This document shows positions 1-64,000 of a stretch of 64,000 nt of DNA, in pieces. Location: positions 2,160,712 to 2,224,711 of the forward strand of contig CP075526.1 in assembly GCA_025808555.1 (NCBI GenBank), given 5' to 3'. The stretch comes from Anaerolineales bacterium. Lineage in GTDB: Bacteria > Chloroflexota > Anaerolineae > Anaerolineales > UBA11579. Under the pieces are notes generated by a model. The model was given only the letters and a program-made list of their open reading frames with translations, made no database searches and had not been told where the DNA came from. The stretch's first letter is position 1, and each line of letters starts with the position of its first letter. The translations under genes and the position numbers were made by a program.

Positions 1-879
1 ATGGTGGGCGAAGACTCGCCCGAAGCCGATGCCGAACTGGCCACGATCGCAGCTACGTTCCTGAAGGCGATCGGGCTCAACGCCAATGAGACGCAGATCC
101 TGGTCAATAATCGTCAGCTCATGCAGGCCGAGCTTGAAGCCCTGGGGATTGCCGGGGACCTGCGCAGCGAAGTCTTTGGCCTGATCGACCGTAAGGACAA
201 GCTGAGTGCCGAAGCCTGGCAGGAGCGCGGCAAAGAGCTGGGCTTGGATGCGGCCCAGATGTTGGGCTTAGAGAAGCTGCTGGGGAATCTGGAGCTTTGG
301 CAAAAGTCCGAATCAATGCAGCGTTTCTTCAAGGCTGTAGAAGCGCAGGGTGCGGCTGACTATGTGCGCTACGCGCCTCATATTATTCGCGGGTTGGACT
401 ATTACACCGGCACAGTCTTCGAAGCCTGGGATACCGCCGGCGAGTTCCGCGCCATCTTCGGCGGCGGACGCTATAACGATCTGGTGAATGCCGTAGGCGG
501 TGACCCGGTGCCGGCGGTTGGCTTTGCTGTGGGCAATGTGGTCATCAGCCTGCTGTTGCAGGCGCTAGGCCACGCGCCGGATGTCAGCGGGCGGGCGCCG
601 ATTTATGTCACCGTGTTCGACGCGGATGGACTGGCAGCCTCCCTGACATTGGCGAGTGAGCTGCGTGCCGCCGGACTCAAGGTGACGAGCCACCTGCAGG
701 CTGACAAGTTGCAAAAGCAGTTCAAGCAGGCTGACCGCAGCGGGGCGCGGGTGGTGCTGGTGCTTGGCCCAGACGAGCTTGCACAGAAAACTGTAAGCGT
801 AAAAGACTTGCTGACTGGTGACCAGCGCAGTATGGCTCGTGCTGACCTGGCGGCTGAGCTGGGCAAGTTGCTGGCCTAG
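1..879 (+). CDS. hisS: Histidine--tRNA ligase, C-terminal part (5' truncated by window edge)
   Basis: Charges tRNA-His with histidine in the cytoplasm. The visible 292 residues hold the class II synthetase histidine-A motif (RGLDYYTGTVFE, about residues 129-140), motif 3 region GGGRYNDLV (about 153-161) and a C-terminal anticodon-binding domain (from about residue 200, IYVTVF onward). A full HisRS is about 420 residues, so motifs 1 and 2 lie upstream of the window and the ATG at base 1 is not the true start. A tRNA-His gene follows 41 nt after the stop, so enzyme and substrate are neighbours. Confidence 0.95.
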   Translation: MVGEDSPEADAELATIAATFLKAIGLNANETQILVNNRQLMQAELEALGIAGDLRSEVFGLIDRKDKLSAEAWQERGKELGLDAAQMLGLEKLLGNLELWQKSESMQRFFKAVEAQGAADYVRYAPHIIRGLDYYTGTVFEAWDTAGEFRAIFGGGRYNDLVNAVGGDPVPAVGFAVGNVVISLLLQALGHAPDVSGRAPIYVTVFDADGLAASLTLASELRAAGLKVTSHLQADKLQKQFKQADRSGARVVLVLGPDELAQKTVSVKDLLTGDQRSMARADLAAELGKLLA

Positions 880-920
880 CCCGCAAACCAACAGTCTCCA
901 TGATAAAATAGCGTCTTCTT

Positions 921-994
921 GGTGGATGTAGCTCAATCGGCAGAGCACCGCATTGTGGATGCGGTGGTTGCGGGTTCAACTCCCGTCATCCACC
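921..994 (+). tRNA. tRNA-His (anticodon GTG)
   Basis: The sequence folds as a cloverleaf: acceptor stem 922-928 pairs with 987-993, the anticodon loop is TTGTGGA with anticodon GTG, and the T arm reads CGGGTTCAACTCCCG. The extra 5' G typical of tRNA-His (G-1, base 921) is encoded and faces C73 at 994. The 3' CCA is not encoded. A TAAAAT box at 904-909 lies 11 nt upstream and is a plausible -10 element. Confidence 0.95.
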
Positions 995-1003
995 CTGGCG
1001 AAA

Positions 1004-1029
1004 ACAAATCGGCCCCTAGGCCGATTTGT
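1004..1029 (-). terminator. Hairpin terminator between tRNA-His and the minus-strand nuclease gene
   Basis: A perfect 11-bp stem (ACAAATCGGCC / GGCCGATTTGT) with a 4-nt loop. Read on the minus strand it is followed by TTTT, so it mainly ends the dinB operon; on the plus strand it sits just after the tRNA with only a weak T tract. Confidence 0.7.
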
Positions 1030-1037
1030 GATTTAAG

Positions 1038-1733
1038 CTAGGAAAGGCTGCGTGGCGCTAACAGCAGCGCCTGGCCTTGCTTGCCTACGTTCTCCAACGC
1101 GCCCATTTTGCGCATGCAGTAGCTGAGCCGCGTGCTTTGCCATATCGGAATGCCCATGGCTTGCGCCATCTGCTTGTGTGTAAATGGGCTTTGCAGCTCG
1201 CGTGGCAGCAGGCGCAGGTAGTCCTTCAAGTTGCGGAAGCGATGGCTGCCAGTGACCTCAAGTAAGCGGCGGTCTGCAATGCTCCAGTGCTTGCGCCGCC
1301 AGCTGCCAGCGCCATCATCCTGCCAGATCTCCTCCTGCTGCGTAAATACCGCCATGCAAGAGAAGTTAGGGTGCGCCGCCAAGTGGGGGATATACAGCAG
1401 CTCATCAAACAAATTTTCAATGCGCCCATGCTTGGGCGATTTACGGCGGCTGAGTTGTTTGCCGCGCTTGTTCTTGCGCACGATCCATTTGTCCTGAGCA
1501 ATTGGGTGCACTAGCACTACTTTGTGATTCTCCAGCAGGCGGCCGAGCTTGGTCTTGAGCGCGCTAAAGTTGGCGGTCTGGATCTCGATGAGGAGGCTGC
1601 CACGCACAATGTCGATCTGGTAGCCGTCCACGCGCTGCTCAAATGCGTCGCCCGGCTTCGCCAACCAGCGTTTCAGCCCCGCGTGCAAGCTTTGCTCGGT
1701 CAGGGTGCCAATGTGCGTGCCGGGCTGCATCAT
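1038..1733 (-). CDS. Putative PD-(D/E)XK nuclease-like protein with C-terminal winged helix, coupled to dinB
   Basis: A 231-aa protein with no name I recognise. The N-terminal half has the pattern of a PD-(D/E)XK fold: a Glu in an early helix (GTLTEQSL), then GYQIDIV followed by LLIEIQT, i.e. Asp and E-x-Q spaced as catalytic residues, then helix and a strand ending LVHPI. The last about 60 residues (FTHKQMAQAMG..RLSYCMRKMG) resemble a winged helix-turn-helix. The start overlaps the dinB stop by 4 nt (ATGA), so the two are translationally coupled; this suggests a role in DNA damage processing, which is inference. An alternative is a transcription factor with an inactive nuclease fold. Confidence 0.55.
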   Translation of the reverse strand: MMQPGTHIGTLTEQSLHAGLKRWLAKPGDAFEQRVDGYQIDIVRGSLLIEIQTANFSALKTKLGRLLENHKVVLVHPIAQDKWIVRKNKRGKQLSRRKSPKHGRIENLFDELLYIPHLAAHPNFSCMAVFTQQEEIWQDDGAGSWRRKHWSIADRRLLEVTGSHRFRNLKDYLRLLPRELQSPFTHKQMAQAMGIPIWQSTRLSYCMRKMGALENVGKQGQALLLAPRSLS

Positions 1734-2947
1734 TGGCGCTCGCCCTTCTCTTTCCTCAGGCCGCTGGCGGCCACCAGGCTGCCAGCCCCAAAGCGGTCCT
1801 GCAGGCTCTTGAGGGCAGTGTCCAGGCGCTCTTGTTTTTCAAACTCTTTCGGGTTCCAGTCCCATAGTTTGGGCTGAAAGCTGGGCGGAGTGAGATTGCT
1901 GGCACGCACACCCAGCAGCCTGACTTTGCGGCCTCTCCAGTGGGCGGCCCAAAGCTTGCGGGCGGCTTCTTCGATAAGCTTGGCATCCGAGGTTGGGTCA
2001 GGCAGGGTGAGTTGGCGGGTGATCTTGCTGAAGTCTGGCCAGCGGATTTTGATGGCGACTGTATTGCAGTGCAGGTTGAGCTTGCGCAGCTGCTTGCTGA
2101 TGGAAACACATTGATGACTGAGAACCTGCAACAGCTCGGCTTCGTCATTGATATCGCGCGCAAAGGTCTCTTCATGGCTGACAGACTTGGTCTCGTGGCT
2201 TACATGCACCGGGCTTTCGTCAATGCCCTGAGCGCGAAAGTGCAGCGCTGAACCGGTTTGGCCAAGCAGGCGCACCATGTCCTGAAGCGGGTAGCGGGCA
2301 ATATCGCCAACCGTGCGCATACCCAGCGCAGCCAGGCGTTCGGCAGTCTTTGGCCCGATGCCCCATAGAGCATCAGTTGGCAGCGGGTCGAGGAAAGCGG
2401 CTTCCTGCCCGTGGGGCACCACCTGAATGGCAAATGGGTAGTTGCCAGTTTTTACGCTGGCCTTGCCCACGTTGGTGGCAATTTTGGCTACTAACTTATT
2501 GCTGGCAACGCCTAGCGAGGCAGGCAAGTGCAGGTGATCGCGGATCTGGGTTTGCAATTGTTTGGCGTACACCAAGCCTGGCTCAGGCAAGTGGCTGATG
2601 TCGATAAAAGCTTCATCGATCGAGATGGGTTGCACCAAGTCTGAATAGCTGCCCAAGAGATCCATCACCTTGTGTGACATGTCTGTGTAATCTCGAAAGT
2701 GATGGCGGACGATCTTGAGCTCAGGGCACAGGCGCAGGGCGCGGGCCATGGGCATGGCGGAGTGAATGCCGAACTTACGAGCGGCGTACGAGCATGTGGC
2801 CACTACCCCGCGGCCCTCGGGGCTGCCGCCTACCGCGAACGCAATGCCGCGCAGGCTGGGATCGCGCAGTTCTTCCACTGCGCAGAAGAAGGCATCCAGA
2901 TCTAGGTGGATGATAGTGCGCGGAGGCGAGTGTATCTCGGCGTGCAT
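1730..2947 (-). CDS. dinB: DNA polymerase IV (Y-family translesion polymerase)
   Basis: Error-prone polymerase that bypasses DNA lesions. 405 residues, slightly longer than the usual 350-400. The catalytic motifs are present: HLDLDAFFCAVEE (first metal Asp, about residues 14-26), the YAARKFGI finger segment, and SIDEAFID (Asp and Glu of the palm). HhH region and little-finger domain follow. The minus strand has a TATACG box about 12 nt before the ATG and no clear Shine-Dalgarno. It lies 37 nt after the CoA-transferase and overlaps the downstream nuclease-like gene by 4 nt. I see no obvious LexA-type palindrome upstream. Confidence 0.95.
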   Translation of the reverse strand: MHAEIHSPPRTIIHLDLDAFFCAVEELRDPSLRGIAFAVGGSPEGRGVVATCSYAARKFGIHSAMPMARALRLCPELKIVRHHFRDYTDMSHKVMDLLGSYSDLVQPISIDEAFIDISHLPEPGLVYAKQLQTQIRDHLHLPASLGVASNKLVAKIATNVGKASVKTGNYPFAIQVVPHGQEAAFLDPLPTDALWGIGPKTAERLAALGMRTVGDIARYPLQDMVRLLGQTGSALHFRAQGIDESPVHVSHETKSVSHEETFARDINDEAELLQVLSHQCVSISKQLRKLNLHCNTVAIKIRWPDFSKITRQLTLPDPTSDAKLIEEAARKLWAAHWRGRKVRLLGVRASNLTPPSFQPKLWDWNPKEFEKQERLDTALKSLQDRFGAGSLVAASGLRKEKGERQ

Positions 2948-2984
2948 AAGACCGGATTGCGTATAGCCACACTCTGGATGGGCT

Positions 2985-4190
2985 CTAGATCACAGCCTGC
3001 TCTTTAAACTGCTCGATGGCAGCCACATCCATGCCTAGCTCGTGCTGCAGGATGTCGGCAGTGTGCTCGCCCAACGCTGGCGGTGGATAGCGAAGTTGCA
3101 TGGGACTAGTGGGCACTTTGAGCGGCGAGGCCAGCATGTTGATCGCCTCGCCATTGCTTAGCTGGCCGTGCAGCACCATCTCACGGGCCAACACTTGCGG
3201 ATCGGTGAAGACCTGGTCAACTGTGTTGATGGAGCCGGCAGGCACACCTGCCTGTTCGCACATCGCCAGCCACTCGGCCACTGGCCGAGTGGCGAAGAGC
3301 TCCTCGAGCACAGGGATGAGCACCTCGCGGTTCTCGACCCGCTTGGGATTGGTAGCGAAGCGCTCGTCTTGCGCCAATTCAGGGCGGCCAGCGGCCGCGC
3401 AGAACTTGGTCCATTGCCCGTCGTTGCCGCTGGCGAAGGCGAAGTAGCCATCGCTGGCTTTGAAGGACTGGTAGGGCACGATATTGGGGTGGCCGTTGCC
3501 ATAGCGGCGCGGGGGTTTGCCCGAAATCAGATAGTTGCTGGCCACATAGGACAATGTGCCCACTTGGGCGTCGAACAGCGAAATATCGATTCGCTGCCCC
3601 GTTTTCTGGCGCTCGCGTGCGAAAAGCGCGGCAGTGATCGCATTGCACGCATAAATCCCCGAAAGCAGGTCGGCAATGGCCAGACCGACGCGGACAGGTT
3701 CGCCATCAGCCGGGCCGGTAATGCTCATCAGGCCGCCGCGCGCCTGGGCGATGAAGTCATAGCCGGGCTTGTGGCTATCAGGCCCGCTGTAGCCGTAGCC
3801 ACTGATCGTGCAATAGATAATGTCTTTGCGCAGCGCTTGCAGCTCCGGATAGCCCAGGCCTAGGCGTTCCAGCGTGCCGGGCTTGAAATTCTCTACCAGA
3901 ACATCGCTGGCGGCGATCAGCTGGCGCAGGATCTCGAGGCCTTTGGGGCTCTTCAGGTTCAGGGTCAGGCTGCGTTTATTGCGGTTGGCGGAGATGAAAT
4001 AGGCGGAGATGCCGCCTTCGGTAAACGGCGGGCCCCATTGGCGGGTGTCATCGCCTTTGCCGGGCGCCTCAACTTTGATGACATCGGCGCCCATATCGCC
4101 CAGCAGCATGGTGCAGTAGGGGCCAGCCAACACCCGCGTCAGGTCAAGCACACGAATTCCGTCCAGCATCCCAGTCATTTTAGCGGTCAT
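2985..4190 (-). CDS. CaiB/BaiF family (class III) CoA-transferase
   Basis: Moves CoA between carboxylic acids through mixed anhydride and thioester intermediates on an Asp. 401 residues from the chosen start. Family hallmarks: LDGIRVLDLTRVLAGP at the N terminus, GADVIKVE, NRNKRSLTLNL, LVENFKPGTLERLG, GYDFIAQARGG and the catalytic Asp in VGLAIADLLSG. The open frame continues 29 codons upstream, but TATAAT ends 6 nt before this ATG, which fits a leaderless transcript, so 4190 is preferred. The substrate cannot be read from sequence; with the neighbouring heterocycle cluster, a small dicarboxylate such as malonate or oxalate is possible (speculative). Confidence 0.85.
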   Translation of the reverse strand: MTAKMTGMLDGIRVLDLTRVLAGPYCTMLLGDMGADVIKVEAPGKGDDTRQWGPPFTEGGISAYFISANRNKRSLTLNLKSPKGLEILRQLIAASDVLVENFKPGTLERLGLGYPELQALRKDIIYCTISGYGYSGPDSHKPGYDFIAQARGGLMSITGPADGEPVRVGLAIADLLSGIYACNAITAALFARERQKTGQRIDISLFDAQVGTLSYVASNYLISGKPPRRYGNGHPNIVPYQSFKASDGYFAFASGNDGQWTKFCAAAGRPELAQDERFATNPKRVENREVLIPVLEELFATRPVAEWLAMCEQAGVPAGSINTVDQVFTDPQVLAREMVLHGQLSNGEAINMLASPLKVPTSPMQLRYPPPALGEHTADILQHELGMDVAAIEQFKEQAVI

Positions 4191-4312
4191 AGGCTGATTA
4201 TAGTTCATATATTCTATTATCTTTCGGCGTAGCTTTTGATGTTTCTGTGGGTTGTAAACTTGCAGTATGTTGAACATCTTTCAACCGAAGGAGGTGCGTG
4301 GGGGCGTCTTGC

Positions 4313-4365
4313 ATACTGTTTCTTCCTACAGTAGGTCCCGCTTTTATTCACTATTTTTGAGGAGA
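4313..4365 (+). promoter_or_regulatory. Leader of the NCS2 permease with small inverted repeat and Shine-Dalgarno
   Basis: The 92 nt between the divergent CoA-transferase and permease frames contain an inverted repeat TACTGT (4314-4319) / ACAGTA (4328-4333) with 8 nt between arms, a possible operator, and GAGGAG just before the ATG. I do not recognise a purine or other riboswitch core here. Confidence 0.3.
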
Positions 4366-4369
4366 GTAT

Positions 4370-5794
4370 ATGGCTGCTAATCAGCGCATGGGCTATTTGC
4401 CCAATGAGACCCCGCCCATGGGTCAGCTTATTCTTTTGGGCTTCCAGCACGTCATCACCATGTTCCCGGCCACCGTTTTGGTGGCTGCTTTGTGTGGCTT
4501 CCATGTCAACACCGTGCTGTTCGCTTCCGGTGTATCCACCATCGTGGCCCTGATCCTGTCCAAGATGGGCATCGGCAAGTTCATCCCGCTGTTCTATGGC
4601 TCGAGCTTCAGCTACATCGCCGCTTACGTAGCGGTGGTGACCGCCATGACCGGCGCTGCGCCGGCCTTTGGTGTGCCCGCTCCGGATGAGGTGATCAGCA
4701 CCATGCAGGCCGGCATCATCGTCACCGGTTTGCTCAACATCGTGCTTGGTTTCATCATCCGCGCAGTTGGCAAGAGCGCGCTCGACAAGGTGCTGCCTCC
4801 AGTGGTGACTGGCTCCGTGGCCGCCATCATCGGTTTCGGTCTGGCCTTCGCCGCTCTGGGCATGGCTGCTGCCAACTGGGGCGTTTCCCTGGCTACGTTG
4901 TTGGTGACCATTCTGTTCTCGGTCTACTTGCAGAACCGTGGCTTCCTGGGCATGCTGCCTGTGCTTCTCGGAGCGGTGGCTGGTATCGCTCTCTCTGGCG
5001 TGCTAGCTCCGGGCTCGGTGAACTTTGCCGGCGTGGCCTCGGCCCCTCTGTTCCAGCTGCCGCACTTCACCTTCCCCGCCTTCGGCGGCGCGTTCGTGGC
5101 GACGGCGGTGTTCAGCATTGCCATCATGGCGATTGCAACCATCCCCGAATCCACTGCGCACCTGTACCAGATCAGCCTCTACGTTGACCGCTTCGCTGAG
5201 GAGCGCAAGGCCAAGAAGTATGAACTGGACAAGCACATTGGCTTCAACCTGATCCTGGATGGTGTGGGTGACGCGGTGAATGGCCTGTTGGGCGCCACCG
5301 CTGGCACCAACTACGGCGAGAACAACTCGCTGATGGCCATCACGCGCAACTACTCCGGCCCGGCTCTGATCGCCGCTGGCGCGCTGTCCATCCTGCTGGC
5401 CTTCGTTGGCAAGCTGGCCGCGCTGGTGAGCGCTGTGCCCCTGGCTGTGAGCGGTGGCTTGGCCATCTACCTGTTCGGTGTGATCGGCATGCAGGGTATC
5501 GCCCTGATGCAGGAGCACAAGGTGAGCATGTTCGACCCGCGCAACCTGGCCGTTGGCGCCATCATCATGGTGGTGGGCATCGGCGGCAACATTGGTTACG
5601 ATGGTGGCTTCCTGCCCATCCCGTTCCTGCAGGGCATCTTCCCCAGCGGCCTGCCGGCGATCGCCACTGCGGCCGTGTTGGGTATTTTGCTCAACGCCAT
5701 CTTCCTGATCTTTTCCCCTGGTGGGGAAAGCCGTGCTACGGCTAGCAAGAAGAAGGCCGTCAAGAAGGCTGCTCGCTCCAAGAGCCGCCGCTAG
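4370..5794 (+). CDS. NCS2 family nucleobase permease (uracil/xanthine type)
   Basis: Cation-coupled uptake of a nucleobase across the membrane. 474 residues with about 12-14 hydrophobic segments. The N terminus (LPNETPPMGQLILLGFQHVITMFPATVLV, in pieces) is that of UraA/UapA-type carriers; the QH pair and the conserved Glu in ATIPESTAHLYQIS and the NYGENN segment in helix 10 match substrate-site positions in the family. The tail is Lys/Arg/Ser rich. ATG is preceded by GAGGAGAG. It faces away from the CoA-transferase and converges on the catabolic operon, for which it is the obvious importer. Uracil versus xanthine versus another base cannot be decided by eye. Confidence 0.9.
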   Translation: MAANQRMGYLPNETPPMGQLILLGFQHVITMFPATVLVAALCGFHVNTVLFASGVSTIVALILSKMGIGKFIPLFYGSSFSYIAAYVAVVTAMTGAAPAFGVPAPDEVISTMQAGIIVTGLLNIVLGFIIRAVGKSALDKVLPPVVTGSVAAIIGFGLAFAALGMAAANWGVSLATLLVTILFSVYLQNRGFLGMLPVLLGAVAGIALSGVLAPGSVNFAGVASAPLFQLPHFTFPAFGGAFVATAVFSIAIMAIATIPESTAHLYQISLYVDRFAEERKAKKYELDKHIGFNLILDGVGDAVNGLLGATAGTNYGENNSLMAITRNYSGPALIAAGALSILLAFVGKLAALVSAVPLAVSGGLAIYLFGVIGMQGIALMQEHKVSMFDPRNLAVGAIIMVVGIGGNIGYDGGFLPIPFLQGIFPSGLPAIATAAVLGILLNAIFLIFSPGGESRATASKKKAVKKAARSKSRR

Positions 5795-5818
5795 TAGTTT
5801 GGTTTCACTGAATCAAAA

Positions 5819-5846
5819 AAAGAGCAGCGCATTGCGCTGCTCTTTT
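5819..5846. terminator. Bidirectional terminator between permease and operon end
   Basis: Stem AGAGCAGCGC / GCGCTGCTCT with a 3-nt loop, flanked by A7 on the left and TTTT on the right, so it works for both converging genes. Its right end overlaps the TAA stop of the NmrA-like gene. Confidence 0.9.
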
Positions 5847-6681
5847 ATTTCAACTCACGCTGCAGAAAGCTGGCAAACCGAGTGGGCGGGCGCCTGAGCA
5901 GAGATGCCAGGGTAGTGGCGCTGGCGGCAAAACCGTGCTGATCGTACCAGGCGAACATGGCTGCTAAAGTATCGCGCGCATAGGCGGGCAAATGCTGGTT
6001 GGCAGCCAGCCACTCCGATAGTGGTTGCTGCACAGCAGCCACGCTTCTTTGGATGAGCCCCGCAACTTGCCTGGCCATCTGGACTGAGCTTAGGGCTTCC
6101 GGTCCGGCCAACGGATACATTGCACCGCTATGGCCGGGCTCAAGCAAAACGTGTGCGGCTACCGCAGCCACGTCGTGCAGGTCCACCGGAGTAAACAAGG
6201 CATGGGGCGAATAAGGCACGCTGTATTCCCCGTGCGCCCGCATATCTTCCAGATAGGGCAGGATGTTTTGCATGTAGCTGGCGGGCTGCAGGATAGTGAA
6301 ATCCAGACCAGATTGAATCAGTGCTTCTTCCACGCGTAGTTTCTGCCAATGGTGGGGCATGGCTTCGATCTGGGGATAAAGCACCGAGTGATACACGAAC
6401 CTACGTACGCCGGCAGCCCTAGCCGCGGCAATCCAAGCCGCTCCCAGACTAGCTTCGTCTGGATACACATTCGGAGCGATGAAATAAACGGCCTGAACGC
6501 CTTGCAGTGCAGCCGCAATGGTTGAACTTTCTGCCAGGTTGCCCAGCATTACTTCGCTGGCAGGAACCTCAGCAATCTTGCGCAGCAGGGCACGTGTGCT
6601 TGCGCCGCGGGCGTGCAGTGCAGCAAGCACGGCGCGGCCGGTCTTGCCGCCTGCGCCTGTCACCAGGATCACGGTTGCCAT
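5845..6681 (-). CDS. NmrA-like NAD(P)-binding protein (atypical short-chain dehydrogenase)
   Basis: 278 residues with an N-terminal Rossmann motif VTGAGGKTGRAV (about residues 7-18). Like NmrA/HSCARG proteins it has VYFIAPN, then RRFVYHSV in the place of the active-site strand and LDFTILQPASYMQN after it; the usual SDR Tyr-x-x-x-Lys is not evident, so it may sense or bind NAD(P) rather than oxidise a substrate. Last gene of the catabolic operon, overlapping the upstream DUF2877 gene by 13 nt. A reductase of a pathway intermediate remains possible. Confidence 0.75.
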   Translation of the reverse strand: MATVILVTGAGGKTGRAVLAALHARGASTRALLRKIAEVPASEVMLGNLAESSTIAAALQGVQAVYFIAPNVYPDEASLGAAWIAAARAAGVRRFVYHSVLYPQIEAMPHHWQKLRVEEALIQSGLDFTILQPASYMQNILPYLEDMRAHGEYSVPYSPHALFTPVDLHDVAAVAAHVLLEPGHSGAMYPLAGPEALSSVQMARQVAGLIQRSVAAVQQPLSEWLAANQHLPAYARDTLAAMFAWYDQHGFAASATTLASLLRRPPTRFASFLQRELK

Positions 6682-7553
6682 CCTTCCAGCACGCCAAGGA
6701 AACCGGCCAACGCGTCGGCGCCAGAGGTGTGCCCGGTGGGCAGAATTCTCATCACAGCTATCTCTATCGCCTTAGGGTTCTGCGCAGCAATCGCATCGAT
6801 GAGCTGGTGCCAAGGCGCGGCGGCCTCGCCGCGGGCGCCGGCCGCCAGCCAGGCGGCAGAGAGGGCATGAGTGCGTTCGGTTGCGATGGCAGCGATCTCC
6901 TGGGCGGTTTGCTCGGCGGCGATCGGCGGCTGGGTGGCCCACAGGCCGTACATCGCGCCCAGCAGCAGATCGTCACCGGCTGGCGTGAGGCCCGGGCCGA
7001 GCCCGGCCAGCTTTTTGGCAGCCTCGCGCAACTTGGCGCCGTCTGGCTGCTTTAGAGCCGCGAATAGCAGCGGGATGTTCTGCTCGGCGGCCTGCAGAAT
7101 GCGTACTGGCAGCGATGAGCTGGCCAGCGGGTTCAACACCAGGCGGGCCAGGCTGTCTTCAGGTGAATGCTTGGCCAACAACTCCGCGATCTGGCGAGCG
7201 GCTGGCGCAAGGAGCGCGGGCTGCGAACCCAGGGTTTGCCAGTTTGGCGTCGGTTGCCACAGCGGCGCCTCTTCGGCATCGATGAGCCAGTCCTGCAGCC
7301 ACAAGCCATTTTCGAAAACCAGCAGGCTGGCGTCCGCCTGAACATCCGAAGGAAAATCTTCAAGAACAATGGAGAACGGTCCATCCCCCAGGTCTGCGCT
7401 GACCAGCGAGAGCACATGGGCATCCTCGTTGACCAAGTTGACGACGCTTTCGAAGGCGTAGAGTACACGGGCGTGTTGGGTACTCTCCAACCAGCGGCGG
7501 GCAGCGGGGGCAATGGAGATTGCACGCAGACGCCGATCAGGCGTTGCGCTCAT
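6669..7553 (-). CDS. DUF2877 protein, AllH/YlbF-like carbamoyltransferase component
   Basis: 294 residues with the family's signature segments GLGPGLTPAGDDLLLG (about residues 188-203) and a C-terminal GHTSGADALAGFL. In E. coli the DUF2877 protein YlbF (AllH), with FdrA (AllF) and YlbE (AllG), has been reported to make up the oxamate carbamoyltransferase that splits oxalurate with phosphate. All three family members occur in this one operon, although this gene is separated from the other two by four genes. It overlaps its upstream neighbour by 4 nt (ATGA). The substrate here is unknown. Confidence 0.8.
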   Translation of the reverse strand: MSATPDRRLRAISIAPAARRWLESTQHARVLYAFESVVNLVNEDAHVLSLVSADLGDGPFSIVLEDFPSDVQADASLLVFENGLWLQDWLIDAEEAPLWQPTPNWQTLGSQPALLAPAARQIAELLAKHSPEDSLARLVLNPLASSSLPVRILQAAEQNIPLLFAALKQPDGAKLREAAKKLAGLGPGLTPAGDDLLLGAMYGLWATQPPIAAEQTAQEIAAIATERTHALSAAWLAAGARGEAAAPWHQLIDAIAAQNPKAIEIAVMRILPTGHTSGADALAGFLGVLEGWQP

Positions 7554-8761
7554 TGCTGGATCAGCGCGCCGTGGCTGATTACGTGGACAGGCGCGTGGTG
7601 GTAGCGCAATGCTTCGCGCACGTTGGGAGCGTCAAGCACCACCAGGTTTGCCGGTGCGCCAACTTTGATCTCAAAGTCTTGCAAGCCAATTGCTTTGGCC
7701 GCTTCGGTGGTGACCAGGCTGTAGAGTGTCTCCATCTCGGTGCGTGATGTCATCCACAGCAGGTGTGAGGCCAGGAAGGCAACCTCCAGCATGTTGTTGT
7801 GGCCATAAGGATAATACGCATCGGAAATATCGTCTTGCCCAAGGCAGACGTAGGCATTCTCTTCCAGTAACTCTTTGACACGCGCATGCAGCGGACCGGT
7901 TTGCGGATCGCTCACCACGTACATGCGTGCCTGCTTGAGCAACGCGATTACTTTTTGCAAATACGGCACTGGATATAGTGCCATGGCACGCGCATGGTGG
8001 GCCAGCACGCGGCCTTGCCAACCTTGTTTGATCGCGGCCAGCGCCATCATCTCCAGCGTGCGCAGGCCAGCGTCGCCAGCATCATCCACAAGCATGGAGA
8101 CAGGCTTATCGAACTCCTTGGCGATGACGAACATGGCATCTACATGATGTTGCGCGTCGGCATCGGTGAATTCGATCCATGGAATTCCGCCGACCACATC
8201 GGCGCCGTGCCTCATCGCCTCGCGGATCAATTCCTCGGTGCCGGGCTCGCGGCCCACGCCGTCTTGCGGGAAGGCGACGACTTGCACATCTACGATGCCC
8301 TTGAATTCTTCGCGGGCTTTGATGAGCGCTTTTACGCCGATTAGTTTGGCCTTGGTGTCTACATCTGCAAAGGCGCGGATATGCGTGTTGCCATTCTTCG
8401 CTGCAAGCTTGAGCGCTTTTCTTACGTTGGGCAGGATCCAGCTCTCGTCGTATTCGGCCTTGACCCGGCTAGCGAGTTCGATGGCGTTCATGGCCTTGCC
8501 CATGCCGGCGCCCTGGTAGCTTTGCAGGGCCAGCTCATCCATGCGGTCGAGGGTATAGACCTTGTCGAGATGCAAATGGGCGTTGACGAAGGATTCGGTC
8601 ACCAGATTGCCGCCAGCATCTAGTTCTATATCGGCGCTGCCTTTGATGACCTTGTCGATAGCGGCGATGCGGCCATCTTGCACAAGCAGCGAGAAGGTTT
8701 CGCCGGCTGGCCGGTTGCGAAGCTGGGCGTTGGTGATAAGAATCTTAGGCAATGGCATCAC
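7550..8761 (-). CDS. Amidohydrolase, cytosine deaminase (CodA)-like, with altered metal site
   Basis: 403 residues, amidohydrolase superfamily TIM barrel. It keeps the first metal motif NAHLHLDK (about residues 60-67), a His in VLAHHARAM and the CodA-like block CLGQDDISDAYYPYGHNNML with the metal Asp. In CodA the fourth-strand block reads VHCDEIDD; here the aligned block is MLVDDAGD, so the metal-binding His appears to be Leu and the catalytic Glu Asp (alignment by eye). It may deaminate or hydrolyse a cyclic amidine or imide in the pathway, or have drifted in function. It starts 9 nt downstream of the glycosyltransferase gene stop. Confidence 0.8.
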   Translation of the reverse strand: MMPLPKILITNAQLRNRPAGETFSLLVQDGRIAAIDKVIKGSADIELDAGGNLVTESFVNAHLHLDKVYTLDRMDELALQSYQGAGMGKAMNAIELASRVKAEYDESWILPNVRKALKLAAKNGNTHIRAFADVDTKAKLIGVKALIKAREEFKGIVDVQVVAFPQDGVGREPGTEELIREAMRHGADVVGGIPWIEFTDADAQHHVDAMFVIAKEFDKPVSMLVDDAGDAGLRTLEMMALAAIKQGWQGRVLAHHARAMALYPVPYLQKVIALLKQARMYVVSDPQTGPLHARVKELLEENAYVCLGQDDISDAYYPYGHNNMLEVAFLASHLLWMTSRTEMETLYSLVTTEAAKAIGLQDFEIKVGAPANLVVLDAPNVREALRYHHAPVHVISHGALIQQ

Positions 8762-8770
8762 AGGCTCCTG

Positions 8771-11221
8771 CTATTGGGAATCAATATATGAGTCTAGCAA
8801 ATGTTGGTACTCACCAGTGTTCATTTTCCATATAACCGTAAAGCGTTGCAACGACCAAATATCGCCCTGCACCAGCAGAGAAAGTCTTTCCCAAAAAGCG
8901 GCAAGGTGTGGGTTCTCAATCTGATTCTTGTTTAGTAAGAGGGTCTGTCTGTATCCATTGGGGACGCGTCGCTCAAAGTGCCCAATACGCCAATTCTCCG
9001 TAAAGTTCGCGGGGAGTTTTGAGAGCAGCGGGTCAGCCAGGGCGTATTCATCGATCAGAACATAGTTTGGGCCAAGTCTATATCCCGCCAATCCGATGCT
9101 ATCCAGCACTAGCACATCCCTCGCCAAGTCTGGAGTTGTGCGCCAATCCAACCAATGACTCCTGGCCAACTCCTGGCCAGAGAAATTGCGCAAGAGAGAT
9201 GTTTGTGCAAAGAATACAGCACGCTCATCAGCTATTTGTTCGTCATAATAAGCTTCTACCGGGATAGTCTGCCCATAATTTAGATTGGCATACAGTGGCG
9301 AGCGCTCGTTGAACAATCCAACTAACGCGATCGCAACCATTGCGGCCAGGGTTACCCTTTGATAAGGGTAGGTGATTAGGATTCCCACAGACATGACCAG
9401 TGGGGCCACCAGAAAGCGGCCACTCATGAAGTCACCACCTATCCACATAATGTATAGCAGGTAGGTCAGGATGCCCACTGCAATGACGCCTCGCCGCGGC
9501 TCGCGTTGAAAAGCTGCTATGGCCAAAGCAAAAGCCATTGCGAGTAACGCAACTAAATCCCACTGCACCGCATTGGCAAAAAAGGCCAGCCCCTGCTCGA
9601 TCAGCTCGATGCGCGGGATTCCGGTGTTTAGTTTTGCAAACGCGGTGTTTGGAACTAGGAAGCCGTAGTAAACAATTGAAAAGGCGTGCCAGACAAAAAC
9701 AGGGAACAGGCCCAATACTGCGCCAGACCAGTCTTGCAGTTTATGGCGGTGTTTCCATAACAAATATACGAGTGAGGGCAGGAGGAGAAGAAGAGTATCT
9801 TGCCGAGTGATAACCGCACAGCTTGCGGTAAAGAATGGCCAGAAAAGTTTTTGTTCATTGCGGCTGTCCAAGTAGAGCTGCAATATAAAGCTGAGCAGTA
9901 GGACATTAACCAAGGCATTCTCCAAGCCGGAGAGCGAGTAGTCCACAAAACTCTTTGAGAGCAAGAGCAGAGAAGCTCCAATAAATGCAACGAGCGGATC
10001 CCTGTAATTGCCAATCCGAAAGATCAGGGCTAGGGAAAGGGCTGCTAAAGCGAGACTGGTTATGGCAGTTATGTAATACAGGGAGAGGAAATCTGCGGCT
10101 GGCGAAATTTGATTGGCAAGGAGGTATATAGCCGAGAGCAACAGCATCCATAGAGGATGAGTAAATGCTTGTACACGATACCCGACGTTGAAATTTGGGC
10201 CGTACCCATGGACCAGATTCTCGACCACTCGCATTGTGATGAACTGATCTTCAACTACCCAGGCATTGCGCAAAAACACAATGCTTGACGCAAGGCCGAA
10301 TACTGCCAGCGCAAGTGCTGGGAATGTGAGCCAGTTCCTGTGGATCGCAAGGCTGAATAGTATAAAGAGGGCAAGTCCCGGGAGAGCCAGTCTTGCCGAG
10401 TTATCGATAACGGTTGCAGCAATTGAATGTGGGGTGGTTGGAAGTGTGATGGGCAAAAACCGCAGACTTCCATCCAGGCTGATTTGTGTGTAATGCAGCC
10501 CGTTGACCCAGATGTCTACAGCCTGTTGTTCGGTGCCCAATGAGCTCAGTAAAACTTCAAGATAGTCACCCGGCTGTGCCACAAAGTGACAAATCAGGAG
10601 AGACTGATCTTGGGTACTGTCTGCTGAGGCTAATTCAGTTCCCGTCCAGCCTTGAGCCTGATCACCGCGGCAAGCACCGTAAGGCAGCTTCTGAGCTGGG
10701 CCAAGAGCGGAATAGAGTTTTACTTCAACAAGTTCAATAGGCTCGGACTGTGTAGATATTCCTGGAGGTCTTGAGAATTGCAACTCGTAGTGTGGGTTGG
10801 CAATCCCAGGCGGTAGCACTGATTGCCATGTGGTGAGGGTGGATAGGAAGGCTGCCAGGAAGATAAAAGCAAAGGCCCACAATCCTAGAATCTTTGCTGG
10901 AGGAGTTGGCTTGAAGGCTTTGCTAGCTCTTTGAAAAAATGCTCCTAAAAGTGCTGTAAAAACTGGGAAGATGGTTAGCAGAATAGCGACTCTAGCGAGG
11001 GGTGTGCGCAGCCAGAAAAGCGAATAGTGGGCTGACAGACTGCATGCTATCAATGCCCCTAAAAGCGCCCCTATGAAGTAGTGCGCAGTAGGCTTAGTAG
11101 GGAATAACTCTTCAAGAAAGGAGAGACGCTGATTGCCTGACAGATGACTGACAGAGTGGCGTAGCACTAGCCAGCTGACGGCTACAAGCAGTATTGCACA
11201 AGCAACCGCGAAGATTGGCAT
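8771..11221 (-). CDS. GT-C type membrane glycosyltransferase-like protein
   Basis: 816 residues, with about a dozen or more hydrophobic helices and a soluble C-terminal part of about 170 residues. The middle carries the pattern seen in bacterial GT-C enzymes of the AftB/arabinosyl- and mannosyltransferase kind: WVVEDQFITMRVVENLVHG (acidic pair after a helix), GYRVQAFTHPLW, SGLENALVN, PNTAFAKL and GGDFMSGRFLVAP. Such enzymes use lipid-phosphate sugars and act on the outer face of the membrane. The ATG lies one nucleotide after the stop of the molybdenum hydroxylase large-subunit gene (TAGCATG), so translation is probably coupled, yet no pathway link is apparent. AT content appears higher than in its neighbours, a hint of separate origin. 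Confidence 0.7.
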   Translation of the reverse strand: MPIFAVACAILLVAVSWLVLRHSVSHLSGNQRLSFLEELFPTKPTAHYFIGALLGALIACSLSAHYSLFWLRTPLARVAILLTIFPVFTALLGAFFQRASKAFKPTPPAKILGLWAFAFIFLAAFLSTLTTWQSVLPPGIANPHYELQFSRPPGISTQSEPIELVEVKLYSALGPAQKLPYGACRGDQAQGWTGTELASADSTQDQSLLICHFVAQPGDYLEVLLSSLGTEQQAVDIWVNGLHYTQISLDGSLRFLPITLPTTPHSIAATVIDNSARLALPGLALFILFSLAIHRNWLTFPALALAVFGLASSIVFLRNAWVVEDQFITMRVVENLVHGYGPNFNVGYRVQAFTHPLWMLLLSAIYLLANQISPAADFLSLYYITAITSLALAALSLALIFRIGNYRDPLVAFIGASLLLLSKSFVDYSLSGLENALVNVLLLSFILQLYLDSRNEQKLFWPFFTASCAVITRQDTLLLLLPSLVYLLWKHRHKLQDWSGAVLGLFPVFVWHAFSIVYYGFLVPNTAFAKLNTGIPRIELIEQGLAFFANAVQWDLVALLAMAFALAIAAFQREPRRGVIAVGILTYLLYIMWIGGDFMSGRFLVAPLVMSVGILITYPYQRVTLAAMVAIALVGLFNERSPLYANLNYGQTIPVEAYYDEQIADERAVFFAQTSLLRNFSGQELARSHWLDWRTTPDLARDVLVLDSIGLAGYRLGPNYVLIDEYALADPLLSKLPANFTENWRIGHFERRVPNGYRQTLLLNKNQIENPHLAAFWERLSLLVQGDIWSLQRFTVIWKMNTGEYQHLLDSYIDSQ

Positions 11222-11222
11222 G

Positions 11223-13574
11223 CTATTGGTTTGCTGTGTGCTCGCGCGCCAGCTCCCATAGCCGCAGCGGGCTTAGGGGAATCTCGCGGATCTCGAAACC
11301 GGGCATGTTCAGCGCGTCTTCCAGCGCTTGGGCTACCAGTGGGCCAACCGGGATGGCGCCGGCTTCGCCCGCGCCTTTGACACCCATGGGGTTGAGTGGG
11401 GAGGGAGTGGTTGTGTGGTCAGTCTCCATACGCGGCACATCTTGTGCGGCAGGGAGCAGGTAGTCCATGAACGAAGCATTGAGGATCTGGCCCATCTCGT
11501 CGAAGACCAACTGCTCGTAGAAGGCGTTGCCTAATCCTTGTGCAACGCCACCGTGGATCTGGCCGTCCAAGATGAGTGGGTTTATGACTTCGCCGCAGTC
11601 GTGAACCACGGCGTACTTTTGGATGTCGATCATCATTGTGTCAGGGTCCACTTCTACAATCATGGCGTGCACGCCGTAGGCAGTGGTGCCCATCTCGGGG
11701 CCGAAGTAGTCGGTGGCCTCCAGGCCGGGCTCGGTGCCGGGCTTCACCGCACCGCGCATCGGGTTCGCCTTCTGGGCCAGCAGGCCGAGAGGAATGGCGG
11801 TTTCCGGCGCACCAAGGATCTGCACCTTGCCGTCGACCAGCTCCAGTTTGTCAGCAGTGACTTCGCCTTCAAACTCCTCGATGGCTTTGGCGATGATCTT
11901 CTCGCGCACGCGCTTGGCGGCGGCGTGGATGGCATTGCCAGCCACCACCGCGCCGCGGCTGGCGAAGGTGCCGACGCCCCAATGGAACTGGTCAGTGTCA
12001 CCAGTCACCAGGTCAATCTGATCTACGAGCACCCCCAACTGCTCGGCCACGATCTGGGCATAGCTGGTGTAGTGGCCCTGACCTTGCGTGCCGATACCGG
12101 TGGCCACGCTGACGCGGCCGTTGGCTTGTACCTGAATGCGGGCGCCCTCATAAGGGCCGATACCGGTGCCCTCCACATAGCAGACGATGCCCAAGCCGAG
12201 CTTCTTGCCAGCCTTCTCGGCCGCGGGCTTGAGCTCATTGTAGAACTTGTCGTACTCGATCATCTTGAGCGCCTTGTCCAGCACCGGCTCGTAGTTTCCG
12301 CTGTCGTAGGTCAGCTCGCTGAAATCCTGATAGATGATCTGGTGCTTGACGGGGAAATCCTCCGGCGGGATGAGGTTCTTGCGCCGGATAGCCACTTTGT
12401 CGATGCCCAGCTCTTTGGCAGCGGCATCCAGCAGGCGCTCCATCACGAAGACGCCATGCTGGCGGCCCGCCCCGCGGTAAGGGCTGACAATAGGCTTGTT
12501 GGTGAAGACCGCGGTGAACTCGCTGTAATAATCCGGCACCTTGTACATGTTGAGCAGGGTGCACTGCGTGTTGATGGGCACGGTCAGTCCATAGGGGTCG
12601 TAGGCGCCATTGTCGTGCCAGAAAACGTCTTTCACGCCGAGGATGGTGCCATCTTTGGCAAGCGCCATCTCTGACTCGTGGAATTGGCCGCGCTCTTGAG
12701 TGGTGGAGTAGAAGTTCTCCGCGCGGTCTTCGATCCATTTCACCGGCAGATTGAGCTGCATGCTGATCCATGGCAGCAGCATTTCCTCCGGATAGAACAT
12801 GAGGATCTTGGGGCCAAAACCGCCGCCGATGAACGGCGCGATCAGGCGCACCTGGTGCTCGGAGAGGCCGAGCATGCCGGCGATGCCGTTGCGGATGATG
12901 ACCGGCGCCTGGGTGGTATCCCACATGGTGAGCTTGCCGGCCTTGGCGTCCCAGGCGGCGACGATGCCGCGGTTCTCCATGGCCGCGGCGGTGCCGCGGT
13001 CATAGAAGAATTCGCGCTTGATGACCAGGTCAGCTTTGGCTTTGGCCTTCTCGTAGTTGCCTTTTTCCTGCACAACATGGGCGGCGATGTTGTTTTCCAG
13101 ATCATCGTGGATGAGCGCTGAACCATCCTCCAGCGCCTTGCGCGGGTCAATGTGCACGGGCAGCGGCTCATAGTCCACCATCACGAGGCCGGCGGCATCC
13201 TCGGCAATGTAGCGAGACTCGGCCACGATGCACACAACGACTTCGCCTACGTGGCGCACCTTGTCCTTGGCCAGGATTGGATGCATGCGTTCGTTGAGGT
13301 AGGCGTCTTTGATAGGCGGCAGGCCTACGTTCAGCACGCCGGTGCGCCAGAAGCTACCCAGGTCGGTAGCGGTGTAGACGGCGATCACGCCGGGGTGCTG
13401 GCGCGCCGCTTCGGCGTCGATGGATTTGATACGGGCGTGCGCATAGGGGCTGCGCACGAAGGCAACGTGCGCCATGCCAGGCAAGTCCACATCGTCAACG
13501 AAGAGCGCCCGCCCGGTGAGCAGGCGGGGGTCTTCGTTGCGTTTTATCCGTTGGCCGAAGTAACGCGTCGTCAT
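11223..13574 (-). CDS. Molybdenum hydroxylase large subunit (xanthine dehydrogenase/CoxL family)
   Basis: Carries the molybdopterin cytosine dinucleotide centre that hydroxylates a carbon next to nitrogen. 783 residues, usual for this subunit. Visible: GQRIKRNEDPRLLTG near the N terminus, GGGFGPKI (Mo-pterin binding), PYRGAGRQ in the active-site loop, GQGHYTSYAQIVAE, GTFASRGAVVAG and the catalytic Glu in GVKGAGEAGAIP. The active loop lacks the AYxCSFR of true CO dehydrogenase, so CO oxidation is unlikely. Small and medium subunits lie upstream in the same operon, with XdhC and CoxG nearby. A purine, pyrimidine or other N-heterocycle is the likely substrate. Confidence 0.93.
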   Translation of the reverse strand: MTTRYFGQRIKRNEDPRLLTGRALFVDDVDLPGMAHVAFVRSPYAHARIKSIDAEAARQHPGVIAVYTATDLGSFWRTGVLNVGLPPIKDAYLNERMHPILAKDKVRHVGEVVVCIVAESRYIAEDAAGLVMVDYEPLPVHIDPRKALEDGSALIHDDLENNIAAHVVQEKGNYEKAKAKADLVIKREFFYDRGTAAAMENRGIVAAWDAKAGKLTMWDTTQAPVIIRNGIAGMLGLSEHQVRLIAPFIGGGFGPKILMFYPEEMLLPWISMQLNLPVKWIEDRAENFYSTTQERGQFHESEMALAKDGTILGVKDVFWHDNGAYDPYGLTVPINTQCTLLNMYKVPDYYSEFTAVFTNKPIVSPYRGAGRQHGVFVMERLLDAAAKELGIDKVAIRRKNLIPPEDFPVKHQIIYQDFSELTYDSGNYEPVLDKALKMIEYDKFYNELKPAAEKAGKKLGLGIVCYVEGTGIGPYEGARIQVQANGRVSVATGIGTQGQGHYTSYAQIVAEQLGVLVDQIDLVTGDTDQFHWGVGTFASRGAVVAGNAIHAAAKRVREKIIAKAIEEFEGEVTADKLELVDGKVQILGAPETAIPLGLLAQKANPMRGAVKPGTEPGLEATDYFGPEMGTTAYGVHAMIVEVDPDTMMIDIQKYAVVHDCGEVINPLILDGQIHGGVAQGLGNAFYEQLVFDEMGQILNASFMDYLLPAAQDVPRMETDHTTTPSPLNPMGVKGAGEAGAIPVGPLVAQALEDALNMPGFEIREIPLSPLRLWELAREHTANQ

Positions 13575-13578
13575 TGGC

Positions 13579-14370
13579 CTATTCTTGGGTGAAGGCTACG
13601 GCGCGGCAGAAGGCGGCTTCGCCACCCTGGAACTTCCACGGGAAGGCGCCGAGGATCAAGCGCTTGTTGTGCAAGGCGGGATTGCCGATCTCGCCGCCGA
13701 GGTTCTCGACATGGAAGCAGTCATGCGGGAAGAGTGCGTTGTGAGTGAGCTGGTAGGCCTCAGCAGGAAACATCTCGTCGACTTTCTCGGAGCTGCCTAG
13801 CTTCTTCTCAACCAGCTTACGTACCTTGGCCCAGTGCTCCAGCCCGCCCTTGCCGAGGAAGCGGCCGATGGGCAGGTTCATGGGGTGGTCAGTGGAGATC
13901 ATGTCCACGCCCCAGAGGTGGATCTTTTTGTCGAGCAGCCATTCACAGATGCTGTGGTGCGGACCGGGATGGCGCTGGATGTAACGCTCCTCGTCACCCT
14001 CAGGGCTATAGAAGGAGTACTTGTGCCAGCCGGTGTGAATGAACAGGATGTCGCCGTTCTTAATCTCGGCTTTCTTCTCGATCATCTCGGGCGTGAACAC
14101 ATCCAGATCGTCCAGCTCTTTGCTGAGGTCAACGATGACACCTTCGCCGTACAACCAGTCCAAAGGCAGCTGGTCGATCGTTTTGCCGTTAGTGACGAAG
14201 TGCTTGGGCGCGTCCAGATGCGTGCCCATGTGATTGCTGGTCATGATGTACTGAGCGTTGACGCCATGCTCGCTCTTGCGCTTGATGTACTTGACCTCGA
14301 ACGGGGGATAGAACGGCCAGAACGAGGCGTCTTGGTTCAAGGGTTGGGACAGATCGTGGATTTTCATCAT
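13579..14370 (-). CDS. Cyclase family metal-dependent hydrolase (kynurenine formamidase/isatin hydrolase type)
   Basis: 263 residues. Contains the defining metal motif HMGTHLDAPKHF (HxGTHxDxPxH, about residues 47-58) and a later metal-side HPMNLPIGR segment. Family members open cyclic amides (isatin hydrolase) or hydrolyse N-formylkynurenine using Mn or Zn. Directly between the hydroxylase large subunit (stop-to-start gap 4 nt) and the DUF1116 gene, it is well placed to open the oxidised ring. Two ATG codons open the frame (14370 and 14367); either may be used. I take it to be soluble, as no signal peptide is visible. Confidence 0.88.
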   Translation of the reverse strand: MMKIHDLSQPLNQDASFWPFYPPFEVKYIKRKSEHGVNAQYIMTSNHMGTHLDAPKHFVTNGKTIDQLPLDWLYGEGVIVDLSKELDDLDVFTPEMIEKKAEIKNGDILFIHTGWHKYSFYSPEGDEERYIQRHPGPHHSICEWLLDKKIHLWGVDMISTDHPMNLPIGRFLGKGGLEHWAKVRKLVEKKLGSSEKVDEMFPAEAYQLTHNALFPHDCFHVENLGGEIGNPALHNKRLILGAFPWKFQGGEAAFCRAVAFTQE

Positions 14371-14374
14371 TCTC

Positions 14375-15619
14375 CTAAAGGTTGTATTGCTGGGCGTACG
14401 CTACCAGCGCATCTTCAAAGATCTTCATCGGGGGGCGCACCAGGCCCGCGCCCACCTGGCCCACGCCGGCTTCGCGATGGGCAATGCCGGTGTTGACGCG
14501 CGGCGTGATGCCCAGTTCGACGACTTTGCGGATGTCGATGCCGGTGGGGGTGCCGCGGAATTCGAGCTGTGGGATGGTGAAGTGGCTGTGTTCGGCAATG
14601 GTGATCTCGTACATTTCCAATGTGGCGTTGAGCGCGTCCTGCGGCGTGCCGCTCACGAAGGTCACGATGGCAGGTGCAGCCGCCATGGCAAACGCGCCGA
14701 TGCCGGCCGTCTCGGTAATGGTGCTGTCACCGATATCTGGGTTAGCGTCCTTGCTGGTGAAGCTGGGGAAGTACAGGCCATCCGGTATTTCGGCAGGGGC
14801 GGTGAACCACTGCTCGCCCAGGCCGCTAACGCGCATGCCAAAGTCGGTGCCGTTGCGCGCCATGGTGGTGACCATGGTGCTGCCTTCTACCCCGTGAGCG
14901 CTGGCAGACATCGCCTTGCAGGCCGCCATGACCGGGTTCAGCACGCTGAGCGCATTGTCGCCCAGCGCCTTGAGCACTTCGGACTCGACTTCGTTGTCCG
15001 CCGCCACCTTGGCGATCCAGGGGGCGAGCTTGGCAGTGTAGATGATGGAGCCGGCCTTGTTGCGGTTGTGGCCTTCGTCGCCCATGTGCAGGCTCTCGGC
15101 CAATAGGGCGCGGATATCAATGCCGCCGCTGGCTTCGATGGCTTTGGCGAGCAAGGGACCCATGCTGTCATTCATCCAACGCAGCTTGGCGATCACTTCT
15201 TCGCTAAAGGCCCCATAGCGCAGCACTTTGCCATAGCCTTCGTTGAGGTTGGAGTACGCTTTGTTGCCGTGAGTCTCGTTCTCAATGATGTAGACCATCA
15301 TAGAGGACGATGTGACGCCGGCCATCGGCCCGACTGTGTCGTGGTGGTGGCAAGGGTCGAATTCGATCTCGCCTTTTTCCACCAATGCCACAGCTTCAGC
15401 TTCGTTCCTGGCGAGGCCTTCAAAGATCAGCGCGCCAATGACCGCCCCCCGCAGCGGCCCAGACATGCGCTCCCAGCTGATGGGAGGGCCGGCGTGCAGC
15501 AGAAGATTCGGCTTCATGTCTGGAATGACGTCTTTTGCCAGCGCCACACCCTTAAGGATGGGGCGCGCCTCCATCATTTTGGAAACCGCTTGCTGATTTG
15601 CTTTGCTGATGTCTACCAT
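14375..15619 (-). CDS. DUF1116 protein, AllG/YlbE-like carbamoyltransferase component
   Basis: 414 residues, the normal size of the family. Conserved blocks: LLHAGPPISWERMSGPLRGA (about residues 40-59), CHHHDTVGPMAGV, HMGDEGHNRNKAGS and the C-terminal GIDIRKVVELGITPRVNTGI with AGVGQVGAG. E. coli YlbE (AllG) works with FdrA and YlbF in phosphorolysis of oxalurate to oxamate and carbamoyl phosphate. The gene sits 4-6 nt from both neighbours, FdrA upstream and the cyclase-family hydrolase downstream, which fits a ureido acid product of ring opening as its substrate. Confidence 0.88.
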   Translation of the reverse strand: MVDISKANQQAVSKMMEARPILKGVALAKDVIPDMKPNLLLHAGPPISWERMSGPLRGAVIGALIFEGLARNEAEAVALVEKGEIEFDPCHHHDTVGPMAGVTSSSMMVYIIENETHGNKAYSNLNEGYGKVLRYGAFSEEVIAKLRWMNDSMGPLLAKAIEASGGIDIRALLAESLHMGDEGHNRNKAGSIIYTAKLAPWIAKVAADNEVESEVLKALGDNALSVLNPVMAACKAMSASAHGVEGSTMVTTMARNGTDFGMRVSGLGEQWFTAPAEIPDGLYFPSFTSKDANPDIGDSTITETAGIGAFAMAAAPAIVTFVSGTPQDALNATLEMYEITIAEHSHFTIPQLEFRGTPTGIDIRKVVELGITPRVNTGIAHREAGVGQVGAGLVRPPMKIFEDALVAYAQQYNL

Positions 15620-15625
15620 CTCTAC

Positions 15626-17296
15626 CTATTTGCCCTTCATCTTCTCAAGAATACTTGCTAGGCTCTCGTTTCCTCCAGCGGGCGGGCGCCAATCTACTTG
15701 TACGGCGTGCGCACCTTGGGCCTGCAAACTGTCGTAGAAGCTTTCCACGCCCACGTTGATGGCTGCCAGCGGCTCGCCGAATGGCTGCAATGGCTTGGCG
15801 GCCGAAGATGGAGCAACGGCCAGGCGAGCAGCTACATAATCTACGGCTTGCGAGGTTTCGCGGAAGATGCGTGCGCCGGCAGCCTCCAGCTTGGCGATCT
15901 GTTCGCTGGTATGTTGCGGATCATCATCTGTGCCCACTACGAGTGCCACAAACTCCAGGTCTGGGCGCGCTTTGCAGTGCGCTTCAATTGCTGGAGCCAG
16001 CTCGCTGGCGGGGTCAGCGTGTGCGCCTTCACCGAGCACAATGTCAAGCAAGATAAGCCCAATCTCAGGGCCTTCAGATTCCTGTTTGAGGCGGCGCAGG
16101 CGCAGGTCGTTATCCATCATCGGGTGCAGGCGGCCAACCGTGAACACATCCTCGCCCAGGTCAATGATCGTGTGGGCTTGACTGTGCAAAGGGTCAGCCA
16201 GTTTCTGCGAATTGCGTATAGCCACATTCGAATATAGAGGATGCAGGAAATTCTGCAGCCCATTAAGGGCTTCATAGGCCAGCGTACCGCCAGCGAACAG
16301 GCCGCGCAAGTAACCCGTGCGCGGTTCGACCGCGGTGGGGCTTATTGCATCCTCGCTCAGGGCTACGGCAATCCGCGCGGCAGAGTCTAGCCCGGTTGCG
16401 AAGTGCACATTGCCGATCTGCTCGGCGGGGGCGGCAAAGCCAATGAAAGCCACAACTACAGGCTTCCCAGCTGACTGCGCCACAGTCAGCAGCCGCGCGG
16501 AAGTCTGCTCATCCGGTGGCTTGCTGACCAGCACGATGACTTTGGTGCTCTCGTCAGCGGCCAGGTAGCGCAGGCCTTGCAGCATGCTAGCCGCGCCAAC
16601 CTCCGCTTTGAGATCACGCCCGCCGGTGCCGATGGCTTGCGAGACGCCGCCGCCGTAGTTGTGGATGCCAACGGTGAGCGCTTGCAGGCCAGTGCCGGAT
16701 GCGCCTACCAGGCCCACCGGGCCGCGGCGCACGCGGTTGGCAAAGCCCAGCCCAACCCCGTTGATGATGGCTGTGCCGCAGTCTGGCCCCATGACCAACA
16801 GGCCAAGCTCAGCGGCGCGCTGCTTGAGTGCGATCTCATCGCTGAGTTCAACATTGTCGCTGTACAGGAACACATGCTTGCCGTGGTCCAGCGCCTCATG
16901 CGCAACCTTGGCCGCGTAGCGACCGGGCACCGAGATCAGCACCCATTCAGCGGCAGGCAGGTTGCGCACGCCAGCATCCAGGCTGCGTGGGCGGTAGCTT
17001 TGATTGCCGCCACCGCTGCTGCGCTGCTTGAGCAGTTCATCTACTTGTGAGAGGGCGGTGCTGGCCTCGGTTTCGCTGGCGGCGCGCACCACAATGAGCA
17101 AGTCTTCCGGACGGGCAGCTTTGCCGGCTGCTTCCAGTAGATTGCTGTCAGCCAGCAGCTCCAGATTGGCTGGCGTGGCCATCACCACACCGGCATCTTC
17201 TACCCCCGGCAGGGCAGCCAGCTTGCGCTGCAGCTGCATCAATACGACCGAGTCGTAATATGCGCCGGGGCGAACTTCACTTTTAGTTGTACTCAT
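15626..17296 (-). CDS. fdrA: FdrA/AllF family protein (succinyl-CoA synthetase-like fold)
   Basis: 556 residues from the ATG at 17296; the open frame runs 29 codons further up but that part overlaps the amidase end and has no family similarity. The CoA-ligase-like core is clear: VLISVPGRYAAKVAHEAL, LLVMGPDCGTAIINGVGLGF and GPVGLVGASGTGLQALT (about residues 160-220). FdrA (AllF) is the third part of the reported oxamate carbamoyltransferase, together with the DUF1116 and DUF2877 proteins found in this operon. A carbamate kinase to turn carbamoyl phosphate into ATP is not in the window. Confidence 0.9.
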   Translation of the reverse strand: MSTTKSEVRPGAYYDSVVLMQLQRKLAALPGVEDAGVVMATPANLELLADSNLLEAAGKAARPEDLLIVVRAASETEASTALSQVDELLKQRSSGGGNQSYRPRSLDAGVRNLPAAEWVLISVPGRYAAKVAHEALDHGKHVFLYSDNVELSDEIALKQRAAELGLLVMGPDCGTAIINGVGLGFANRVRRGPVGLVGASGTGLQALTVGIHNYGGGVSQAIGTGGRDLKAEVGAASMLQGLRYLAADESTKVIVLVSKPPDEQTSARLLTVAQSAGKPVVVAFIGFAAPAEQIGNVHFATGLDSAARIAVALSEDAISPTAVEPRTGYLRGLFAGGTLAYEALNGLQNFLHPLYSNVAIRNSQKLADPLHSQAHTIIDLGEDVFTVGRLHPMMDNDLRLRRLKQESEGPEIGLILLDIVLGEGAHADPASELAPAIEAHCKARPDLEFVALVVGTDDDPQHTSEQIAKLEAAGARIFRETSQAVDYVAARLAVAPSSAAKPLQPFGEPLAAINVGVESFYDSLQAQGAHAVQVDWRPPAGGNESLASILEKMKGK

Positions 17297-17306
17297 AATG
17301 AGCAGC

Positions 17307-18584
17307 TCACTTGCTCTCCGCCAGGGCAGTTTCGATTTCGGCCCCCCAAGCCAGCAACTGTTCATCCCGGCCGTATGGCGCAATGAGCTGTGTGCCTAGC
17401 GGAAGACCGGCTGTGTCCCACCCGGTTGGCAGGCTGAGGGCTGGCATGCCGGCTTGCGTCCAGGGCAGGTTCATCACCGGGTCACCTGTGCTGGCCAGAC
17501 CTAAGGGGGCGGAGCCTACGGCAGAAGGCGTCAGCCAGAGGTCAAAGCCGTGCAAGTTCATCAGCGCGCCCAGGTCGTGGCGCAGGCCGCGAGCGGCATC
17601 TAACGCATTGTCCAAGTCAGCCGCACGAGTTGCCAGGCCTTCTTTGACCAACTCGGCCAGTTTGGGACTATATAGATGAGAATAACGCCCGAACCAGAGT
17701 GCGTGGGTCTGGGCGGCCTCAGCGGCCAGGATGAGACGATGGCGCTGCACAACGGGTGCGAATTCATTCAGAGCATTGACACGTTTGACGTGATAACCCG
17801 CCTGGCGTAAGCGCTCAGCCACATTTTCAAGATGCGCCAGCATCTCTTTGGAGGCATGGGAAAGGTACTCCCCGGTGGGGATCGCGATGCTGAGTTTGTC
17901 CTGGCGCGGAGCGTCGGTCCAATTTTGGATGACTACTTTGGCGGCCTGCTTAATGAACGGAACCTCTTGGGCGAACAGGCCGACGTGGTCCAGAGAAGGC
18001 GCCAGCGGGATAACCCCCTCAGTCGAGATGCGGCCGTGGCTGGGCTTGTAGCCCACCACGCCGCAGAACGAGGCAGGGCGAATGATTGAGCCGATCGTTT
18101 GTGTCCCGAGGGCAATATCCACCAGGCCCGCGGCGACAGCCGCGGCCGAGCCGCTGCTGCTGCCGCCGGGTGTGTGGTCAGGGTTGTGTGGGTTGCGCGT
18201 GGGGCCGGGCGTGAAGTAGGCGAACTCGGTCGTAACGGTCTTGCCCGCCACCAAGGCACCGGCCCGCTTCAGCGCGCTGACTGCAATGGATTCTTTGCCT
18301 CCCAAAGCACGCGCCGGCAAGTGGCTGCCCGCTTTGGTTGCGAAGTCATCCACATGGAAGATGTCTTTTACACCAAGAAGCATCCCATAAAGGGAAGGCC
18401 GTTTCTCAGGTTGTTTGTATCTCTTCGCAAGCGCGGTGCCTTGACGCTGCAGGCGCTTAAACCGACTATCTTCGCTGACAAAAGCGTGCACCCGAGGCTC
18501 GCGCTCGGAATACAAGTTTTCAAATGCATGGAGGCGGCTGAGCAAAGCATCAACCGCCTGGCGGCTGCCGGGCTTGGTCTTCAT
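17307..18584 (-). CDS. Amidase signature family hydrolase
   Basis: 425 residues. The Ser-cisSer-Lys triad is visible: Lys in LLGVKDIFHVDD (about residues 70-81), the Gly/Ser signature GGSSSGSAAAVAAG, and the nucleophilic region ALGTQTIGSIIRPASFCG. It hydrolyses a C-N amide bond of a carboxamide. The stop is directly followed by FdrA (gap 10 nt) and the start abuts the iron-sulfur subunit gene. In the oxidative pyrimidine pathway ureidomalonate is hydrolysed by an amidase, so a ureido acid or the monoamide left after carbamoyl transfer is a reasonable substrate here (inference). Confidence 0.88.
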   Translation of the reverse strand: MKTKPGSRQAVDALLSRLHAFENLYSEREPRVHAFVSEDSRFKRLQRQGTALAKRYKQPEKRPSLYGMLLGVKDIFHVDDFATKAGSHLPARALGGKESIAVSALKRAGALVAGKTVTTEFAYFTPGPTRNPHNPDHTPGGSSSGSAAAVAAGLVDIALGTQTIGSIIRPASFCGVVGYKPSHGRISTEGVIPLAPSLDHVGLFAQEVPFIKQAAKVVIQNWTDAPRQDKLSIAIPTGEYLSHASKEMLAHLENVAERLRQAGYHVKRVNALNEFAPVVQRHRLILAAEAAQTHALWFGRYSHLYSPKLAELVKEGLATRAADLDNALDAARGLRHDLGALMNLHGFDLWLTPSAVGSAPLGLASTGDPVMNLPWTQAGMPALSLPTGWDTAGLPLGTQLIAPYGRDEQLLAWGAEIETALAESK

Positions 18585-19073
18585 CTAGCTCTCCGCCTCT
18601 CTGAGCTTCTTGGCAGCCAACAGGGTAGCGTCCACAATGTGCTGATAGCCCGTACAGCGGCACAGGTTGCCGCTGATCGCTTCGCGCGCTTCAGCTTCGC
18701 TGGGGTTCTTATTCTCCTGCAGGAAAGGCACCAGTGTCATCAGAATGCCTGGAGTGCAGAAGCCGCACTGCAGACCGTGCGCTTCCCAGAAGGCGTTCTG
18801 GATGGGGTGCAGCTTGTCTTCACTCACAGCCAGGCCTTCTACGGTGGTGATGTCGTGGCCGTTGGCTTGCACCGCCAGCATGATGCAGCTGCGCACGGGC
18901 TTGCCATCAAACAAGATGGTGCACGCGCCGCATACACCATGCTCGCAGCCCACATGTGTGCCGGTGAGCCCGGCTTCATGACGAATAAAGTCAGCCAATA
19001 ACAAACGCGGCTCAACCCGTTTCTCTATCGTCTTGCCGTTGATGCTTACCTGAATAGGGTGAGTAGGGCTCAT
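18585..19073 (-). CDS. Molybdenum hydroxylase small subunit, two [2Fe-2S] clusters
   Basis: Electron-transfer subunit of the hydroxylase. 162 residues. All eight cluster cysteines are present: GCEHGVCGACTI plus SC for the plant-type N-terminal cluster, then CGFCTPG and NLCRCTGYQHIV for the C-terminal helical cluster. It overlaps the FAD-subunit gene by 4 nt and is followed at once by the amidase gene. Order M-S-(four genes)-L: the subunit genes are split by pathway genes, which is unusual, since they are generally adjacent. Confidence 0.95.
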   Translation of the reverse strand: MSPTHPIQVSINGKTIEKRVEPRLLLADFIRHEAGLTGTHVGCEHGVCGACTILFDGKPVRSCIMLAVQANGHDITTVEGLAVSEDKLHPIQNAFWEAHGLQCGFCTPGILMTLVPFLQENKNPSEAEAREAISGNLCRCTGYQHIVDATLLAAKKLREAES

Positions 19074-19951
19074 GCGTGGGCGGCCTTTGCTCGTTCGGTG
19101 GCGGTATGCAGTGCGCGTTCAGTCAGTACAGCTGAAAGATGGCGCTGGTATTCTGGCGTAGCATGGATGTTCCCGTAAGGCGACATATCTTCCTGGCTGG
19201 CAATACGGCCGGCTTCTTTGAAGGCGGCCGCATTTGGCGCCTCGCCGGCCAGGCTGGATGCCGCGTTGGCGGCGTCCAGCGGGCCATCGCCCACGTTTAA
19301 ATACACCAGACGGGCCTCACTGACCTTGTCGTCTGCGCCCAGAGTCACTACTGCGGCCAGTCCCGCCATGGCATAGTCCCCGTGCCGCCGGGCCACCTCG
19401 GTGAAACAGTACCCCGTGCGTGCCATTTTTGTCGGGAAAGCGATCTCGACCAGCAACTCGTCGGGCTGCAAAGTCGTGGCGAACAGGCCAGCGAAGAAGT
19501 CTTTGGCTTCGATCCAGCGCTCGCCGGCTTTACTCTGCGCCCGGAAGCGGGCGCCCAGGGCCAGCGCTACCACAGGCAGCTCTGAGGCCGGGTCGGCATG
19601 TGCCAGGCTGCCGCCGATGGTGCCCCGGTTGCGGATCTGGGGATGGGCAATGTTGGGGATGGCTTCGTGCAGCAGCGGCGCGTGCTCTGCCACCAGCGGG
19701 TCGCGCTCCGCCGTAGATTGCAGAGTCATGCTGCCAATGTGTACTGCGCCGTTGGGTTTGGAGATATGGCGCAGTTCAGGCACGTGGTTCAGGTCGATCA
19801 ATAGGCTGGGCTGTGCCACCCGAAAGTTCATGGCTGGGATCAGGCTTTGGCCGCCCGCCAATGGCTTTCCGTCATCTCCGTGCTCGGCTTTGAGTTCAAG
19901 CGCGGCTTCCAGAGTAGTGGGTGCATGGTACTCAAAGGGAGCAGGTTTCAT
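19070..19951 (-). CDS. Molybdenum hydroxylase medium subunit, FAD-binding
   Basis: Passes electrons from the [2Fe-2S] clusters to FAD. 293 residues, typical of CoxM. FAD pyrophosphate motifs AGGQSLIPAMNFR (about residues 32-44) and TIGGSLAHADPASELP are intact. First gene of the 11-gene minus-strand operon; the 136 nt to the divergent thiolase start at 20088 must hold its promoter. On the minus strand a TTGAGT and a TAATAT-like element lie about 45-75 nt upstream, but their spacing is not ideal. Confidence 0.93.
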   Translation of the reverse strand: MKPAPFEYHAPTTLEAALELKAEHGDDGKPLAGGQSLIPAMNFRVAQPSLLIDLNHVPELRHISKPNGAVHIGSMTLQSTAERDPLVAEHAPLLHEAIPNIAHPQIRNRGTIGGSLAHADPASELPVVALALGARFRAQSKAGERWIEAKDFFAGLFATTLQPDELLVEIAFPTKMARTGYCFTEVARRHGDYAMAGLAAVVTLGADDKVSEARLVYLNVGDGPLDAANAASSLAGEAPNAAAFKEAGRIASQEDMSPYGNIHATPEYQRHLSAVLTERALHTATERAKAAHA

Positions 19952-20087
19952 GCGTTCGTTTCGCCATTCTTAGAAAAAAGTGAACACGACTGGAATATTA
20001 ATCGTACTACAAACTGCTTAACTCAACGAATGCCTGATGGTAGCAAAGGTCGTTTGTCCCTTGCTTGTTGCTCTATTCTTTGTCATC

Positions 20088-21239
20088 ATGGCACATATGA
20101 GACCTGTAAGCATTGTCGCCGCTTCTCAGTTGCCAGTGGTGAAGGCAAATCCGGACAGCCTGAGCCAAATGGCATCCTCTGTCATGAGAGACGCCATGCA
20201 GAGCGCCGGAGTGATCGGCGTCGAGGCGCTTTATGTCGGCAACATGCTGGCGGATGAGCTGCAGAATCAGAAGCATCTTGGCGCCTTGTTCGCCGATGAA
20301 GCTGGCCTGCATGGGGTTGAGGCTCTGCGAATCGGCGCGGCCACGGCGGGCGGGGCCGCCGCGCTGCGAGTGGCCTATCTGGCAGTCGCTAGCGGGGATG
20401 TAGACCTGGCGATGGTTGTAGGCGCAGAAAAGATGAGCGAAGGCAGTGCTGTGCCGGCCCTGGCCAAAGCGTTGGACGCCAAGCTGGAAGTGCCGCTGGG
20501 CGCCAATATGATCAACCGCAATGCCGAGCTAATGCGTATGTACATTGAGCGCTACAAGGTTCCAAAGAATGGCTTCGTTAATTTTGCGGTCAATGCTCAC
20601 AGGAATGCCAAGAGCAACCCCTACGCCATGTTCCGCAAGCCGGTCTCCGCGGCAACCGTGCGCGGGTCGCGAGTGATCTATGCGCCGTTGCGCTTGTACG
20701 ACAGTGCGCCGATCTGTGATGGCGCGGCGGCTGTGATCCTTGCCCCCACGAGCCAGGCACGCGCCTTCACTGAGACGCCAGTGCAAATGTTAGCTTCAAG
20801 CGTTGCCACAGACTACTTCAGGCTAGAGGACCGCCCAAGCCCGCTCCAACTGCGTGCAGCGCAGATCTCTGCCGAGAAAGCTTTCAAGGCGGCCAACGTG
20901 AAGCACGAAGACATCAGCCTGTTCGAAGTGCATGATGCCTTCACCATCATGTCTGCTTTGCAGCTGGAGGCGGCTGGTTTTGCCGCCCCCGGCCGCGGCT
21001 GGCGCCTAGCGCACGAGGACAAGATCGGCCTCAAGGGCAAGATCCCGATCACAACGATGGGCGGGCTGAAAGCGCGCGGTCATCCGATTGGCGCCACGGC
21101 GCTGTATCAGACCTGCGAACTGGTGCTGCAGCTCACCGGGCGGGCTGGCAAGAACCAGGTACGCCGGCCTAAGGTTGGCATGATGCAATCGATTGGCGGG
21201 GTTGCGTCAACGGTGGTGACGCACATTCTGGGAAACTAA
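20088..21239 (+). CDS. Thiolase-like protein lacking the nucleophilic cysteine
   Basis: 383 residues from ATG 20088 (the frame is open 17 codons further). Thiolase fold of the archaeal/SCP2 kind: LVVGAEKMSE-like strand (MVVGAEKMSE), EVHDAFTIMSALQLEAAGF with the active His, GGLKARGHPIGATALYQ and a terminal GG loop. The loop that usually reads CASG is AATAGG here, with Thr (ACG) in the nucleophile position. It may be a condensation partner or a non-catalytic subunit; no DUF35 partner is adjacent. A TATTCT box lies 8 nt before the ATG. Divergent from the hydroxylase operon and convergent with xdhC. Confidence 0.8.
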   Translation: MAHMRPVSIVAASQLPVVKANPDSLSQMASSVMRDAMQSAGVIGVEALYVGNMLADELQNQKHLGALFADEAGLHGVEALRIGAATAGGAAALRVAYLAVASGDVDLAMVVGAEKMSEGSAVPALAKALDAKLEVPLGANMINRNAELMRMYIERYKVPKNGFVNFAVNAHRNAKSNPYAMFRKPVSAATVRGSRVIYAPLRLYDSAPICDGAAAVILAPTSQARAFTETPVQMLASSVATDYFRLEDRPSPLQLRAAQISAEKAFKAANVKHEDISLFEVHDAFTIMSALQLEAAGFAAPGRGWRLAHEDKIGLKGKIPITTMGGLKARGHPIGATALYQTCELVLQLTGRAGKNQVRRPKVGMMQSIGGVASTVVTHILGN

Positions 21240-21240
21240 A

Positions 21241-21275
21241 AACTATCGGGCTGAGTTACTCAGCCCGATAGTTTT
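21241..21275. terminator. Bidirectional terminator between thiolase and xdhC
   Basis: A perfect 15-bp stem (AACTATCGGGCTGAG and its complement) around the 3-nt loop TTA at 21256-21258, followed by TTTTT. The loop is the complement of the TAA stop codon of xdhC, so the stop codon lies in the hairpin loop. Confidence 0.92.
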
Positions 21276-22239
21276 TGATGACCTCGGCCATGATGGAGAG
21301 AGCGATCTCCTCCGGCGTTTTGGCTTGAATGGCAAGCCCAATGGGCGCATGCAGCCGGGCCAGCTCTTGCTCAGTGAGCCCTGCTTTCAGCAGGCGTTCG
21401 CGGCGCTGGGCTTGCACGCGGCGGCTGCCCAGCGCGCCCACGTAGAAGGCTGGGCTGCGCAGTGCCAGCATCAGCGCCGGCTCATCGATCTTGGGGTCGT
21501 GGCTCAGCAAAGCGATGGCGGTTGTGTTGGTGATGCCAAGGTCATCGAAGGCAAGCTGCGGCCACACCGGTACCAGCTTGTCTGCGTTGGCGAAGCGCTC
21601 TTCGCTCATGAAGGCTTTGCGTGGATCGATCACCACGACGCGGAATTCCATCATGTGAGCAATGTTCACCAAGGCGGCAGCTATATGAGAAGCCCCCACC
21701 AGGATCAGAGTGGGGGAGGCGACCAGCGGAGTGACAAAAACTGTACCGTCATTTTCCAGGCTGGGTATGCGCGCAGTGCGCGCTGCCGGGCCGCTGCCAC
21801 TGTGGGCGAGCACCTGGCCGGCTTCGTCTGCCAGAGTTTGGCCGCCGATCCCGTCGCCCTTGATGATGGTGGCGAGGGTCATCGGCTCGTCTGCTTTGAG
21901 GCGAGGCAATAGAAGAGCGAACAGTTGTGTGTCAAGTGGCTGTACGAAGACGTCGATCTCGCCGCCGCAGGCAAGGCCCACTTCCCAGGCAGTGTCATCT
22001 TGCACGCCAAAGTGCAGCAACTGCGCTTGGCCGGTTGCAATCACTTCCTTGGAAGTCGTCAGTACTGCGCCTTCTACGCAGCCGCCGCTCACTGAGCCGA
22101 CCAGGCCACCGCTCTCGCTGACGGCCATGACCGCGCCAGCCTGGCGCGGCGCGGAGCCCCAGGTGGAGATGACCGTGCACAGGGCAACGCGCTCACCCTG
22201 GGCCAGCCAGTGCTCCACATCGGGCAGCAGTTCGCGCAC
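21256..22239 (-). CDS. xdhC: XdhC/CoxF family molybdenum cofactor maturation protein
   Basis: Binds molybdenum cofactor and helps sulfurate and insert it into xanthine-dehydrogenase-family enzymes. 327 residues; N-terminal XdhC/CoxI domain with STWGSAPRQAGA and SVSGGCVEGAV, LACGGEIDVFVQP, then a C-terminal Rossmann-like domain (LILVGASHIAAALVNIA, VVIDPRKAF, ALLSHDPKID, YVGALGSRR). Start is GTG at 22239, 10 nt after the CoxG stop. Its clients are evidently the hydroxylase subunits across the thiolase gene. Confidence 0.92.
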   Translation of the reverse strand: MRELLPDVEHWLAQGERVALCTVISTWGSAPRQAGAVMAVSESGGLVGSVSGGCVEGAVLTTSKEVIATGQAQLLHFGVQDDTAWEVGLACGGEIDVFVQPLDTQLFALLLPRLKADEPMTLATIIKGDGIGGQTLADEAGQVLAHSGSGPAARTARIPSLENDGTVFVTPLVASPTLILVGASHIAAALVNIAHMMEFRVVVIDPRKAFMSEERFANADKLVPVWPQLAFDDLGITNTTAIALLSHDPKIDEPALMLALRSPAFYVGALGSRRVQAQRRERLLKAGLTEQELARLHAPIGLAIQAKTPEEIALSIMAEVIKNYRAE

Positions 22240-22249
22240 GGCAACTCCG

Positions 22250-22696
22250 CTAGCTGGCTTCGATCTGCTTCTTGGCGCAGTCGAAGAATTCGCCGCTGAG
22301 CTTCTGGGTTACGCTGCCCATCATGCGCGAGGCGAGAGCAGCAATGGTGCCCAGCACGCTGATGTCGGCCGTCCAATCCAGCTGAGTTACGCCATTGCCG
22401 GCGTCACTCAGCAGCATCGTGGCGGTGGCGTCCACTGCGCTGCCGGGGGCTGCGCCATGGGCTTTCAATGTAGCTTTTGAGGGCGCCACGATCTCAGTGA
22501 ATTCAAGGTCACCACTGAAGCGCACTTTCAAATTGCCAAGCCCAACGGAGACGGTGCCCTTGAACTTTCTGCCTTCCTCGATCACTTCCAGGCTTTCAAG
22601 TCCGGGGGCACATTTTGAAACAAACTCAGGGTTGGTCAGATAGGTAAAAACTTTTTCCTGAGGGGCAGCGATGGTAGTGGATCCTTTTACTTGCAT
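22250..22696 (-). CDS. CoxG-like SRPBCC protein
   Basis: 148 residues from the ATG at 22696, chosen because TGGAGA lies 7 nt upstream; the frame extends 14 codons more without a ribosome site. Begins MQVKGSTTIAAPQEKVFTYL and has CAPGLESLE, GNLKVRFSGDLEF and a helical C terminus, as in carbon monoxide dehydrogenase subunit G (CoxG), a START-like protein that helps anchor or mature molybdenum hydroxylases at the membrane. Forms a two-gene unit with xdhC. Confidence 0.9.
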   Translation of the reverse strand: MQVKGSTTIAAPQEKVFTYLTNPEFVSKCAPGLESLEVIEEGRKFKGTVSVGLGNLKVRFSGDLEFTEIVAPSKATLKAHGAAPGSAVDATATMLLSDAGNGVTQLDWTADISVLGTIAALASRMMGSVTQKLSGEFFDCAKKQIEAS

Positions 22697-22755
22697 GTCG
22701 TCTCCAGGCAAGAATTGAAATGCGCATAGCCAAATCAATTCTAGCGAACAAAAAC

Positions 22756-23445
22756 TTATTTGTTACTTTGAAGTAGCTCAGCCACGCGGGGTGAATCTGC
22801 ATATACGCCGCGGTATTTCTCCGGCAGTAAGGCGGCAATTTGCGCCATGATCTCATCAGTTTGCGCTTGCAGGAACTCGGCGCGGTTCTCTTTCGGCAGG
22901 GGAGGAATAACAAAAGGCTTGCCAGCACTGAGCACGATCTCTGACCGCTTGAGCTTTTTTAGGTTCTGGCCAACCACGCGGTCTTCTGTGCCCCAAAGCG
23001 CCACAGGAATTACGGGTGCGCCGCTCTTTGAAGCCAGGTAGGCTACACCGGGCTTTGCATTCTGCAGCGCTTCAGTCTTACTGCGGGTTCCCTCCGGAGC
23101 AATGAACAGGATACCCCCGCGATTCAAACGACGTAGTGTTTCCTTAAGAGTCCCGAAATCAGCTTCATAGCGCTCAAGCCATAGGAGATTGAGCGTCTTG
23201 ACCAGCCAGCGGAAGAAACCATATTTCTTGTACTTTTCCGCAACGACCATGATGAGGTCCTTGCGGTTTACCATGCGGAAAGCGTAGGCGGCATCCAGCA
23301 TGCCCAGGTGGTTGGCAGCCACTATGGCTTTGCCACCTTCGGCCTGGTTGATGTTGTTCAGGTTATATAGCCGCGTTGAAGTCAATAGCCGCAATGCAAA
23401 CACGATCACAGTGCGGACAAAATGAAACTTGAACGACTTCAGCAT
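22756..23445 (-). CDS. Lysophospholipid acyltransferase (PlsC-like)
   Basis: Transfers an acyl group to a lysophospholipid, most likely 1-acylglycerol-3-phosphate. 229 residues with the acyltransferase blocks NHLGMLDAAY (NHx4D, about residues 45-54) and IAPEGTRSK (the FPEGTR block with Ala for Phe), and GAPVIPVAL. One hydrophobic N-terminal helix. Start overlaps the TerC stop by one base (TGATG), so the genes are coupled. Confidence 0.88.
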   Translation of the reverse strand: MLKSFKFHFVRTVIVFALRLLTSTRLYNLNNINQAEGGKAIVAANHLGMLDAAYAFRMVNRKDLIMVVAEKYKKYGFFRWLVKTLNLLWLERYEADFGTLKETLRRLNRGGILFIAPEGTRSKTEALQNAKPGVAYLASKSGAPVIPVALWGTEDRVVGQNLKKLKRSEIVLSAGKPFVIPPLPKENRAEFLQAQTDEIMAQIAALLPEKYRGVYADSPRVAELLQSNK

Positions 23446-24221
23446 CAGGCGGTTTTCTTTTTCTTTCCGGTTTTAACAGGTGTAGGCGTTGCGCGCAGCT
23501 GCACAGGCTTCTGCTTGCGTGAGCGCAAACGCAGATTGAGAAACTCAACAAAGATGGAGAAGCCCATGGCGAAGTAAATGTAACCCTTTGGAATGTGCTG
23601 ATGCAGGCCTTCAACTACCAAAGAGAAGCCGATCAGGATGAGGAAAGAGAGCGCCAGAATTTTGACGGTGGGATGGCGCTGCACGAAATCGCTAATGAAG
23701 CCAACGGTAAGCACCATGGTGATGACCGCGAGCACCACCGCGGTGATCATCACATAGATCGAGTCGGCCATGCCAACGGCAGTGATGACAGAGTCGATCG
23801 AGAAGACCGCGTCAAGGAGTAGGATCTGGATCACGACACTGGAGAATGTGACCCCGCGGCCGCCCTTAGCGGTCTTGTGCTCCTCTTCGCCTTCCAGTTT
23901 GTCGTGGATCTCGAAGGTACTCTTGGCGATCAGGAACAGACCGCCGGCCAGCAGAATCAAATCGCGGCCAGAGATGGTGAACCCGGCGATGGTGAACAAT
24001 GGAGCGGTAAGCCCAATGATCCAGTTGATGGAAAGCAGCAGGGCGATGCGCATGAACATAGCCAGGCCCAGGCCGATGCGCTCGGCGCGGTGCTGCTGTT
24101 CTTTGGGTAGCTTGGCGGCAAGAATTGAAATGAAAACCAGATTGTCAATGCCCAGCACGATCTCGAGTGCGGTCAGGGTGAGCAGTGCGATCCATGCTTC
24201 GGGGGTCGCTAGCAAGTCCAT
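23445..24221 (-). CDS. TerC family integral membrane protein
   Basis: 258 residues, seven to eight membrane helices. Family motifs with acidic residues in helices: ALEIVLGIDNLVFIS (about residues 19-33) and LLDAVFSIDSVITAVG (about 136-151). TerC proteins act in metal (Mn) efflux or metalation of exported proteins. Basic C-terminal tail. TATAAT lies 7 nt before the ATG on the minus strand with no Shine-Dalgarno, consistent with leaderless expression. Confidence 0.9.
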   Translation of the reverse strand: MDLLATPEAWIALLTLTALEIVLGIDNLVFISILAAKLPKEQQHRAERIGLGLAMFMRIALLLSINWIIGLTAPLFTIAGFTISGRDLILLAGGLFLIAKSTFEIHDKLEGEEEHKTAKGGRGVTFSSVVIQILLLDAVFSIDSVITAVGMADSIYVMITAVVLAVITMVLTVGFISDFVQRHPTVKILALSFLILIGFSLVVEGLHQHIPKGYIYFAMGFSIFVEFLNLRLRSRKQKPVQLRATPTPVKTGKKKKTA

Positions 24222-24244
24222 AGCGCGGATTATAAGGCCAAAAG

Positions 24245-25051
24245 CTAACGTACGAGCCCGGAGAGCATGCTGTTAAGAGCCGCGTCCACAGTTTCCTGAG
24301 GGACGAGGAGGTAGATGGCTGATAGGGCTACAGTAGCTAGCACCACCCAGCGCACCCAGCTGGCGCCCTTGGTGACGGCCTTACGGGCGGCCCAGCCAGC
24401 GCCGATCATGTTGCCCATACCCAGCACTAGTCCAGCCACCCAGTCCACCTGAGCGTTGTTGGCGAAGACCAGCAGCGAGCTGAAGGTGAACACAAGAATG
24501 ACCACGATCTTGACGGCATTGGCTCGTACCAGATCGTAGCCAATCGAGAGCACCAGTGCCGCCAGCAGGAAGATGCCAACTCCGGCTTGAATGAACCCTC
24601 CATACAAACCGATCACGAACATGCTTAGGCCTTGCATCCAGGTGAAGCCGCTTTTAGGCAGGCTTTGCAGGGTGCCCTGAAGCCAGCGTTCGGGGCGTAA
24701 CACCATCACGATCAGCATGACCACCATGACTGCGCCAATCACTTGGCGCATCAGGCGCTCATCCAGATTGACGGCGATCTGGGCGCCTATGATGGAGCCG
24801 ATGACGCTGGGGATGCTCAGCAACATGGCCCCGCGCAGATCGAGTGAGCCGCTGCGCTTGAAGGTGGCGCCGGCCACGATGTTCTGCAGCACCACGCCTA
24901 CCCGGTTGGTGCCGTTGGCCACGTTGGCAGGCAAGCCAAGGAAGATCAAGGCCGGTAGGGTTATTAGTGAGCCGCTGCCGGCTAATGTATTGATCACACC
25001 GGCCACCACACCAGCCAATAGTACAAGGGAGTATTGAGGGATCTGGTCCAT
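24245..25051 (-). CDS. TSUP (TauE/SafE) family transporter
   Basis: 268 residues, about eight hydrophobic helices. N-terminal GVVAGVINTLAGSGSLITLP and the second half repeat FVIGLYGGFIQAGVGIFLLAAL are the duplicated TauE/SafE motifs. Family members export sulfite, sulfoacetate or similar anions; the substrate is not evident. TATAAT at 25061-25066 (complement) lies 9 nt before the ATG. Ends 23 nt before TerC starts. Confidence 0.9.
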   Translation of the reverse strand: MDQIPQYSLVLLAGVVAGVINTLAGSGSLITLPALIFLGLPANVANGTNRVGVVLQNIVAGATFKRSGSLDLRGAMLLSIPSVIGSIIGAQIAVNLDERLMRQVIGAVMVVMLIVMVLRPERWLQGTLQSLPKSGFTWMQGLSMFVIGLYGGFIQAGVGIFLLAALVLSIGYDLVRANAVKIVVILVFTFSSLLVFANNAQVDWVAGLVLGMGNMIGAGWAARKAVTKGASWVRWVVLATVALSAIYLLVPQETVDAALNSMLSGLVR

Positions 25052-25114
25052 AAGAGTGAAATTATAGTCCTGCCGTCTCGCTATCCCCTAATGCCCTAAG
25101 TTTCTTGAATGGAG

Positions 25115-25201
25115 CAAAAGTTTTAATAATCATCATGCTTGCGGGGGAGGGTGGCAACAAGACTGTTAAAAGTTAAAACTTTTGTAGCAGTTTGATACAA
25201 A
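25115..25201. repeat. Inverted repeats in the 431-nt gap before the recombinase gene
   Basis: The gap 25052-25482 has no gene that I can support. It holds a 12-bp perfect inverted repeat CAAAAGTTTTAA (25115-25126) / TTAAAACTTTTG (25173-25184), and next to it TTTGTA (25181-25186) / TACAAA (25196-25201) with 9 nt between. These could be protein-binding or recombination accessory sites; role unknown. Confidence 0.5.
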
Positions 25202-25310
25202 CTTACAGCACCTGAGCCGAGAAAGATACAAAAGCAGTGTTCGATGTCAAGGTTTCTATGTTCAGTAGAGCAGGCCAGTCATATGCAAAAAGCTGCACAG
25301 CCAGCCTTTT

Positions 25311-25338
25311 GGTTTCGATAAGTATTATTATCGCAAAT
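25311..25338 (+). other. dif-like Xer recombination site
   Basis: 28 bp laid out as an 11-bp arm GGTTTCGATAA, a 6-bp spacer GTATTA and an 11-bp arm TTATCGCAAAT. The inner parts CGATAA and TTATCG are an exact palindrome, and the right arm shares TTAT and AAAT with the XerD-type arm of known dif sites (TTATGTTAAAT). It lies 144 nt upstream of a Xer-type recombinase gene. Confidence 0.5.
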
Positions 25339-25341
25339 TAT

Positions 25342-25349
25342 GCTATACT
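25342..25349 (+). promoter_or_regulatory. Extended -10 promoter for the recombinase gene
   Basis: TGCTATACT (25341-25349) matches an extended -10 (TGnTATAAT). The dif-like site covers the place of a -35 box, so recombinase binding could block its own promoter. The leader to the ATG is about 125 nt and includes a small hairpin (GGCTTG...CAAGCC, near 25377-25394). Confidence 0.4.
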
Positions 25350-25482
25350 GGGGAGAGAGAGCTGGATTGGGTTTATGGCTTGAGCCAACAAGCCTATTCG
25401 CTCGTAGCGCGCCGAAACTTGATACAGAAACACTATAGTTCGACGAAAAGCGCACCGCAACCACAAAACGAGGCCAAAACTG

Positions 25483-26481
25483 ATGCCCACCCTGACCATT
25501 CAAGATGCTGTGGAACGATATCTGGACAGCGTAAAACTGGCCCGGAGCCATAACACGCTGCTGACCTACAAGAAGTCCATGCAGGCCTTCCTGGATTGTA
25601 TGCGGGCCGAGGGTCTGGCTGCAGATGCTCCTTTATCTACTCTAAACGAGGATGCGGTGGCCCACTTTGCAGCCTATTCAAAGAATAAGTCACCAGCGAC
25701 CGAGCGCCTACGCCTGCAGGCTGCGGCTGGCTTCTATGAGTTCCTGGCTGCTGAACGCCTGGCGGAACCCAACTTGCCGCGCGTACGCATGCTGATCCGC
25801 CAGCGCGGCCGGCGCCCTGGCCCCCGCCTGCCGCAGTTTCCACGTGAAGCAATAGAACAAATGTTGGACTATGCGGATACGCTTGACCGGTTGCCTGCCA
25901 AGGATGAAATTGAGGCACTGCGCAATAAGCGCGACAAAGCTTTCATCCTGACACTTGGCGAGACGGGCTTACGCGTGCATGAGGCGTGCAAGCTGACCCG
26001 TGGCGACATGCAGATGCAGGAAGGCAAAGCCATCGTGATCGGCAAAGGCAACCAGGAGGCGATGGTGCGCTTTTCGCGCCGGGCGATCGGCGCCATCCGC
26101 AGCTATCTGCAGGCCCGTGGCAGCCTGGACAGCGCCAGCGGCCGCCAGCTGGGCAGCCTGCCCCTCTTTGCCCGCCATGACAAAGGCGCCGGCAGCAAGA
26201 AGGTCAAAGCCATCACGCCCAGCACCGGGCGTAATATCATTGCCCGCCATGTGGCCTTGGCGCTGGGAGACGAGGCCAAAGGAACAATCTCGCCACACAG
26301 TTTCCGCCATTATTTTGTAACTGCGGTGCTGCGCGGCACTGGCGGCAACCTCAAGATGGCGCAGGAATTGGCGCGCCACAAGAACATCCAGGTCACGCAG
26401 CGCTACGCTCATCTAAGTGATGATGAGTTGGACCGTGGCTATTATGAAGTCTTTGAAAATTCGGATAATCGCAGCGACTAG
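25483..26481 (+). CDS. Tyrosine recombinase of the XerC/XerD type
   Basis: 332 residues: N-terminal SAM-like core-binding domain (about 5-100) and catalytic domain with Arg164 in ETGLRVHEA, Lys188 in IGKGNQ, His272-x-x-Arg275 in SPHSFRHYF, His299 in LARHKN and the nucleophile Tyr308 in QRYAHLSD. All catalytic residues are present. GAGG lies 10 nt before the ATG. No phage or transposon genes lie near, which favours a chromosomal role such as dimer resolution at the dif-like site upstream over an integrase, though a relic integrase cannot be ruled out. Its stop directly abuts the stop of the convergent GGDEF gene. Confidence 0.88.
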   Translation: MPTLTIQDAVERYLDSVKLARSHNTLLTYKKSMQAFLDCMRAEGLAADAPLSTLNEDAVAHFAAYSKNKSPATERLRLQAAAGFYEFLAAERLAEPNLPRVRMLIRQRGRRPGPRLPQFPREAIEQMLDYADTLDRLPAKDEIEALRNKRDKAFILTLGETGLRVHEACKLTRGDMQMQEGKAIVIGKGNQEAMVRFSRRAIGAIRSYLQARGSLDSASGRQLGSLPLFARHDKGAGSKKVKAITPSTGRNIIARHVALALGDEAKGTISPHSFRHYFVTAVLRGTGGNLKMAQELARHKNIQVTQRYAHLSDDELDRGYYEVFENSDNRSD

Positions 26482-27735
26482 CTAAGCCCTGGCTGCCTTA
26501 TTGGCATACTTTTTACCTTTGAGCTTGTACATTTTCATGTCCGCCAGGCTCACCAGTTTGTCAGGGTCAGTTTCGTCGTCGGGGAAAACGGCCACACCGC
26601 AGCTGGCCCCGATCTGCACTGGTTGCTTGCTAATGATGAATGGCTGGCTTAGTGTGGCTTCGATCGCAGTAGCCACTTTTTGTGCTTCGTTGCGCACGAT
26701 CAAGTCTTCCAAAATAATGCCGAATTCATCGCCACCCAGGCGCGCCAGAGTGTCAGTAGTGCGAAGTGTTTCGCGAAGCCGTTTGGCAACCGCTTTTAAC
26801 AATAGATCACCCATGGCATGGCCATGCATGTCGTTGACTTTCTTGAAGCCGTCAAGATCAACAAAAAGCACCGCCAGCTTTCGATTGCTTCGTTTGGCGC
26901 GTTCGAGCGCACGCCACAAAGCCTCTGGAAACATGGAGCGGTTGTAGAGCCCGGTCAACTCATCGTGAGTGGCCTTGTGATATAGCTCCACTTCCGTGGC
27001 CTTGCGAACACGGATATCTCGTCCAATGGCCTGGTAATGCAAGGGAATTCCTTGGCTATTGGAAAACACGCCCGCGTCAACCTCAGCTGGAATGCGCTGC
27101 CCCTCTTTCGTGAGGTAAGTGCGCTCATAGATTGGCAGACGCGCCCTGTTGCTAACGGCATTGGTCACCCGGGTGGTGAGGTCGTCTTGCTCTTCTGGCA
27201 CAACTACTTTGCGGTATGAGGCGTTAATGAGCTCTTTACGTTTATATCCCAGCAGGAGAAGGGCTTCATCATTCACATCCAGGATGATGAGATCCAGATC
27301 CGTAATGAAAACCATATCCGTGGTTCGGTCAAACAAGCCTCTAAAGCGCGCCCTAGCAATCTCGGATTCGGCCAGTTGTGCCGCGAGTTTGTTACGGAGA
27401 TGGAATCCGTTGGCAAGAAAGTAGGTGACCGTGGCCATGACGATATGGGTAGCCACCAATTCCAACCGCGCCTGGGGATGCATTGACTGGCCCAGATCCA
27501 GCAAAATCAGGTAGTGAGGCACGGCGAGCATGAACGCGGTAAATGCACCAGGGTATGGGCCAAGCCAAATACCCCAAAAAATACAGGGCACCAGCCCCAC
27601 TGCCAGGCCTACTGTACCGACATAGCCATACAAGATTGGAACAACGGGAAGATAGAGAAGTAATACCAATACAGCTACCAACCACTTGCGTAGCCGCCCC
27701 CCCTGTGTATGTCTAGCGTTTAATAAGTTTTCCAT
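26482..27735 (-). CDS. Membrane-bound PAS-GGDEF diguanylate cyclase
   Basis: Makes cyclic di-GMP. 417 residues from ATG 27735; longer starts would run into the divergent gene. N-terminal four hydrophobic helices (about residues 15-110), a PAS domain (FRGLFDRTTDMVFITDLDLI onward in pieces, about 130-245), then GGDEF (about 260-415) with an intact LGGDEFGI active site, and RTTD five residues before it, which is the RxxD inhibitory site, so product inhibition is likely. No EAL domain. The minus-strand GATAAT about 35 nt upstream could be the -10 box. Signal for the sensor part is unknown. Confidence 0.9.
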   Translation of the reverse strand: MENLLNARHTQGGRLRKWLVAVLVLLLYLPVVPILYGYVGTVGLAVGLVPCIFWGIWLGPYPGAFTAFMLAVPHYLILLDLGQSMHPQARLELVATHIVMATVTYFLANGFHLRNKLAAQLAESEIARARFRGLFDRTTDMVFITDLDLIILDVNDEALLLLGYKRKELINASYRKVVVPEEQDDLTTRVTNAVSNRARLPIYERTYLTKEGQRIPAEVDAGVFSNSQGIPLHYQAIGRDIRVRKATEVELYHKATHDELTGLYNRSMFPEALWRALERAKRSNRKLAVLFVDLDGFKKVNDMHGHAMGDLLLKAVAKRLRETLRTTDTLARLGGDEFGIILEDLIVRNEAQKVATAIEATLSQPFIISKQPVQIGASCGVAVFPDDETDPDKLVSLADMKMYKLKGKKYANKAARA

Positions 27736-27848
27736 CAGACCAGAAAAACTAACTTGGGTAGGGCTTGTGCTATTATCGTGAAAATTCTTTGTTTTGTACA
27801 GATAAACTGATATGGCTATGCGCATATTAGTTTTGGAGCATACCGCTT

Positions 27849-29132
27849 TTGGTAACAACCGAGCTCATTGTTATTGTCATCCTTATCCTAGTGAACGGCT
27901 ATTTTGCCGCAGCCGAACTGGCCTTGGTCACCTCTCGCAAGCATCGCCTTAAAATCATCGCCGACCAGGGCGACAAAGCTGCAACTGAAGTTATCAAGGT
28001 CAAAGAACGCCCTGGCCATATCCTGGCCACGGTGCAGGTGGGCATCAGCCTGGTCACCTCTTTGGCATCGGCATATGGTGGAGCTTCCATCGCGCCGATC
28101 CTCGCGACATGGTTTGCACGAGTGCCGGCTTTGCAGGCGTATGCGCAGCAATTGGCCTTGTTGCTGTTGGTGCTGATGATTACGTATGTCACGTTGATTA
28201 TCGGCGAGCTGGTGCCCAAGCAGCTTGCTTTGCGCAATCCTGAGCGCATGGCCACACGTCTGTATCGCCCGCTGAAGTGGCTGGAAAAACTAACTTCTCC
28301 TCTGGTGAAACTGCTGTCCATCTCAACAGACGCCATTCTGCGGCTGTTGCCCCGCAGCGCGAACTCCCCAAGCACAAGCTCAGAAGAGATCGAGCAGCTG
28401 CTGCAACAAGGCCGAGCTGAAGGCGTATTCCAACTGAGCGAAGCAGTATTTGTAAGCGGTGTTTTTGAGTACGGTGACCGCCAGGCCCATGATGTGATGA
28501 CCTCGCGCACAGAAGTTGCCGCGCTTGATGCCTCGCTGAGCCCAAGAGAAGCGCTCAACCAGGCCGCGGAACGCGGTTTCTCCCGCTATCCGTTATATGA
28601 AGGCAATCTAGACAACGTAATTGGCTATGCGCATATCAAAGATCTCATCTGGGGGGACGATACCATTGCGATCAAGGACCTTGCGCGGCAAGTGGTATTG
28701 GTGCCAGAAAGTGCTACTCTGCCTGATATCTATAAGCGCCTGACCACCGAGCGTTCGCAAATGGCAATCGTGCTCGATGAACATGGAGGCACTGCGGGTT
28801 TACTAACTCTGGAAGATGTGCTCGAAGTTATAGTTGGCGAAATCAACGACGAGTACCAAGTCAGCCGCGGCGACATCAACCCGTTGGGTAAAGGGACCTG
28901 GTTGGTAGCAGGCGCTACACCAGTGGACGAGCTCAGTGATGTGATTGGCGTGCAGATCGAAGAAGACGAAGCCTACAACACGGCCGCCGGTCTAGTGATG
29001 GCCCTGCTTGGCCGGATTCCTAATGTGGGCGAAGTAGTGCAATACGAGAACCTCAGCTTCACCGTGCGCCAAATGAACAAAATGCGGATCGAGCTGTTGC
29101 TTGTCCAGCGCGTGCTGCCAATTCAGCAATAA
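27849..29132 (+). CDS. CNNM/CBS/CorC transporter-associated (hemolysin C family) protein
   Basis: 427 residues: N-terminal CNNM (DUF21) membrane domain with ILVNGYFAAAELALVTSRKHRL and a later GELVPKQLALRNPE, two CBS domains (about 205-330; VMTSRTEVAALD and a second repeat with GTAGLLTLEDVLE), and a C-terminal CorC_HlyC domain. Relatives take part in Mg or Co resistance and ion efflux. The start is TTG at 27849, supported by GGAG 10 nt upstream. Divergent from the diguanylate cyclase. Confidence 0.9.
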   Translation: MVTTELIVIVILILVNGYFAAAELALVTSRKHRLKIIADQGDKAATEVIKVKERPGHILATVQVGISLVTSLASAYGGASIAPILATWFARVPALQAYAQQLALLLLVLMITYVTLIIGELVPKQLALRNPERMATRLYRPLKWLEKLTSPLVKLLSISTDAILRLLPRSANSPSTSSEEIEQLLQQGRAEGVFQLSEAVFVSGVFEYGDRQAHDVMTSRTEVAALDASLSPREALNQAAERGFSRYPLYEGNLDNVIGYAHIKDLIWGDDTIAIKDLARQVVLVPESATLPDIYKRLTTERSQMAIVLDEHGGTAGLLTLEDVLEVIVGEINDEYQVSRGDINPLGKGTWLVAGATPVDELSDVIGVQIEEDEAYNTAAGLVMALLGRIPNVGEVVQYENLSFTVRQMNKMRIELLLVQRVLPIQQ

Positions 29133-29167
29133 AGCGATTTTTCTAGCCCGCCCGCTTTTAGCTTGCC

Positions 29168-29219
29168 TTGACATTCATTTACAATCGATTATATTTACTA
29201 ACACGCGTAACTAACACGC
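29168..29219 (+). promoter_or_regulatory. Promoter and tandem operator candidate of the lacI-type gene
   Basis: TTGACA at 29168-29173, 16 nt spacer, TATATT at 29190-29195: close to the consensus. Downstream of the -10 a 10-nt direct repeat ACTAACACGC occurs at 29197-29206 and 29210-29219 (13-nt period), covering the likely start of transcription, as expected for an autoregulatory operator. Confidence 0.6.
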
Positions 29220-29226
29220 TTTAGCT

Positions 29227-30255
29227 TTGACCAATAACAGAGTTACCAGCCACGACGTTGCTAAAGCTGCGGGTGTCTCCCGGGCTACTGTTTCTGTTGT
29301 GCTTAATAACCTGTCGGGTATCGCCATCAGCGAGGCAACCCGCCAACGAGTGCGCGATGTCGCCAAGCGGCTCAATTACTCACCAAACTCTGCCGGCCGC
29401 AAGCTAGCCAGCGGCAAATCCAACACCATTGGCCTGGTGCTGCGCCAGTCACCTGAACAGGTATATGCAGACGCTTTTCTCACACGAGTTATGTTCGGCA
29501 TAGAGCAAGCCGCGATGAAACATGGATACCACGTGCTACTGAAGCAGGTTGATCCAGCTGACCCGGTTGGCTATAGCCACCTGGTCAGCGAGAACCACGT
29601 GGACGGCATCATTCTGTCTGGTCCGCGCCAGGACGACCCTGATCTCTTGCGCCTGATGCAGGATGGCGTGCACATCATGCTGCTGGGCCAGATGCCCGGC
29701 AGCCTCATCCCCTTCGTGGATATTGACGCTACGCGCAGTGCGGAGCAGGCAGTACGCCACCTGGTGCAATTGGGCCACACACGCATTGCCATCATCACCA
29801 ACGCCAACCTGAGCTACACATCTGCCCGGCAGCGCCGCCTTGGCTACCAGAACGCTTTGGAACAAGCCGGGCTGCAAGTGGATGAGAGCTATGTCAAAGA
29901 AGGCAATTACACCCCCGGCAGCGGCCTGGCAGCCATGAACGAATTGCTCACCCTGCCCACCCCGCCCACAGCAGTATTCGTGGCAAGCGATGTTGTGGCC
30001 CTGGGGGCCATGCTGGCGGCCAAGAACGCCGGCCTGCGCATTCCGCAGGACATGGCATTCGTCGGCTTTGACGACATCGCATTGGCCGAGTTCTACGACC
30101 CCCCGCTCACCACCGTGCGCCTGCCGGGCTACAAGCTGGGCATGATGGCGTGTGAGCGTTTACTCCACTTGCTGAAATGGGGCAAATTGGATCAGCCTGG
30201 CTATCTATTCGAAACAGACCTCGTCGTTCGTTCATCAAGCATCGCCACGTCATAA
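29227..30255 (+). CDS. LacI family transcriptional regulator
   Basis: 342 residues, TTG start at 29227. N-terminal helix-turn-helix TSHDVAKAAGVSRATVSVVL (about residues 7-26) with the hinge NYSPNSAGRKLASG, then a periplasmic-binding-protein-like effector domain (IGLVLRQSPEQVY, VDGIILSGP, FVGFDDIALAEFYDPPLTTVRLP). The binding gene, permeases and trehalose synthase follow on the same strand, so it most likely controls their expression in response to a disaccharide such as trehalose or maltose (inference from context). Confidence 0.93.
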   Translation: MTNNRVTSHDVAKAAGVSRATVSVVLNNLSGIAISEATRQRVRDVAKRLNYSPNSAGRKLASGKSNTIGLVLRQSPEQVYADAFLTRVMFGIEQAAMKHGYHVLLKQVDPADPVGYSHLVSENHVDGIILSGPRQDDPDLLRLMQDGVHIMLLGQMPGSLIPFVDIDATRSAEQAVRHLVQLGHTRIAIITNANLSYTSARQRRLGYQNALEQAGLQVDESYVKEGNYTPGSGLAAMNELLTLPTPPTAVFVASDVVALGAMLAAKNAGLRIPQDMAFVGFDDIALAEFYDPPLTTVRLPGYKLGMMACERLLHLLKWGKLDQPGYLFETDLVVRSSSIATS

Positions 30256-30380
30256 TCCTGATTTTTGAAAGCATGCCACTTCACAAAAAAGGAGGTACTG
30301 TCGCTAGAAACCGAAACTGAATGCGTCTAAGCTATAAGGCGCGTGCTTCATTGAGTCACTATCCGGAAGGAGAAGTAAGT

Positions 30381-31712
30381 ATGTCCAAGCATTTGAAGTT
30401 TTTTCTTGCACTGACCGTGTTCAGCCTGATCCTGGCTGCCTGCGGCGCCGGTGCGCCCGCCCCCACAGAAGCCCCTGCTGAGCCGACGATGGCCCCCTCC
30501 ACTGATGCGCCGGACGAGCCTATGGACGACATGTGCTACGGCGCAGCCCCTGGCGATGAGGTCACCATTCTCTACCAATGGTCTGGCGCCGAGGAAGAGA
30601 GCTTCCACGCTGCCATTGCCCCGATCGTGGAGGCCTGTGGTTTGACCATCGTCCCCGAGTCTTCACGTGATCAGGCTCTGCTGGAAACCCGCATCGAATC
30701 AGGTGACGCATGGGATCTGGTGTTCTGGCCCACCGTTGGCCCGATCGGCTCCTATGGCGACCAACTGGTCGCTCTGGACAGCCTGGGTGCGGATGCAGGC
30801 AACTACGCCCCCGCCTGGATGGCCACTTCGGGTAGCGGCTGGCTGGGTGTAGCGGTCAAGGCCGACCCCAAGTCCATCGTGTGGTACAGCCCGGTTAACT
30901 TTGACGCGTTTGGCTACAGCGTTCCCACCACGTGGGATGACTTTGTCGCCCTGGCTGACCAGATGGTTGCCGACGGCAATGTTCCGTTCTCCATGGGCTT
31001 TGAAAGCGGTGATGCCACCGGCTGGACCGCATCCGACTTCATCCAGGACATTCTGCTGGCCACCCAAGGCAGCGCGTATGTGAATGGCATCCTGGATGGC
31101 TCGATCGCCTACAATGACGCCGGGGTTGCCGCTGCGTATGAGATCTACAGCGGCTGGGCGACTGACCCGGCTTACGCCGTTGGCGGCGCCGAGGGCTCGC
31201 TGAGCACCGGCTTCCTGGATGCGATCATCAAGCCCTTCGGCGATCCGCCCGAGGCGATGATGGTCAAGCAGTCTGGCTTTGCTGGCGGCGTAGTTGCTGA
31301 CCAGTACCCCGAGCTTGAATTCGGCACTGACTTCAGCTTCTTCCACTTCCCCGGCGCCGATGGCGTGCAGGGCGGTGCGGACTGGATGATGGCCTTTGCC
31401 GACACGCCGGCGGTGCGCGCCATTGTGGCGTACCTGACCAGCGCCGAGGGCGGCGCCCACTGGGCCGCCACTGGCTTTGGCCTGTCCCCCAACAGCGGCT
31501 CGGCCGGCAACTATGCTGACCCGATCAACGCTGCTTTGGCTGATGTGCTGGCTGGCGCCAGCGCTGCCACGCCTGACATCGGCGACTCCATCCAGCCCAG
31601 CTTCGGCTCGGCTGAGTGGCGCGCCATCGTGGACGTGGTGAGCGGCGCTTCCAGCATTGACGCCGCACTGGCGGGTGCAGCTGAAGCTCAGGCTGCCGAC
31701 CAGGGCAACTAG
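30381..31712 (+). CDS. Sugar ABC transporter substrate-binding lipoprotein
   Basis: Captures sugar outside the membrane. 443 residues from ATG 30381, which has AAGGAG 8 nt upstream. Signal peptide with lipobox LILAACG, then an Ala/Pro/Thr/Glu linker and the extracellular solute-binding fold of family 1 (WDLVFWPTVG, VPTTWDDFVALADQM, AAYEIYSGWATDP, GGADWMMAF). A hairpin follows the stop and separates it from the permease genes. LacI regulator upstream and trehalose synthase downstream suggest an alpha-glucoside such as trehalose or maltose. Confidence 0.9.
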   Translation: MSKHLKFFLALTVFSLILAACGAGAPAPTEAPAEPTMAPSTDAPDEPMDDMCYGAAPGDEVTILYQWSGAEEESFHAAIAPIVEACGLTIVPESSRDQALLETRIESGDAWDLVFWPTVGPIGSYGDQLVALDSLGADAGNYAPAWMATSGSGWLGVAVKADPKSIVWYSPVNFDAFGYSVPTTWDDFVALADQMVADGNVPFSMGFESGDATGWTASDFIQDILLATQGSAYVNGILDGSIAYNDAGVAAAYEIYSGWATDPAYAVGGAEGSLSTGFLDAIIKPFGDPPEAMMVKQSGFAGGVVADQYPELEFGTDFSFFHFPGADGVQGGADWMMAFADTPAVRAIVAYLTSAEGGAHWAATGFGLSPNSGSAGNYADPINAALADVLAGASAATPDIGDSIQPSFGSAEWRAIVDVVSGASSIDAALAGAAEAQAADQGN

Positions 31713-31723
31713 CGCAACACAAC

Positions 31724-31755
31724 AAAGGCCCCAGGGCAGATGCCCTGGGGCCTTT
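31724..31755 (+). promoter_or_regulatory. Intra-operon hairpin after the binding-protein gene
   Basis: Stem of about 14-15 bp, AAAGGCCCCAGGGCA against its complement with a 2-4 nt loop, not followed by a T tract. It likely protects the upstream mRNA or partly attenuates transcription, giving more binding protein than permease. The same arrangement is found after pstS at 39448-39485. Confidence 0.75.
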
Positions 31756-31798
31756 GGCACCTGGCGGCGCCAGGCTGCAAGCGGAGAGGAGACCTCTT

Positions 31799-32758
31799 GT
31801 GAGTGAGCGCATTCCCAACATCATGCGGCAAGGCCGCATAGCGCCATGGTTGTATCTGGCGCCAGCTCTTATCATTATTCTGGTTTACATTGTTTATCCA
31901 GCGTTCAATACTTTCTACCTCAGCCTGCTGGACAAAGATTCGCTGAACTGGGCATCCAGCGCCTGTGTACAGGGCCGCCCCTGCTGGGGCATTTTTGAGA
32001 ACTATCGCTACGCCTTGACCAGCGAATTAGATACGACCAGTGCCGCCACGATATGGCGTACGTTCTGGATCTCATCCTTTGGCAATAATCTCAAATGGAT
32101 CCTTGGCCTCGTCACCGGCGCAGTTGCGCTTGGCCTGCTGATGGCCGTGCTCTCGGACAAGGTGAAGTACGAGTCATTGGCCAAATCGGTCATTTTCCTG
32201 CCAATGGCGATCTCGTTCGTGGGCGCGGGCGTGATCTGGAAGTTCGTCTACCACTTCGGCACCGACAATACCCAGATCGGGCTGCTGAATGCGATCGTGC
32301 GCGGGCTGGGCGGCGAACCCATCTCGTTCATGACGCGCATCCCGCTCAACACCTTCATGCTGATCGTTGTAGGCATCTGGATGTGGGCGGGCTTCTGCAT
32401 GGTCATCCTCTCGGCAGCCATCAAGAGCGTGCCGTCCGAACTGCTGGAAGCCGCCCGCATGGACGGCGCCACCGAGTGGACCGCCTTCTGGAAGATCACG
32501 GTCCCCGTCATCCTGCCGACCATCGTAGTGGTCATCACTACGATGGTGATCAATACGCTCAAGATCTTTGACGTCGTATTCGTGATGACCGGCGGCAACT
32601 ACAGCACGGATGTGATCGCCAACCGCATGTATGCAGAGATGTACGTCAACCAGCAAACCGGGCGCGGCACCGCCGTGGCGATGGTGCTGGTTCTGGCGAT
32701 TATTCCCTTTATGTATCTCAACATCAAACGCTTCAGAGAACAGGAGGCTATGCGCTAG
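31799..32758 (+). CDS. Sugar ABC transporter permease (MalF-like)
   Basis: 319 residues. GTG start at 31799 chosen for the GAGGAG site 9 nt upstream. Six hydrophobic helices (first: WLYLAPALIIILVYIVYPAF), and the EAA loop that contacts the ATPase: ELLEAARMDGATEWTAFWKI followed by TVPVILP. The first outside loop has a Cys pair (ACVQGRPCWG), probably a disulfide. The second permease follows after 14 nt. No ATPase gene is in the cluster, so a shared MsmX-type ATPase elsewhere is assumed. Confidence 0.93.
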   Translation: MSERIPNIMRQGRIAPWLYLAPALIIILVYIVYPAFNTFYLSLLDKDSLNWASSACVQGRPCWGIFENYRYALTSELDTTSAATIWRTFWISSFGNNLKWILGLVTGAVALGLLMAVLSDKVKYESLAKSVIFLPMAISFVGAGVIWKFVYHFGTDNTQIGLLNAIVRGLGGEPISFMTRIPLNTFMLIVVGIWMWAGFCMVILSAAIKSVPSELLEAARMDGATEWTAFWKITVPVILPTIVVVITTMVINTLKIFDVVFVMTGGNYSTDVIANRMYAEMYVNQQTGRGTAVAMVLVLAIIPFMYLNIKRFREQEAMR

Positions 32759-32772
32759 CGCATAGAGACACC

Positions 32773-33960
32773 ATGAGCGAACGCATGAAACGCTTCCTGG
32801 CCAGCCTGCCCTTGCATGTCATTGTGATCGGCATGGTGGTGCTCTGGCTGCTGCCCACCCTTGGCCTGCTGGTCACCTCATTCCGCCCTGTGCAAGACGC
32901 CAACACCAGCGGGTGGTGGACCGCATTCTCGGCCCCCAAGGCTGGCGCCGAGTACACGGAATTCTGCGCCGGCTGCCATGGGCCAGAAGGCGACGCGATT
33001 CCGAGCGCGGATTTTAGCGATCCGGAGTACGTGGCGCTGTTTCGCCGCTCGGTGCAGCTGGCCGCCACCTTCAACAACACGTTGCCGGATGGCAGCATCC
33101 ATGTGCCCGAGGACGAGCGCCCCACTACACAACAGCTCGCCGACATCTTGACCCAGATACGCGGCTTTGCCGGCGTGGAAGAGCGCCCGCGCTTCACCTT
33201 GAACAACTATGTGGATGCGCTGGTGGGCTACCGCGGGCGCACCAGCTATGCTGAGGACTGCGCTGCAGGCACACAATCCACCGATCTGACCTGCGATTTC
33301 GCAACCGACCTGGGCAACAGCCGTGGCATGGCTCGGGCTTTCGTCAATACGCTCATCGTCACCATCCCGGCCACCATCTTGCCGCTGATCTTCGCCGCCC
33401 TAGCAGCCTATGCCTTCTCGTGGCTGCATTTCCCCGGGCGCATGTGGCTGTTCGCGTTGCTGGTTGGTCTGCAGATCGTGCCACTTCAGATGACCCTGGT
33501 GCCGATATCCAAGCTGTATCAGCAACTTGGGCTCGGTAGCACCTTCCTGGGCGTGTGGCTATTCCACACGGGCTTTGGCCTGCCGTATGCCATCTTCCTG
33601 ATGCGCAACTTCATCGGCTCGCTGCCGCGCGATCTGTTCGAGTCCGCCTACCTGGACGGCGCAAGCCACTGGACTGCCTTCACACGCCTGGCGCTGCCGC
33701 TTTCGCTGCCGGCGTTGGCATCATTGGCTATTTTCCAGTTTCTGTGGGTATGGAACGATCTGCTGGTAGCGCTAGTGTTCCTCTCTGGCCGCCAGCCGGT
33801 GCTGACCTACCAGATCAACGGGCTTGTGCAATCCCTGGGCGGCGGCTGGCACTTGCTGACCGCCTCGGCCTTCCTCTCAATGCTGCTGCCGATGATCGTC
33901 TTCTTCGGCTTCCAGCGCTTCTTCGTGCGCGGCCTGCTGGCCGGCGCGGTCAAGGGATAG
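32773..33960 (+). CDS. Sugar ABC transporter permease (MalG-like) with inserted c-type cytochrome-like domain
   Basis: 395 residues against about 280 for ordinary MalG. Helix 1 is at about 12-36, then an outside loop of about 150 residues, then five helices and the EAA loop LFESAYLDGASHWTAFTRLA with LPLSLPAL. Inside the loop (about residues 60-137) lies a haem c attachment motif C65-A-G-C68-H69 followed by GPEGD, and a C-terminal part SIHVPEDERPTTQQLADIL that resembles the end of class I cytochromes c, with His110 where the Met ligand usually sits. A second Cys pair (DCAAGTQSTDLTC) comes later in the loop. The loop is outside the membrane, as haem c attachment requires. The reading frame is continuous, so this is one protein and not two overlapping genes. 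Confidence 0.88.
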   Translation: MSERMKRFLASLPLHVIVIGMVVLWLLPTLGLLVTSFRPVQDANTSGWWTAFSAPKAGAEYTEFCAGCHGPEGDAIPSADFSDPEYVALFRRSVQLAATFNNTLPDGSIHVPEDERPTTQQLADILTQIRGFAGVEERPRFTLNNYVDALVGYRGRTSYAEDCAAGTQSTDLTCDFATDLGNSRGMARAFVNTLIVTIPATILPLIFAALAAYAFSWLHFPGRMWLFALLVGLQIVPLQMTLVPISKLYQQLGLGSTFLGVWLFHTGFGLPYAIFLMRNFIGSLPRDLFESAYLDGASHWTAFTRLALPLSLPALASLAIFQFLWVWNDLLVALVFLSGRQPVLTYQINGLVQSLGGGWHLLTASAFLSMLLPMIVFFGFQRFFVRGLLAGAVKG

Positions 33961-33997
33961 GAAGCAACAGCCAGCTGATTTAGAATTCTGTCCCTAC

Positions 33998-34105
33998 GTC
34001 TTTGCGAGGCGCCGCGAAGCGGCGCAGAAGCAATCCCCGAGCTGAATGGAAAAGCTTGGGGATTGCTTCGCTTCCACTGCATTGCAGTGCATCGCTCGCA
34101 AAGAC
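33998..34105. repeat. Intergenic palindromic element with cloverleaf-like folding
   Basis: 108 bp closed by an 11-bp perfect inverted repeat GTCTTTGCGAG (33998-34008) / CTCGCAAAGAC (34095-34105). Inside are three hairpins: GCGCCGC-GAA-GCGGCGC (34009-34025), GAAGCAATCCCCGAGCT against AGCTTGGGGATTGCTTC (34027-34043 and 34053-34069, one mismatch), and CACTGCA-T-TGCAGTG (34075-34089). It fills most of the gap between the permease and trehalose synthase genes. Confidence 0.85.
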
Positions 34106-34150
34106 TATCTCAATGCATCTGAGTATTTGGACTCCGGAGTAACCTGTCTC

Positions 34151-35779
34151 ATGCAACCCACACCCCTTTGGTACAAAGACGCCATCTTCTACGAGCTCTA
34201 CATCCGGGCTTTCAAGGACAGCGATGGCGATGGCCACGGTGACATCCGTGGCGTGATAGAAAAACTGGACTATCTTCAAGACCTGGGCATCAACTGTATT
34301 TGGCTGTTGCCGATGTTCCCCTCCCCCCTCAAGGATGATGGCTACGATGTAGCCGACTTCTACAACATCCATCCTGACTACGGCACTCTGCACGATTTCA
34401 AAGAGCTGGTGGACGAGGCGCACAAGCGCAGCATTCGCGTAATAGCTGACCTGGTGCTTAACCACACCTCTGACCAGCACCCGTGGTTCCAGGAGGCGCG
34501 CAAAGGGCCAGACAATCCCAAGCACGACTATTATGTCTGGAGCGATACCCAGGACAAATACCAAGACGCACGAATCATCTTTTTAGACACCGAGGATTCC
34601 AACTGGAGCTGGGACGAAGAAGCCAAGCGCTACTACTGGCACCGTTTCTACTCTTCACAGCCCGATCTGAACTACGACAACCCGGAAGTTCAGGATGCAA
34701 TGATGCATGTGGCCAAGTTTTGGCTTGATCTAGGCGTCGATGGGTTCCGCTGTGATGCAATCCCCTATTTGATTGAGCGTGAGGGTACCAACTGCGAGAA
34801 TCTGCCAGAGACCCATCTATATCTTAAAAAGCTACGCCAGTTTGTGGACGAAAATTTTCCTGACAGTATTCTGCTGTCGGAAGCCAATCAATGGCCGGAA
34901 GATGTGCGCGAATACTTCGGCGAAGGGGACGAGATGCACATGGCCTTTCATTTTCCGATCATGCCAAGGCTCTTTATGGCTATGCGCAGGGAAGACACCA
35001 CGCCTATTCGAGAGATCCTGGAACGTACACCCGAGATCCCGCCAAATGCCCAATGGTGCACGTTCCTACGCAACCACGACGAACTCACTCTGGAGATGGT
35101 CACTGAAGAGGAGCGTCAGTGGATGTGGGAGCAATACGCACCAGAACCACGCATGCGCCTCAATCTTGGCATCCGCAGGCGCCTCGCACCGCTACTGGAC
35201 AACGATTTCAGGAAGATCACCCTTGCGAACTCCCTACTTTTTACGTTGCCCGGCTCGCCAATATTGTACTACGGTGACGAGATTGGCATGGGCGATGACA
35301 TTTGGCTAGAGGATCGCAATGGCGTTCGCACTCCAATGCAATGGAGCAAGGGTAACCAAGCTGGTTTCAGCCCCAGCGCCACGGCATATTCGCCGGTAAT
35401 CGATTCTGCTCCTTATGATCCGACGCATGTGAACGTTGAAGACCAAATGAGTGATTTAGCCTCGCTTTACTACGTGACAAAAAACATGATTGCGATGCGC
35501 AAAACCCACCGCGCCTTTGGCTGGGGCAGCTTTGAATGGGCCAACACTTCGCACCCCACCCAAGTGGCCGCGTATTACCGCCGCCATGAAGGCGAAGAGC
35601 TACTGATCCTCAACAACTTGAGCAGTCAGGAAATTGACTTGTGGGTAGAGATCCCGGATCGGCCGCTGTTCTTCCCGCCGCCCAATCTGTTCACGGGTCG
35701 CGCCACGGGCGAGCTTGTCGATGGCCGCCTAAGCCTGAAGCTGGCCGGCCACGGCTACGAATGGCTTAAGCTGACGTAG
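34151..35779 (+). CDS. treS: Trehalose synthase / maltose alpha-D-glucosyltransferase (GH13)
   Basis: Interconverts maltose and trehalose in the cytoplasm. 542 residues from ATG 34151; upstream in-frame sequence belongs to the repeat element. Starts [20 protein letters not shown] like other TreS. GH13 catalytic residues: nucleophile Asp in [11 protein letters not shown], acid Glu in [10 protein letters not shown], and Asp in [12 protein letters not shown]. Also [14 protein letters not shown]. No fused maltokinase domain. An oligo-1,6-glucosidase or amylase is less likely given [17 protein letters not shown]. Its 3' end overlaps the convergent arsC by 14 nt. Confidence 0.9.
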
Positions 35780-36203
35780 GCTGCGGGAACTCCCGCACCA
35801 GCAGCGCAGGCACCTTGGCAGTGATGTCCTTGAGCACCTGGCGATAAATCGGCAGCACCTGCTCCTCGCTGCCGCGGGCAGTTGCGGGGTCAGGGAAGCC
35901 GAGGTGCTGCTTGCGGCCGGGGCCAAGCCATACCGGGCAATTCTCGGCCGCGTCATCACACAAGGTCACCACCAGGTCGAAAGCCTGATCCTTGAATACG
36001 TCAGGGTGCTTGGGTTGCCCAAGATGCACGATCCCGACTTCGGCTAAAGCTTTGCCGGTGTACGGATTTATCTCTGCTGCGGGTTGAACACCAGCGCTAA
36101 AGGCCTGCCACTGGTCACTGAGCCGCGCGTTCACAATCGCTTCTGCCATTTGCGAGCGGCAGGTATTGCCTGTGCACAGGAACAGAACTTTTCTTCGCTG
36201 CAT
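35766..36203 (-). CDS. arsC: Arsenate reductase, thioredoxin-coupled (LMW phosphatase fold)
   Basis: Reduces arsenate to arsenite. 145 residues. P-loop CTGNTCRS at residues 10-17 and the cysteines Cys10, Cys82 and Cys89 (CDDAAENC) keep the exact numbering of the three-cysteine relay in Staphylococcus pI258 ArsC, so reductase rather than plain tyrosine phosphatase activity is expected. It is the last gene of the pst operon, 16 nt after pstB, which makes sense because Pst systems also take in arsenate. No efflux gene (arsB/acr3) is in view. Confidence 0.88.
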
Positions 36204-36219
36204 TTTGCATCACACCGGT

Positions 36220-37017
36220 TTAGCCAAACCGGCCGGTAATGTAATCCTCAGTAATTTTTTGTTCAGGGCGCGTAAACATAGTCTTAGTATCGCCATATTC
36301 CATCAGCATGCCAGCCCGCTTGCCATCCTCAGACAATGAGAAGAACGCCGTGCGGTCAGACACGCGGGCAGCCTGCTGCATATTGTGGGTCACGATGATA
36401 ATGGTGTAGGCGGTGGCCAGATCGCGCATCAACTCTTCAATGCGCAAGGTGGCGATCGGGTCCAATGCGGAGCAGGGTTCGTCCATCAGGATGATATCTG
36501 GCCGCACGGCGATGGCGCGGGCAATGCACAGGCGCTGCTGCTGGCCGCCGGAGAGCGAAAGGCCGCTCTGGTCCAGCTTGTCCTTGACTTCGTCCCACAG
36601 TGCGGCGGCCTGCAGGCTGCTGTGCACCAGTTCATCCATATTGCCTTTGAAACCGTTGATGCGTGCGCCCCAGGCTACATTCTCGTAGACCGACTTGGGG
36701 AACGGGTTAGGCTTCTGGAACACCATGCCGATGTGACGGCGCACCTCCACCGGGTCAACATCGGCTTTGTAGATGTTCTGGCCGCGGAAGAGCACCTCAC
36801 CGGTCGTGTTGACGTTCGGGATCAGCTCGTTCATGCGGTTGAAGGCACGTAAAACAGTGCTCTTGCCGCAGCCTGAAGGGCCAATGATGGCGGTGATGCG
36901 GTTAGGTTGAATATCCATACTCACATCACGTACAGCCTGAAAACTGCCGTAGTAAATGCTCAGGTCTTTGGTATCAATGGCTGCGGTTGTGACGGCCGCT
37001 GTTGCAGTATCGGTCAT
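36220..37017 (-). CDS. pstB: Phosphate ABC transporter ATP-binding protein
   Basis: Energises phosphate import. 265 residues, typical length. Walker [10 protein letters not shown] (about residues 47-55), Q-loop [13 protein letters not shown], signature [16 protein letters not shown], Walker [14 protein letters not shown] and the switch His in VTHNMQQA. One base separates it from pstA. No phoU follows; its place is taken by arsC. Confidence 0.97.
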
Positions 37018-37018
37018 G

Positions 37019-38236
37019 CTACAGGCTCCTGCGATAGCGATTACGCAAAATAATGGCAGTGGCGTTCAGTGTGAGCAGCAGGCCCAGCAGCACCAGGCTT
37101 GCGCCGCCAGCCAGATTGCGGAACACGGATTGCGGGCGGGCCGTCCATTGGTAGATCTGAATGGGCAGCGTTGTGAAGTTGGAGAATGGACCTTCGGGAT
37201 CCACCTGGATGAAGGTGGACGCGCCGATCACGACCAGCGGAGCGGTCTCGCCAATGGCACGCGAGATGGCCAGGATGGTGCCGGTCATAATGCCCGAGAT
37301 GGCATTGGGAAGCACGTGGTGCCAGACCGTCTCCAAGCGGGTTGCGCCCAGGCCAAAGCTGGCCTGGCGCAGCGAGCTGGGAACCGCCTTGATCGCCTCC
37401 TGAGCGTTGATGATGATGAGCGGCAGTACCAGCATGCCCAGCGTCAGCCCCGCAGAAAGAATGGTGCGTCCGTTGGCAGTGCTCGGATCGCTGGCGCCAA
37501 AGGCCACCCCGCTGGTGAAGTGCCCCAATGCACGCACAAAAATGGCCAAGCCCAAAATGCCATAGATGATGGATGGCACGCCCGCCAGGTTGGTTATATT
37601 GGTCTGGATAATGCGATTGATTAGATTGTCGGGCGCATATTCCTGTAAGTAGACTGCCGCAGCCACCCCTACCGGGAAGGCAAACAGCACCGCGATCGCA
37701 ATGGTCCACAACGAGCCAAGCACCGCGGTGCGCACACCGGCTATCTCGGGATAGCTCGACTGCGGAGCGCGCAGGAAGTGGCCGTTCAGCCAGCTGCGAA
37801 ACTCCAGGCGGGCATTGGGAAATTCCTGAGCAGCCGTTTGGCGAATGGCGTCACCATCGGTAAGGGTCTCGAACAGCGACCACTGCGCCACGAACTTTGG
37901 CTCAATCACACGCTCCAGGATCAGGTCGTACACCTCCCCCGCTGAGCGCTCGGCAAAGGGTTTCTCAAATTCGTAGCGAGCGAACAAGCCAGCTGAAATG
38001 TGCGCTTGCAGTACCTGGATCAGGGTTTCTTTGTCCTGCTCTTCCAGGGGCACGCCATTCACAGCCAAGTCCTGCGGAGGAATGGTGTCTTCTACGGCCA
38101 CATAACCAAATGAGCCGTTAAGGATGTTGAAGAGCAGTGCACCTAGCGCCACGATGCCCACCAGCAATGCAACCTGAAACACCACCAGCCAGACGCGCCC
38201 CCGACGGTGGCGCTGCAGCAGATTAGAGTCGCTCAC
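37019..38236 (-). CDS. pstA: Phosphate ABC transporter permease PstA with enlarged first outside loop
   Basis: 405 residues against about 290 in most PstA. Helix 1 (about 14-40) is followed by an about 125-residue outside loop (about 41-167, rich in charged helices: [31 protein letters not shown]) and then the standard core [41 protein letters not shown], and the EAA region [20 protein letters not shown]. Overlaps pstC by 4 nt and lies one base from pstB. Confidence 0.95.
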
Positions 38237-39426
38237 TCGTACACCTCACGGAAGCGGCGCACAATGTACTGGCTAAAAATGTTGAGTGCCAGAGTCATCA
38301 CAAAAAGCATGAGACCAATGGCGAAGATGCTGTTGTAATCCAGTGAGTCGTAACTCAGGTCACCGCCGCTGATGCGCACGATATGCCCGGTCATCGTCTC
38401 AGCGGCCTGGAATGGATTGAAGGTGAAAGCTGGCCCGGCGCCAGCCGCAAGGGCCACCACCATGGTCTCGCCCACAGCGCGGGAGATGGCCAGGATGGCC
38501 GCGGCCGCAATGCCAGAGAAGGCGGCCGGCAGTACGATGCGCACGGCGGTTTCCAGCTTGGTAGCGCCCAATCCGTAGGCAGCTTCACGCAGCGAGCGCG
38601 GCACGGCGTTGAGGGCGTCTTCGCTGATGGTGCTCACCAGGGGCAGGATCAGGATACCTATAACGATGCCGGCGGAGGCGGTGTTGTAGATCTGCACGAC
38701 GTTCTGCCCAAAAATAGTTCGCAACAATGGCGTCATAAAGGTAAGCGCAAAGTAGCCGTATACCACTGTAGGTACGCCAGCCAGGATCTCAAGAATGGGC
38801 TTTAGCGTATTGCGCGCCCGTGGGGAGGCGTATTCACTGAGATAGATGGCGGTTGCCAGCCCCAGTGGCAGGGCCACAAGGATGGCGATGCCGGAGACCA
38901 TCAGCGTGGCGTTCAGTAACGGAAGTACGCCAAACTGCCCAGCGTGCGGCGCCCAGGTGGTGCCGGTAAAAAATTCAGCCAGGCTGGGGTCAACGCCTTT
39001 ATGTATTACAGCGCCGGCGGCATGCGCGGCGGGCGGCGTATCCTGCGCGCCACGCTCCACAACATAGATGCTGTCTTCGATAGCAATCAGGTGCATTACT
39101 TCCTGGTCGAGGCGCAGAGTGTCGCCCTCGCGCAGGGGAGTGCCAATCGGGCCAACCTCGATGCGGGTATCTGTTGGGGCAATGTTGACAACGATGGGTT
39201 TATTGGTCAGCTGCCACTGTGTGCGCCCAAAAAAGAGCAGGGATTCTTTACCCAGCTCATAAATAATTCCAGCGGTTACGAAAATGGAGAGCAAACCGCA
39301 AACGAACAGCAGGCTCTGGATCACGAGCTCGCGCAGGCGCGGCTTGCGCTTCAGGGAAACAAGGTCAGAGGTGCGAGTGGGAGCCATGGGGCTAGGGGTC
39401 GCTGCAGTTTGAAAATGGAATTTCAT
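38233..39426 (-). CDS. pstC: Phosphate ABC transporter permease PstC with inserted beta-rich loop domain
   Basis: 397 residues against about 310 usually. Helix 1 at about 35-57; the outside loop (about 60-160) carries a segment [18 protein letters not shown] plus [20 protein letters not shown] which resembles the small beta module with R-G-x3-T-x4-H-x2-G found in phage and surface proteins. The core is standard: [62 protein letters not shown]. Start at 39426 with an ATG in a TATAATG context; M14 is an alternative. Confidence 0.93.
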
Positions 39427-39447
39427 TATAACTGTCCCAACTCAGGC

Positions 39448-39485
39448 GATTGGGGCGGCCAGCAGACTGCCTGGCCGCCCCAATC
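39448..39485 (-). promoter_or_regulatory. Intra-operon hairpin between pstS and pstC
   Basis: Perfect 15-bp stem GATTGGGGCGGCCAG / CTGGCCGCCCCAATC with an 8-nt loop and no T tract in the direction of transcription. Likely an mRNA stabiliser or partial attenuator favouring pstS, like the hairpin after the sugar-binding gene. Confidence 0.8.
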
Positions 39486-39515
39486 TTGCGAAAGGAGAAG
39501 TGACGCTAGCCTAAG

Positions 39516-40517
39516 CTAGTTGCCCACAGCAGCGTCGAAAGCATCCAGTGCGGCCTGCAGAGCAGACTCGCTGGCCGGGAAGTAACCCACTTCGACGATC
39601 TCCTCATTTACAAAAGCGAGGTAGAAGTGAAGGAAGGCTGCCACCTGGGGCTTGCCGTTCAGGATGTCTGCGGTGGTGTACAGGAACAGCGGGCGAGCCA
39701 GTCCGTAACTGCCGTCTTCGACAGTGACGTCATCCGGCTGCACGCCATCCAGGCTCAGAATCTTCAGGGTGCTGGCATTCTCGGCATAGTACGCATACCC
39801 GAAGAAGGCAACCGCGTACGGGCTGCCCTGGATGCCCTGCACCAACACGTTGTCATCCTCGCTTAGCTGGGTGTTGCTAGCCGCCAGAATGGTACTGGGG
39901 TCATTGCCATACACATGCTCAACAAAGTAGTCGAAGGTGCCGGAGTCCGTGCCAGGGATAAAGCGCTGGATGGGCTCATTCGGCCACTCGGGGCGAACAT
40001 CAGACCAGTTGGTGGCCTCGCCAAAAATCAGGGCCAACTCTTCCGTGGTCACATCGGTGACGAAGTCATTCGCCTGGCTCACAACAACAGAGAGCGCATC
40101 CGTGCCGACGCGGAACTCGATTGGCTCACGGCCAATGGACTGGCAGGAAGCAACTTCAGACTCGCGGATGGCGCGGCTGGAGTTGGCAACATCCGTGTCA
40201 CCGGCAACGCAGAAGCGTTCGATGCCGGCGCCAGAGCCAATGCTATCGATGGTGATGCTGCCGCTGAAGCCTTCATCGCTGAAGCGCTCAGCCATGCGCT
40301 CAGTGAGCGGGAACACCGTGGAGCTGCCAGCAGTGATGATGGCGCCCGAAACAGCCAGTGGACTAAACGGGTCCATTGCAGGTGCCGTTGCCTCAGCAGG
40401 TGCGGCCGTAGCCTGGCTCGGAGCCTCGGTGGCTGCAGGTGCAGGTGCGCCGCAGGCGGCCAGCAGCACGCCTGCGATCACCAGCGCGGAGAGGCCTAAG
40501 TAGAGCTTACGATTCAT
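39516..40517 (-). CDS. pstS: Phosphate-binding lipoprotein PstS
   Basis: 333 residues from ATG 40517, with AAGGAGG 8-9 nt upstream; the frame is open 14 codons higher without support. Signal peptide with lipobox LLAACG followed by an Ala/Pro/Thr linker. PstS phosphate-site segments: AGSSTVFPLTERMAERF, GSGAGIERF, ANSSRAI, VSQANDFV, PGTDSGTFDYFVEHV. First gene of the pst operon, downstream of phoBR and of Pho-box-like repeats. Confidence 0.95.
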   Translation of the reverse strand: MNRKLYLGLSALVIAGVLLAACGAPAPAATEAPSQATAAPAEATAPAMDPFSPLAVSGAIITAGSSTVFPLTERMAERFSDEGFSGSITIDSIGSGAGIERFCVAGDTDVANSSRAIRESEVASCQSIGREPIEFRVGTDALSVVVSQANDFVTDVTTEELALIFGEATNWSDVRPEWPNEPIQRFIPGTDSGTFDYFVEHVYGNDPSTILAASNTQLSEDDNVLVQGIQGSPYAVAFFGYAYYAENASTLKILSLDGVQPDDVTVEDGSYGLARPLFLYTTADILNGKPQVAAFLHFYLAFVNEEIVEVGYFPASESALQAALDAFDAAVGN

Positions 40518-40580
40518 GGATAGTTCCTCCTTAGGGAACTGAAACAGGGTTTTGAACACAGTCGCATGGTATCAATCGAG

Positions 40581-40630
40581 GGTTAAGCCCCCCGCGCAAC
40601 GGATTAAAGGGATTGTTATGAATGTGTTAA
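40581..40630 (-). promoter_or_regulatory. Tandem Pho-box-like repeats upstream of pstS
   Basis: On the minus strand TTAACA (40625-40630), ATAACA (40614-40619) and TTTAAT (40603-40608) follow each other with exactly 5 nt between, an 11-bp period; TTAACC (40581-40586) sits two periods further. This is the layout of PhoP-binding boxes in Bacillus (TTAACA-like hexamers about 11 bp apart). It lies between phoR and pstS, 64-113 nt before the pstS ATG. Confidence 0.65.
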
Positions 40631-40641
40631 CTAGGAAACAG

Positions 40642-41910
40642 CTAACTGGCTGAGGCCAACGGCAGGGTAAAGAAAAAACGGCTACCCCTACCCTCCTGGC
40701 TGGTTACGCCAATGTGGCCGCCATGCGCTTCCACCACGTGGCGGGCGATGGCCAACCCCAAGCCTGTGCCAGTGCGGTTGCGGGCCGGGTCGATTTTATA
40801 GAAGCGTTCAAAGATGCGCGCCTGGTCATCCGCGGCGATGCCTATCCCCGTATCCTGCACGGCAAACTCCATCACCCCCTGGCGAGCCGCAGCCGAAGCT
40901 GTGATGTGGCCGCCGCGAGGCGTGAACTTGATGGCATTGTGGATCAAGTTGACCAGCACTTGCTCGACTCGCGGCAGGTCCGCTAGCGCGGCAGGCAGGT
41001 CGTCTGCACATTCCACCGTCAACTGCAGCCCAGCGCGCTCGGCCTGCATGCGCAGGCGGGCAGCCGCCGCGTTCAGCAATGCGCAGGGATCAACTGACGT
41101 CAACTCAAGTTTTACGTCTTTGGATTCGGTGCGCGCCAACTCCAGCAATTCGCTGACAAGGGCCGTGAGCGCATCCACTTCGGTTTCCATGAGGGTCAGA
41201 AAGCGGTCTGCGGTAGCCGGTTCGTTGATCGCTCCGCCTCGCAGGCTTTCGGTTAGCAGGCGCAGCGATGTGAGCGGTGTGCGCAGTTCGTGCGATACAT
41301 TGCTGACAAAATCCTTGCGCACAGTCTCCAGGCGATGCAGCTCGGTTACATCTTCGAACGCCAGCAAACTGTGTCCATCAAGCCCATTCGCCAGGGGGTG
41401 CACAGCCGCACGTAACATGCGCCGGCTCTGCGGCACTTCAGACACTATGGTTTGGGCGGCCCGTGTGCGCACTGCCTCCTGCCACAGCTCCACGAACTGA
41501 TACTGGCGCAGCAAATGGGTCAGCGAGCCGGCACGCATCTCATCATCGCTTAGGGCGAACAGGCTCTGCATGCGTTGGCTGCTCAGCAGCACTTTGCCAT
41601 CATCCCTGGCTACCACAATGCCGGCCGGGCTGCCATTCAGCACAGCCTCAAGGTACTGGCGCTGCTGGCGCAATTCGCTAGACTCTGCTCGCCCTACATC
41701 AAAGTCATGCTCAACTTGCGGAGACCAGGCCAGAGCGATGCTAACCAATGCGCACAGCACCCCGGCAAACCAAAAGCCGCGGTTAAGCATCAACACGGCA
41801 TCAGGGTCAGTGACTAATGGTTTTATTTGCGAATACAAGAATACAAGCAACGCGGCCTGCAAGGCCAACGCAAGCAGCATGCGGCCAAGGTTTATGCCGC
41901 GCAGGCCCAT
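40642..41910 (-). CDS. phoR: Phosphate-regulon sensor histidine kinase (PhoR-like)
   Basis: 422 residues: two N-terminal helices (about 8-27 and 44-63), PAS domain (about 80-190; GSPAGIVVARDDGKVLL), HisKA with phospho-acceptor His in FVSNVSHELRTPLTSL, and HATPase with N box NLIHNAIKFTP, G1 VQDTGIGIAADD, F box FERFYKID and G2 GTGLGLAIARH. No sizeable outer sensor domain, as in PhoR. Three bases after phoB, and the pst operon follows on the same strand. Confidence 0.92.
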   Translation of the reverse strand: MGLRGINLGRMLLALALQAALLVFLYSQIKPLVTDPDAVLMLNRGFWFAGVLCALVSIALAWSPQVEHDFDVGRAESSELRQQRQYLEAVLNGSPAGIVVARDDGKVLLSSQRMQSLFALSDDEMRAGSLTHLLRQYQFVELWQEAVRTRAAQTIVSEVPQSRRMLRAAVHPLANGLDGHSLLAFEDVTELHRLETVRKDFVSNVSHELRTPLTSLRLLTESLRGGAINEPATADRFLTLMETEVDALTALVSELLELARTESKDVKLELTSVDPCALLNAAAARLRMQAERAGLQLTVECADDLPAALADLPRVEQVLVNLIHNAIKFTPRGGHITASAAARQGVMEFAVQDTGIGIAADDQARIFERFYKIDPARNRTGTGLGLAIARHVVEAHGGHIGVTSQEGRGSRFFFTLPLASAS

Positions 41911-41913
41911 AGG

Positions 41914-42609
41914 TCAGCCCTCGAAGCGGTAGCCGACGCCGCGGACAGTAATGATGCGCTGTGGGTTTTCTGGGTCAGCTTCGATGCGCGAGCGAAGCCA
42001 GCGCACATGCACATCCACGGTACGGCTGCCCCCGCTGAATTCCCATCCCCACACTTTCTCCAGCAGTTGCTCACGCGTGTAGGCGCGGCCGCGGTTTTGC
42101 ATCAGGAACATGAGCAGCTCAAATTCCTTAGGCTTGAGGTCCAGCACTTTGCCGTCCTGTTTGACCTCATGGCGGGTGATGTTGATGGCCAGGTTGCCGC
42201 TCACGACTTGCTCGCCAGCCGCCGGCTCAGCTTCGCTGTGCTCCATCTGCACGCGGCGCAGCATGGCTTTGACGCGGGCTAGCAGCTCGCGCATGGAAAA
42301 TGGCTTGGTCAGGTAGTCATCCGCCCCCAGCTCCAGGCCCAGCACGCGGTCGATCTCATCATCACGCGCGGTCAGCATCAGGATCGGCACTTTGCTGTCT
42401 GCGCGCAGTGCGCGGGTGACATCAAAGCCATCCATCTCAGGCAGCATGAGGTCGAGCACCACAAGATTGGGTTCGGCCTTGCGCACGGCAGCCACGGCGG
42501 CGGCGCCATCGCCTACGGCTTGAACTTCGTAGCCTTCGCGGGTCAGGTTATACGTAAGCGCTTCACGAATGGCGGCGTCATCTTCAACCACCAGGACTTT
42601 TTGCGGCAT
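41914..42609 (-). CDS. phoB: Phosphate-regulon response regulator (OmpR/PhoB family)
   Basis: 231 residues: receiver domain with acidic pair in VVEDDAAIREAL, phospho-acceptor Asp in VVLDLMLPEMDGFDV, Thr/Lys switch residues in MLTARDDE and YLTKPFSMRELL; C-terminal winged helix (LDLKPKEFELLMFLMQNRGR, RTVDVHVRWLRSRIE, IITVRGVGYRFEG). Predicted to bind the hexamer repeats before pstS. The start overlaps the end of the 142-aa unknown gene by 26 nt. Confidence 0.93.
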   Translation of the reverse strand: MPQKVLVVEDDAAIREALTYNLTREGYEVQAVGDGAAAVAAVRKAEPNLVVLDLMLPEMDGFDVTRALRADSKVPILMLTARDDEIDRVLGLELGADDYLTKPFSMRELLARVKAMLRRVQMEHSEAEPAAGEQVVSGNLAINITRHEVKQDGKVLDLKPKEFELLMFLMQNRGRAYTREQLLEKVWGWEFSGGSRTVDVHVRWLRSRIEADPENPQRIITVRGVGYRFEG

Positions 42610-43012
42610 TCAATTTCTCCCACGCCCCAACCCACGGTGTGCCCAGGCGATGCTTGGCAGGCACTTCAATATCCTGCAGGCGTTGAGCCAGGCTGGCTAT
42701 CCCCTCGGCAATGCCGCCCATGTCATCCGCTATCAGCGCCTGGCGCAGTTTCTTGGCAGTAGGCTCAGTCCAGGCCCAATCCATACGAAAGCGGTCAGCC
42801 TTCACCCAGTAGCCGCGCTTCTCCCACGGCCCCACGCTGCGCTCCACACTCTGCGTCACGCCGTCCAGGGCAAACACCATGAACGCGGCCAGATCGCGCG
42901 CTTGGCTGTCAAAGCCCTGCCTGGCAATCAGCTCGCGCATGGCAATTGCCATGGCCTTCATCAGGCGCGTGCGGTCTGTGGCAACGTTCTCAGTTTTGAT
43001 CACACGAGACAT
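42584..43012 (-). CDS. Conserved-looking protein of unknown function upstream of phoB
   Basis: 142 residues from ATG 43012; TATTAT ends 6 nt before this codon, so a leaderless start. All-helical looking N-terminal half (ATDRTRLMKAMAIAMRELI, DLAAFMVFALDGVTQSVERS) and a C-terminal part with many Trp (VGPWEKRGYWVKADRFRMDWAWTE). No signal peptide or membrane helix. The stop lies 26 nt inside phoB, hence co-translation. I do not recognise a family; context suggests phosphate signalling. Confidence 0.65.
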   Translation of the reverse strand: MSRVIKTENVATDRTRLMKAMAIAMRELIARQGFDSQARDLAAFMVFALDGVTQSVERSVGPWEKRGYWVKADRFRMDWAWTEPTAKKLRQALIADDMGGIAEGIASLAQRLQDIEVPAKHRLGTPWVGAWEKLNAAKSPGG

Positions 43013-43066
43013 ATCGCAATAATAATCCACGTCGCACAGAAACGCGCGGGTAGCGGCAAGCATTGC

Positions 43067-43072
43067 TATAAT
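43067..43072 (+). promoter_or_regulatory. -10 element of the tRNA-Leu gene
   Basis: A perfect TATAAT 15 nt upstream of the tRNA; no recognisable -35 box at 17 bp. Confidence 0.45.
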
Positions 43073-43087
43073 CGCACAGCTCCACAC

Positions 43088-43169
43088 GGGGAAGTGTTGG
43101 AACTGGCAGACAAGCATGACTTAGGATCATGTGCCGCAAGGCGTGAGGGTTCGACTCCCTCCTTCCCCA
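43088..43169 (+). tRNA. tRNA-Leu (anticodon TAG)
   Basis: 82-nt class II tRNA. Acceptor GGGGAAG (43088-43094) pairs with CTTCCCC (43162-43168), discriminator A at 43169. Anticodon stem GCATGA/TCATGT around loop CTTAGGA, anticodon TAG. Long variable arm TGCCGCAAGGCG-like and T loop GGTTCGACTCC. CCA is not encoded (CAT follows the stem). Confidence 0.93.
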
Positions 43170-43177
43170 TTACAAGT

Positions 43178-43217
43178 AAAACAAGAACCCCGGCTTTGCC
43201 GGGGTTCTTGTTTTGCT
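43178..43217 (+). terminator. Terminator of tRNA-Leu
   Basis: Perfect 17-bp stem AAAACAAGAACCCCGGC / GCCGGGGTTCTTGTTTT with a TTT loop; the T4 end serves the plus strand and the A4 start would serve the other strand. Confidence 0.9.
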
Positions 43218-43253
43218 TACATTACTCTGATAGTCTCGCAAATCCCCGCATGC

Positions 43254-43291
43254 TATAATCTCGCCCGTTCGTTCTAAATTCCTTAAGGAAG
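43254..43291 (+). promoter_or_regulatory. -10 box and ribosome site for trigger factor
   Basis: TATAAT at 43254-43259 and the Shine-Dalgarno AAGGAAG at 43285-43291, 7 nt before the TTG start codon at 43299. This gene thus has a normal leader, unlike many neighbours. Confidence 0.6.
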
Positions 43292-43298
43292 CATTGAC

Positions 43299-44792
43299 TT
43301 GAAGATCACCAATCAAACCACCTCTGATGACCATCAGCTGCATCTGACGGTTGAGATCGAAGCTGAGACCATGCAGAGCGCCAAGCAAAAAGCGGCTCGC
43401 AAAATTGCAAAGCAGGTCAAGATCCCTGGCTTTCGCCCCGGTAAAGCCCCCTACAACGTAGTGGAAAAACAGGTGGGCGAAGCCGCCATTCGAGACGAGG
43501 CCATTGACATCATGCTGGATGATGTCTACCCCAAGCTGATCGAAGAAACTGGCGTGAAGCCTTACGGCCCCGGCACCCTGGAGAAGATCGACGAAGACAA
43601 GACGCCGCCGGTCTACGAGTTTCGCGTGCCGCTGTCACCTGTTGTCAAGCTGGGCGACTACGACAAAATCCGCATGGCGTTTGAAGAAAAACAGCCTAGC
43701 GAAGAGGATATCCAGAAAGTCTTCACCAACCTGCGTGAGCAGAACGCAGTGCTCTCCCCCGCCGACCGCCCCGCGCAGGAAGGCGATATCGTCTATATCC
43801 AGCTCAGTGCCACACGTCAGGACGCAGCCGAGGGCGATCCCGAGCTGTTGCCAGAGCGCAGTTACCCAGTTGTGGTCGAGAAGACGGATGTAGACACCAA
43901 AAATGAATGGCCTTTCCCAGCCTTCTCTCGCACGCTTATTGGGTTAAAACCGGGCGAAGAAAAAAGCTTCCCGCACACGTTCGGCGAAGATTCTGAATTT
44001 GAAGACCTGCGCGGCAAGACGGCCAACTTTGCAGTCAAGGTTGAAGAGATCAAAGCACGCGAATTGCCTGAGCTGGATGACACCCTGGCGCAAAGCGTAG
44101 GCGAATACAAAACCGTGGACGAGCTACGAACTGAGATCGTGCGCCAGCTCACCGAGAATTTGAACCGCCAGGCACGTGATGAGTACGATGACAAGATCGT
44201 CACGCAAATGATCGCCGAGAGCGAGATCAAGTTCCCGCCCCAGATGCTGCACCACGAGGTGCACCATTACATTGAGGATATGGTGCCTGACCTCAATGCC
44301 CGCGGCATGGACATGGACGCCTACCTGGGCAGCCGCCAAATGACCATGGACGATCTTGAAAAAGAGGTCGAGCCAGTTGTGGAAGAGCGCCTGAAGAAGT
44401 CACTGGTGATCATGGAAGCCTCTCGCCAGGAGAACATTGAAGTTCCTGAAACTGAGATGCAAGGCATTGTCCAGCTTAAGCTGGCCCAGCTGCAGCAAAT
44501 GGTCTCAGCCCAAGACATGCGCAAGTTCCTCAACAACCGGGACAATATCCAGAGCCTGGTCAGCCGCACCATGAGCGAAGAAGTCATTCGCCGCACCCTC
44601 GCCCGCCTTAACGCCATTGGCCGCGGCAAGGGCGACGAGCACCGAAAGGAAACTGCCGCTGCCAGCGTCAGTACCGATGAGGCTGCAGCCGCACCCGCGG
44701 CCGATGCGGAGCCCGAAGCTGTGGAAGCCGCGCCGGCTCAGGCCAGCCAGCCCGCAGTTGAAGATACAGGAAAGGAAAATAACAATGAATAA
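43299..44792 (+). CDS. tig: Trigger factor (ribosome-associated chaperone and prolyl isomerase)
   Basis: Binds nascent chains at the ribosome exit. 497 residues, TTG start. N-terminal ribosome-binding domain with the signature IPGFRPGKAPYNVVEK (about residues 42-57), a central FKBP-type domain (about 150-240, with GDIVYIQL and KPGEEKSFPHTF) and a long helical C-terminal arm domain. The last about 60 residues are an Ala/Glu/Pro-rich disordered tail, longer than usual (E. coli 432 residues). Its stop overlaps the clpP start by 8 nt; the tig-clpP order is common in bacteria. Confidence 0.95.
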   Translation: MKITNQTTSDDHQLHLTVEIEAETMQSAKQKAARKIAKQVKIPGFRPGKAPYNVVEKQVGEAAIRDEAIDIMLDDVYPKLIEETGVKPYGPGTLEKIDEDKTPPVYEFRVPLSPVVKLGDYDKIRMAFEEKQPSEEDIQKVFTNLREQNAVLSPADRPAQEGDIVYIQLSATRQDAAEGDPELLPERSYPVVVEKTDVDTKNEWPFPAFSRTLIGLKPGEEKSFPHTFGEDSEFEDLRGKTANFAVKVEEIKARELPELDDTLAQSVGEYKTVDELRTEIVRQLTENLNRQARDEYDDKIVTQMIAESEIKFPPQMLHHEVHHYIEDMVPDLNARGMDMDAYLGSRQMTMDDLEKEVEPVVEERLKKSLVIMEASRQENIEVPETEMQGIVQLKLAQLQQMVSAQDMRKFLNNRDNIQSLVSRTMSEEVIRRTLARLNAIGRGKGDEHRKETAAASVSTDEAAAAPAADAEPEAVEAAPAQASQPAVEDTGKENNNE

Positions 44793-45438
44793 GCCTAATA
44801 GCATTACCGGTCAGTCCGGTTTCACCCCGCAATCCGTCATCCCCATGGTGATCGAGTCCACCGGCCGCGGCGAGCGCGCGTTTGACATCTACTCGCTGTT
44901 GCTGAAGAACCGCATCATCCTGATCAGCACGCCCATTGACGATCAGACCGCCAATCTGGCAGTCGCCCAGCTCATTTACTTGAGCAATGAGGATCCGGAT
45001 TCGGCGATCCAGATGTATATCTCGTCCCCCGGCGGTTCCATCTACGCCGGCATGGGCATCTACGACACCATGCAGATGATCCCTAACCAGATCAGCACGG
45101 TAGCCGTGGGCTTCACCGCCTCGTTCGGCACGATCTTGCTGACCGCTGGCGCCAAGGGCCACCGCTATGCGCTGCCCAACGCCACCATCCACATGCACCA
45201 GCCGTGGCAGCAAGGCGGCGGCGGCCAGGCCAGCGACATCGAGATCCAGGCGAAAGAGATCCTGCGCCAGCGCGCCCGCCTCAACGAAATTCTGGTGGAG
45301 CGCACCGGCCGCACCCTGGCTGAGATCGAGAAGGACACCGACCGCGACACCTACATGACCGCCCAGGAAGCGGTGGAGTACGGCCTGGTGGACCAGGTGC
45401 TGCAGCCCCGCGAACTGAAGCAACTAACTGAGAAGTAA
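44785..45438 (+). CDS. clpP: ATP-dependent Clp protease proteolytic subunit
   Basis: Serine protease barrel working with ClpX/ClpC. 217 residues. Catalytic Ser in GFTASFGTILLTAG, His in IHMHQPW and Asp in DRDTYMTAQEAVEYGLVD; the Ser loop differs from the common GQAASM. The start ATG lies inside the tig end, with AGGAAA upstream. No clpX follows; a terminator and a HAD gene come next. Confidence 0.95.
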   Translation: MNKPNSITGQSGFTPQSVIPMVIESTGRGERAFDIYSLLLKNRIILISTPIDDQTANLAVAQLIYLSNEDPDSAIQMYISSPGGSIYAGMGIYDTMQMIPNQISTVAVGFTASFGTILLTAGAKGHRYALPNATIHMHQPWQQGGGGQASDIEIQAKEILRQRARLNEILVERTGRTLAEIEKDTDRDTYMTAQEAVEYGLVDQVLQPRELKQLTEK

Positions 45439-45470
45439 CGCATACACAGCACTTGCTGACAAAAACTGAA

Positions 45471-45505
45471 ACAAGAGCCGAGGCGATGCCCCGGCTCTTG
45501 TTTTT
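45471..45505 (+). terminator. Terminator after clpP
   Basis: Stem ACAAGAGCCG / CGGCTCTTGT extended by GGC/GCC across one mismatch, loop GAT, followed by TTTTT. Confidence 0.9.
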
Positions 45506-45575
45506 ATCCGTCATTGCGAAGCCGTTTAGCCACTAAGTGAGGTAACAATCTGAAGTTGCGTATAATCCCATCCTT

Positions 45576-46352
45576 ATGACTCCCCTCAAAGCCCTGCTCC
45601 TGGATATGGACGGCGTGCTGTGGCGCGGCACTGAGGCCATCGGCAGCGTGCCGGACAACCTGGCCGCCATCGCCGCCAAAGGGCTCAAGGCCGCCTTCGT
45701 CACCAACAACGCCACGCTCACAGTCGAGCAATATCTTGAGAAGTTCAAAAAGTTTGGCGCACATGTGCAGCCAGAGCAGATCCACACTTCAGCCAATTCG
45801 GCTGCGCACTACCTGCACATGCAGTACCCGCAGGGCGGCAATGTCTACGTCATTGGCGAGACTGGGCTGCGCCAAGCGGTCGAGTCGCGCGGCTTCACCA
45901 TCAGCGACGCTGACTCCATTGCCGTCATCGTTGGCCTCGACCGCGAACTGACGTACGAGAAGCTGCGCACCGCTACCCTACTGATCGCCCAAGGTGCCGT
46001 CTTCATCGGCACCAATCCTGACCGCACGCTACCCTCGCCCGCCGGTCCGGTGCCCGGCGCAGGCAGCATCTTGGCCGCCCTGCAGGCAGCCACCGGCGTG
46101 CAGCCCACCGTGATCGGCAAGCCCGGCACCGTCGGCTTCCTGGCTGCTATGGACGCGCTGGGCGTGGCTCCGCAGGAAACCATGATGATCGGCGACCGCG
46201 TGGACACCGACATTGCCGGCGCCCAGGCGGCTGGCTGCCGCACCGGGCTGGTGCTGAGCGGCATCACCAGCGAAGCCGAGGCACGCGCTTGGCAGCCGGC
46301 GCCCGATCTCATCGCGCCTGACCTGGCAACTCTTTTGGCACAACTGCCTTAA
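45576..46352 (+). CDS. HAD-superfamily phosphatase (NagD-like, type IIA)
   Basis: 258 residues. Motif I LLLDMDGVLWRG (Asp nucleophile and Asp acid), motif II VTNNAT, a C2A cap domain in the middle, Lys in VIGKPGTVGFLAAM and motif III MIGDRVDTDIAGAQAAG. Such enzymes dephosphorylate sugar phosphates, glycolate phosphate or nucleotides; the substrate is open. TATAAT lies 9 nt before the ATG. Confidence 0.9.
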   Translation: MTPLKALLLDMDGVLWRGTEAIGSVPDNLAAIAAKGLKAAFVTNNATLTVEQYLEKFKKFGAHVQPEQIHTSANSAAHYLHMQYPQGGNVYVIGETGLRQAVESRGFTISDADSIAVIVGLDRELTYEKLRTATLLIAQGAVFIGTNPDRTLPSPAGPVPGAGSILAALQAATGVQPTVIGKPGTVGFLAAMDALGVAPQETMMIGDRVDTDIAGAQAAGCRTGLVLSGITSEAEARAWQPAPDLIAPDLATLLAQLP

Positions 46353-46371
46353 ACACAGTACCCTAGTGCAG

Positions 46372-47454
46372 ATGGACACTCGTCCGCTTATCTACGACCT
46401 AAGCCAGCAAGACCTGGCCGAGCAGTTGCGCGCCTGGGGCCAACCTGCCTACCGCGCTGCCCAGATCTGGGATGGGCTGTACAAACAACTCTGGTCCAAG
46501 CCTGAGGACTTCACCAACCTCTCCAAAGACCTGCGCGCCAAGCTGGGCGAGCATTTCAGTTTCAGCCATCTGCAGCCCAGCGTCACCCTGCACTCTACAG
46601 ACAAGCAGACCCACAAGACGCTGTTCAAACTGCCGGATGGCAACGCCATCGAAACCGTGCTCATGCGCTATGACGATCGTGACGGTAGCCAGGGCCGCCG
46701 CACGCTATGCATCAGCACGCAGGCGGGCTGCGCCATGGGTTGCGTATTCTGCGCAACCGGCCAAATGGGCTTTCGCCGCAACCTCACCAGCGGCGAGATC
46801 GTTGAGCAGGTGCTGTACTTTGCCCGCCAGCTAAAAAGCGATGGCCAGCGCGTGACAAACGTGGTGCTTATGGGCATGGGCGAACCATTCCACAACTACG
46901 ATGCCAGCCTGGCTGCCATCGCCCGCCTGAACGATCCGGATGGTTTCGGCCTGGGGAGCCGGCACTTCACCATCTCGACGGTGGGCCTGATCCCCGCCAT
47001 CAAGCGCTACACCAGCGAGAAGCATCAAATGGGCCTGGCCATCTCGCTGCACGCTGCAGATGACGAGCTGCGCGCCAGCATGCTGCCGGTCAATAATCGC
47101 TACCCCATCAAGGATCTTATCCAGGCCTGCCGCGACTATGTGCAAGGTACCGGGCGGCGCATCACATTCGAGTGGGCGCTGATCAATGGCGTCAATGACA
47201 CGCCTGAGCAAGCCCGCAAGCTGGCCGCGCTGCTGCAGGGCTTGAACTGCCACGTCAACGTCATTCCGCTCAATCCCACGCGCGGCTACCCTGGCCAGCG
47301 TTCGACCCGCGAGCGCGTCGCCGAGTTCCGTAGCATCCTGGAGGCCGCTGGCATCTCCTGCACTGTGCGCGTGCGCCGCGGCATTGATATCCAGGCAGGC
47401 TGCGGCCAGCTGGCCGAATCTCAGGCGCAGCAGCCTATTCAAATCAGCAACTAA
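46372..47454 (+). CDS. rlmN: Dual-specificity RNA methyltransferase RlmN (radical SAM)
   Basis: Methylates C2 of A2503 in 23S rRNA and A37 of some tRNAs. About 360 residues. Radical SAM cluster motif CAMGCVFCATGQMG (CxxxCxxC), MGMGEPFHNYD, ISTVGLIPAI, SLHAADDELR, and the methyl-carrying C-terminal Cys in SCTVRVRRGIDIQAGCGQL. ATG 46372 is chosen; a GTG two codons upstream is equally in frame. TACCCT lies 7 nt before the ATG. Confidence 0.95.
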   Translation: MDTRPLIYDLSQQDLAEQLRAWGQPAYRAAQIWDGLYKQLWSKPEDFTNLSKDLRAKLGEHFSFSHLQPSVTLHSTDKQTHKTLFKLPDGNAIETVLMRYDDRDGSQGRRTLCISTQAGCAMGCVFCATGQMGFRRNLTSGEIVEQVLYFARQLKSDGQRVTNVVLMGMGEPFHNYDASLAAIARLNDPDGFGLGSRHFTISTVGLIPAIKRYTSEKHQMGLAISLHAADDELRASMLPVNNRYPIKDLIQACRDYVQGTGRRITFEWALINGVNDTPEQARKLAALLQGLNCHVNVIPLNPTRGYPGQRSTRERVAEFRSILEAAGISCTVRVRRGIDIQAGCGQLAESQAQQPIQISN

Positions 47455-47476
47455 ACGGTGTACAATCAGCGCACTG

Positions 47477-47707
47477 ATGACTGAACAAGTCGTGCGCCTT
47501 ATCTATCCGCCTGCAGCGGTCAATACCCCAGTTGTGACTCAGTTGATTCGCAATTTTGTTGGGCTGACTGTCAACATCCTGCAGGCCCAGGTGAACCCCA
47601 CCCAAGGCTGGCTTGAAGTGCAGCTGGTGGGCAGCTCGGCCATCATCGAGTCTTCGATCGATTGGCTGAGGTCGCAGGGAATTGAGGTGCAAGTCTTGGG
47701 GCATTAG
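47477..47707 (+). CDS. Small stand-alone NIL domain protein
   Basis: 76 residues. The sequence VVRLIYPPAAVNTPVVTQLI, GLTVNILQAQV, WLEVQLVGS and the closing helix-strand with GIEVQVLGH fit the ferredoxin-like NIL domain that in MetN-type ATPases binds an amino acid such as methionine. Here it stands alone, 22 nt after rlmN. TACAAT lies 10 nt before the ATG. Function unknown; a small-ligand sensor is possible. Confidence 0.75.
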   Translation: MTEQVVRLIYPPAAVNTPVVTQLIRNFVGLTVNILQAQVNPTQGWLEVQLVGSSAIIESSIDWLRSQGIEVQVLGH

Positions 47708-47731
47708 ATCCATCTATCTTTCGAGGTTGCC

Positions 47732-49099
47732 ATGAACGACCGAGTGCCTGATTTCGAACTCGAACTGGAGCGCATCCAGGAGCTATTACGAGACGAGAAG
47801 ATAACAGAGGCACTCGAAGTGTTTAAGGGCCTCAACCTCGGTGACCAGATCGAGGCATACAACCAGCTATCCGAAGAGCATCAGGAGGAGTTTGTGAGCC
47901 TCCTGCCGCCGGAGGATGTCGCTGAGCTGTTCAACCGCCTGAGCGATGCCCAAGCAGTTGACGCCGCCGAGCACTTATCCACCGAAACGCTCTCCGAAAT
48001 TCTTGATGAAATGCAGCCTGACCAGGTTGCAGACATTCTGGGTGACCTGCCCCCAGAGCAGGCCAACGAAGCCCTCCAGCAGATGGAGGACCCGGAAGAC
48101 GTCATCCCCCTGCTGGGCTATCCGGACGAGACGGCCGGCGGCCGTATGACCACTGAGTACATCGCCATGCGCCGCCACACCACCGCTACGCAAGCCATCG
48201 ACTTCCTGCGCCAGATCCATCCTGACCACGAGGTGCCGTACTACGTCTTCGTGATCGACCGGGAGCGCCGCCTGTGTGGCGTAGTGGGCATGCGTGAGCT
48301 TGTGGTGGCCTCACCCACTAAGCTGGTCGAAGACCTGATGGACCCCGAAGTCATCTTTGTCACTGCAGGCACGGATCAGGAAGATGTGGCCCGCACGATG
48401 AGCAATAACAATCTCTCGGCCATTCCCGTAGTGAACGACAATGGCGAGATGCTGGGCGTCATCACCCTGGATGACGTGATCGATGTGCTAAAAGAAGAAG
48501 CCGGCGAGGACATTCTGCAGCTGGGTGGTGTGGAGCCTGGCCCGTTGCTGGATGTGCCATATTGGTCACAGAAAATATCGCAGGTGGTGCGCTCGCGCTT
48601 TACATGGCTGCTGACGCTTTTCATCGCCGAGACCCTGACGGGTACGGTGATGCGCCATTACGACGAAGAGATCAAGACCGTCGTCTCTTTGGCATTCTTC
48701 GTGCCGCTGCTGATCGGCACAGGCGGCAACGCCGGCTCACAAACTGTGGCCACCATCATTCGCGGCATGGCCCTGGGCGAGGTCAAACGCAGCGAGCTGC
48801 TGTGGGTGCTGTGGAAGGAGTTCCGCACCGGGATTGCCCTCGGCGTTTTGCTGGGCATTGTAGGCTATGCGCGCGCCCTGTTGTGGGGCGTGGATTGGCA
48901 CCTGGCGGTTACCGTGGCGCTCACCATCGCCATCATCTGCGTATGGGCCAACTCGGTTGCCGCCACGATCCCCATGCTGGCCGACAAGCTGGGCATCGAC
49001 CCCACCATCATCTCCGGCCCATTCATGTCTACACTGATCGATGCCACCGGCTTGATCATCTACTTCACGCTGGCGGCCTGGATCTTGCCACAGCTCTAG
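47732..49099 (+). CDS. mgtE: Magnesium transporter MgtE
   Basis: Mg2+ channel with a cytoplasmic sensor. 455 residues: N-terminal MgtE_N superhelix (about 10-130, acidic), two CBS domains (about 135-255; DHEVPYYVFVIDRERRLCGVV, AIPVVNDNGEMLGVITLDDV) and five C-terminal helices with the pore signature VPLLIGTGGNAGSQ. Domain order and length are standard. Weak GAGG 8 nt before the ATG. Followed one base later by the methyltransferase. Confidence 0.95.
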   Translation: MNDRVPDFELELERIQELLRDEKITEALEVFKGLNLGDQIEAYNQLSEEHQEEFVSLLPPEDVAELFNRLSDAQAVDAAEHLSTETLSEILDEMQPDQVADILGDLPPEQANEALQQMEDPEDVIPLLGYPDETAGGRMTTEYIAMRRHTTATQAIDFLRQIHPDHEVPYYVFVIDRERRLCGVVGMRELVVASPTKLVEDLMDPEVIFVTAGTDQEDVARTMSNNNLSAIPVVNDNGEMLGVITLDDVIDVLKEEAGEDILQLGGVEPGPLLDVPYWSQKISQVVRSRFTWLLTLFIAETLTGTVMRHYDEEIKTVVSLAFFVPLLIGTGGNAGSQTVATIIRGMALGEVKRSELLWVLWKEFRTGIALGVLLGIVGYARALLWGVDWHLAVTVALTIAIICVWANSVAATIPMLADKLGIDPTIISGPFMSTLIDATGLIIYFTLAAWILPQL

Positions 49100-49100
49100 C

Positions 49101-49724
49101 ATGCAGTCCTTGCTGCGCGTCTTTTTCTACCTGCTCTACCAGCCGATGGCGTGGAGCTATGACGCGGTGGCCTGGCTGGTGTCTCTGGGCCGCTGGCGCA
49201 GCTGGGTGAATAGCGTGCTGACCGAACTCGGGTCAGGACGCATTCTGGAGCTAGGCCATGGCCCCGGCCATTTGCAAGTGGCTATGCGCAATGCAGGCCA
49301 AACGCCGTTCGGCATTGACCTCAGTGCGCAGATGGGCAAGCTGGCCGCTCGCCGCATGCAGGCAGCCCGCTACCGCCCGCTGCTGGTACGCGCTGATGGA
49401 CGCAGGCTGCCTTTCGCTCCCCGCGCGTTTCAGCACGTCGTTGCCACCTTCCCCACCGAATATATAGTCCAAGCCAGTACGCTGGCAGAGGCACGACGCA
49501 CACTGGCTGCTGGCGGCAGCCTGGTGCTGCTGCCAGCAGCCTGGATCACAGGCGGCGATTGGCTTAGCCGCGCCGCAGCTTGGCTGTTTCGCGTCACTGG
49601 CCAGGCAGGTGAATGGAACATCAGCTTCAGCGCGACCATTCGTCAGCAAGGCTTCAGCGTGCAAGAGAAACGCATTACGTCGCCCGGCTCAGAAGTTATG
49701 CTGCTGGTTTGCAAGCCGCAATGA
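49101..49724 (+). CDS. SAM-dependent methyltransferase (class I)
   Basis: 207 residues. Motif I ILELGHGPGHLQVA (about residues 49-62), then FGIDLSAQM with the ribose-binding Asp, DGRRLPFAPRAFQHVVATFP and a final beta hairpin. Resembles UbiE/COQ5-like small-molecule methyltransferases (Methyltransf_11). Substrate unknown. Starts one nucleotide after mgtE and overlaps the next gene by 4 nt (ATGA). Confidence 0.8.
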   Translation: MQSLLRVFFYLLYQPMAWSYDAVAWLVSLGRWRSWVNSVLTELGSGRILELGHGPGHLQVAMRNAGQTPFGIDLSAQMGKLAARRMQAARYRPLLVRADGRRLPFAPRAFQHVVATFPTEYIVQASTLAEARRTLAAGGSLVLLPAAWITGGDWLSRAAAWLFRVTGQAGEWNISFSATIRQQGFSVQEKRITSPGSEVMLLVCKPQ

Positions 49725-50395
49725 GCGCGGTCAGCGACCTGCTTCAGGCGATCTTTGGCAACAAGCAACCCAATTTCTATGCCGAATTTGAAGGCTGGCT
49801 CCGTAGCTCGCGCCGCTTCCGAGACTTTGCCCATGCGTATCGCAACAAGATCCGCGCCAAGCTGAACAACGCCAAGCACCCGGGCAGCCAGGAAGATCTA
49901 TACGCCGAGCTGCAGGCTGCGGCAACGTTCCTCAGGCCACCCCACTTCGCTCTCGAATACGACCACTACGCCGCAGCCAAGCAACGCGGCCCAGACTTTA
50001 CGGTCACGTTCAGATCCCGCACGCTATTCAATGTCGAGGTGCGGCGGGTCGCCGTTGGGCCGCAAAAGCTGGCCGCCATCGTTTGCGAAAAGGTCGGCCA
50101 GTTGCCGCCCAGCAGCATCAACCTGGTATGGCTGGCAGCCGCCGACGCCCTCGGCGAGGCGGAGCTGGCCGCCACCCATGTGCAACTGCGCCAGGCGGCT
50201 GAGAGCAAGGAAGATGGCTACTTCCAGAACCGCGGCTTCGCCAGCGCAGCCGAGTTCGTCAAACGCTATCCACGCCTGAGCGGGATTGTGCTCTATCAAT
50301 CCGGCGTCCAAGCGCTGTGGCTAAATCCAATAGCACGGCACGCCGTTCCGCGTGACTTGCAGTCTGCACTGCGCCAATTGCAATCTGGCGATTAG
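49721..50395 (+). CDS. Protein of unknown function with PD-(D/E)XK-like core
   Basis: 224 residues from ATG 49721, set by the ATGA overlap with the methyltransferase gene. No family name recognised. The middle reads ALEYDHY, GPDFTVTF and LFNVEVRRV, i.e. an Asp followed by E-x-R two strands later, similar to the PD-(D/E)XK nuclease fold but with Arg in place of the catalytic Lys. The C terminus is a helix plus VLYQSGVQALWLNP strand. Could be an inactive nuclease fold used for binding. Confidence 0.5.
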   Translation: MSAVSDLLQAIFGNKQPNFYAEFEGWLRSSRRFRDFAHAYRNKIRAKLNNAKHPGSQEDLYAELQAAATFLRPPHFALEYDHYAAAKQRGPDFTVTFRSRTLFNVEVRRVAVGPQKLAAIVCEKVGQLPPSSINLVWLAAADALGEAELAATHVQLRQAAESKEDGYFQNRGFASAAEFVKRYPRLSGIVLYQSGVQALWLNPIARHAVPRDLQSALRQLQSGD

Positions 50396-50441
50396 CCTGC
50401 TCGGCATCGCTACCCACCGGAATCATTTACAATCCGCCCCA

Positions 50442-51152
50442 ATGGAAATCCAGATCGGCGTTGCCAAGATCAACAAATACGCCATGTCCGAAAGCGGGGA
50501 CACGCTCGAAGTTGTAGAGCGCCCGGCGGGCGGCATGTCGGTAGTGTTGGCCGACGGCCAGCGTTCCGGCAAAAGCGCCAAGTTCATCTCCACCATGGTG
50601 GTGCGCAAGGTCATTGCCCTGCTGGCCGAGGGCGTGCGTGACGGCGCAGCGGCGCGCGCCGCTTCCGACTACCTCTATACCCATCGCAACGGCCAGGTGC
50701 AGTCCACGCTCAACATCGTCTCGATCGAGCTGGACAACCGCTGCCTGCTGATCACGCGCAACAACCCGCTGCCCGTGCTGGTGTATCAGGACCAGACAGT
50801 GCGCATGCTGGACGAGCGCAGCGACGCGGTGGGCCTGCGGCGGGAGACCCGCCCGGTACTGACCCGGCTGGAGCTGCAGCCGGGCCTGACGATCGCCGTG
50901 TTCACAGATGGCCTGCCTTTCGCCGGCGAACGCAGCAGCCAGCCTATGGATATTCCCGCCGCGTTCAGCCGCCTGGTGGACGCCGGCGCCAGCCCGCAGG
51001 CGGTAGCCGATGGGCTGATGGCCGAGGCATTGACGCTGGAGAGCAACCGCCCCGGCGACGACATCAGCGTCCTGGTGGTCGGCGTGCGGGAGGGCACCCC
51101 CGGCGACCAGGTACGCCGCATGTCTGTGCATTTGCCGCTTGGCCCCGGATAG
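50442..51152 (+). CDS. SpoIIE-type (PP2C-like) serine phosphatase
   Basis: 236 residues from ATG 50442 (TACAAT ends 8 nt before it). PPM fold: VVLADGQRSGKSAKFIS carries the first metal Asp and the Gly motif, VFTDGLPFAG the second and GDDISVLVV the last. No sensor, receiver or membrane domain is attached, so it is probably a stand-alone phosphatase for an anti-anti-sigma type substrate (family-based inference); no STAS or anti-sigma gene is next to it. Confidence 0.85.
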   Translation: MEIQIGVAKINKYAMSESGDTLEVVERPAGGMSVVLADGQRSGKSAKFISTMVVRKVIALLAEGVRDGAAARAASDYLYTHRNGQVQSTLNIVSIELDNRCLLITRNNPLPVLVYQDQTVRMLDERSDAVGLRRETRPVLTRLELQPGLTIAVFTDGLPFAGERSSQPMDIPAAFSRLVDAGASPQAVADGLMAEALTLESNRPGDDISVLVVGVREGTPGDQVRRMSVHLPLGPG

Positions 51153-51161
51153 AATAGCGTC

Positions 51162-51518
51162 ATGAGTAGTACCAAGCCGCGCGTTGGAGTGGTTGGGCCC
51201 TGCAAATCGGGCAAATCCACCCTGGTGCGCGGCTTGCACGAAGCGGGATACCTCGCCAATCAGATCGCCCAGGAACATTCGTTTGCGCCGCGCATGTGGC
51301 AGCTGATCGAGCCGCCTGACATCCTGCTTTACCTACACACCGAATACCCCAACACCGTGGCCCGCGGTCTGCAGTGGCTGGAGCGCGACTATGCCGAGCA
51401 GCAGACACGGCTTACCCACGCCCGCCAGCATGCCGACTTCGAGATCAGCACAGATGACCTGCCGCAAGAGGAAGTCTTGCGGCAGGTGCTGGAGTATTTG
51501 GCTACAGCGATTTCTTGA
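51162..51518 (+). CDS. Small P-loop protein
   Basis: 118 residues. Walker A GPCKSGKST at about residues 12-20 and PPDILLYLH as a possible Walker B strand. The size is below normal NTPases, and only the first half of a kinase or GTPase fold fits. TAGAAT lies 6 nt before the ATG, a leaderless layout. The end overlaps the convergent peptidase gene by 17 nt. Function unknown. Confidence 0.65.
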   Translation: MSSTKPRVGVVGPCKSGKSTLVRGLHEAGYLANQIAQEHSFAPRMWQLIEPPDILLYLHTEYPNTVARGLQWLERDYAEQQTRLTHARQHADFEISTDDLPQEEVLRQVLEYLATAIS

Positions 51519-52971
51519 TAAAGTCCACCAAATGCTTGTGCTGCGCTTTGAGCGAAGCCTCATGGATGTACATCATGTGGCCTGCTTCGTAGTATTCCAT
51601 TGAGATATTGCCGCGCAGCTCCGGCGCGAGCTGCAGATGGTTGAAGGTGTACTCGGTGGCGTAGAACGGCGTAGCCAGATCATAGTAGCCGTTGGCTACG
51701 AACACTTTCAGGGCCGGGTTGATGACCATGGCCTGGCGCAGCGTTTCGGCCACGTTGAGGTACTGGTTCTCGTTCTCTTTGTAGCTCCAGGGGTGAACGC
51801 GGCCGGTCAGGATCTCATACGGCAGGTCACTCTCGAACTCCAGCTCGGCGCGCACATACTGGTTCAATGCGGCTGTGAAGGCGGCCTGGATGGCTGCATA
51901 GCTCGGGTCAAACTCGTAGTTCTCGCCGGCCGAGTCGCGATCGGATGCGATGTAGCGAGAGTCCAGCCGCCCCACGGTCTTGCGTTCGTTACGCAGCAGC
52001 TCTTTCGTGAAGCGATGAATTTCGATGCGCAGATTGGTACGCTCCACATAGTCAGCCGAGAGGCCAGTATAGGCGGCCAACCTGGCGGCGATCTGCTGGC
52101 GCTGCTCAGCGGGCAAGCTGTCGCCCTGGAACAGGGCGGCAGCGTACTCGCCGGAGGCGAAGCTGCGCACCTCGGCCAGCGTTCTGGTCAGATCCTTTTG
52201 CAGATCAGCGCTGAGCTGCTTGTGATACCAGGCGGTTGCCGTATAGGTGGGCAGGAACAGGATGTACGGCAGGTCATTGCCGGCATTGAACAGCAGGGTC
52301 GAGAACTCCAGCACGGATGAGATAAGCATGATGCCGTTGAGCGCCATGCCATGCCGGTCTTGCAAACGGCCGGAGAGGGCAGCGGCGCGGGTGGTGCCGT
52401 AGCTCTCGCCGATCAGAAACTTGGGCGAGCTCCAGCGCTGGTGGCGGGTGGTAAATAAGCGAATGAACTCGCCCACCGTCTCGAGATCTTTTTGGAAGCC
52501 GTGGAACTGCTTGGCGGCTTCGCCGGGCACGGGACGGCTGTAGCCGGTGGTTACCGGGTCAATGAACACTAGATCGGTCTCAGCCAGGATGCTGTACTCG
52601 TTGTCCACAAGGCCAAAGGGTGGGCGCGGCATCGAATCATCCAACGGCATGTCCACACGGCGCGGGCCTAACACGCCGAGGTGCAGCCACACGGAGGATG
52701 AACCCGGCCCGCCGTTGAACGAGAAGGTCAGCGGCCGTGGCTTGGCGCTCTTGGGCTGTTCCGCTATATAGGCAGTGTAGTAGACCGAGGCCTTGGGCTT
52801 GTGCTCGCCCTTCTCGTCATCCTCTTCTTTGAGCACCAGCGTGCCCGCAATGGCGGTGTATTTGATACTCTTGCCACCGATCGTGACGCTGTGCTGGGTC
52901 TCTACGCGCTGCTCCTCGGCTGGCTTCTGCTCGGCCTTGGCCTCAGCCTTGGTGTCTTTCTCTTCGCTCAT
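51502..52971 (-). CDS. Peptidase S10 (serine carboxypeptidase-like)
   Basis: 489 residues. Oxyanion region FNGGPGSSSVWLHLG, nucleophile Ser in LIGESYGTTRA, Asp in NGYYDLATPF and His in EAGHMMYIHE give the full triad of the S10 family. The first 25 residues are Lys/Glu/Ala rich without a signal peptide, so it is probably cytoplasmic, unlike secreted yeast-type enzymes. GAGGTG 7 nt before the ATG supports the start. Confidence 0.9.
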   Translation of the reverse strand: MSEEKDTKAEAKAEQKPAEEQRVETQHSVTIGGKSIKYTAIAGTLVLKEEDDEKGEHKPKASVYYTAYIAEQPKSAKPRPLTFSFNGGPGSSSVWLHLGVLGPRRVDMPLDDSMPRPPFGLVDNEYSILAETDLVFIDPVTTGYSRPVPGEAAKQFHGFQKDLETVGEFIRLFTTRHQRWSSPKFLIGESYGTTRAAALSGRLQDRHGMALNGIMLISSVLEFSTLLFNAGNDLPYILFLPTYTATAWYHKQLSADLQKDLTRTLAEVRSFASGEYAAALFQGDSLPAEQRQQIAARLAAYTGLSADYVERTNLRIEIHRFTKELLRNERKTVGRLDSRYIASDRDSAGENYEFDPSYAAIQAAFTAALNQYVRAELEFESDLPYEILTGRVHPWSYKENENQYLNVAETLRQAMVINPALKVFVANGYYDLATPFYATEYTFNHLQLAPELRGNISMEYYEAGHMMYIHEASLKAQHKHLVDFIKKSL

Positions 52972-52983
52972 CTTTCACCTCGA

Positions 52984-53700
52984 TCACAAAGCTACGTTAT
53001 ATACACCCAACAGCACAACCAGCACCGCTCCTGCACACAAGAACGGTGCATACGGGATGGATGCAAACATGGAATAGCGCCCGCGCAGCAGACTGATGAA
53101 TACAAACGCCAAGCTGTACATGCCTGCCAGCAGCACGCCGGCGAACAGGGCCGGCATCACCGCCGGCCAGCCCATCAGCAGGCCGATCACACCCGCCAGA
53201 TTGACATCGCCAAAACCCAGAGCAGTCTCCTGCCAGCTTTGCTTACGAAGGCGGGCCAGCAGGCGGCCGATCAGCTCACCGGAAAAATACAGGCCCAGCA
53301 TCAGCAGGAAGCCAGCCGCCCCACCCGCCAGCGTAGGCAGCAGCTCGTGGCGCATCACGCCAATCGCTCCCAATGCCAGCGCGCCGAAGATGCTCACTGG
53401 GTGGAGCACCAGGCGATGTTCAATATCAATGACGGCGACCAGTGTGAAGTAGCTGAGTACAAGTGACAGCAGGTATGGAGAAAAATCCGCCGGCGGGTTT
53501 TGGAACACGTACACGCAGGCCAGCAGCAGCACAATGTGGACGACAAACTTGCGCGCCGAATGAATGTACTCCCCAAGCGACTGTGCGGTCAGCGGCCACC
53601 AGGCCGGCCGCGCCAGCCGACGCTCGGCAGGCAGCACATCGGCCAGGTAATTGACGACCAGGCCGGACAGCAGGCCGAGAAGGATGCCAATAAAAAGCAT
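52984..53700 (-). CDS. Type IV prepilin peptidase-like protein (A24 family)
   Basis: 238 residues, about seven helices. The two catalytic aspartates of TFPP proteases are visible: AVIDIEHRLVLHP (about residue 93) and LGFGDVNLAGVIGLLMG (about 165). The N-terminal Cys-rich cytoplasmic and methylase domain of PilD is absent, but the N-terminal helix GILLGLLSGLVVNYLADVLP resembles that of PilD. TACAAT 6 nt before ATG 53700 sets the start; the frame is open 41 codons further upstream. Substrate pilins are not in the window. Confidence 0.85.
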   Translation of the reverse strand: MLFIGILLGLLSGLVVNYLADVLPAERRLARPAWWPLTAQSLGEYIHSARKFVVHIVLLLACVYVFQNPPADFSPYLLSLVLSYFTLVAVIDIEHRLVLHPVSIFGALALGAIGVMRHELLPTLAGGAAGFLLMLGLYFSGELIGRLLARLRKQSWQETALGFGDVNLAGVIGLLMGWPAVMPALFAGVLLAGMYSLAFVFISLLRGRYSMFASIPYAPFLCAGAVLVVLLGVYNVAL

Positions 53701-53906
53701 GCCGAGATTGTAAAGGCAACGGGAGGCAGAACGCCAGATGAAGCCGGCGCTGCCGTCAAAGTTATTGTTGCTAGAATATGGGTGGGGGTCAAAAGATATT
53801 ACTACCAACTTTGCGCTCCCCACCCTGTTTCAGTCATAGCGGGCTTATAGCACAAGATACTGGCAGGCTGACGGATCAGGGCCGGCTGTCAAGGAAGCTG
53901 GCAAAC

Positions 53907-53939
53907 AAAAAAAGACCGAGCTTGCGCTCGGTCTTTTTT
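53907..53939. terminator. Terminator downstream of trxA
   Basis: Stem GACCGAGC / GCTCGGTC with TTGC loop, flanked by A7 and T6, so it functions on both strands; it ends the minus-strand trxA transcript. Between it and the prepilin peptidase (53701-53906) I see only that gene's TACAAT promoter box. Confidence 0.92.
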
Positions 53940-53953
53940 AGTGGAAATAGTGC

Positions 53954-54313
53954 TTAGTTGGCTTCGGCAGCCGGGCGAGAGGCCACGTCTACGAACTGGT
54001 CGAAGAGTTCGCGCAGCATAGGCTCGGGCAGCGCGCCCACCTGGCGGTGGACCAGCTTGCCGTTGGCGACGAACAACATGGTGGGGATGCCGCGCACATC
54101 AAACTGGCCAGCCCACTGAGGGTTCTCGTCGGTGTTGACCTTGGCGATCACCACTTTGCCAGCGTACTCACCGGCAAATTTATCCAGGATAGGGGCTACG
54201 GCACGGCAGGGGCCACACCAGGGCGCCCAAAAATCCACCACTACCGGGGTATCGGACTGCAAAACGGCCTTCTCGAAGGCTTCGTCAGTTACATGAATAG
54301 GTTCGTTGATCAT
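53954..54313 (-). CDS. trxA: Thioredoxin
   Basis: Disulfide reductase of the cytoplasm, and a candidate electron donor for the three-cysteine ArsC. 119 residues from ATG 54313, with GGAG 7 nt upstream (the ATG at 54325 overlaps that site). Active site WAPWCGPCRAVAPIL, the cis-Pro loop VRGIPTMLFV and a tail of about 12 residues beyond the usual fold. Confidence 0.95.
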   Translation of the reverse strand: MINEPIHVTDEAFEKAVLQSDTPVVVDFWAPWCGPCRAVAPILDKFAGEYAGKVVIAKVNTDENPQWAGQFDVRGIPTMLFVANGKLVHRQVGALPEPMLRELFDQFVDVASRPAAEAN

Positions 54314-54380
54314 TTTATGCTCCATTATCGAGTTCTATACTGTTTGATGGCCTGTTGCAAGCCAATCTTACCCTCGGGAG

Positions 54381-54395
54381 TATAATGCCCGCGTG
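54381..54395 (+). promoter_or_regulatory. Leaderless promoter of scpA
   Basis: Perfect TATAAT at 54381-54386, then 6 nt, then the GTG start at 54393. Transcription would begin at or within a base or two of the start codon. Confidence 0.6.
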
Positions 54396-55172
54396 GTTTC
54401 CCTTCTGCATCGAGACGCCCCCCAACCCTACACTGTAGACACGCCGGTATACCAAGGTCCGCTGGATCTGCTGCTGCAACTGATCGAACGCGCTGAGCTG
54501 GATATTACCAAACTGGCGTTGGCGCAGGTGACAGACCAGTTCCTGGGCTACATGCGCACCCTGCAGGAACTCAAAGCCGAGCGCGTGTCCGAGTTCCTGG
54601 TGGTGGCCGCGCGCCTGATGCAGATCAAGTCAGAGGCGCTGCTGCCGCGCCCGGTTGTGCGCCAACCAGACGAAGAAGACCCCGGCGAAGCGCTGGTGCA
54701 GCAGCTATTGCTGTACAAGCGCTTCAAAGAGCTGGCCAGTTTGCTAACCCTGCGCCAGGATGATGCCATGCGCAGCTACCTGCGCATGGCATCGCCGCCC
54801 AAGGTGGAAGGCCGCCTGGACCTGAGTGGCATGACCGCCGAGGACGTGTACCGCGCGGCGATGAAGGTGTATGCCAAGGCCGACGCGCGTGCGCCGCTGC
54901 GCACGGTGGTGGCCGCGCCGCGGGTGACGATTCGCGAGAAGATCAAGGCCATCGCCGAGGCAATGCGCCACAAGACTGTGACGACGTTCCGCGAGCTGGT
55001 GGCAAAAACGCCCGACCGTTTGCATGTGGTGGTTACTTTTCTGGCGATGCTGGAGCTGGTGCGCCGCTACCGCATTGCGGCCAAGCAGGATGAGCTCTTT
55101 CAGGAGATCGAGCTGCGCCGCGATGACAATTGGAACGAGACGCTGGACTTTGAGTTGGAGTTCACCGAGTAA
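54393..55172 (+). CDS. scpA: Segregation and condensation protein A
   Basis: Kleisin that bridges the SMC heads. 259 residues, GTG start. N-terminal SMC-neck binding part VYQGPLDLLLQLIERAELD (about residues 18-36), FLVVAARLMQIKSEALLPRP, and a C-terminal winged helix TFLAMLELVRRYRIAAKQDELFQEI. No scpB follows; instead repeat elements and a GIY-YIG gene lie downstream. The smc gene is at the end of the window. Confidence 0.93.
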   Translation: MVSLLHRDAPQPYTVDTPVYQGPLDLLLQLIERAELDITKLALAQVTDQFLGYMRTLQELKAERVSEFLVVAARLMQIKSEALLPRPVVRQPDEEDPGEALVQQLLLYKRFKELASLLTLRQDDAMRSYLRMASPPKVEGRLDLSGMTAEDVYRAAMKVYAKADARAPLRTVVAAPRVTIREKIKAIAEAMRHKTVTTFRELVAKTPDRLHVVVTFLAMLELVRRYRIAAKQDELFQEIELRRDDNWNETLDFELEFTE

Positions 55173-55177
55173 GGCCC

Positions 55178-55317
55178 CAGTCATTCCGACGAGGGGCGTA
55201 GCCCGAGGAGGAATCCTTTAGGGCACTGCAAAAGCAAGCAGGTCCTTCTTGGTCTAAGGGTTCCCCGGCTTTGATGGCTTGCGGACTAAGGAGCATCAAT
55301 ATGCCGCCTCGGAATAA
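55178..55317. repeat. Cloverleaf-like palindromic repeat, copy A
   Basis: Starts CAGTCATTCCGACGAGGGG and ends CCTCGGAATAAC, a slightly decayed inverted end. Inside: a mini-hairpin GGGC-GTA-GCCC, an arm GGAATCCTTTAGG against TCTAAGGGTTCC, and an arm TTGATG against CATCAA. The first about 53 nt are nearly identical to copy B. Confidence 0.85.
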
Positions 55318-55326
55318 CAAAATGCC

Positions 55327-55468
55327 CAGTCATTCCGACGAGGGCGTAGCCCGAGGAGGAATCCTTTAGGGCACTGCAAACCAAGTAGGTTTTTCTTGGC
55401 CTAAAGGATTCCTCGGCTTTCTACACTAAAGTCAAGGTGGATTTGTACAGACCGCCTCGGAATGACTG
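55327..55468. repeat. Cloverleaf-like palindromic repeat, copy B, abutting the GIY-YIG gene
   Basis: Left end CAGTCATTCCGACGAGG (55327-55343), right end CCTCGGAATGACTG (55455-55468), complementary except for a 3-nt bulge. Inside: GGGC-GTA-GCCC (55342-55352), CCGAGG..AATCCTTTAGG (55351-55370) against CCTAAAGGATTCCTCGG (55400-55416), and a hairpin CCAAG/CTTGG in its loop. The right end stops 3 nt before the GIY-YIG start codon. Confidence 0.88.
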
Positions 55469-55471
55469 CTT

Positions 55472-55750
55472 ATGCCCTACTATGTCTACATCATGGCCAA
55501 CCGGACGCGTACAATTTACACGGGCATCACAAGCAACCTGGAAGGCCGAGTTAACCAGCACAAAAACAAGCTCATTGAAGGATTTACCAAGAAATACGAG
55601 ATTACTAAACTGGTTTATTATGAGGAGCATCCCACTGCGTTTGATGCAATTGCGCGTGAGAAGCAAATCAAAGCGTACCGTCGAGAAAAGAAGACTGCGC
55701 TCATTAACACCACCAATCCGCAATGGAATGACCTGGCTGAGGACTGGTAA
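55472..55750 (+). CDS. Small GIY-YIG nuclease family protein
   Basis: 92 residues, a complete single-domain GIY-YIG protein. YYVYIMANRTRTIYTGIT holds the two signature strands (VYI and YTG), followed by Arg in NLEGRVNQHK, TKKYEITKLVYYEE with the Glu strand region, and REKQIKAYRREKKTALI, the usual C-terminal block, ending NPQWNDL. Members cut DNA as single-strand or structure-specific nucleases. It directly follows repeat copy B and is followed 5 nt later by the E1 gene, so unit and repeats look inserted together between scpA and the E1 gene. Confidence 0.9.
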   Translation: MPYYVYIMANRTRTIYTGITSNLEGRVNQHKNKLIEGFTKKYEITKLVYYEEHPTAFDAIAREKQIKAYRREKKTALINTTNPQWNDLAEDW

Positions 55751-55755
55751 CTGGA

Positions 55756-57861
55756 ATGCCCCCGAAGAAAAAAACTCAAAGCGTAAAGCCCAAAACTGCT
55801 GCACCCAAAGCCGCGAAAAAAGCCACTGCGCCTCAAGTGGACTGGGCGCACGTTGCCCGCCTGTTGCTGACCTCGCGCACGATTGACGAGATCGAGGAGC
55901 AGGAACTGGCCCCGGCTGGCAAAGTAACCTACCAGTTCTCCTCCAAAGGGCACGAGCTCTCACAGATCCTGCTTGGCTTGCAACTGACGCAAGGAAACGA
56001 CGCGGCCACGGTGTATTACCGCAGCCGCCCATTCATGCTGGCCGCCGGCCTGACCCCACAGGAAGCCTTTGCCGCCGACATGGCCCGCACCGGCTCGCCC
56101 TCCGAAGGGCGCGATGTGGGCGTGGTGTACAGCCTGCCGCCGCGCCGCGGTGTCACCGTACTGCCATCTTCCGGCGATGTGGGCGCCCAATACACGCCCG
56201 CCGCCGGCTGGGCCCAGGCCGTCACCTATTACCAGAGCGAACTCAAGGACAAGGACTGGAAGAACGCCATCGCCGTGGCGCTGGGCGGAGACGGCTCTGT
56301 GGCCACCAATGGCTTCTGGGCTGCGCTCACGATCGCCACCACGCTTGAGTTGCCCATGCTGTTCTTTATCGAGGACAACGGCTACGGCATCTCGGTTCCG
56401 CGCCACTTCCAGACCCCGGGCGGCGACATCAGCGCCAACCTGGCATCCTTCAAAAATCTAAAACTGACCACCGGCTCCGGCACCGCGCCGGACGAAGCGG
56501 CTGGCCTGATCACCGAGGCAGTCAGCTACGTGCGCTCCGGCGCCGGCACAGCCCTGCTCAAGCTCAATGTGCCGCGCCTGACCGGCCACACGTTTGGCGA
56601 AGACCAAACTGCTTACAAGAGCGACAAGCAGCTCAAAGAAGAACGCAGCCGCGACCCCATCGAGACCCTGCGCAAGCACCTAGGTGCCAAGTTTGATTGG
56701 GATGGGTTGAAAACTGAAGTGGAGCAAGATGTACGCAAGCAGCTGGCGGCCGCCGAGCAGAACCCGGAGCCGGCCAGCCTGACCGGCACGCTACACCTCT
56801 TCGCCAGCGGCGAGCACCGAGCACAGGTGCCGCCTGCGCTCAACAAGCCCGCGCCCATCTTTGGCAGCGTAGCTGCCGAAGACGGCGCACGCATCAACAT
56901 GTCCGAGGCCATCCGCCGCACGATGGAGGTGGAGCTGGAGCAAAATCCGCGCCTGCTCATCTTCGGCGAGGATGTTGGCCCGCGCGGCGGTGTGCACCGC
57001 GTCACGCTCGATCTGCAAATGAAGCATGGCGTGGCTCGCGTCTTTGATACTTCGCTATCCGAAGAGGGCATCATTGGCCGCGCTGCGGGCATGGCTTTCG
57101 CCGGGCTCACGCCGCTGCCTGAGATCCAGTTCCGCAAATATGCAGACCCGGCCACCGAGCAGATCAACGACACCGGCTGGGTGCGCTGGCGGACCCATGG
57201 CAAGTTCGCTGCGCCGGTGGTCATCCGTATCCCGGTCGGCTACAGCAAGAAGACCGGCGACCCGTGGCACTCCGTCTCCGGCGAGGCCATCTACGCCCAC
57301 AGCCTGGGCTGGCGTGTGGCGATGCCCTCCAACGCCGCCGATGCTGTCGGCTTGCTGCGGGCAGCTCTGCGCGGGCAGGACCCTACAATTTTCCTCGAAC
57401 ACCGCGCCCTGTACGACACGCCGCCCTCGCGCCGCCCCTACCCGGGCGACGAGTACGCCCTGCCCTTCGGCCAAGCCGCGATTGTGCAGCCCGGCGACCA
57501 GCTCACCGTGGTGAGCTGGGGCGAGATGCTGCACCGTTGCCTCGAGGCCGCCGAGCCTTTCGCCAGCCGGGTCGAGATCATTGACCTGCGCACCATCTCG
57601 CCGTGGGACCGCGAAACCGTGTTGGCCTCGGTGCGCAAGACCGGGCGCTGCCTGGTGGCGCACGAGGATACGCACACCGGCGGCTTCGGCGGCGAGATTG
57701 CTGCCACCGTAGCGCAAGACGCCTTTGCTTATCTCGACGCGCCGGTTTCACGCATCACCACGCCGGACGCTCTCATTCCTTACAACATCGCTTTGATGAA
57801 CACCATCATCCCCAGTGTGGAGGCATTACGAACACGCATAGACGAATTGCTCAAGTGGTAG
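55756..57861 (+). CDS. Fused E1 alpha-beta subunit of a 2-oxoacid dehydrogenase (TPP-dependent)
   Basis: Decarboxylates a branched 2-oxo acid or pyruvate with thiamine diphosphate. 701 residues: a Lys-rich tail of about 25 residues, the alpha part (about 30-350) with the TPP motif GGDGSVATNGFWAA ending IEDNGYGISVP, then the beta part (about 375-701) with INMSEAIRRTMEVELEQNP, FGEDVGPRGGVHRVT, DTSLSEEGIIGRAAGMA, QFRKYADPATEQI and HTGGFGGEIAATV. Alpha and beta are usually separate genes. E2 and E3 genes are not nearby, and the next gene is a cytochrome. Confidence 0.93.
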   Translation: MPPKKKTQSVKPKTAAPKAAKKATAPQVDWAHVARLLLTSRTIDEIEEQELAPAGKVTYQFSSKGHELSQILLGLQLTQGNDAATVYYRSRPFMLAAGLTPQEAFAADMARTGSPSEGRDVGVVYSLPPRRGVTVLPSSGDVGAQYTPAAGWAQAVTYYQSELKDKDWKNAIAVALGGDGSVATNGFWAALTIATTLELPMLFFIEDNGYGISVPRHFQTPGGDISANLASFKNLKLTTGSGTAPDEAAGLITEAVSYVRSGAGTALLKLNVPRLTGHTFGEDQTAYKSDKQLKEERSRDPIETLRKHLGAKFDWDGLKTEVEQDVRKQLAAAEQNPEPASLTGTLHLFASGEHRAQVPPALNKPAPIFGSVAAEDGARINMSEAIRRTMEVELEQNPRLLIFGEDVGPRGGVHRVTLDLQMKHGVARVFDTSLSEEGIIGRAAGMAFAGLTPLPEIQFRKYADPATEQINDTGWVRWRTHGKFAAPVVIRIPVGYSKKTGDPWHSVSGEAIYAHSLGWRVAMPSNAADAVGLLRAALRGQDPTIFLEHRALYDTPPSRRPYPGDEYALPFGQAAIVQPGDQLTVVSWGEMLHRCLEAAEPFASRVEIIDLRTISPWDRETVLASVRKTGRCLVAHEDTHTGGFGGEIAATVAQDAFAYLDAPVSRITTPDALIPYNIALMNTIIPSVEALRTRIDELLKW

Positions 57862-58235
57862 CTCTCGGTTTTCTGGCACCCGGCCTGCTGGCCGCCTGCG
57901 GGGGGCCGCCGGATACTTCGCTGCCCACTGAGCCGGTTGTACAACTCAGCCCGCAGGAAGAAGCTGGTAAGCGTCTGTTCAGCCAGTACTGCGGCGCGTG
58001 CCACAGCATCGTGGGCCAGGCCAACATCGTTGGCCCGGCCATGACGGGTATTGCCACCCGCGCCGAGACGCGCATTGAGGGCATGAGTGCGCACGATTAT
58101 CTGATCGAATCCATCCTTGACCCTGGCGCTTATCTCGTGCCCGGCTTCGATAATCTGATGCCCAGCACCTGGGGCACCACCCTGACCGGCGAAGAGATGG
58201 ACGCCATCATCGCCTTTATGCTCACGCTCAAATAG
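57855..58235 (+). CDS. c-type cytochrome lipoprotein
   Basis: 126 residues, GTG start at 57855 overlapping the E1 stop by 7 nt; a downstream alternative start is not evident. Short hydrophobic leader with lipobox LLAACGG, then a class I cytochrome c: haem motif CGACH in LFSQYCGACHS, helix, and the distal Met in DNLMPSTWG with a C-terminal helix LTGEEMDAIIAFML. Probably membrane-tethered electron carrier, and a natural partner for the di-haem peroxidase encoded 53 nt downstream. Confidence 0.85.
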   Translation: MVALGFLAPGLLAACGGPPDTSLPTEPVVQLSPQEEAGKRLFSQYCGACHSIVGQANIVGPAMTGIATRAETRIEGMSAHDYLIESILDPGAYLVPGFDNLMPSTWGTTLTGEEMDAIIAFMLTLK

Positions 58236-58288
58236 CCCGTCAGGGTTATGATGCGGGTTGGATTCTTACAGAGGAGACATTTTCGCCA

Positions 58289-60529
58289 ATGAAGACACTA
58301 CTCACCTGGGTTCTGCGCATCCTCGGCCTGTTGCTGGGCGTGCTGCTCATTGCGCTGGCCGTGGCCGCCTTCACCCCCGTGCCGCGGGATGTGCTGCCCG
58401 CCGTGTACGGCGCCGGAGCCAGCTCCGTGCAGCCCTCCACCACGGGCCTGCTGCGCGCCTTCCCTGAGCTCAATTCCCCGGTAGACAATCCGCAAACGCC
58501 GGAAAAAGCCGAACTGGGCCGCCTACTATTCTTCGACCCGGTGCTGTCTGAGAACAACGAGATGAGCTGCGCCAGCTGTCACCATCCCGACCTCGGCTTT
58601 TCTGACGGCATGCAACTGGCCCAGGGTGTGAATGGCGAAGTACAGCGCAACGCGCTCAGCTTATGGAATGTAGGCTTCAACGCCCACTTCTTCTGGGATG
58701 GCCGCGCCGCCACCCTCGAGGACCAGGTGCTGGTGCCCCTTGAGCACCCCAACGAGATGCAGGTCAGCGACCGCGGCTCGTTGGAAGCTGAGCTGACCGC
58801 CATCCCTGCCTATGTGGACCTGTTCGATGCCGCCTTCCCCGGCGAGCCGATCAGCACGCTCAACGTGCAGCGCGCACTGGCCGCTTTCGAGCGCACGCTC
58901 ATCAGCAACAACAGCCCGTTTGATGCATACGCCGCCGGCCAGCTGGATGCGCTCACCGCCAGCCAGCGCCGCGGCTTCGCCATCTTCCGCTCGGCGGCCA
59001 CGCGTTGCTTCGAGTGCCACAGCGCGCCTACCTTCGCCAACGACACCTTCCGCATCACTGGCGTAGCCGACCTCGACGGCCAGGAGCACGACCCTGGCCG
59101 CTCCGCGGTGGGCGATGCGCCGGATGGCGCCTTCAAGGTGCCGACCTTGCGCAACATCGTGCTCAGCGCGCCGTATATGCACAACGGCATCTTCTCCAGC
59201 CTGGAAGAAGTCATTGACTTCTACGCAGCTGGCGGCGGGCGTGCCGACGGCGTTGAGAATGTAGACCCGCTCATCCGCGCTTTTCAACTCACCGATCAGG
59301 AAAAGACCGACCTGATCGCTTTCCTCTACAGCCTGACCGACGAGAGCAACCTGCCGGAGATCCCGCGCGAGGTGCCCTCCGGCCTGCCGGTGGTCTCGCC
59401 GATGCGCAACATCGAGCGTGAAACTGCCACCGAGACGAATGCCGTCGCCAACGGCGAGACCGTGGGCAGCGGCAGCGGCCAGCAGATCGAAGTGCAGGCT
59501 GGCGAAACCATCCAGGCTGCGGTGGACCGCGCTCGCTCGGGTGACACGGTGCTGATCCCCTACGGCGTGTACAACGAACGCGTCGTGGTGGATCTCAATG
59601 ACATTACGATCTTGGGTGTGCCCAACGAAGCGGGCGAAAACCCGATCCTGGACGGCCAGGGCAAGCTGACCGAAGCGGTCATTGCCTCAGGCAGTGACTT
59701 TGAGATCGGCTACCTGACCGTCAAGAACTACACCGACAACGGCGTCATCGTGGAGGGTGTGACCAACGTCTACATGCACCACATCTACGCCGAGAACACC
59801 GGCACCTACGGTCTGTACCCTGTACAGAGCACCGGCGTGCTGATCGAACACAGCGAGGTGACCGGCGCAGATGACGCTGGCATCTATGCCGGCCAGAGCG
59901 AGGATGTAGTGATCCGCCACAACATCGTGCACGGCAACGTGCTGGGCATCGAGGCCGAGAACACGGTGGGCGCCGAACTGTATGGTAACCACGCCTACAA
60001 CAACACCTGTGGCATCCTGGTTGTGGTGCTGCCCCACCTCACCTCAAAAGTCTCGCTCAACACGGTGGTGTACGACAACCTCATCGAGGCCAACAACCAC
60101 AGCAACTTTGCCAAAGAAGGCACGGCCGCGGCCATCATGCCGCCGGGCACCGGCATCGCTTTGATCGGCTCGGACAATGTTGAGGTCTACAACAACACCA
60201 TCCGCGACAACAACACCGGCGGCATCGGCATCTTCAGCCTCACCATCGCCTTCGACAAGAACGAGATCGACGTCGGCGACCGCCCCGAGAACATTCACAT
60301 CTACGACAATGTGCTGAGCGGCAACGGCAAGCAGCCTGACCCGTTCCTGGCTCAGCTGGGCGTGCCAGGCTCCGACATCCTGTGGGATGTCAGCGGCGCC
60401 GGCCTGCGCGTGGACCAGCCGGAGGGTATCAGCATCTTCCCGCCGCTGCTGCCCACCTCCACCTGGGGTGATTGGGCCTACAACATGTACTGGAACGCGC
60501 TTAACTTCCTCGTCGGTCTGGTGAGCTAG
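58289..60529 (+). CDS. Di-haem cytochrome c peroxidase (MauG/CCP family) fused to a parallel beta-helix
   Basis: 746 residues. N-terminal membrane anchor or signal (about 5-29). Peroxidase part about 65-355: first haem C94-A-S-C97-H98 in EMSCASCHHP, LWNVGFNAHFFWDGRA, second haem C240-F-E-C243-H244, and Met297 in APYMHNG. After a linker (about 355-398) comes a right-handed beta-helix (about 400-690) of NosD type: GETIQAAVDRARSGDTVLIP, GVYNERVVV, then repeats such as NGVIVEGVTNVYMHH, AGIYAGQSEDVVIRHN and NTIRDNNTGGIGIF. Substrate may be a polysaccharide or H2O2; both halves look intact. GAGGAG about 12 nt upstream. Confidence 0.88.
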   Translation: MKTLLTWVLRILGLLLGVLLIALAVAAFTPVPRDVLPAVYGAGASSVQPSTTGLLRAFPELNSPVDNPQTPEKAELGRLLFFDPVLSENNEMSCASCHHPDLGFSDGMQLAQGVNGEVQRNALSLWNVGFNAHFFWDGRAATLEDQVLVPLEHPNEMQVSDRGSLEAELTAIPAYVDLFDAAFPGEPISTLNVQRALAAFERTLISNNSPFDAYAAGQLDALTASQRRGFAIFRSAATRCFECHSAPTFANDTFRITGVADLDGQEHDPGRSAVGDAPDGAFKVPTLRNIVLSAPYMHNGIFSSLEEVIDFYAAGGGRADGVENVDPLIRAFQLTDQEKTDLIAFLYSLTDESNLPEIPREVPSGLPVVSPMRNIERETATETNAVANGETVGSGSGQQIEVQAGETIQAAVDRARSGDTVLIPYGVYNERVVVDLNDITILGVPNEAGENPILDGQGKLTEAVIASGSDFEIGYLTVKNYTDNGVIVEGVTNVYMHHIYAENTGTYGLYPVQSTGVLIEHSEVTGADDAGIYAGQSEDVVIRHNIVHGNVLGIEAENTVGAELYGNHAYNNTCGILVVVLPHLTSKVSLNTVVYDNLIEANNHSNFAKEGTAAAIMPPGTGIALIGSDNVEVYNNTIRDNNTGGIGIFSLTIAFDKNEIDVGDRPENIHIYDNVLSGNGKQPDPFLAQLGVPGSDILWDVSGAGLRVDQPEGISIFPPLLPTSTWGDWAYNMYWNALNFLVGLVS

Positions 60530-60550
60530 CCCAAGGACGTACAAGCGACC

Positions 60551-60585
60551 AAAGAGCCTATGGCATGCGCCATAGGCTCTTTTTC
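60551..60585 (+). terminator. Terminator after the peroxidase gene
   Basis: 14-bp stem AAAGAGCCTATGGC / GCCATAGGCTCTTT with an ATGC loop and TTTTT following. Confidence 0.92.
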
Positions 60586-60615
60586 TTGGCTGAGATGGCC
60601 GCACTCTCATCCCAA

Positions 60616-60690
60616 CTGTGCTAAAATTCCACGCTTTTATCAACTCGCTCTTGGCCGCGCAGCTGAGGGCTTGCCCACGAGAAGGAGTTT
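60616..60690 (+). promoter_or_regulatory. Promoter and ribosome site of the rpsF operon
   Basis: TAAAAT near 60622-60627 is a probable -10 box, and AAGGAG (near 60680-60686) sits 6-7 nt before the rpsF ATG. Confidence 0.5.
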
Positions 60691-60692
60691 AG

Positions 60693-60983
60693 ATGCGCAA
60701 GTACGAAGTGACTTTTATTGCCCACCCCGACCTTGACGGCGAGGCCTTCAAGGCGCTCAACGAGCAAGTCCAGGGCTGGATCTCCAACGCCGGCGGCAAG
60801 ATCGAGAAGACCGATGTGTGGGGCAAGCGCAAGCTGGCCTACCCCATCAAGAAGCAGGCTGAAGGCCAGTATGTTCTGCTGCATGCAGATATGGACCCGG
60901 CCTCCTGCGCCGAACTCGAGCGCCAGTTCCGCCTGCAAGAATCCGTCATGCGCTTCCTCATCGTGGCGGTAGACGAGGACTAA
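60693..60983 (+). CDS. rpsF: 30S ribosomal protein S6
   Basis: 96 residues, typical length. MRKYEVTFIAHPDLDGE at the N terminus and the conserved WGKRKLAYPIKKQAEGQYVLL core with a C-terminal VMRFLIVAVDED. Strong ribosome site AAGGAG. Usual neighbours are ssb and rpsR; ssb follows after 18 nt, rpsR does not. Confidence 0.97.
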   Translation: MRKYEVTFIAHPDLDGEAFKALNEQVQGWISNAGGKIEKTDVWGKRKLAYPIKKQAEGQYVLLHADMDPASCAELERQFRLQESVMRFLIVAVDED

Positions 60984-61001
60984 CCCTCGTACAGAGGCAC
61001 T

Positions 61002-61418
61002 ATGAGCCGCGGCCTCAACAAAGTGATGCTTATCGGCCACCTGGGCCGAGACCCTGAGTTGCGCTACACGCCCGGCAACCGGGCGGTAGCCAGCTTCAGC
61101 CTGGCCAGCAGCCAAAGCTGGACCACGGCTGAAGGCGAAAAGCGCACCGAGACCGAATGGTTCAAAGTAGTGGCCTGGGCCGGCCTGGCGGAATTTGCCA
61201 ACCAGTACCTGAAAAAAGGCCAGCAAGTCTACATTGAAGGCCGGCTGAAGACGCGGCGCTGGAAAGATGAGCAGGGAAACCCGCGCAGCGTTGTGGAAGT
61301 GGTTGCGCGTGAGATCCTGATGCTTAGCGAGCGCCGCGAAAAGCTGGAGCCTGAAGCCGAGGCCAGCTTCCCTGAAGACAATTACCCAGAAGGCGAAGAA
61401 GACGAGTTTCCCTTCTAG
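61002..61418 (+). CDS. ssb: Single-stranded DNA-binding protein
   Basis: 138 residues. OB fold with LNKVMLIGHLGRDPELRYTP, ASFSLASSQSW, EWFKVVAWAGLAEFANQYL and KKGQQVYIEGRL. Acidic tail ends DEFPF, the C-terminal tip that recruits partner proteins (E. coli ends DIPF). Between rpsF and the foldase gene. Confidence 0.96.
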   Translation: MSRGLNKVMLIGHLGRDPELRYTPGNRAVASFSLASSQSWTTAEGEKRTETEWFKVVAWAGLAEFANQYLKKGQQVYIEGRLKTRRWKDEQGNPRSVVEVVAREILMLSERREKLEPEAEASFPEDNYPEGEEDEFPF

Positions 61419-61445
61419 AGAAATCCATCTCGCAGAAAGTACAGC

Positions 61446-62690
61446 ATGGCTCGTAAATCCTTCAATCTCACTCCCAACAATCTGGTCGGTGCCGAACGCG
61501 ACAAGTTCTACAGCCGCCTGCTCACCATCGGCACGATCGCGGTGGTGCTGCTGGTGGTTGGCCTGGTGGGCTATACCATTTTGCAGCAGAGCTACATCAT
61601 TCCGCGCCAGACCCTGGCTCAGGTGGAAGGCGTAGCCATCACTGGCGATCAGTACCAGCAGCGAGTGCGGCTGAACCGCACTCGCCTGGTGAACACGTTC
61701 ATGCAGTATTACCAGATGCAAAGCATCGTGATGGACCCCACTTTCCAGCAGCAAATTTACGTGCAGCTGCTTGGCCTGCAGCAGGAGCTGGACCCGCTGG
61801 TGACTGGCGAGAACACGCTGAACGAGCTTATTGATGACGAGCTGCTGAAGCTTGAAGCCGCTGAGCTGGGCATCACTGTCAGCGAAGCGGATGTAGAGCG
61901 CGAGTTGCAGAACTTCTTTGGCTACTTCCCGGACGGCACGCCTACCAGCGTGCCCACCCGTACTCCGTACGCCACCGCCACCTTCACCAGCCTGCAACTG
62001 GAGATGCTTAACGCCACGCCCACTTCAGAGGTGCCGCCGACCGCAACCGCCACCCTGGCGCCCCTGCCCACCGGCACCGCGGCCCCCACGGCCACTCCTG
62101 TGACCGAGGATAGCTACCGCACCCAGCTAGCCGAGTATTTTGCCAGCCAGGGTGCTGAGGCTCAGATCAGCGAGCAGGCCATTCGCGAAGCCATCTACGC
62201 CGGCCTCCTGCGCCAAGCCTTCCGTGCCCGCTTTGAGGGCGACGTAGCCCGCACTGAGGATCAGGTATGGGCGCGCCACATTCTGGTTGCCACCGAGGAA
62301 GAGGCCCAGGATGTTTTGGACCGCCTGGAGGCTGGCGAAGATTGGGCTTTGATCGCGGCGGATGTCTCCACTGATATGTCCAACCGCAGCCTGGGCGGCG
62401 ACCTGGGCTGGTTCAACCGTGAGCGCATGGTTGAACCTTTTGCCGAGGCAGCCTTCAGCCTGCGGGTGGGCCAGACCAGCGAGCCGGTGCAAACCGACTT
62501 TGGCTGGCACATCATCCAAGTGCTGGGGCACCAGGAGCAGCCAGTAAGTGAGGAAACCTTCAACCAGCGCGTCTATGCGGTGCTGAACGACTACCTGGCC
62601 GGCCTGCGCGAGAAATATTCCTGGGAGATCATTGGCGAGCGCTGGAAAGCTGCAACGCCAGACAAACCCAGCCTGCCTGCCCTGCAATAA
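61446..62690 (+). CDS. Membrane-anchored parvulin-type peptidyl-prolyl isomerase (PrsA/SurA-like)
   Basis: Extracytoplasmic folding factor. 414 residues: one N-terminal membrane helix (about 20-42), a SurA_N-like helical part (about 50-160, VEGVAITGDQYQQRVRLNR), an about 55-residue Pro/Thr-rich linker (about 160-220) in the middle of the chaperone part, then helices and the rotamase domain (about 275-375; ARHILVATEEEAQDVL, GGDLGWFNRERMVEPFAEAAF, DFGWHIIQVLG). No lipobox, so it is anchored by the helix. Starts 27 nt after ssb. Confidence 0.88.
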   Translation: MARKSFNLTPNNLVGAERDKFYSRLLTIGTIAVVLLVVGLVGYTILQQSYIIPRQTLAQVEGVAITGDQYQQRVRLNRTRLVNTFMQYYQMQSIVMDPTFQQQIYVQLLGLQQELDPLVTGENTLNELIDDELLKLEAAELGITVSEADVERELQNFFGYFPDGTPTSVPTRTPYATATFTSLQLEMLNATPTSEVPPTATATLAPLPTGTAAPTATPVTEDSYRTQLAEYFASQGAEAQISEQAIREAIYAGLLRQAFRARFEGDVARTEDQVWARHILVATEEEAQDVLDRLEAGEDWALIAADVSTDMSNRSLGGDLGWFNRERMVEPFAEAAFSLRVGQTSEPVQTDFGWHIIQVLGHQEQPVSEETFNQRVYAVLNDYLAGLREKYSWEIIGERWKAATPDKPSLPALQ

Positions 62691-62692
62691 CA

Positions 62693-62729
62693 AAAAAAAG
62701 CCGCTCCAAATGGAGCGGCTTTTTTTTTG
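62693..62729. terminator. Bidirectional terminator between foldase and pspC
   Basis: Stem AAGCCGCTCCA / TGGAGCGGCTT with AA loop, flanked by A8 on the left and T9 on the right. Confidence 0.93.
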
Positions 62730-62741
62730 CAATGTTCCCGG

Positions 62742-62939
62742 TTACTCGGCCGGGATGATCAGCCAGGCCAGGAAATACAACAGCAGGCCGGGCACGCCCC
62801 CGGGCAGGAAAGCGATCACAAACGCCAGGCGGAACCAGAAGGTGCTGATGCCAAAAAAGTCGCCCAGGCCGCCACACACGCCTGCAAACACTCTATCGGT
62901 ACGGGAGCGGCGCAGCGGCCGCCCAGAAGCATTAAACAT
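62742..62939 (-). CDS. PspC domain protein
   Basis: 65 residues, consisting of just one PspC domain: RPLRRSRTDRVFAGVCGGLGDFFG then a membrane helix FVIAFLPGGVPGLLLYFLAWLIIP. PspC domains act in envelope stress response; stand-alone small forms are common and their role is not established. GAGGTG 6-7 nt before the ATG supports the start. Confidence 0.9.
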   Translation of the reverse strand: MFNASGRPLRRSRTDRVFAGVCGGLGDFFGISTFWFRLAFVIAFLPGGVPGLLLYFLAWLIIPAE

Positions 62940-63020
62940 GTTTCACCTCGTCTCTAATCACTGGGCGAAAGCGCCCATCTGAATATGTACGCAAGTGCAA
63001 CACATTGGTTGCAACTATTT

Positions 63021-64000
63021 CTAGCGCGAATAGCGCTCATCCACCTGATCGAGGCGCAGGCTGATCACCTGGCTGGCCGTGTCACGCCCCATGGTGATGC
63101 CATAGATCACATCTGCCACCTGCACCGTGTTGCGGTTGTGGGTGATGACCACGAACTGCGTTTCCTGACTCAATTCGCGCAGCACCTCGGTAAAGCGGCC
63201 GACGTTGGCTTCATCCAGCATGGCGTCCACTTCGTCCATCACACAGAACGGCGTGGGCGAAGCCTTGAGCAGCGCGAACACCAGCGCCGCGGCGGTCAGG
63301 CTGCGTTCGCCGCCGGAGAGCAGCGCCAGGCGCTGCGTGCGCTTGCCGGGCAAACGCGCCTCGATGTCAATACCGGTCTGTCCGCTTTCGGTGCCGGCCT
63401 CGGTCAACAGCAGGCTGGCGGAGCCGCCGTTGAACAAGCGGCTGAAGATCAGCTTGAACTCCGCGGCCACTCGTTCAAAGGTGACCTGGAATTCCTTCTC
63501 CATCATCACGTCCAGCTCAGCGATCACTTGCTTAAGATCAACCTCAGCTGAGCGCAGGTCAGTCACCTGTGCTTCCATGCTCTCGACGCGGTCTTTGATC
63601 TCAACGTACTCTTTTTGCGCTTCCGGGTTGACGGCTCCCAGGCGGCGGATCTGGTTGCGCTGATGTTTGAGGGTCTCTTCAAGCTCGGGCGCCAAGGTCT
63701 CAACCCTAGGCAGCTTCTCGACCAGCTCGCCTAACGGCAACGGCGTAGGGCCGGAGACGATCTCATCGTATTGGAAGTTCACCAGGCCAAAGTCATCCTC
63801 AACCCGGCCGCGCAAGGTTTCCAGTGCCTCTTGTTGGCGGGCCAGCAGGATCTGCGCCTGGGTGTGGTTGCGCTCGGCTGCGCTGAGGGCTTGTAGGGTG
63901 GCGGTCTCGTTCTTCTGCGCTTCCAGCTGGGCAGCATCCGCGGCAGCCAATTCAGCTTCGGTCGGCTCGATCTGCGCTTGCAGGCCTTCGATTTCGACGC
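63021..64000 (-). CDS. smc: Chromosome segregation protein SMC, C-terminal part (5' end outside window)
   Basis: Condensin ATPase. The visible about 326 residues include the end of the C-terminal coiled coil (about 1-130), then the head: ABC signature LLSGGERSLTAAAL, Walker B FCVMDEVDAMLDEANVGRF and the switch His in VVITHNRNTVQVAD. The frame runs off the window end, so the true start lies beyond 64000. Its partner scpA is 9 kb away on the other strand. Confidence 0.95.
   Translation of the reverse strand, partial: VEIEGLQAQIEPTEAELAAADAAQLEAQKNETATLQALSAAERNHTQAQILLARQQEALETLRGRVEDDFGLVNFQYDEIVSGPTPLPLGELVEKLPRVETLAPELEETLKHQRNQIRRLGAVNPEAQKEYVEIKDRVESMEAQVTDLRSAEVDLKQVIAELDVMMEKEFQVTFERVAAEFKLIFSRLFNGGSASLLLTEAGTESGQTGIDIEARLPGKRTQRLALLSGGERSLTAAALVFALLKASPTPFCVMDEVDAMLDEANVGRFTEVLRELSQETQFVVITHNRNTVQVADVIYGITMGRDTASQVISLRLDQVDERYSR

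Follow-up and report, generated by a model that had tools for sequence, protein, structure and literature searches.

A candidate dif site beside a Xer-type recombinase gene in an Anaerolineales bacterium

A 28-bp sequence just upstream of a tyrosine recombinase gene in the chromosome of an Anaerolineales bacterium raises the question of whether it is the dif site of this organism, and whether the neighbouring gene encodes the recombinase that acts on it. We analysed the window, a stretch of 64,000 nt (positions 2,160,712–2,224,711), within a genome that forms one contig of 2,243,062 bases and is 95% complete. From sequence comparisons, we consider it highly likely that the palindrome is dif and that the gene downstream, here named XerX, encodes the acting recombinase (Table 1).

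Table 1 Features of the candidate dif locus, in window coordinates
Feature	Position	Strand	Description
dif-like recombination site	25311..25338	+	arms 11-6-11: GGTTTCGATAA GTATTA TTATCGCAAAT; unique, conserved, at skew switch
Candidate extended -10 of the recombinase gene	25341..25349	+	TGCTATACT, adjoins the site; putative function, from sequence
Gene of Xer-like tyrosine recombinase, XerX	25483..26481	+	332 aa; domain matches, invariant catalytic residues, predicted fold nearest XerA/XerD

The sequence-only reading of this DNA had proposed an 11-6-11 site with palindromic inner halves, lying 144 nt before a recombinase gene, and both the sequence and the coordinates hold. The site has the layout of dif, being 28 bp long and partly palindromic with two 11-bp arms around a 6-bp centre; its inner halves, CGATAA and TTATCG, are perfect inverted repeats, and 144 nt separate its end at 25338 from the recombinase ATG at 25483. 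With both strands read, the window contains the arm pattern once, against an average of 0.02 in dinucleotide shuffles. Uniqueness, which that reading had put forward as a check, extends to the whole genome: like dif, the site is present in a single copy at up to three mismatches on the 2.24-Mb contig, and a reversed control pattern gave 0 matches in the same genome-wide search. A de novo palindrome score that used no arm consensus placed a different short palindrome first in the window; this score separated real sites poorly from shuffles, and the consensus-arm score was used instead.

The same reading had expected the replication terminus near this locus if the site was real, and GC skew bears this out. 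Within the window, skew is positive before ~26 kb and mostly negative after it, and the cumulative skew reaches its maximum at 25384, 46 nt past the site. Across the genome, sampled coarsely as 40 stretches plus the window, cumulative skew has its minimum near 1.08 Mb and its maximum at ~2.19 Mb; when 20 stretches per side are averaged, the sampled profile switches most strongly at the site, and 70–120 kb off when 10 are. Four further single-contig chromosomes (G030, G216, Pelolinea submarina and G448), each sampled as 20 stretches at fixed distances from the site, show the same switch. Pooled over these four, skew is positive to the left of the site in 36 of 40 stretches and negative to its right in 35 of 40, with left and right values of 10/10 and 10/10 in G030, 9/10 and 9/10 in G216, 9/10 and 10/10 in P. 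submarina, and 8/10 and 6/10 in the noisy G448. The two stretches nearest the site are opposite in sign in all four. As is typical of dif, the site thus lies at a skew switch, located by sampling that is coarse outside the window.

We also considered dnaA as a marker of the origin and rejected it. It lies at 1.006 Mb in this genome, 0.474 of the circle from the site, and the corresponding fractions are 0.155 in G030, 0.229 in G216, 0.420 in P. submarina and 0.395 in G448. Because this distance ranges from 0.155 to 0.474 over the five chromosomes, although skew flips at the site, dnaA is an undependable origin marker in this group, and in G030 and G216 the replication origin is probably located away from it. 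For these mostly uncultured bacteria, where dnaA marks the origin unreliably, the site could provide a sequence tag of the terminus. In four of the five genomes, the KOPS-like octamer GGGNAGGG is oriented towards the site (96/24, 47/20, 34/10 and 45/18), G030 being the exception (34/37); we do not use this motif as proof.

The XerX product matches the Phage_integrase domain and an N-terminal SAM-like domain. An alignment of 22 orthologues shows no variation at R164, K188, H272, R275, H299 and Y308, which would be the catalytic residues characteristic of the family; with this assignment the recombinase has the full catalytic set ascribed to it earlier. Its top NCBIfam match is XerC, at 125 bits against a cut-off of 335; XerD (119 against 330), archaeal XerA (105 against 220) and XerS (67 against 267) are likewise far below their cut-offs, and no XerH model is among the NCBIfam matches. 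Among solved structures, the XerX profile matches XerA 5hxy at 1e-26 and XerH 5jjv weakly (E 9e-9). By sequence and fold together, the nearest are XerA 5hxy, then XerD and archaeal 4a8e, the structure model (mean pLDDT 78, last 34 residues poor) being used for fold class only. Judged by these matches, XerX is distinct from XerS and, as far as tested, from XerH, and forms a separate lineage.

If site and recombinase form one system, they should be found together in relatives. When named genomes were scanned with the window protein, 147 relatives came up; the best 80 of them, whose titles all name Chloroflexi/Chloroflexota, Anaerolineae or genera of these, were kept and make up 81 loci together with the window. 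Calling a site at a score of at least 17 of 22 against the consensus arms, within 700 nt upstream of the orthologue, we found one at 74 of the 81 loci, compared to 1 of 81 in a shuffled control; conservation beside orthologues, on which the sequence-only reading had staked its claim, is thus evident. Seven loci fall below the cut. Scanning 700 nt upstream of the gene revealed no recognisable site in L051, L052, L068, L082 and L104, while L103 has only 52 nt of sequence before the gene, and L121, at a score of 16, by eye carries a CTTAA-type site. The majority consensus is ATGCTTTCGATAA-GTATTA-TTATCGAAAGCAT, and a minority of loci have cores of the CTTAA-N6-TTAAG type.

A draw of 298 genomes from the class Anaerolineae, 30 of which have an XerX orthologue above 300 bits, gave a similar association. 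Of its 20 genomes of the order, 13 have a strong XerX (>300 bits), and 12 of these contain the site at 0–1 mismatch, compared to 0 of the 7 others; in the thirteenth, G256, the site upstream of the gene is a diverged one. The seven genomes of the order with no strong XerX orthologue are G114, G182, G205, G246, G266, G283 and G292. Searching the whole class at 2 mismatches matched 25 of 298 genomes, including 14 of the 20 in the order. Outside it, 11 of 278 genomes matched, ten of them with 2 mismatches and one with 1, which is no more than chance given that the reversed control matched 16 of 278; the 2-mismatch matches in G246 and G283 of the order were also ascribed to chance and left out of the site counts.

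Outside the order, the arms differ by lineage. Palindromic 11-6-11 sites of the GATTCGGATAG-N6-TTATCCGAATC type lie upstream of XerX in all eight members drawn from family f13, and sites of the ACTTCGCAAAA-N6-TTTTGCGAAGT type (GCAAAA) in 3 of 7 loci of family f48, with the GCAAAA site found at 0 of 2 loci in family f10; the GGATAR and GCAAAA arm consensus was derived from the loci then counted, and these counts are descriptive. A GATAA-type match in L330 (score 16) is probably spurious. On the recombinase tree, site type changes 14 times, compared to a shuffled mean of 29.2, a number as low being reached in 0 of 200 shuffles. This strong structuring implies that recombinase and arms are inherited and change together, and a Chloroflexota system with a gene-linked site and lineage-varying arms would offer a natural series for studying recombinase-site co-evolution.

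Such co-inheritance of orthologue and site across many families speaks against XerX being an old mobile-element integrase with the palindrome as its attachment site, at the terminus by chance. Mobile elements are drawn to dif regions according to the available text of PMC2731167, and further integrases are frequent in relatives, but neither the window nor the rest of the genome contains a second site, and the genes neighbouring XerX are TauE, GGDEF and CNNM genes. We regard this explanation as extremely improbable.

The position of the promoter introduces another possibility. TATACT at 25344–25349, five nt past the site, has TG in front and, by the usual consensus, is presumably an extended -10; inspection upstream of it showed no good -35. 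Of the earlier claim of a promoter at the site edge, the -10 beside the site therefore stands and a good -35 was not seen. TGCTATACT directly follows the site also in L047, with a variant in L050, and TTGA begins at the site edge in 25 of the 74 loci with a site, 24 of which have TATAAT 16–17 nt past the hexamer. Since the promoter lies against the site, occupancy of the site should compete with transcription, and autoregulation by XerX is suggested, only by this promoter overlap.

Promoter and site being so close, the palindrome might be an operator or promoter element only, bound by XerX or another regulator for transcription control without recombination. However, it has the 11-6-11 layout of dif, coincides with the skew switch of five chromosomes, and is found in a phage contig in which XerX was not found (see below). 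Furthermore, G274, an exception to the linkage, has its site at C1:287396 and its XerX gene at C1:218813, 68 kb apart, the site being flanked by phosphatase-like and MFS-like genes (named by reading translations) with no recombinase gene beside it. That G274 keeps its site so far from the gene speaks against a pure operator role, and we deem this alternative very unlikely.

The contig in question (L340/L346, IMGVR_UViG_3300037424_000176; 24.4 kb) is that of a tailed phage with terminase, portal, scaffold, head and endolysin genes. Between its portal and head genes, L340:3016-3042 reads ATGGTTTCGATAA-CTATCA-TTATCGAAAGCAT, a fully symmetrical XerX-type site; neither an integrase, in a scan of 17 ORFs, nor XerX was found in the contig. 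Its gene content and site make it a candidate Xer-exploiting phage of Anaerolineales, resembling LME-1 of Legionella, which uses the host Xer system (PMC9765430, available text). This match in the first viral scan and L345 in the second were the longer ones. L345, with 3.8 kb of sequence available and a single, weak family match, was set aside as evidence. The other three of the four hits in the first scan (L338, L339 and L341) are located within long open frames, L338 and L341 sharing one stretch, and were taken as chance.

If the site is dif, does XerX act on it alone? We found one other PF00589 gene in the genome, L003:1126-2040 (G000 C1:416 kb), adjoining tilS (named from translation). It has TGIKKGE in place of TGLRxSE, and lacks the box II His, the second His/Trp and the Tyr. 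Its 30 best relatives, from within the order and beyond it, all have the same losses, and an L003-type match occurs in 292 of 298 Anaerolineae genomes, where weak matches may be other recombinases. L003 is perhaps a DNA-binding relic of XerC/XerD. With this sole other homologue lacking catalytic residues, XerX is the one intact candidate recombinase in the genome, which is 95% complete, and no second Xer is intact; this holds strictly for this genome only. The count of other XerC/XerD genes, suggested earlier as a check, therefore comes to one, which looks catalytically dead. Of the earlier proposal of a single-recombinase system such as XerS or XerH, the single intact recombinase is upheld; identity with XerS is not borne out by the NCBIfam cut-off, nor, as far as tested, is identity with XerH.

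Rather than acting alone, XerX could need L003 at the site as a DNA-binding or regulatory partner. Apart from XerX, the genome has no tyrosine recombinase homologue but L003, its type is matched nearly throughout the class with the reservation just given, and the shared catalytic losses of its 30 best copies imply that something preserves the rest of the protein. Nevertheless, the arms of the site are near-identical, with perfect symmetry over 13 bp in 8 of 81 loci, a pattern that a single binder would be expected to show, and the paralogue is present also in genomes without a strong XerX, which together make an obligate partner quite unlikely. With arms so alike, a single recombinase can serve both, and a XerC/XerD pair would be unneeded.

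FtsK is also encoded. This genome has two FtsK-type proteins with gamma domains (G000 C1:1252476 and C1:704441), as do most genomes of the order that were searched, and the gamma domain is found in 56 of 61 of these; what was found for FtsK control of Xer recombination is the presence of the encoded domain. By analogy with the Xer family, two XerX molecules would occupy one site, one on each of its near-identical arms, and the second site of a chromosome dimer would be brought alongside the first. Tyrosine-mediated cleavage would then allow strand exchange across the 6-bp centre, converting the dimer to two monomers, with FtsK directing recombination at the site and XerX on the site dampening its own promoter.

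Single-recombinase systems are already known as XerS, XerH and XerA (PMC5357621) and XerL (PMC9765430), as described in the available texts, and XerX with its site very probably constitutes a further one, in Chloroflexota, its function being predicted. Like difSL/XerS of streptococci and lactococci and difH/XerH of Helicobacter and Campylobacter (PMC5357621 and PMC2731167, available texts), it combines one recombinase with a gene-linked site at the terminus; XerS, however, has 356 aa and acts on an atypical 31-bp site, and XerH has 354–362 aa (PMC5357621), whereas XerX has 332 aa and a 28-bp site with a 6-bp centre. With dif/XerL of Legionellales it shares one recombinase, long inverted-repeat arms and a mobile element with a dif mimic, but xerL lies >400 kb from dif in L. 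pneumophila, as compared by description (PMC9765430), against 144 nt here. Archaeal dif/XerA also pairs one recombinase with a 28-bp site and provides the best solved-structure matches, but reportedly operates independently of FtsK (PMC5357621), while the present genome does encode FtsK gamma. The XerCD system of most bacteria has the same unique 28-bp 11-6-11 site with TAA..TTA inner ends at the skew switch, but employs two recombinases, and XerX is below the cut-offs of both.

In the open-licence literature, we found no report on Anaerolineae XerC/dif or Chloroflexota chromosome dimer resolution, and for a Chloroflexi Xer recombinase only Kono et al. 2011, the available text of which predicts dif within Chloroflexi in three Dehalococcoides only (PMC3025954); among the papers listed by a broader search, none combined all of its three subjects. 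XerX bears on the question, raised in the available text of a 2017 review (PMC5357621), of whether single recombinases derive from XerCD. A wider scenario, which we think unlikely as a whole, would have the site-linked single recombinase replacing XerCD in Anaerolineae, with dif as the switch of the recombinase's own promoter so that occupancy of the terminus site sets the recombinase level, the XerC/XerD-type protein persisting class-wide as a dead DNA-binding segregation helper, and the system having its own dif-exploiting phages.

As a separate observation, CP070764.1, from a relative, carries another relic of this kind, a degenerate XerD-like gene (L132:1147-2031) without the box I Arg and the Tyr, which adjoins a purine nucleoside phosphorylase gene (named from translation).

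Follow-up and report, generated by a model that had tools for sequence, protein, structure and literature searches.

Can a sugar importer permease carry a c-type cytochrome domain in one of its outside loops and, if it does, what would a haem be doing there? The question is raised by a gene in the window (the whole stretch of 64,000 nucleotides of Anaerolineales DNA that was analyzed), where positions 32773-33960 of the forward strand encode a 395-amino-acid protein, followed by a stop codon, that is a MalG-like permease of the CUT1 class of ABC importers with an extra outside domain. The Pfam domain BPD_transp_1 was matched by residues 207-387 with an E-value of 1.5e-14 (54.6 bits against a cut-off of 26.4). 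In phmmer searches, residues ~186-395 aligned with mycobacterial SugB (8ja7_B and 7cad_B, E-value 2.5e-25) and with MalG (2r6g_G, 3.2e-15). The NCBIfam model of maltose permease MalG proper, NF008231, was matched at 77.6 bits, below its equivalog cut-off of 261. In a non-redundant set of 33 insert-bearing homologues of less than 90% identity, residues E290, D295, G296 and A297 of the EAA region do not vary. The permease core is intact, as shown by the BPD_transp_1 match, in agreement with the first-pass annotation of the locus, which was made from the DNA letters and claimed an intact EAA loop and helices.

A hydropathy profile places TM1 at residues ~5-40 and TM2 at residues ~187-221, with a loop of residues ~37-186 between them, in agreement with the earlier placement of the insert in the first outside loop. 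Since MalG-type permeases have their N terminus inside, this loop should face outward; its sidedness is thus inferred from the permease families. A full-length AF2 model of the permease was set aside (pLDDT 54, pTM 0.37).

The extra segment spans residues ~50-140 (positions 32920-33192; this and all features given below lie on the forward strand) and is described as an inserted cytochrome c-like domain on profile, fold and alignment evidence. The CAGCH motif at residues 65-69 (32965-32979), the GPEGD that follows it, the TTQQLADIL segment and His110, all of which had been read in the first pass, are indeed encoded by the open reading frame. All 15 inserts tested against Pfam (matches up to an E-value of 1) hit the cytochrome c families Cytochrome_CBB3 and Cytochrom_C, the best E-values being 9.2e-7 and 8.1e-6, as would be expected from the earlier claim of cytochrome c likeness. 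The window's own insert falls under the gathering cut-offs (17.6 vs 27 bits), and the whole window permease gave cytochrome matches below threshold only. Profile-profile comparison by hhalign matched the insert profile to free His/Met cytochromes of the same class with a probability of 98.5%. Among matches of profiles to PDB sequences, the top ones (WD40/WRAP chains) were discarded as repeat artefacts, and the cytochrome matches ranked below them were retained.

The AF2 model of the insert alone suggests a class-I-like fold (pLDDT 83.9, pTM 0.73). A predicted fold unrelated to cytochrome c would have refuted the first-pass reading; instead, 41 of 43 PDB matches retrieved by Foldseek were c-type cytochromes, with no single match being significant (best E-value 0.085), and VIA scores of the model against cytochrome c6 and an anammox cytochrome reached Z values no higher than 7.2. 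The insert is best read as a true c-type cytochrome domain that resembles class I. That it carries covalent haem c is inferred from the families, and attachment itself has not been shown.

Homologous permeases were collected by scanning GTDB r220 with one genome per species and by searches among relatives, in the class and in the family. These searches yielded 57 distinct permeases of the clade that have the insert and one that does not. All 57 come from class Anaerolineae where placement is known, the cultured Levilinea saccharolytica being among them; the survey of the class gave 26 strong matches among 396 genomes. The CAGCHG segment of the window permease (residues 65-70, positions 32965-32982), which would contain the covalent haem attachment motif and the proximal His69, corresponds to a CxxCHG that is kept, together with His110 (33100-33102), in 57 of 57 insert-bearing homologues. 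Equally long homologues without CxxCH would have spoken against a haem site, but none was found among the 57, and the sole motif-less member lacks the entire insert. Outside the clade, the CxxCH motif is present in none of 21 permeases, versus 57 of 58 within it.

In the non-redundant set, C65, C68, H69, G70 and H110 are the sole invariant positions of the 91-residue insert, whose mean pairwise identity is 0.45 (minimum 0.24), compared to 0.76 for the permease core. Synonymous codon variants were found at all five sites, including the codons of both cysteines and both histidines. As judged from the alignment, invariant residues in a divergent insert are the pattern of a haem site under selection in a domain that is otherwise free to change. 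The insert is neither a chance feature nor an assembly quirk.

The usual distal ligand of class I cytochromes is a methionine; in the insert, the place of the ligand Met is taken by the invariant histidine. The residue right after His110 varies (V, L, M, T or I). In a joint alignment, which is uncertain by a few residues in this region, this histidine is aligned with, or stands next to, the Met that serves as ligand in the free cytochromes. The two-histidine ligation named in the earlier prediction is strengthened by the invariance of His110; ligation by His69 and His110 is inferred from the families. The accompanying statement that the insert has no Met holds for the window's insert but is not general, since many relatives do have Met there, often directly behind the invariant His, as PHM.

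In the phylogenetic tree, all insert-bearing permeases and the insert-less member, L019, form one clade (support 100/99) separate from the 21 motif-less permeases; one gain and one loss therefore suffice to account for the distribution. A survey of the phylum revealed no further group with the insert, which was seen solely in genomes of the window's own order. In three genomes of the window's genus (G004, G009 and G010), the clade permease is best matched by a relative that has no insert, lies outside the clade and is ~60% identical; the haem version is thus not universal in the genus. In other Anaerolineales MalG-like permeases (L053-L060), the first outside loop likewise carries an insert (GATGTFDQFREG...WVGNKRLGRIEVQE), but one that is unrelated and has no CxxCH.

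The first-pass annotation had noted that the organism makes c-type cytochromes, and other class I cytochromes as well as cytochrome c assembly proteins were found, two Cytochrom_C_asm proteins being encoded in the window's genome. Such proteins are present in 56 of 58 insert-bearing genomes, the two exceptions being 72-73% complete, and in all 42 that are at least 90% complete. The class background is high (217 of 234 comparable good genomes, ~90%; p about 0.08, without correction for relatedness), so this co-occurrence was rejected as independent evidence and amounts to consistency, not proof.

L019 (Anaerolineaceae UBA8523) is nested in the clade (subgroup support 100/99). Its permease is missing exactly the insert, with the rest of the loop retained. 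No Cytochrom_C_asm and no Cytochrome_CBB3 match was found in its 3.6-Mb genome, the completeness of which is not reported, and its close relatives G493 and G494 keep the insert and have the maturation machinery. L019 can be regarded as a natural haem-free control. Among genomes of the class without Ccm, no further insert-less clade members were found, none lying near the clade, and the argument from insert loss thus rests on a single event.

The gene stands in a conserved cluster. Upstream are genes for a LacI-family regulator (29227-30255), a sugar-binding lipoprotein (SBP) of the importer (30321-31712; weak NCBIfam sugar-SBP matches) and a MalF-like partner permease (31754-32758; BPD_transp_1 E-value 1.6e-20); downstream is a gene for the GH13 trehalose synthase TreS (maltose alpha-D-glucosyltransferase, 34046-35779; TIGR02456, 826.8 bits over a cut-off of 678.35). 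The order of regulator, SBP, MalF and cytochrome-bearing MalG genes is unchanged down to Levilinea, and TreS adjoins in 11 of 15 insert-bearing loci. Because of this transporter cluster and TreS, the substrate is likely trehalose or maltose, an inference from the families.

Both permeases have a pair of cysteines in the first outside loop. In the MalG-like subunit, Cys163 and Cys174 (33259-33294), in the remainder of the loop, probably form a disulfide; they are invariant in 33 of 33 non-redundant members and retained in L019. In the MalF-like partner the pair is part of an AC..G.PCWG motif, which was present in all clade members seen and in L019 and absent from relatives outside the clade.

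Cytochrome c homology, strict conservation of the ligand set, maturation machinery, a conserved operon and loss of the insert in a machinery-less genome are all observed. As a whole, they are best explained by a bis-His haem c domain in a CUT1 importer that most likely serves as a switch responding to redox state or a small ligand, a reading to which we assign a probability of about 0.5 and in which both attachment and gating are inferred. A single insertion, in an ancestor within Anaerolineae, would have put the cytochrome domain into the MalG-like subunit of a trehalose/maltose-type importer, in its first extracytoplasmic loop and close to the docking place of the binding protein. Haem would be attached at C65 and C68, with His69 as its proximal and His110 as its distal ligand, and would serve as the switch: the contact of the loop with the sugar-binding protein or MalF may change with the oxidation state or when the distal His is lost, which would tune the transport cycle. 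A switch on transport is our first choice of function, ahead of electron transfer and structural docking, but a tentative one that is pure inference. The fuller proposal of a haem-gated importer, in which the redox state of the outer haem c or a small ligand outside decides trehalose or maltose uptake, is a possibility that we hold with slightly more reserve. Redox gating of sugar uptake is plausible but undemonstrated, there being nothing in the sequence that demonstrates gating.

A stably bis-His haem suits electron transfer equally well. The haem domain may be real and have electron transfer as its job, the permease being a membrane anchor that holds the cytochrome near the SBP or surface redox proteins; electrons could, for example, pass to or from extracellular partners, or nearby disulfides could be kept in a given state. 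Known bis-His class I cytochromes are electron carriers, as exemplified by MtoD of Sideroxydans, a c-type cytochrome with ligation uncommon for its class and a lower potential (PMC11511738). MtoD shares with the insert its class and two His ligands (predicted for the insert), but is a free carrier of an iron-oxidation pathway with no transporter part. The genomes hold other class I cytochromes, and the outside loops of MalG and MalF each hold a conserved Cys pair. However, no conserved redox enzyme adjoins, the conserved neighbours being the regulator, the transporter genes and TreS, and since the Cys pairs are retained in L019, they are independent of the haem domain. We consider this function unlikely, though the strongest of the alternatives.

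A mainly structural role, with the domain being a rigid extracytoplasmic element for SBP docking and the haem merely stabilizing its fold, appears doubtful. It would accommodate both the unrelated insert of L053-L060 at the same loop and the fact that L019 dropped the domain yet kept the transporter genes, but further residues would be expected to be conserved on a docking surface, and in the insert the haem-site residues alone are invariant. It is very improbable that the CxxCH binds no haem at all and is a coincidental motif, a site for zinc or thiol-disulfide chemistry, or the relic of a non-binding cytochrome: the window's insert taken alone is under the Pfam cut-offs and there are no haem chemistry data, but CxxCHG and His110 persist in 57 of 57 divergent inserts through synonymous codon changes, the motif is absent from the 21 permeases outside the clade, and a thiol or zinc site needs neither G70 nor an invariant His that is far from the motif and stands where the distal ligand would be.

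Among known systems, the core and EAA region align with the CUT1 permeases MalG and SugB, with which the adjacent MalF-like permease and SBP are also shared, but none of the solved MalG/SugB permeases aligns to the ~90-residue CxxCH domain. With class I cytochromes c (cytochrome c6 and the anammox proteins 7o38 and 5mxy), the insert shares CxxCHG with its following Gly, the C-terminal helix and, as far as the individually weak structure matches tell, the predicted fold; it differs in the invariant His that replaces Met as presumed distal ligand and in its location in a transporter loop, class I cytochromes c being free or in a respiratory complex. In E. coli CydDC, haem enhances the thiol-stimulated ATPase activity (PMC4132815); this haem-binding ABC transporter is a precedent for haem-responsive activity, but is an exporter that binds haem b non-covalently and has no cytochrome domain. 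Bce-type ABC permeases (PMC3023708) resemble the Anaerolineae permease in having an unusually large extracytoplasmic loop, which is tied to sensing and partnered with a sensor kinase; that loop is no cytochrome and the response, mediated by the histidine kinase, is to antibiotics. No cytochrome c domain in an ABC permease was found described in the open-access literature, subscription papers being outside the scope of the search, and the novelty of this arrangement is likely but not certain.

The external cytochrome-like domain suggests that sugar uptake is tied to redox conditions in one Anaerolineae lineage. If haem is attached and tunes transport, a redox cofactor bound covalently to the outer side of the permease would be a new means of ABC importer control, the known alternative being control through the ATPase or gene expression, and carbon uptake would be directly linked to redox conditions around the cell. 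Anaerolineae, mostly regarded as fermenters, occur in abundance in anaerobic digesters and wastewater reactors. Since the type strain KIBI-1 of Levilinea saccharolytica is in culture and carries the gene, and since L019 is available as a haem-free control, the proposal can be tested at once. In L. saccharolytica, the SBP-MalF-MalG-TreS block occurs twice in near-identical form (L016 and L017), near both ends of contig NZ_LGCM01000045.1, which may be due to duplication or to an assembly effect.
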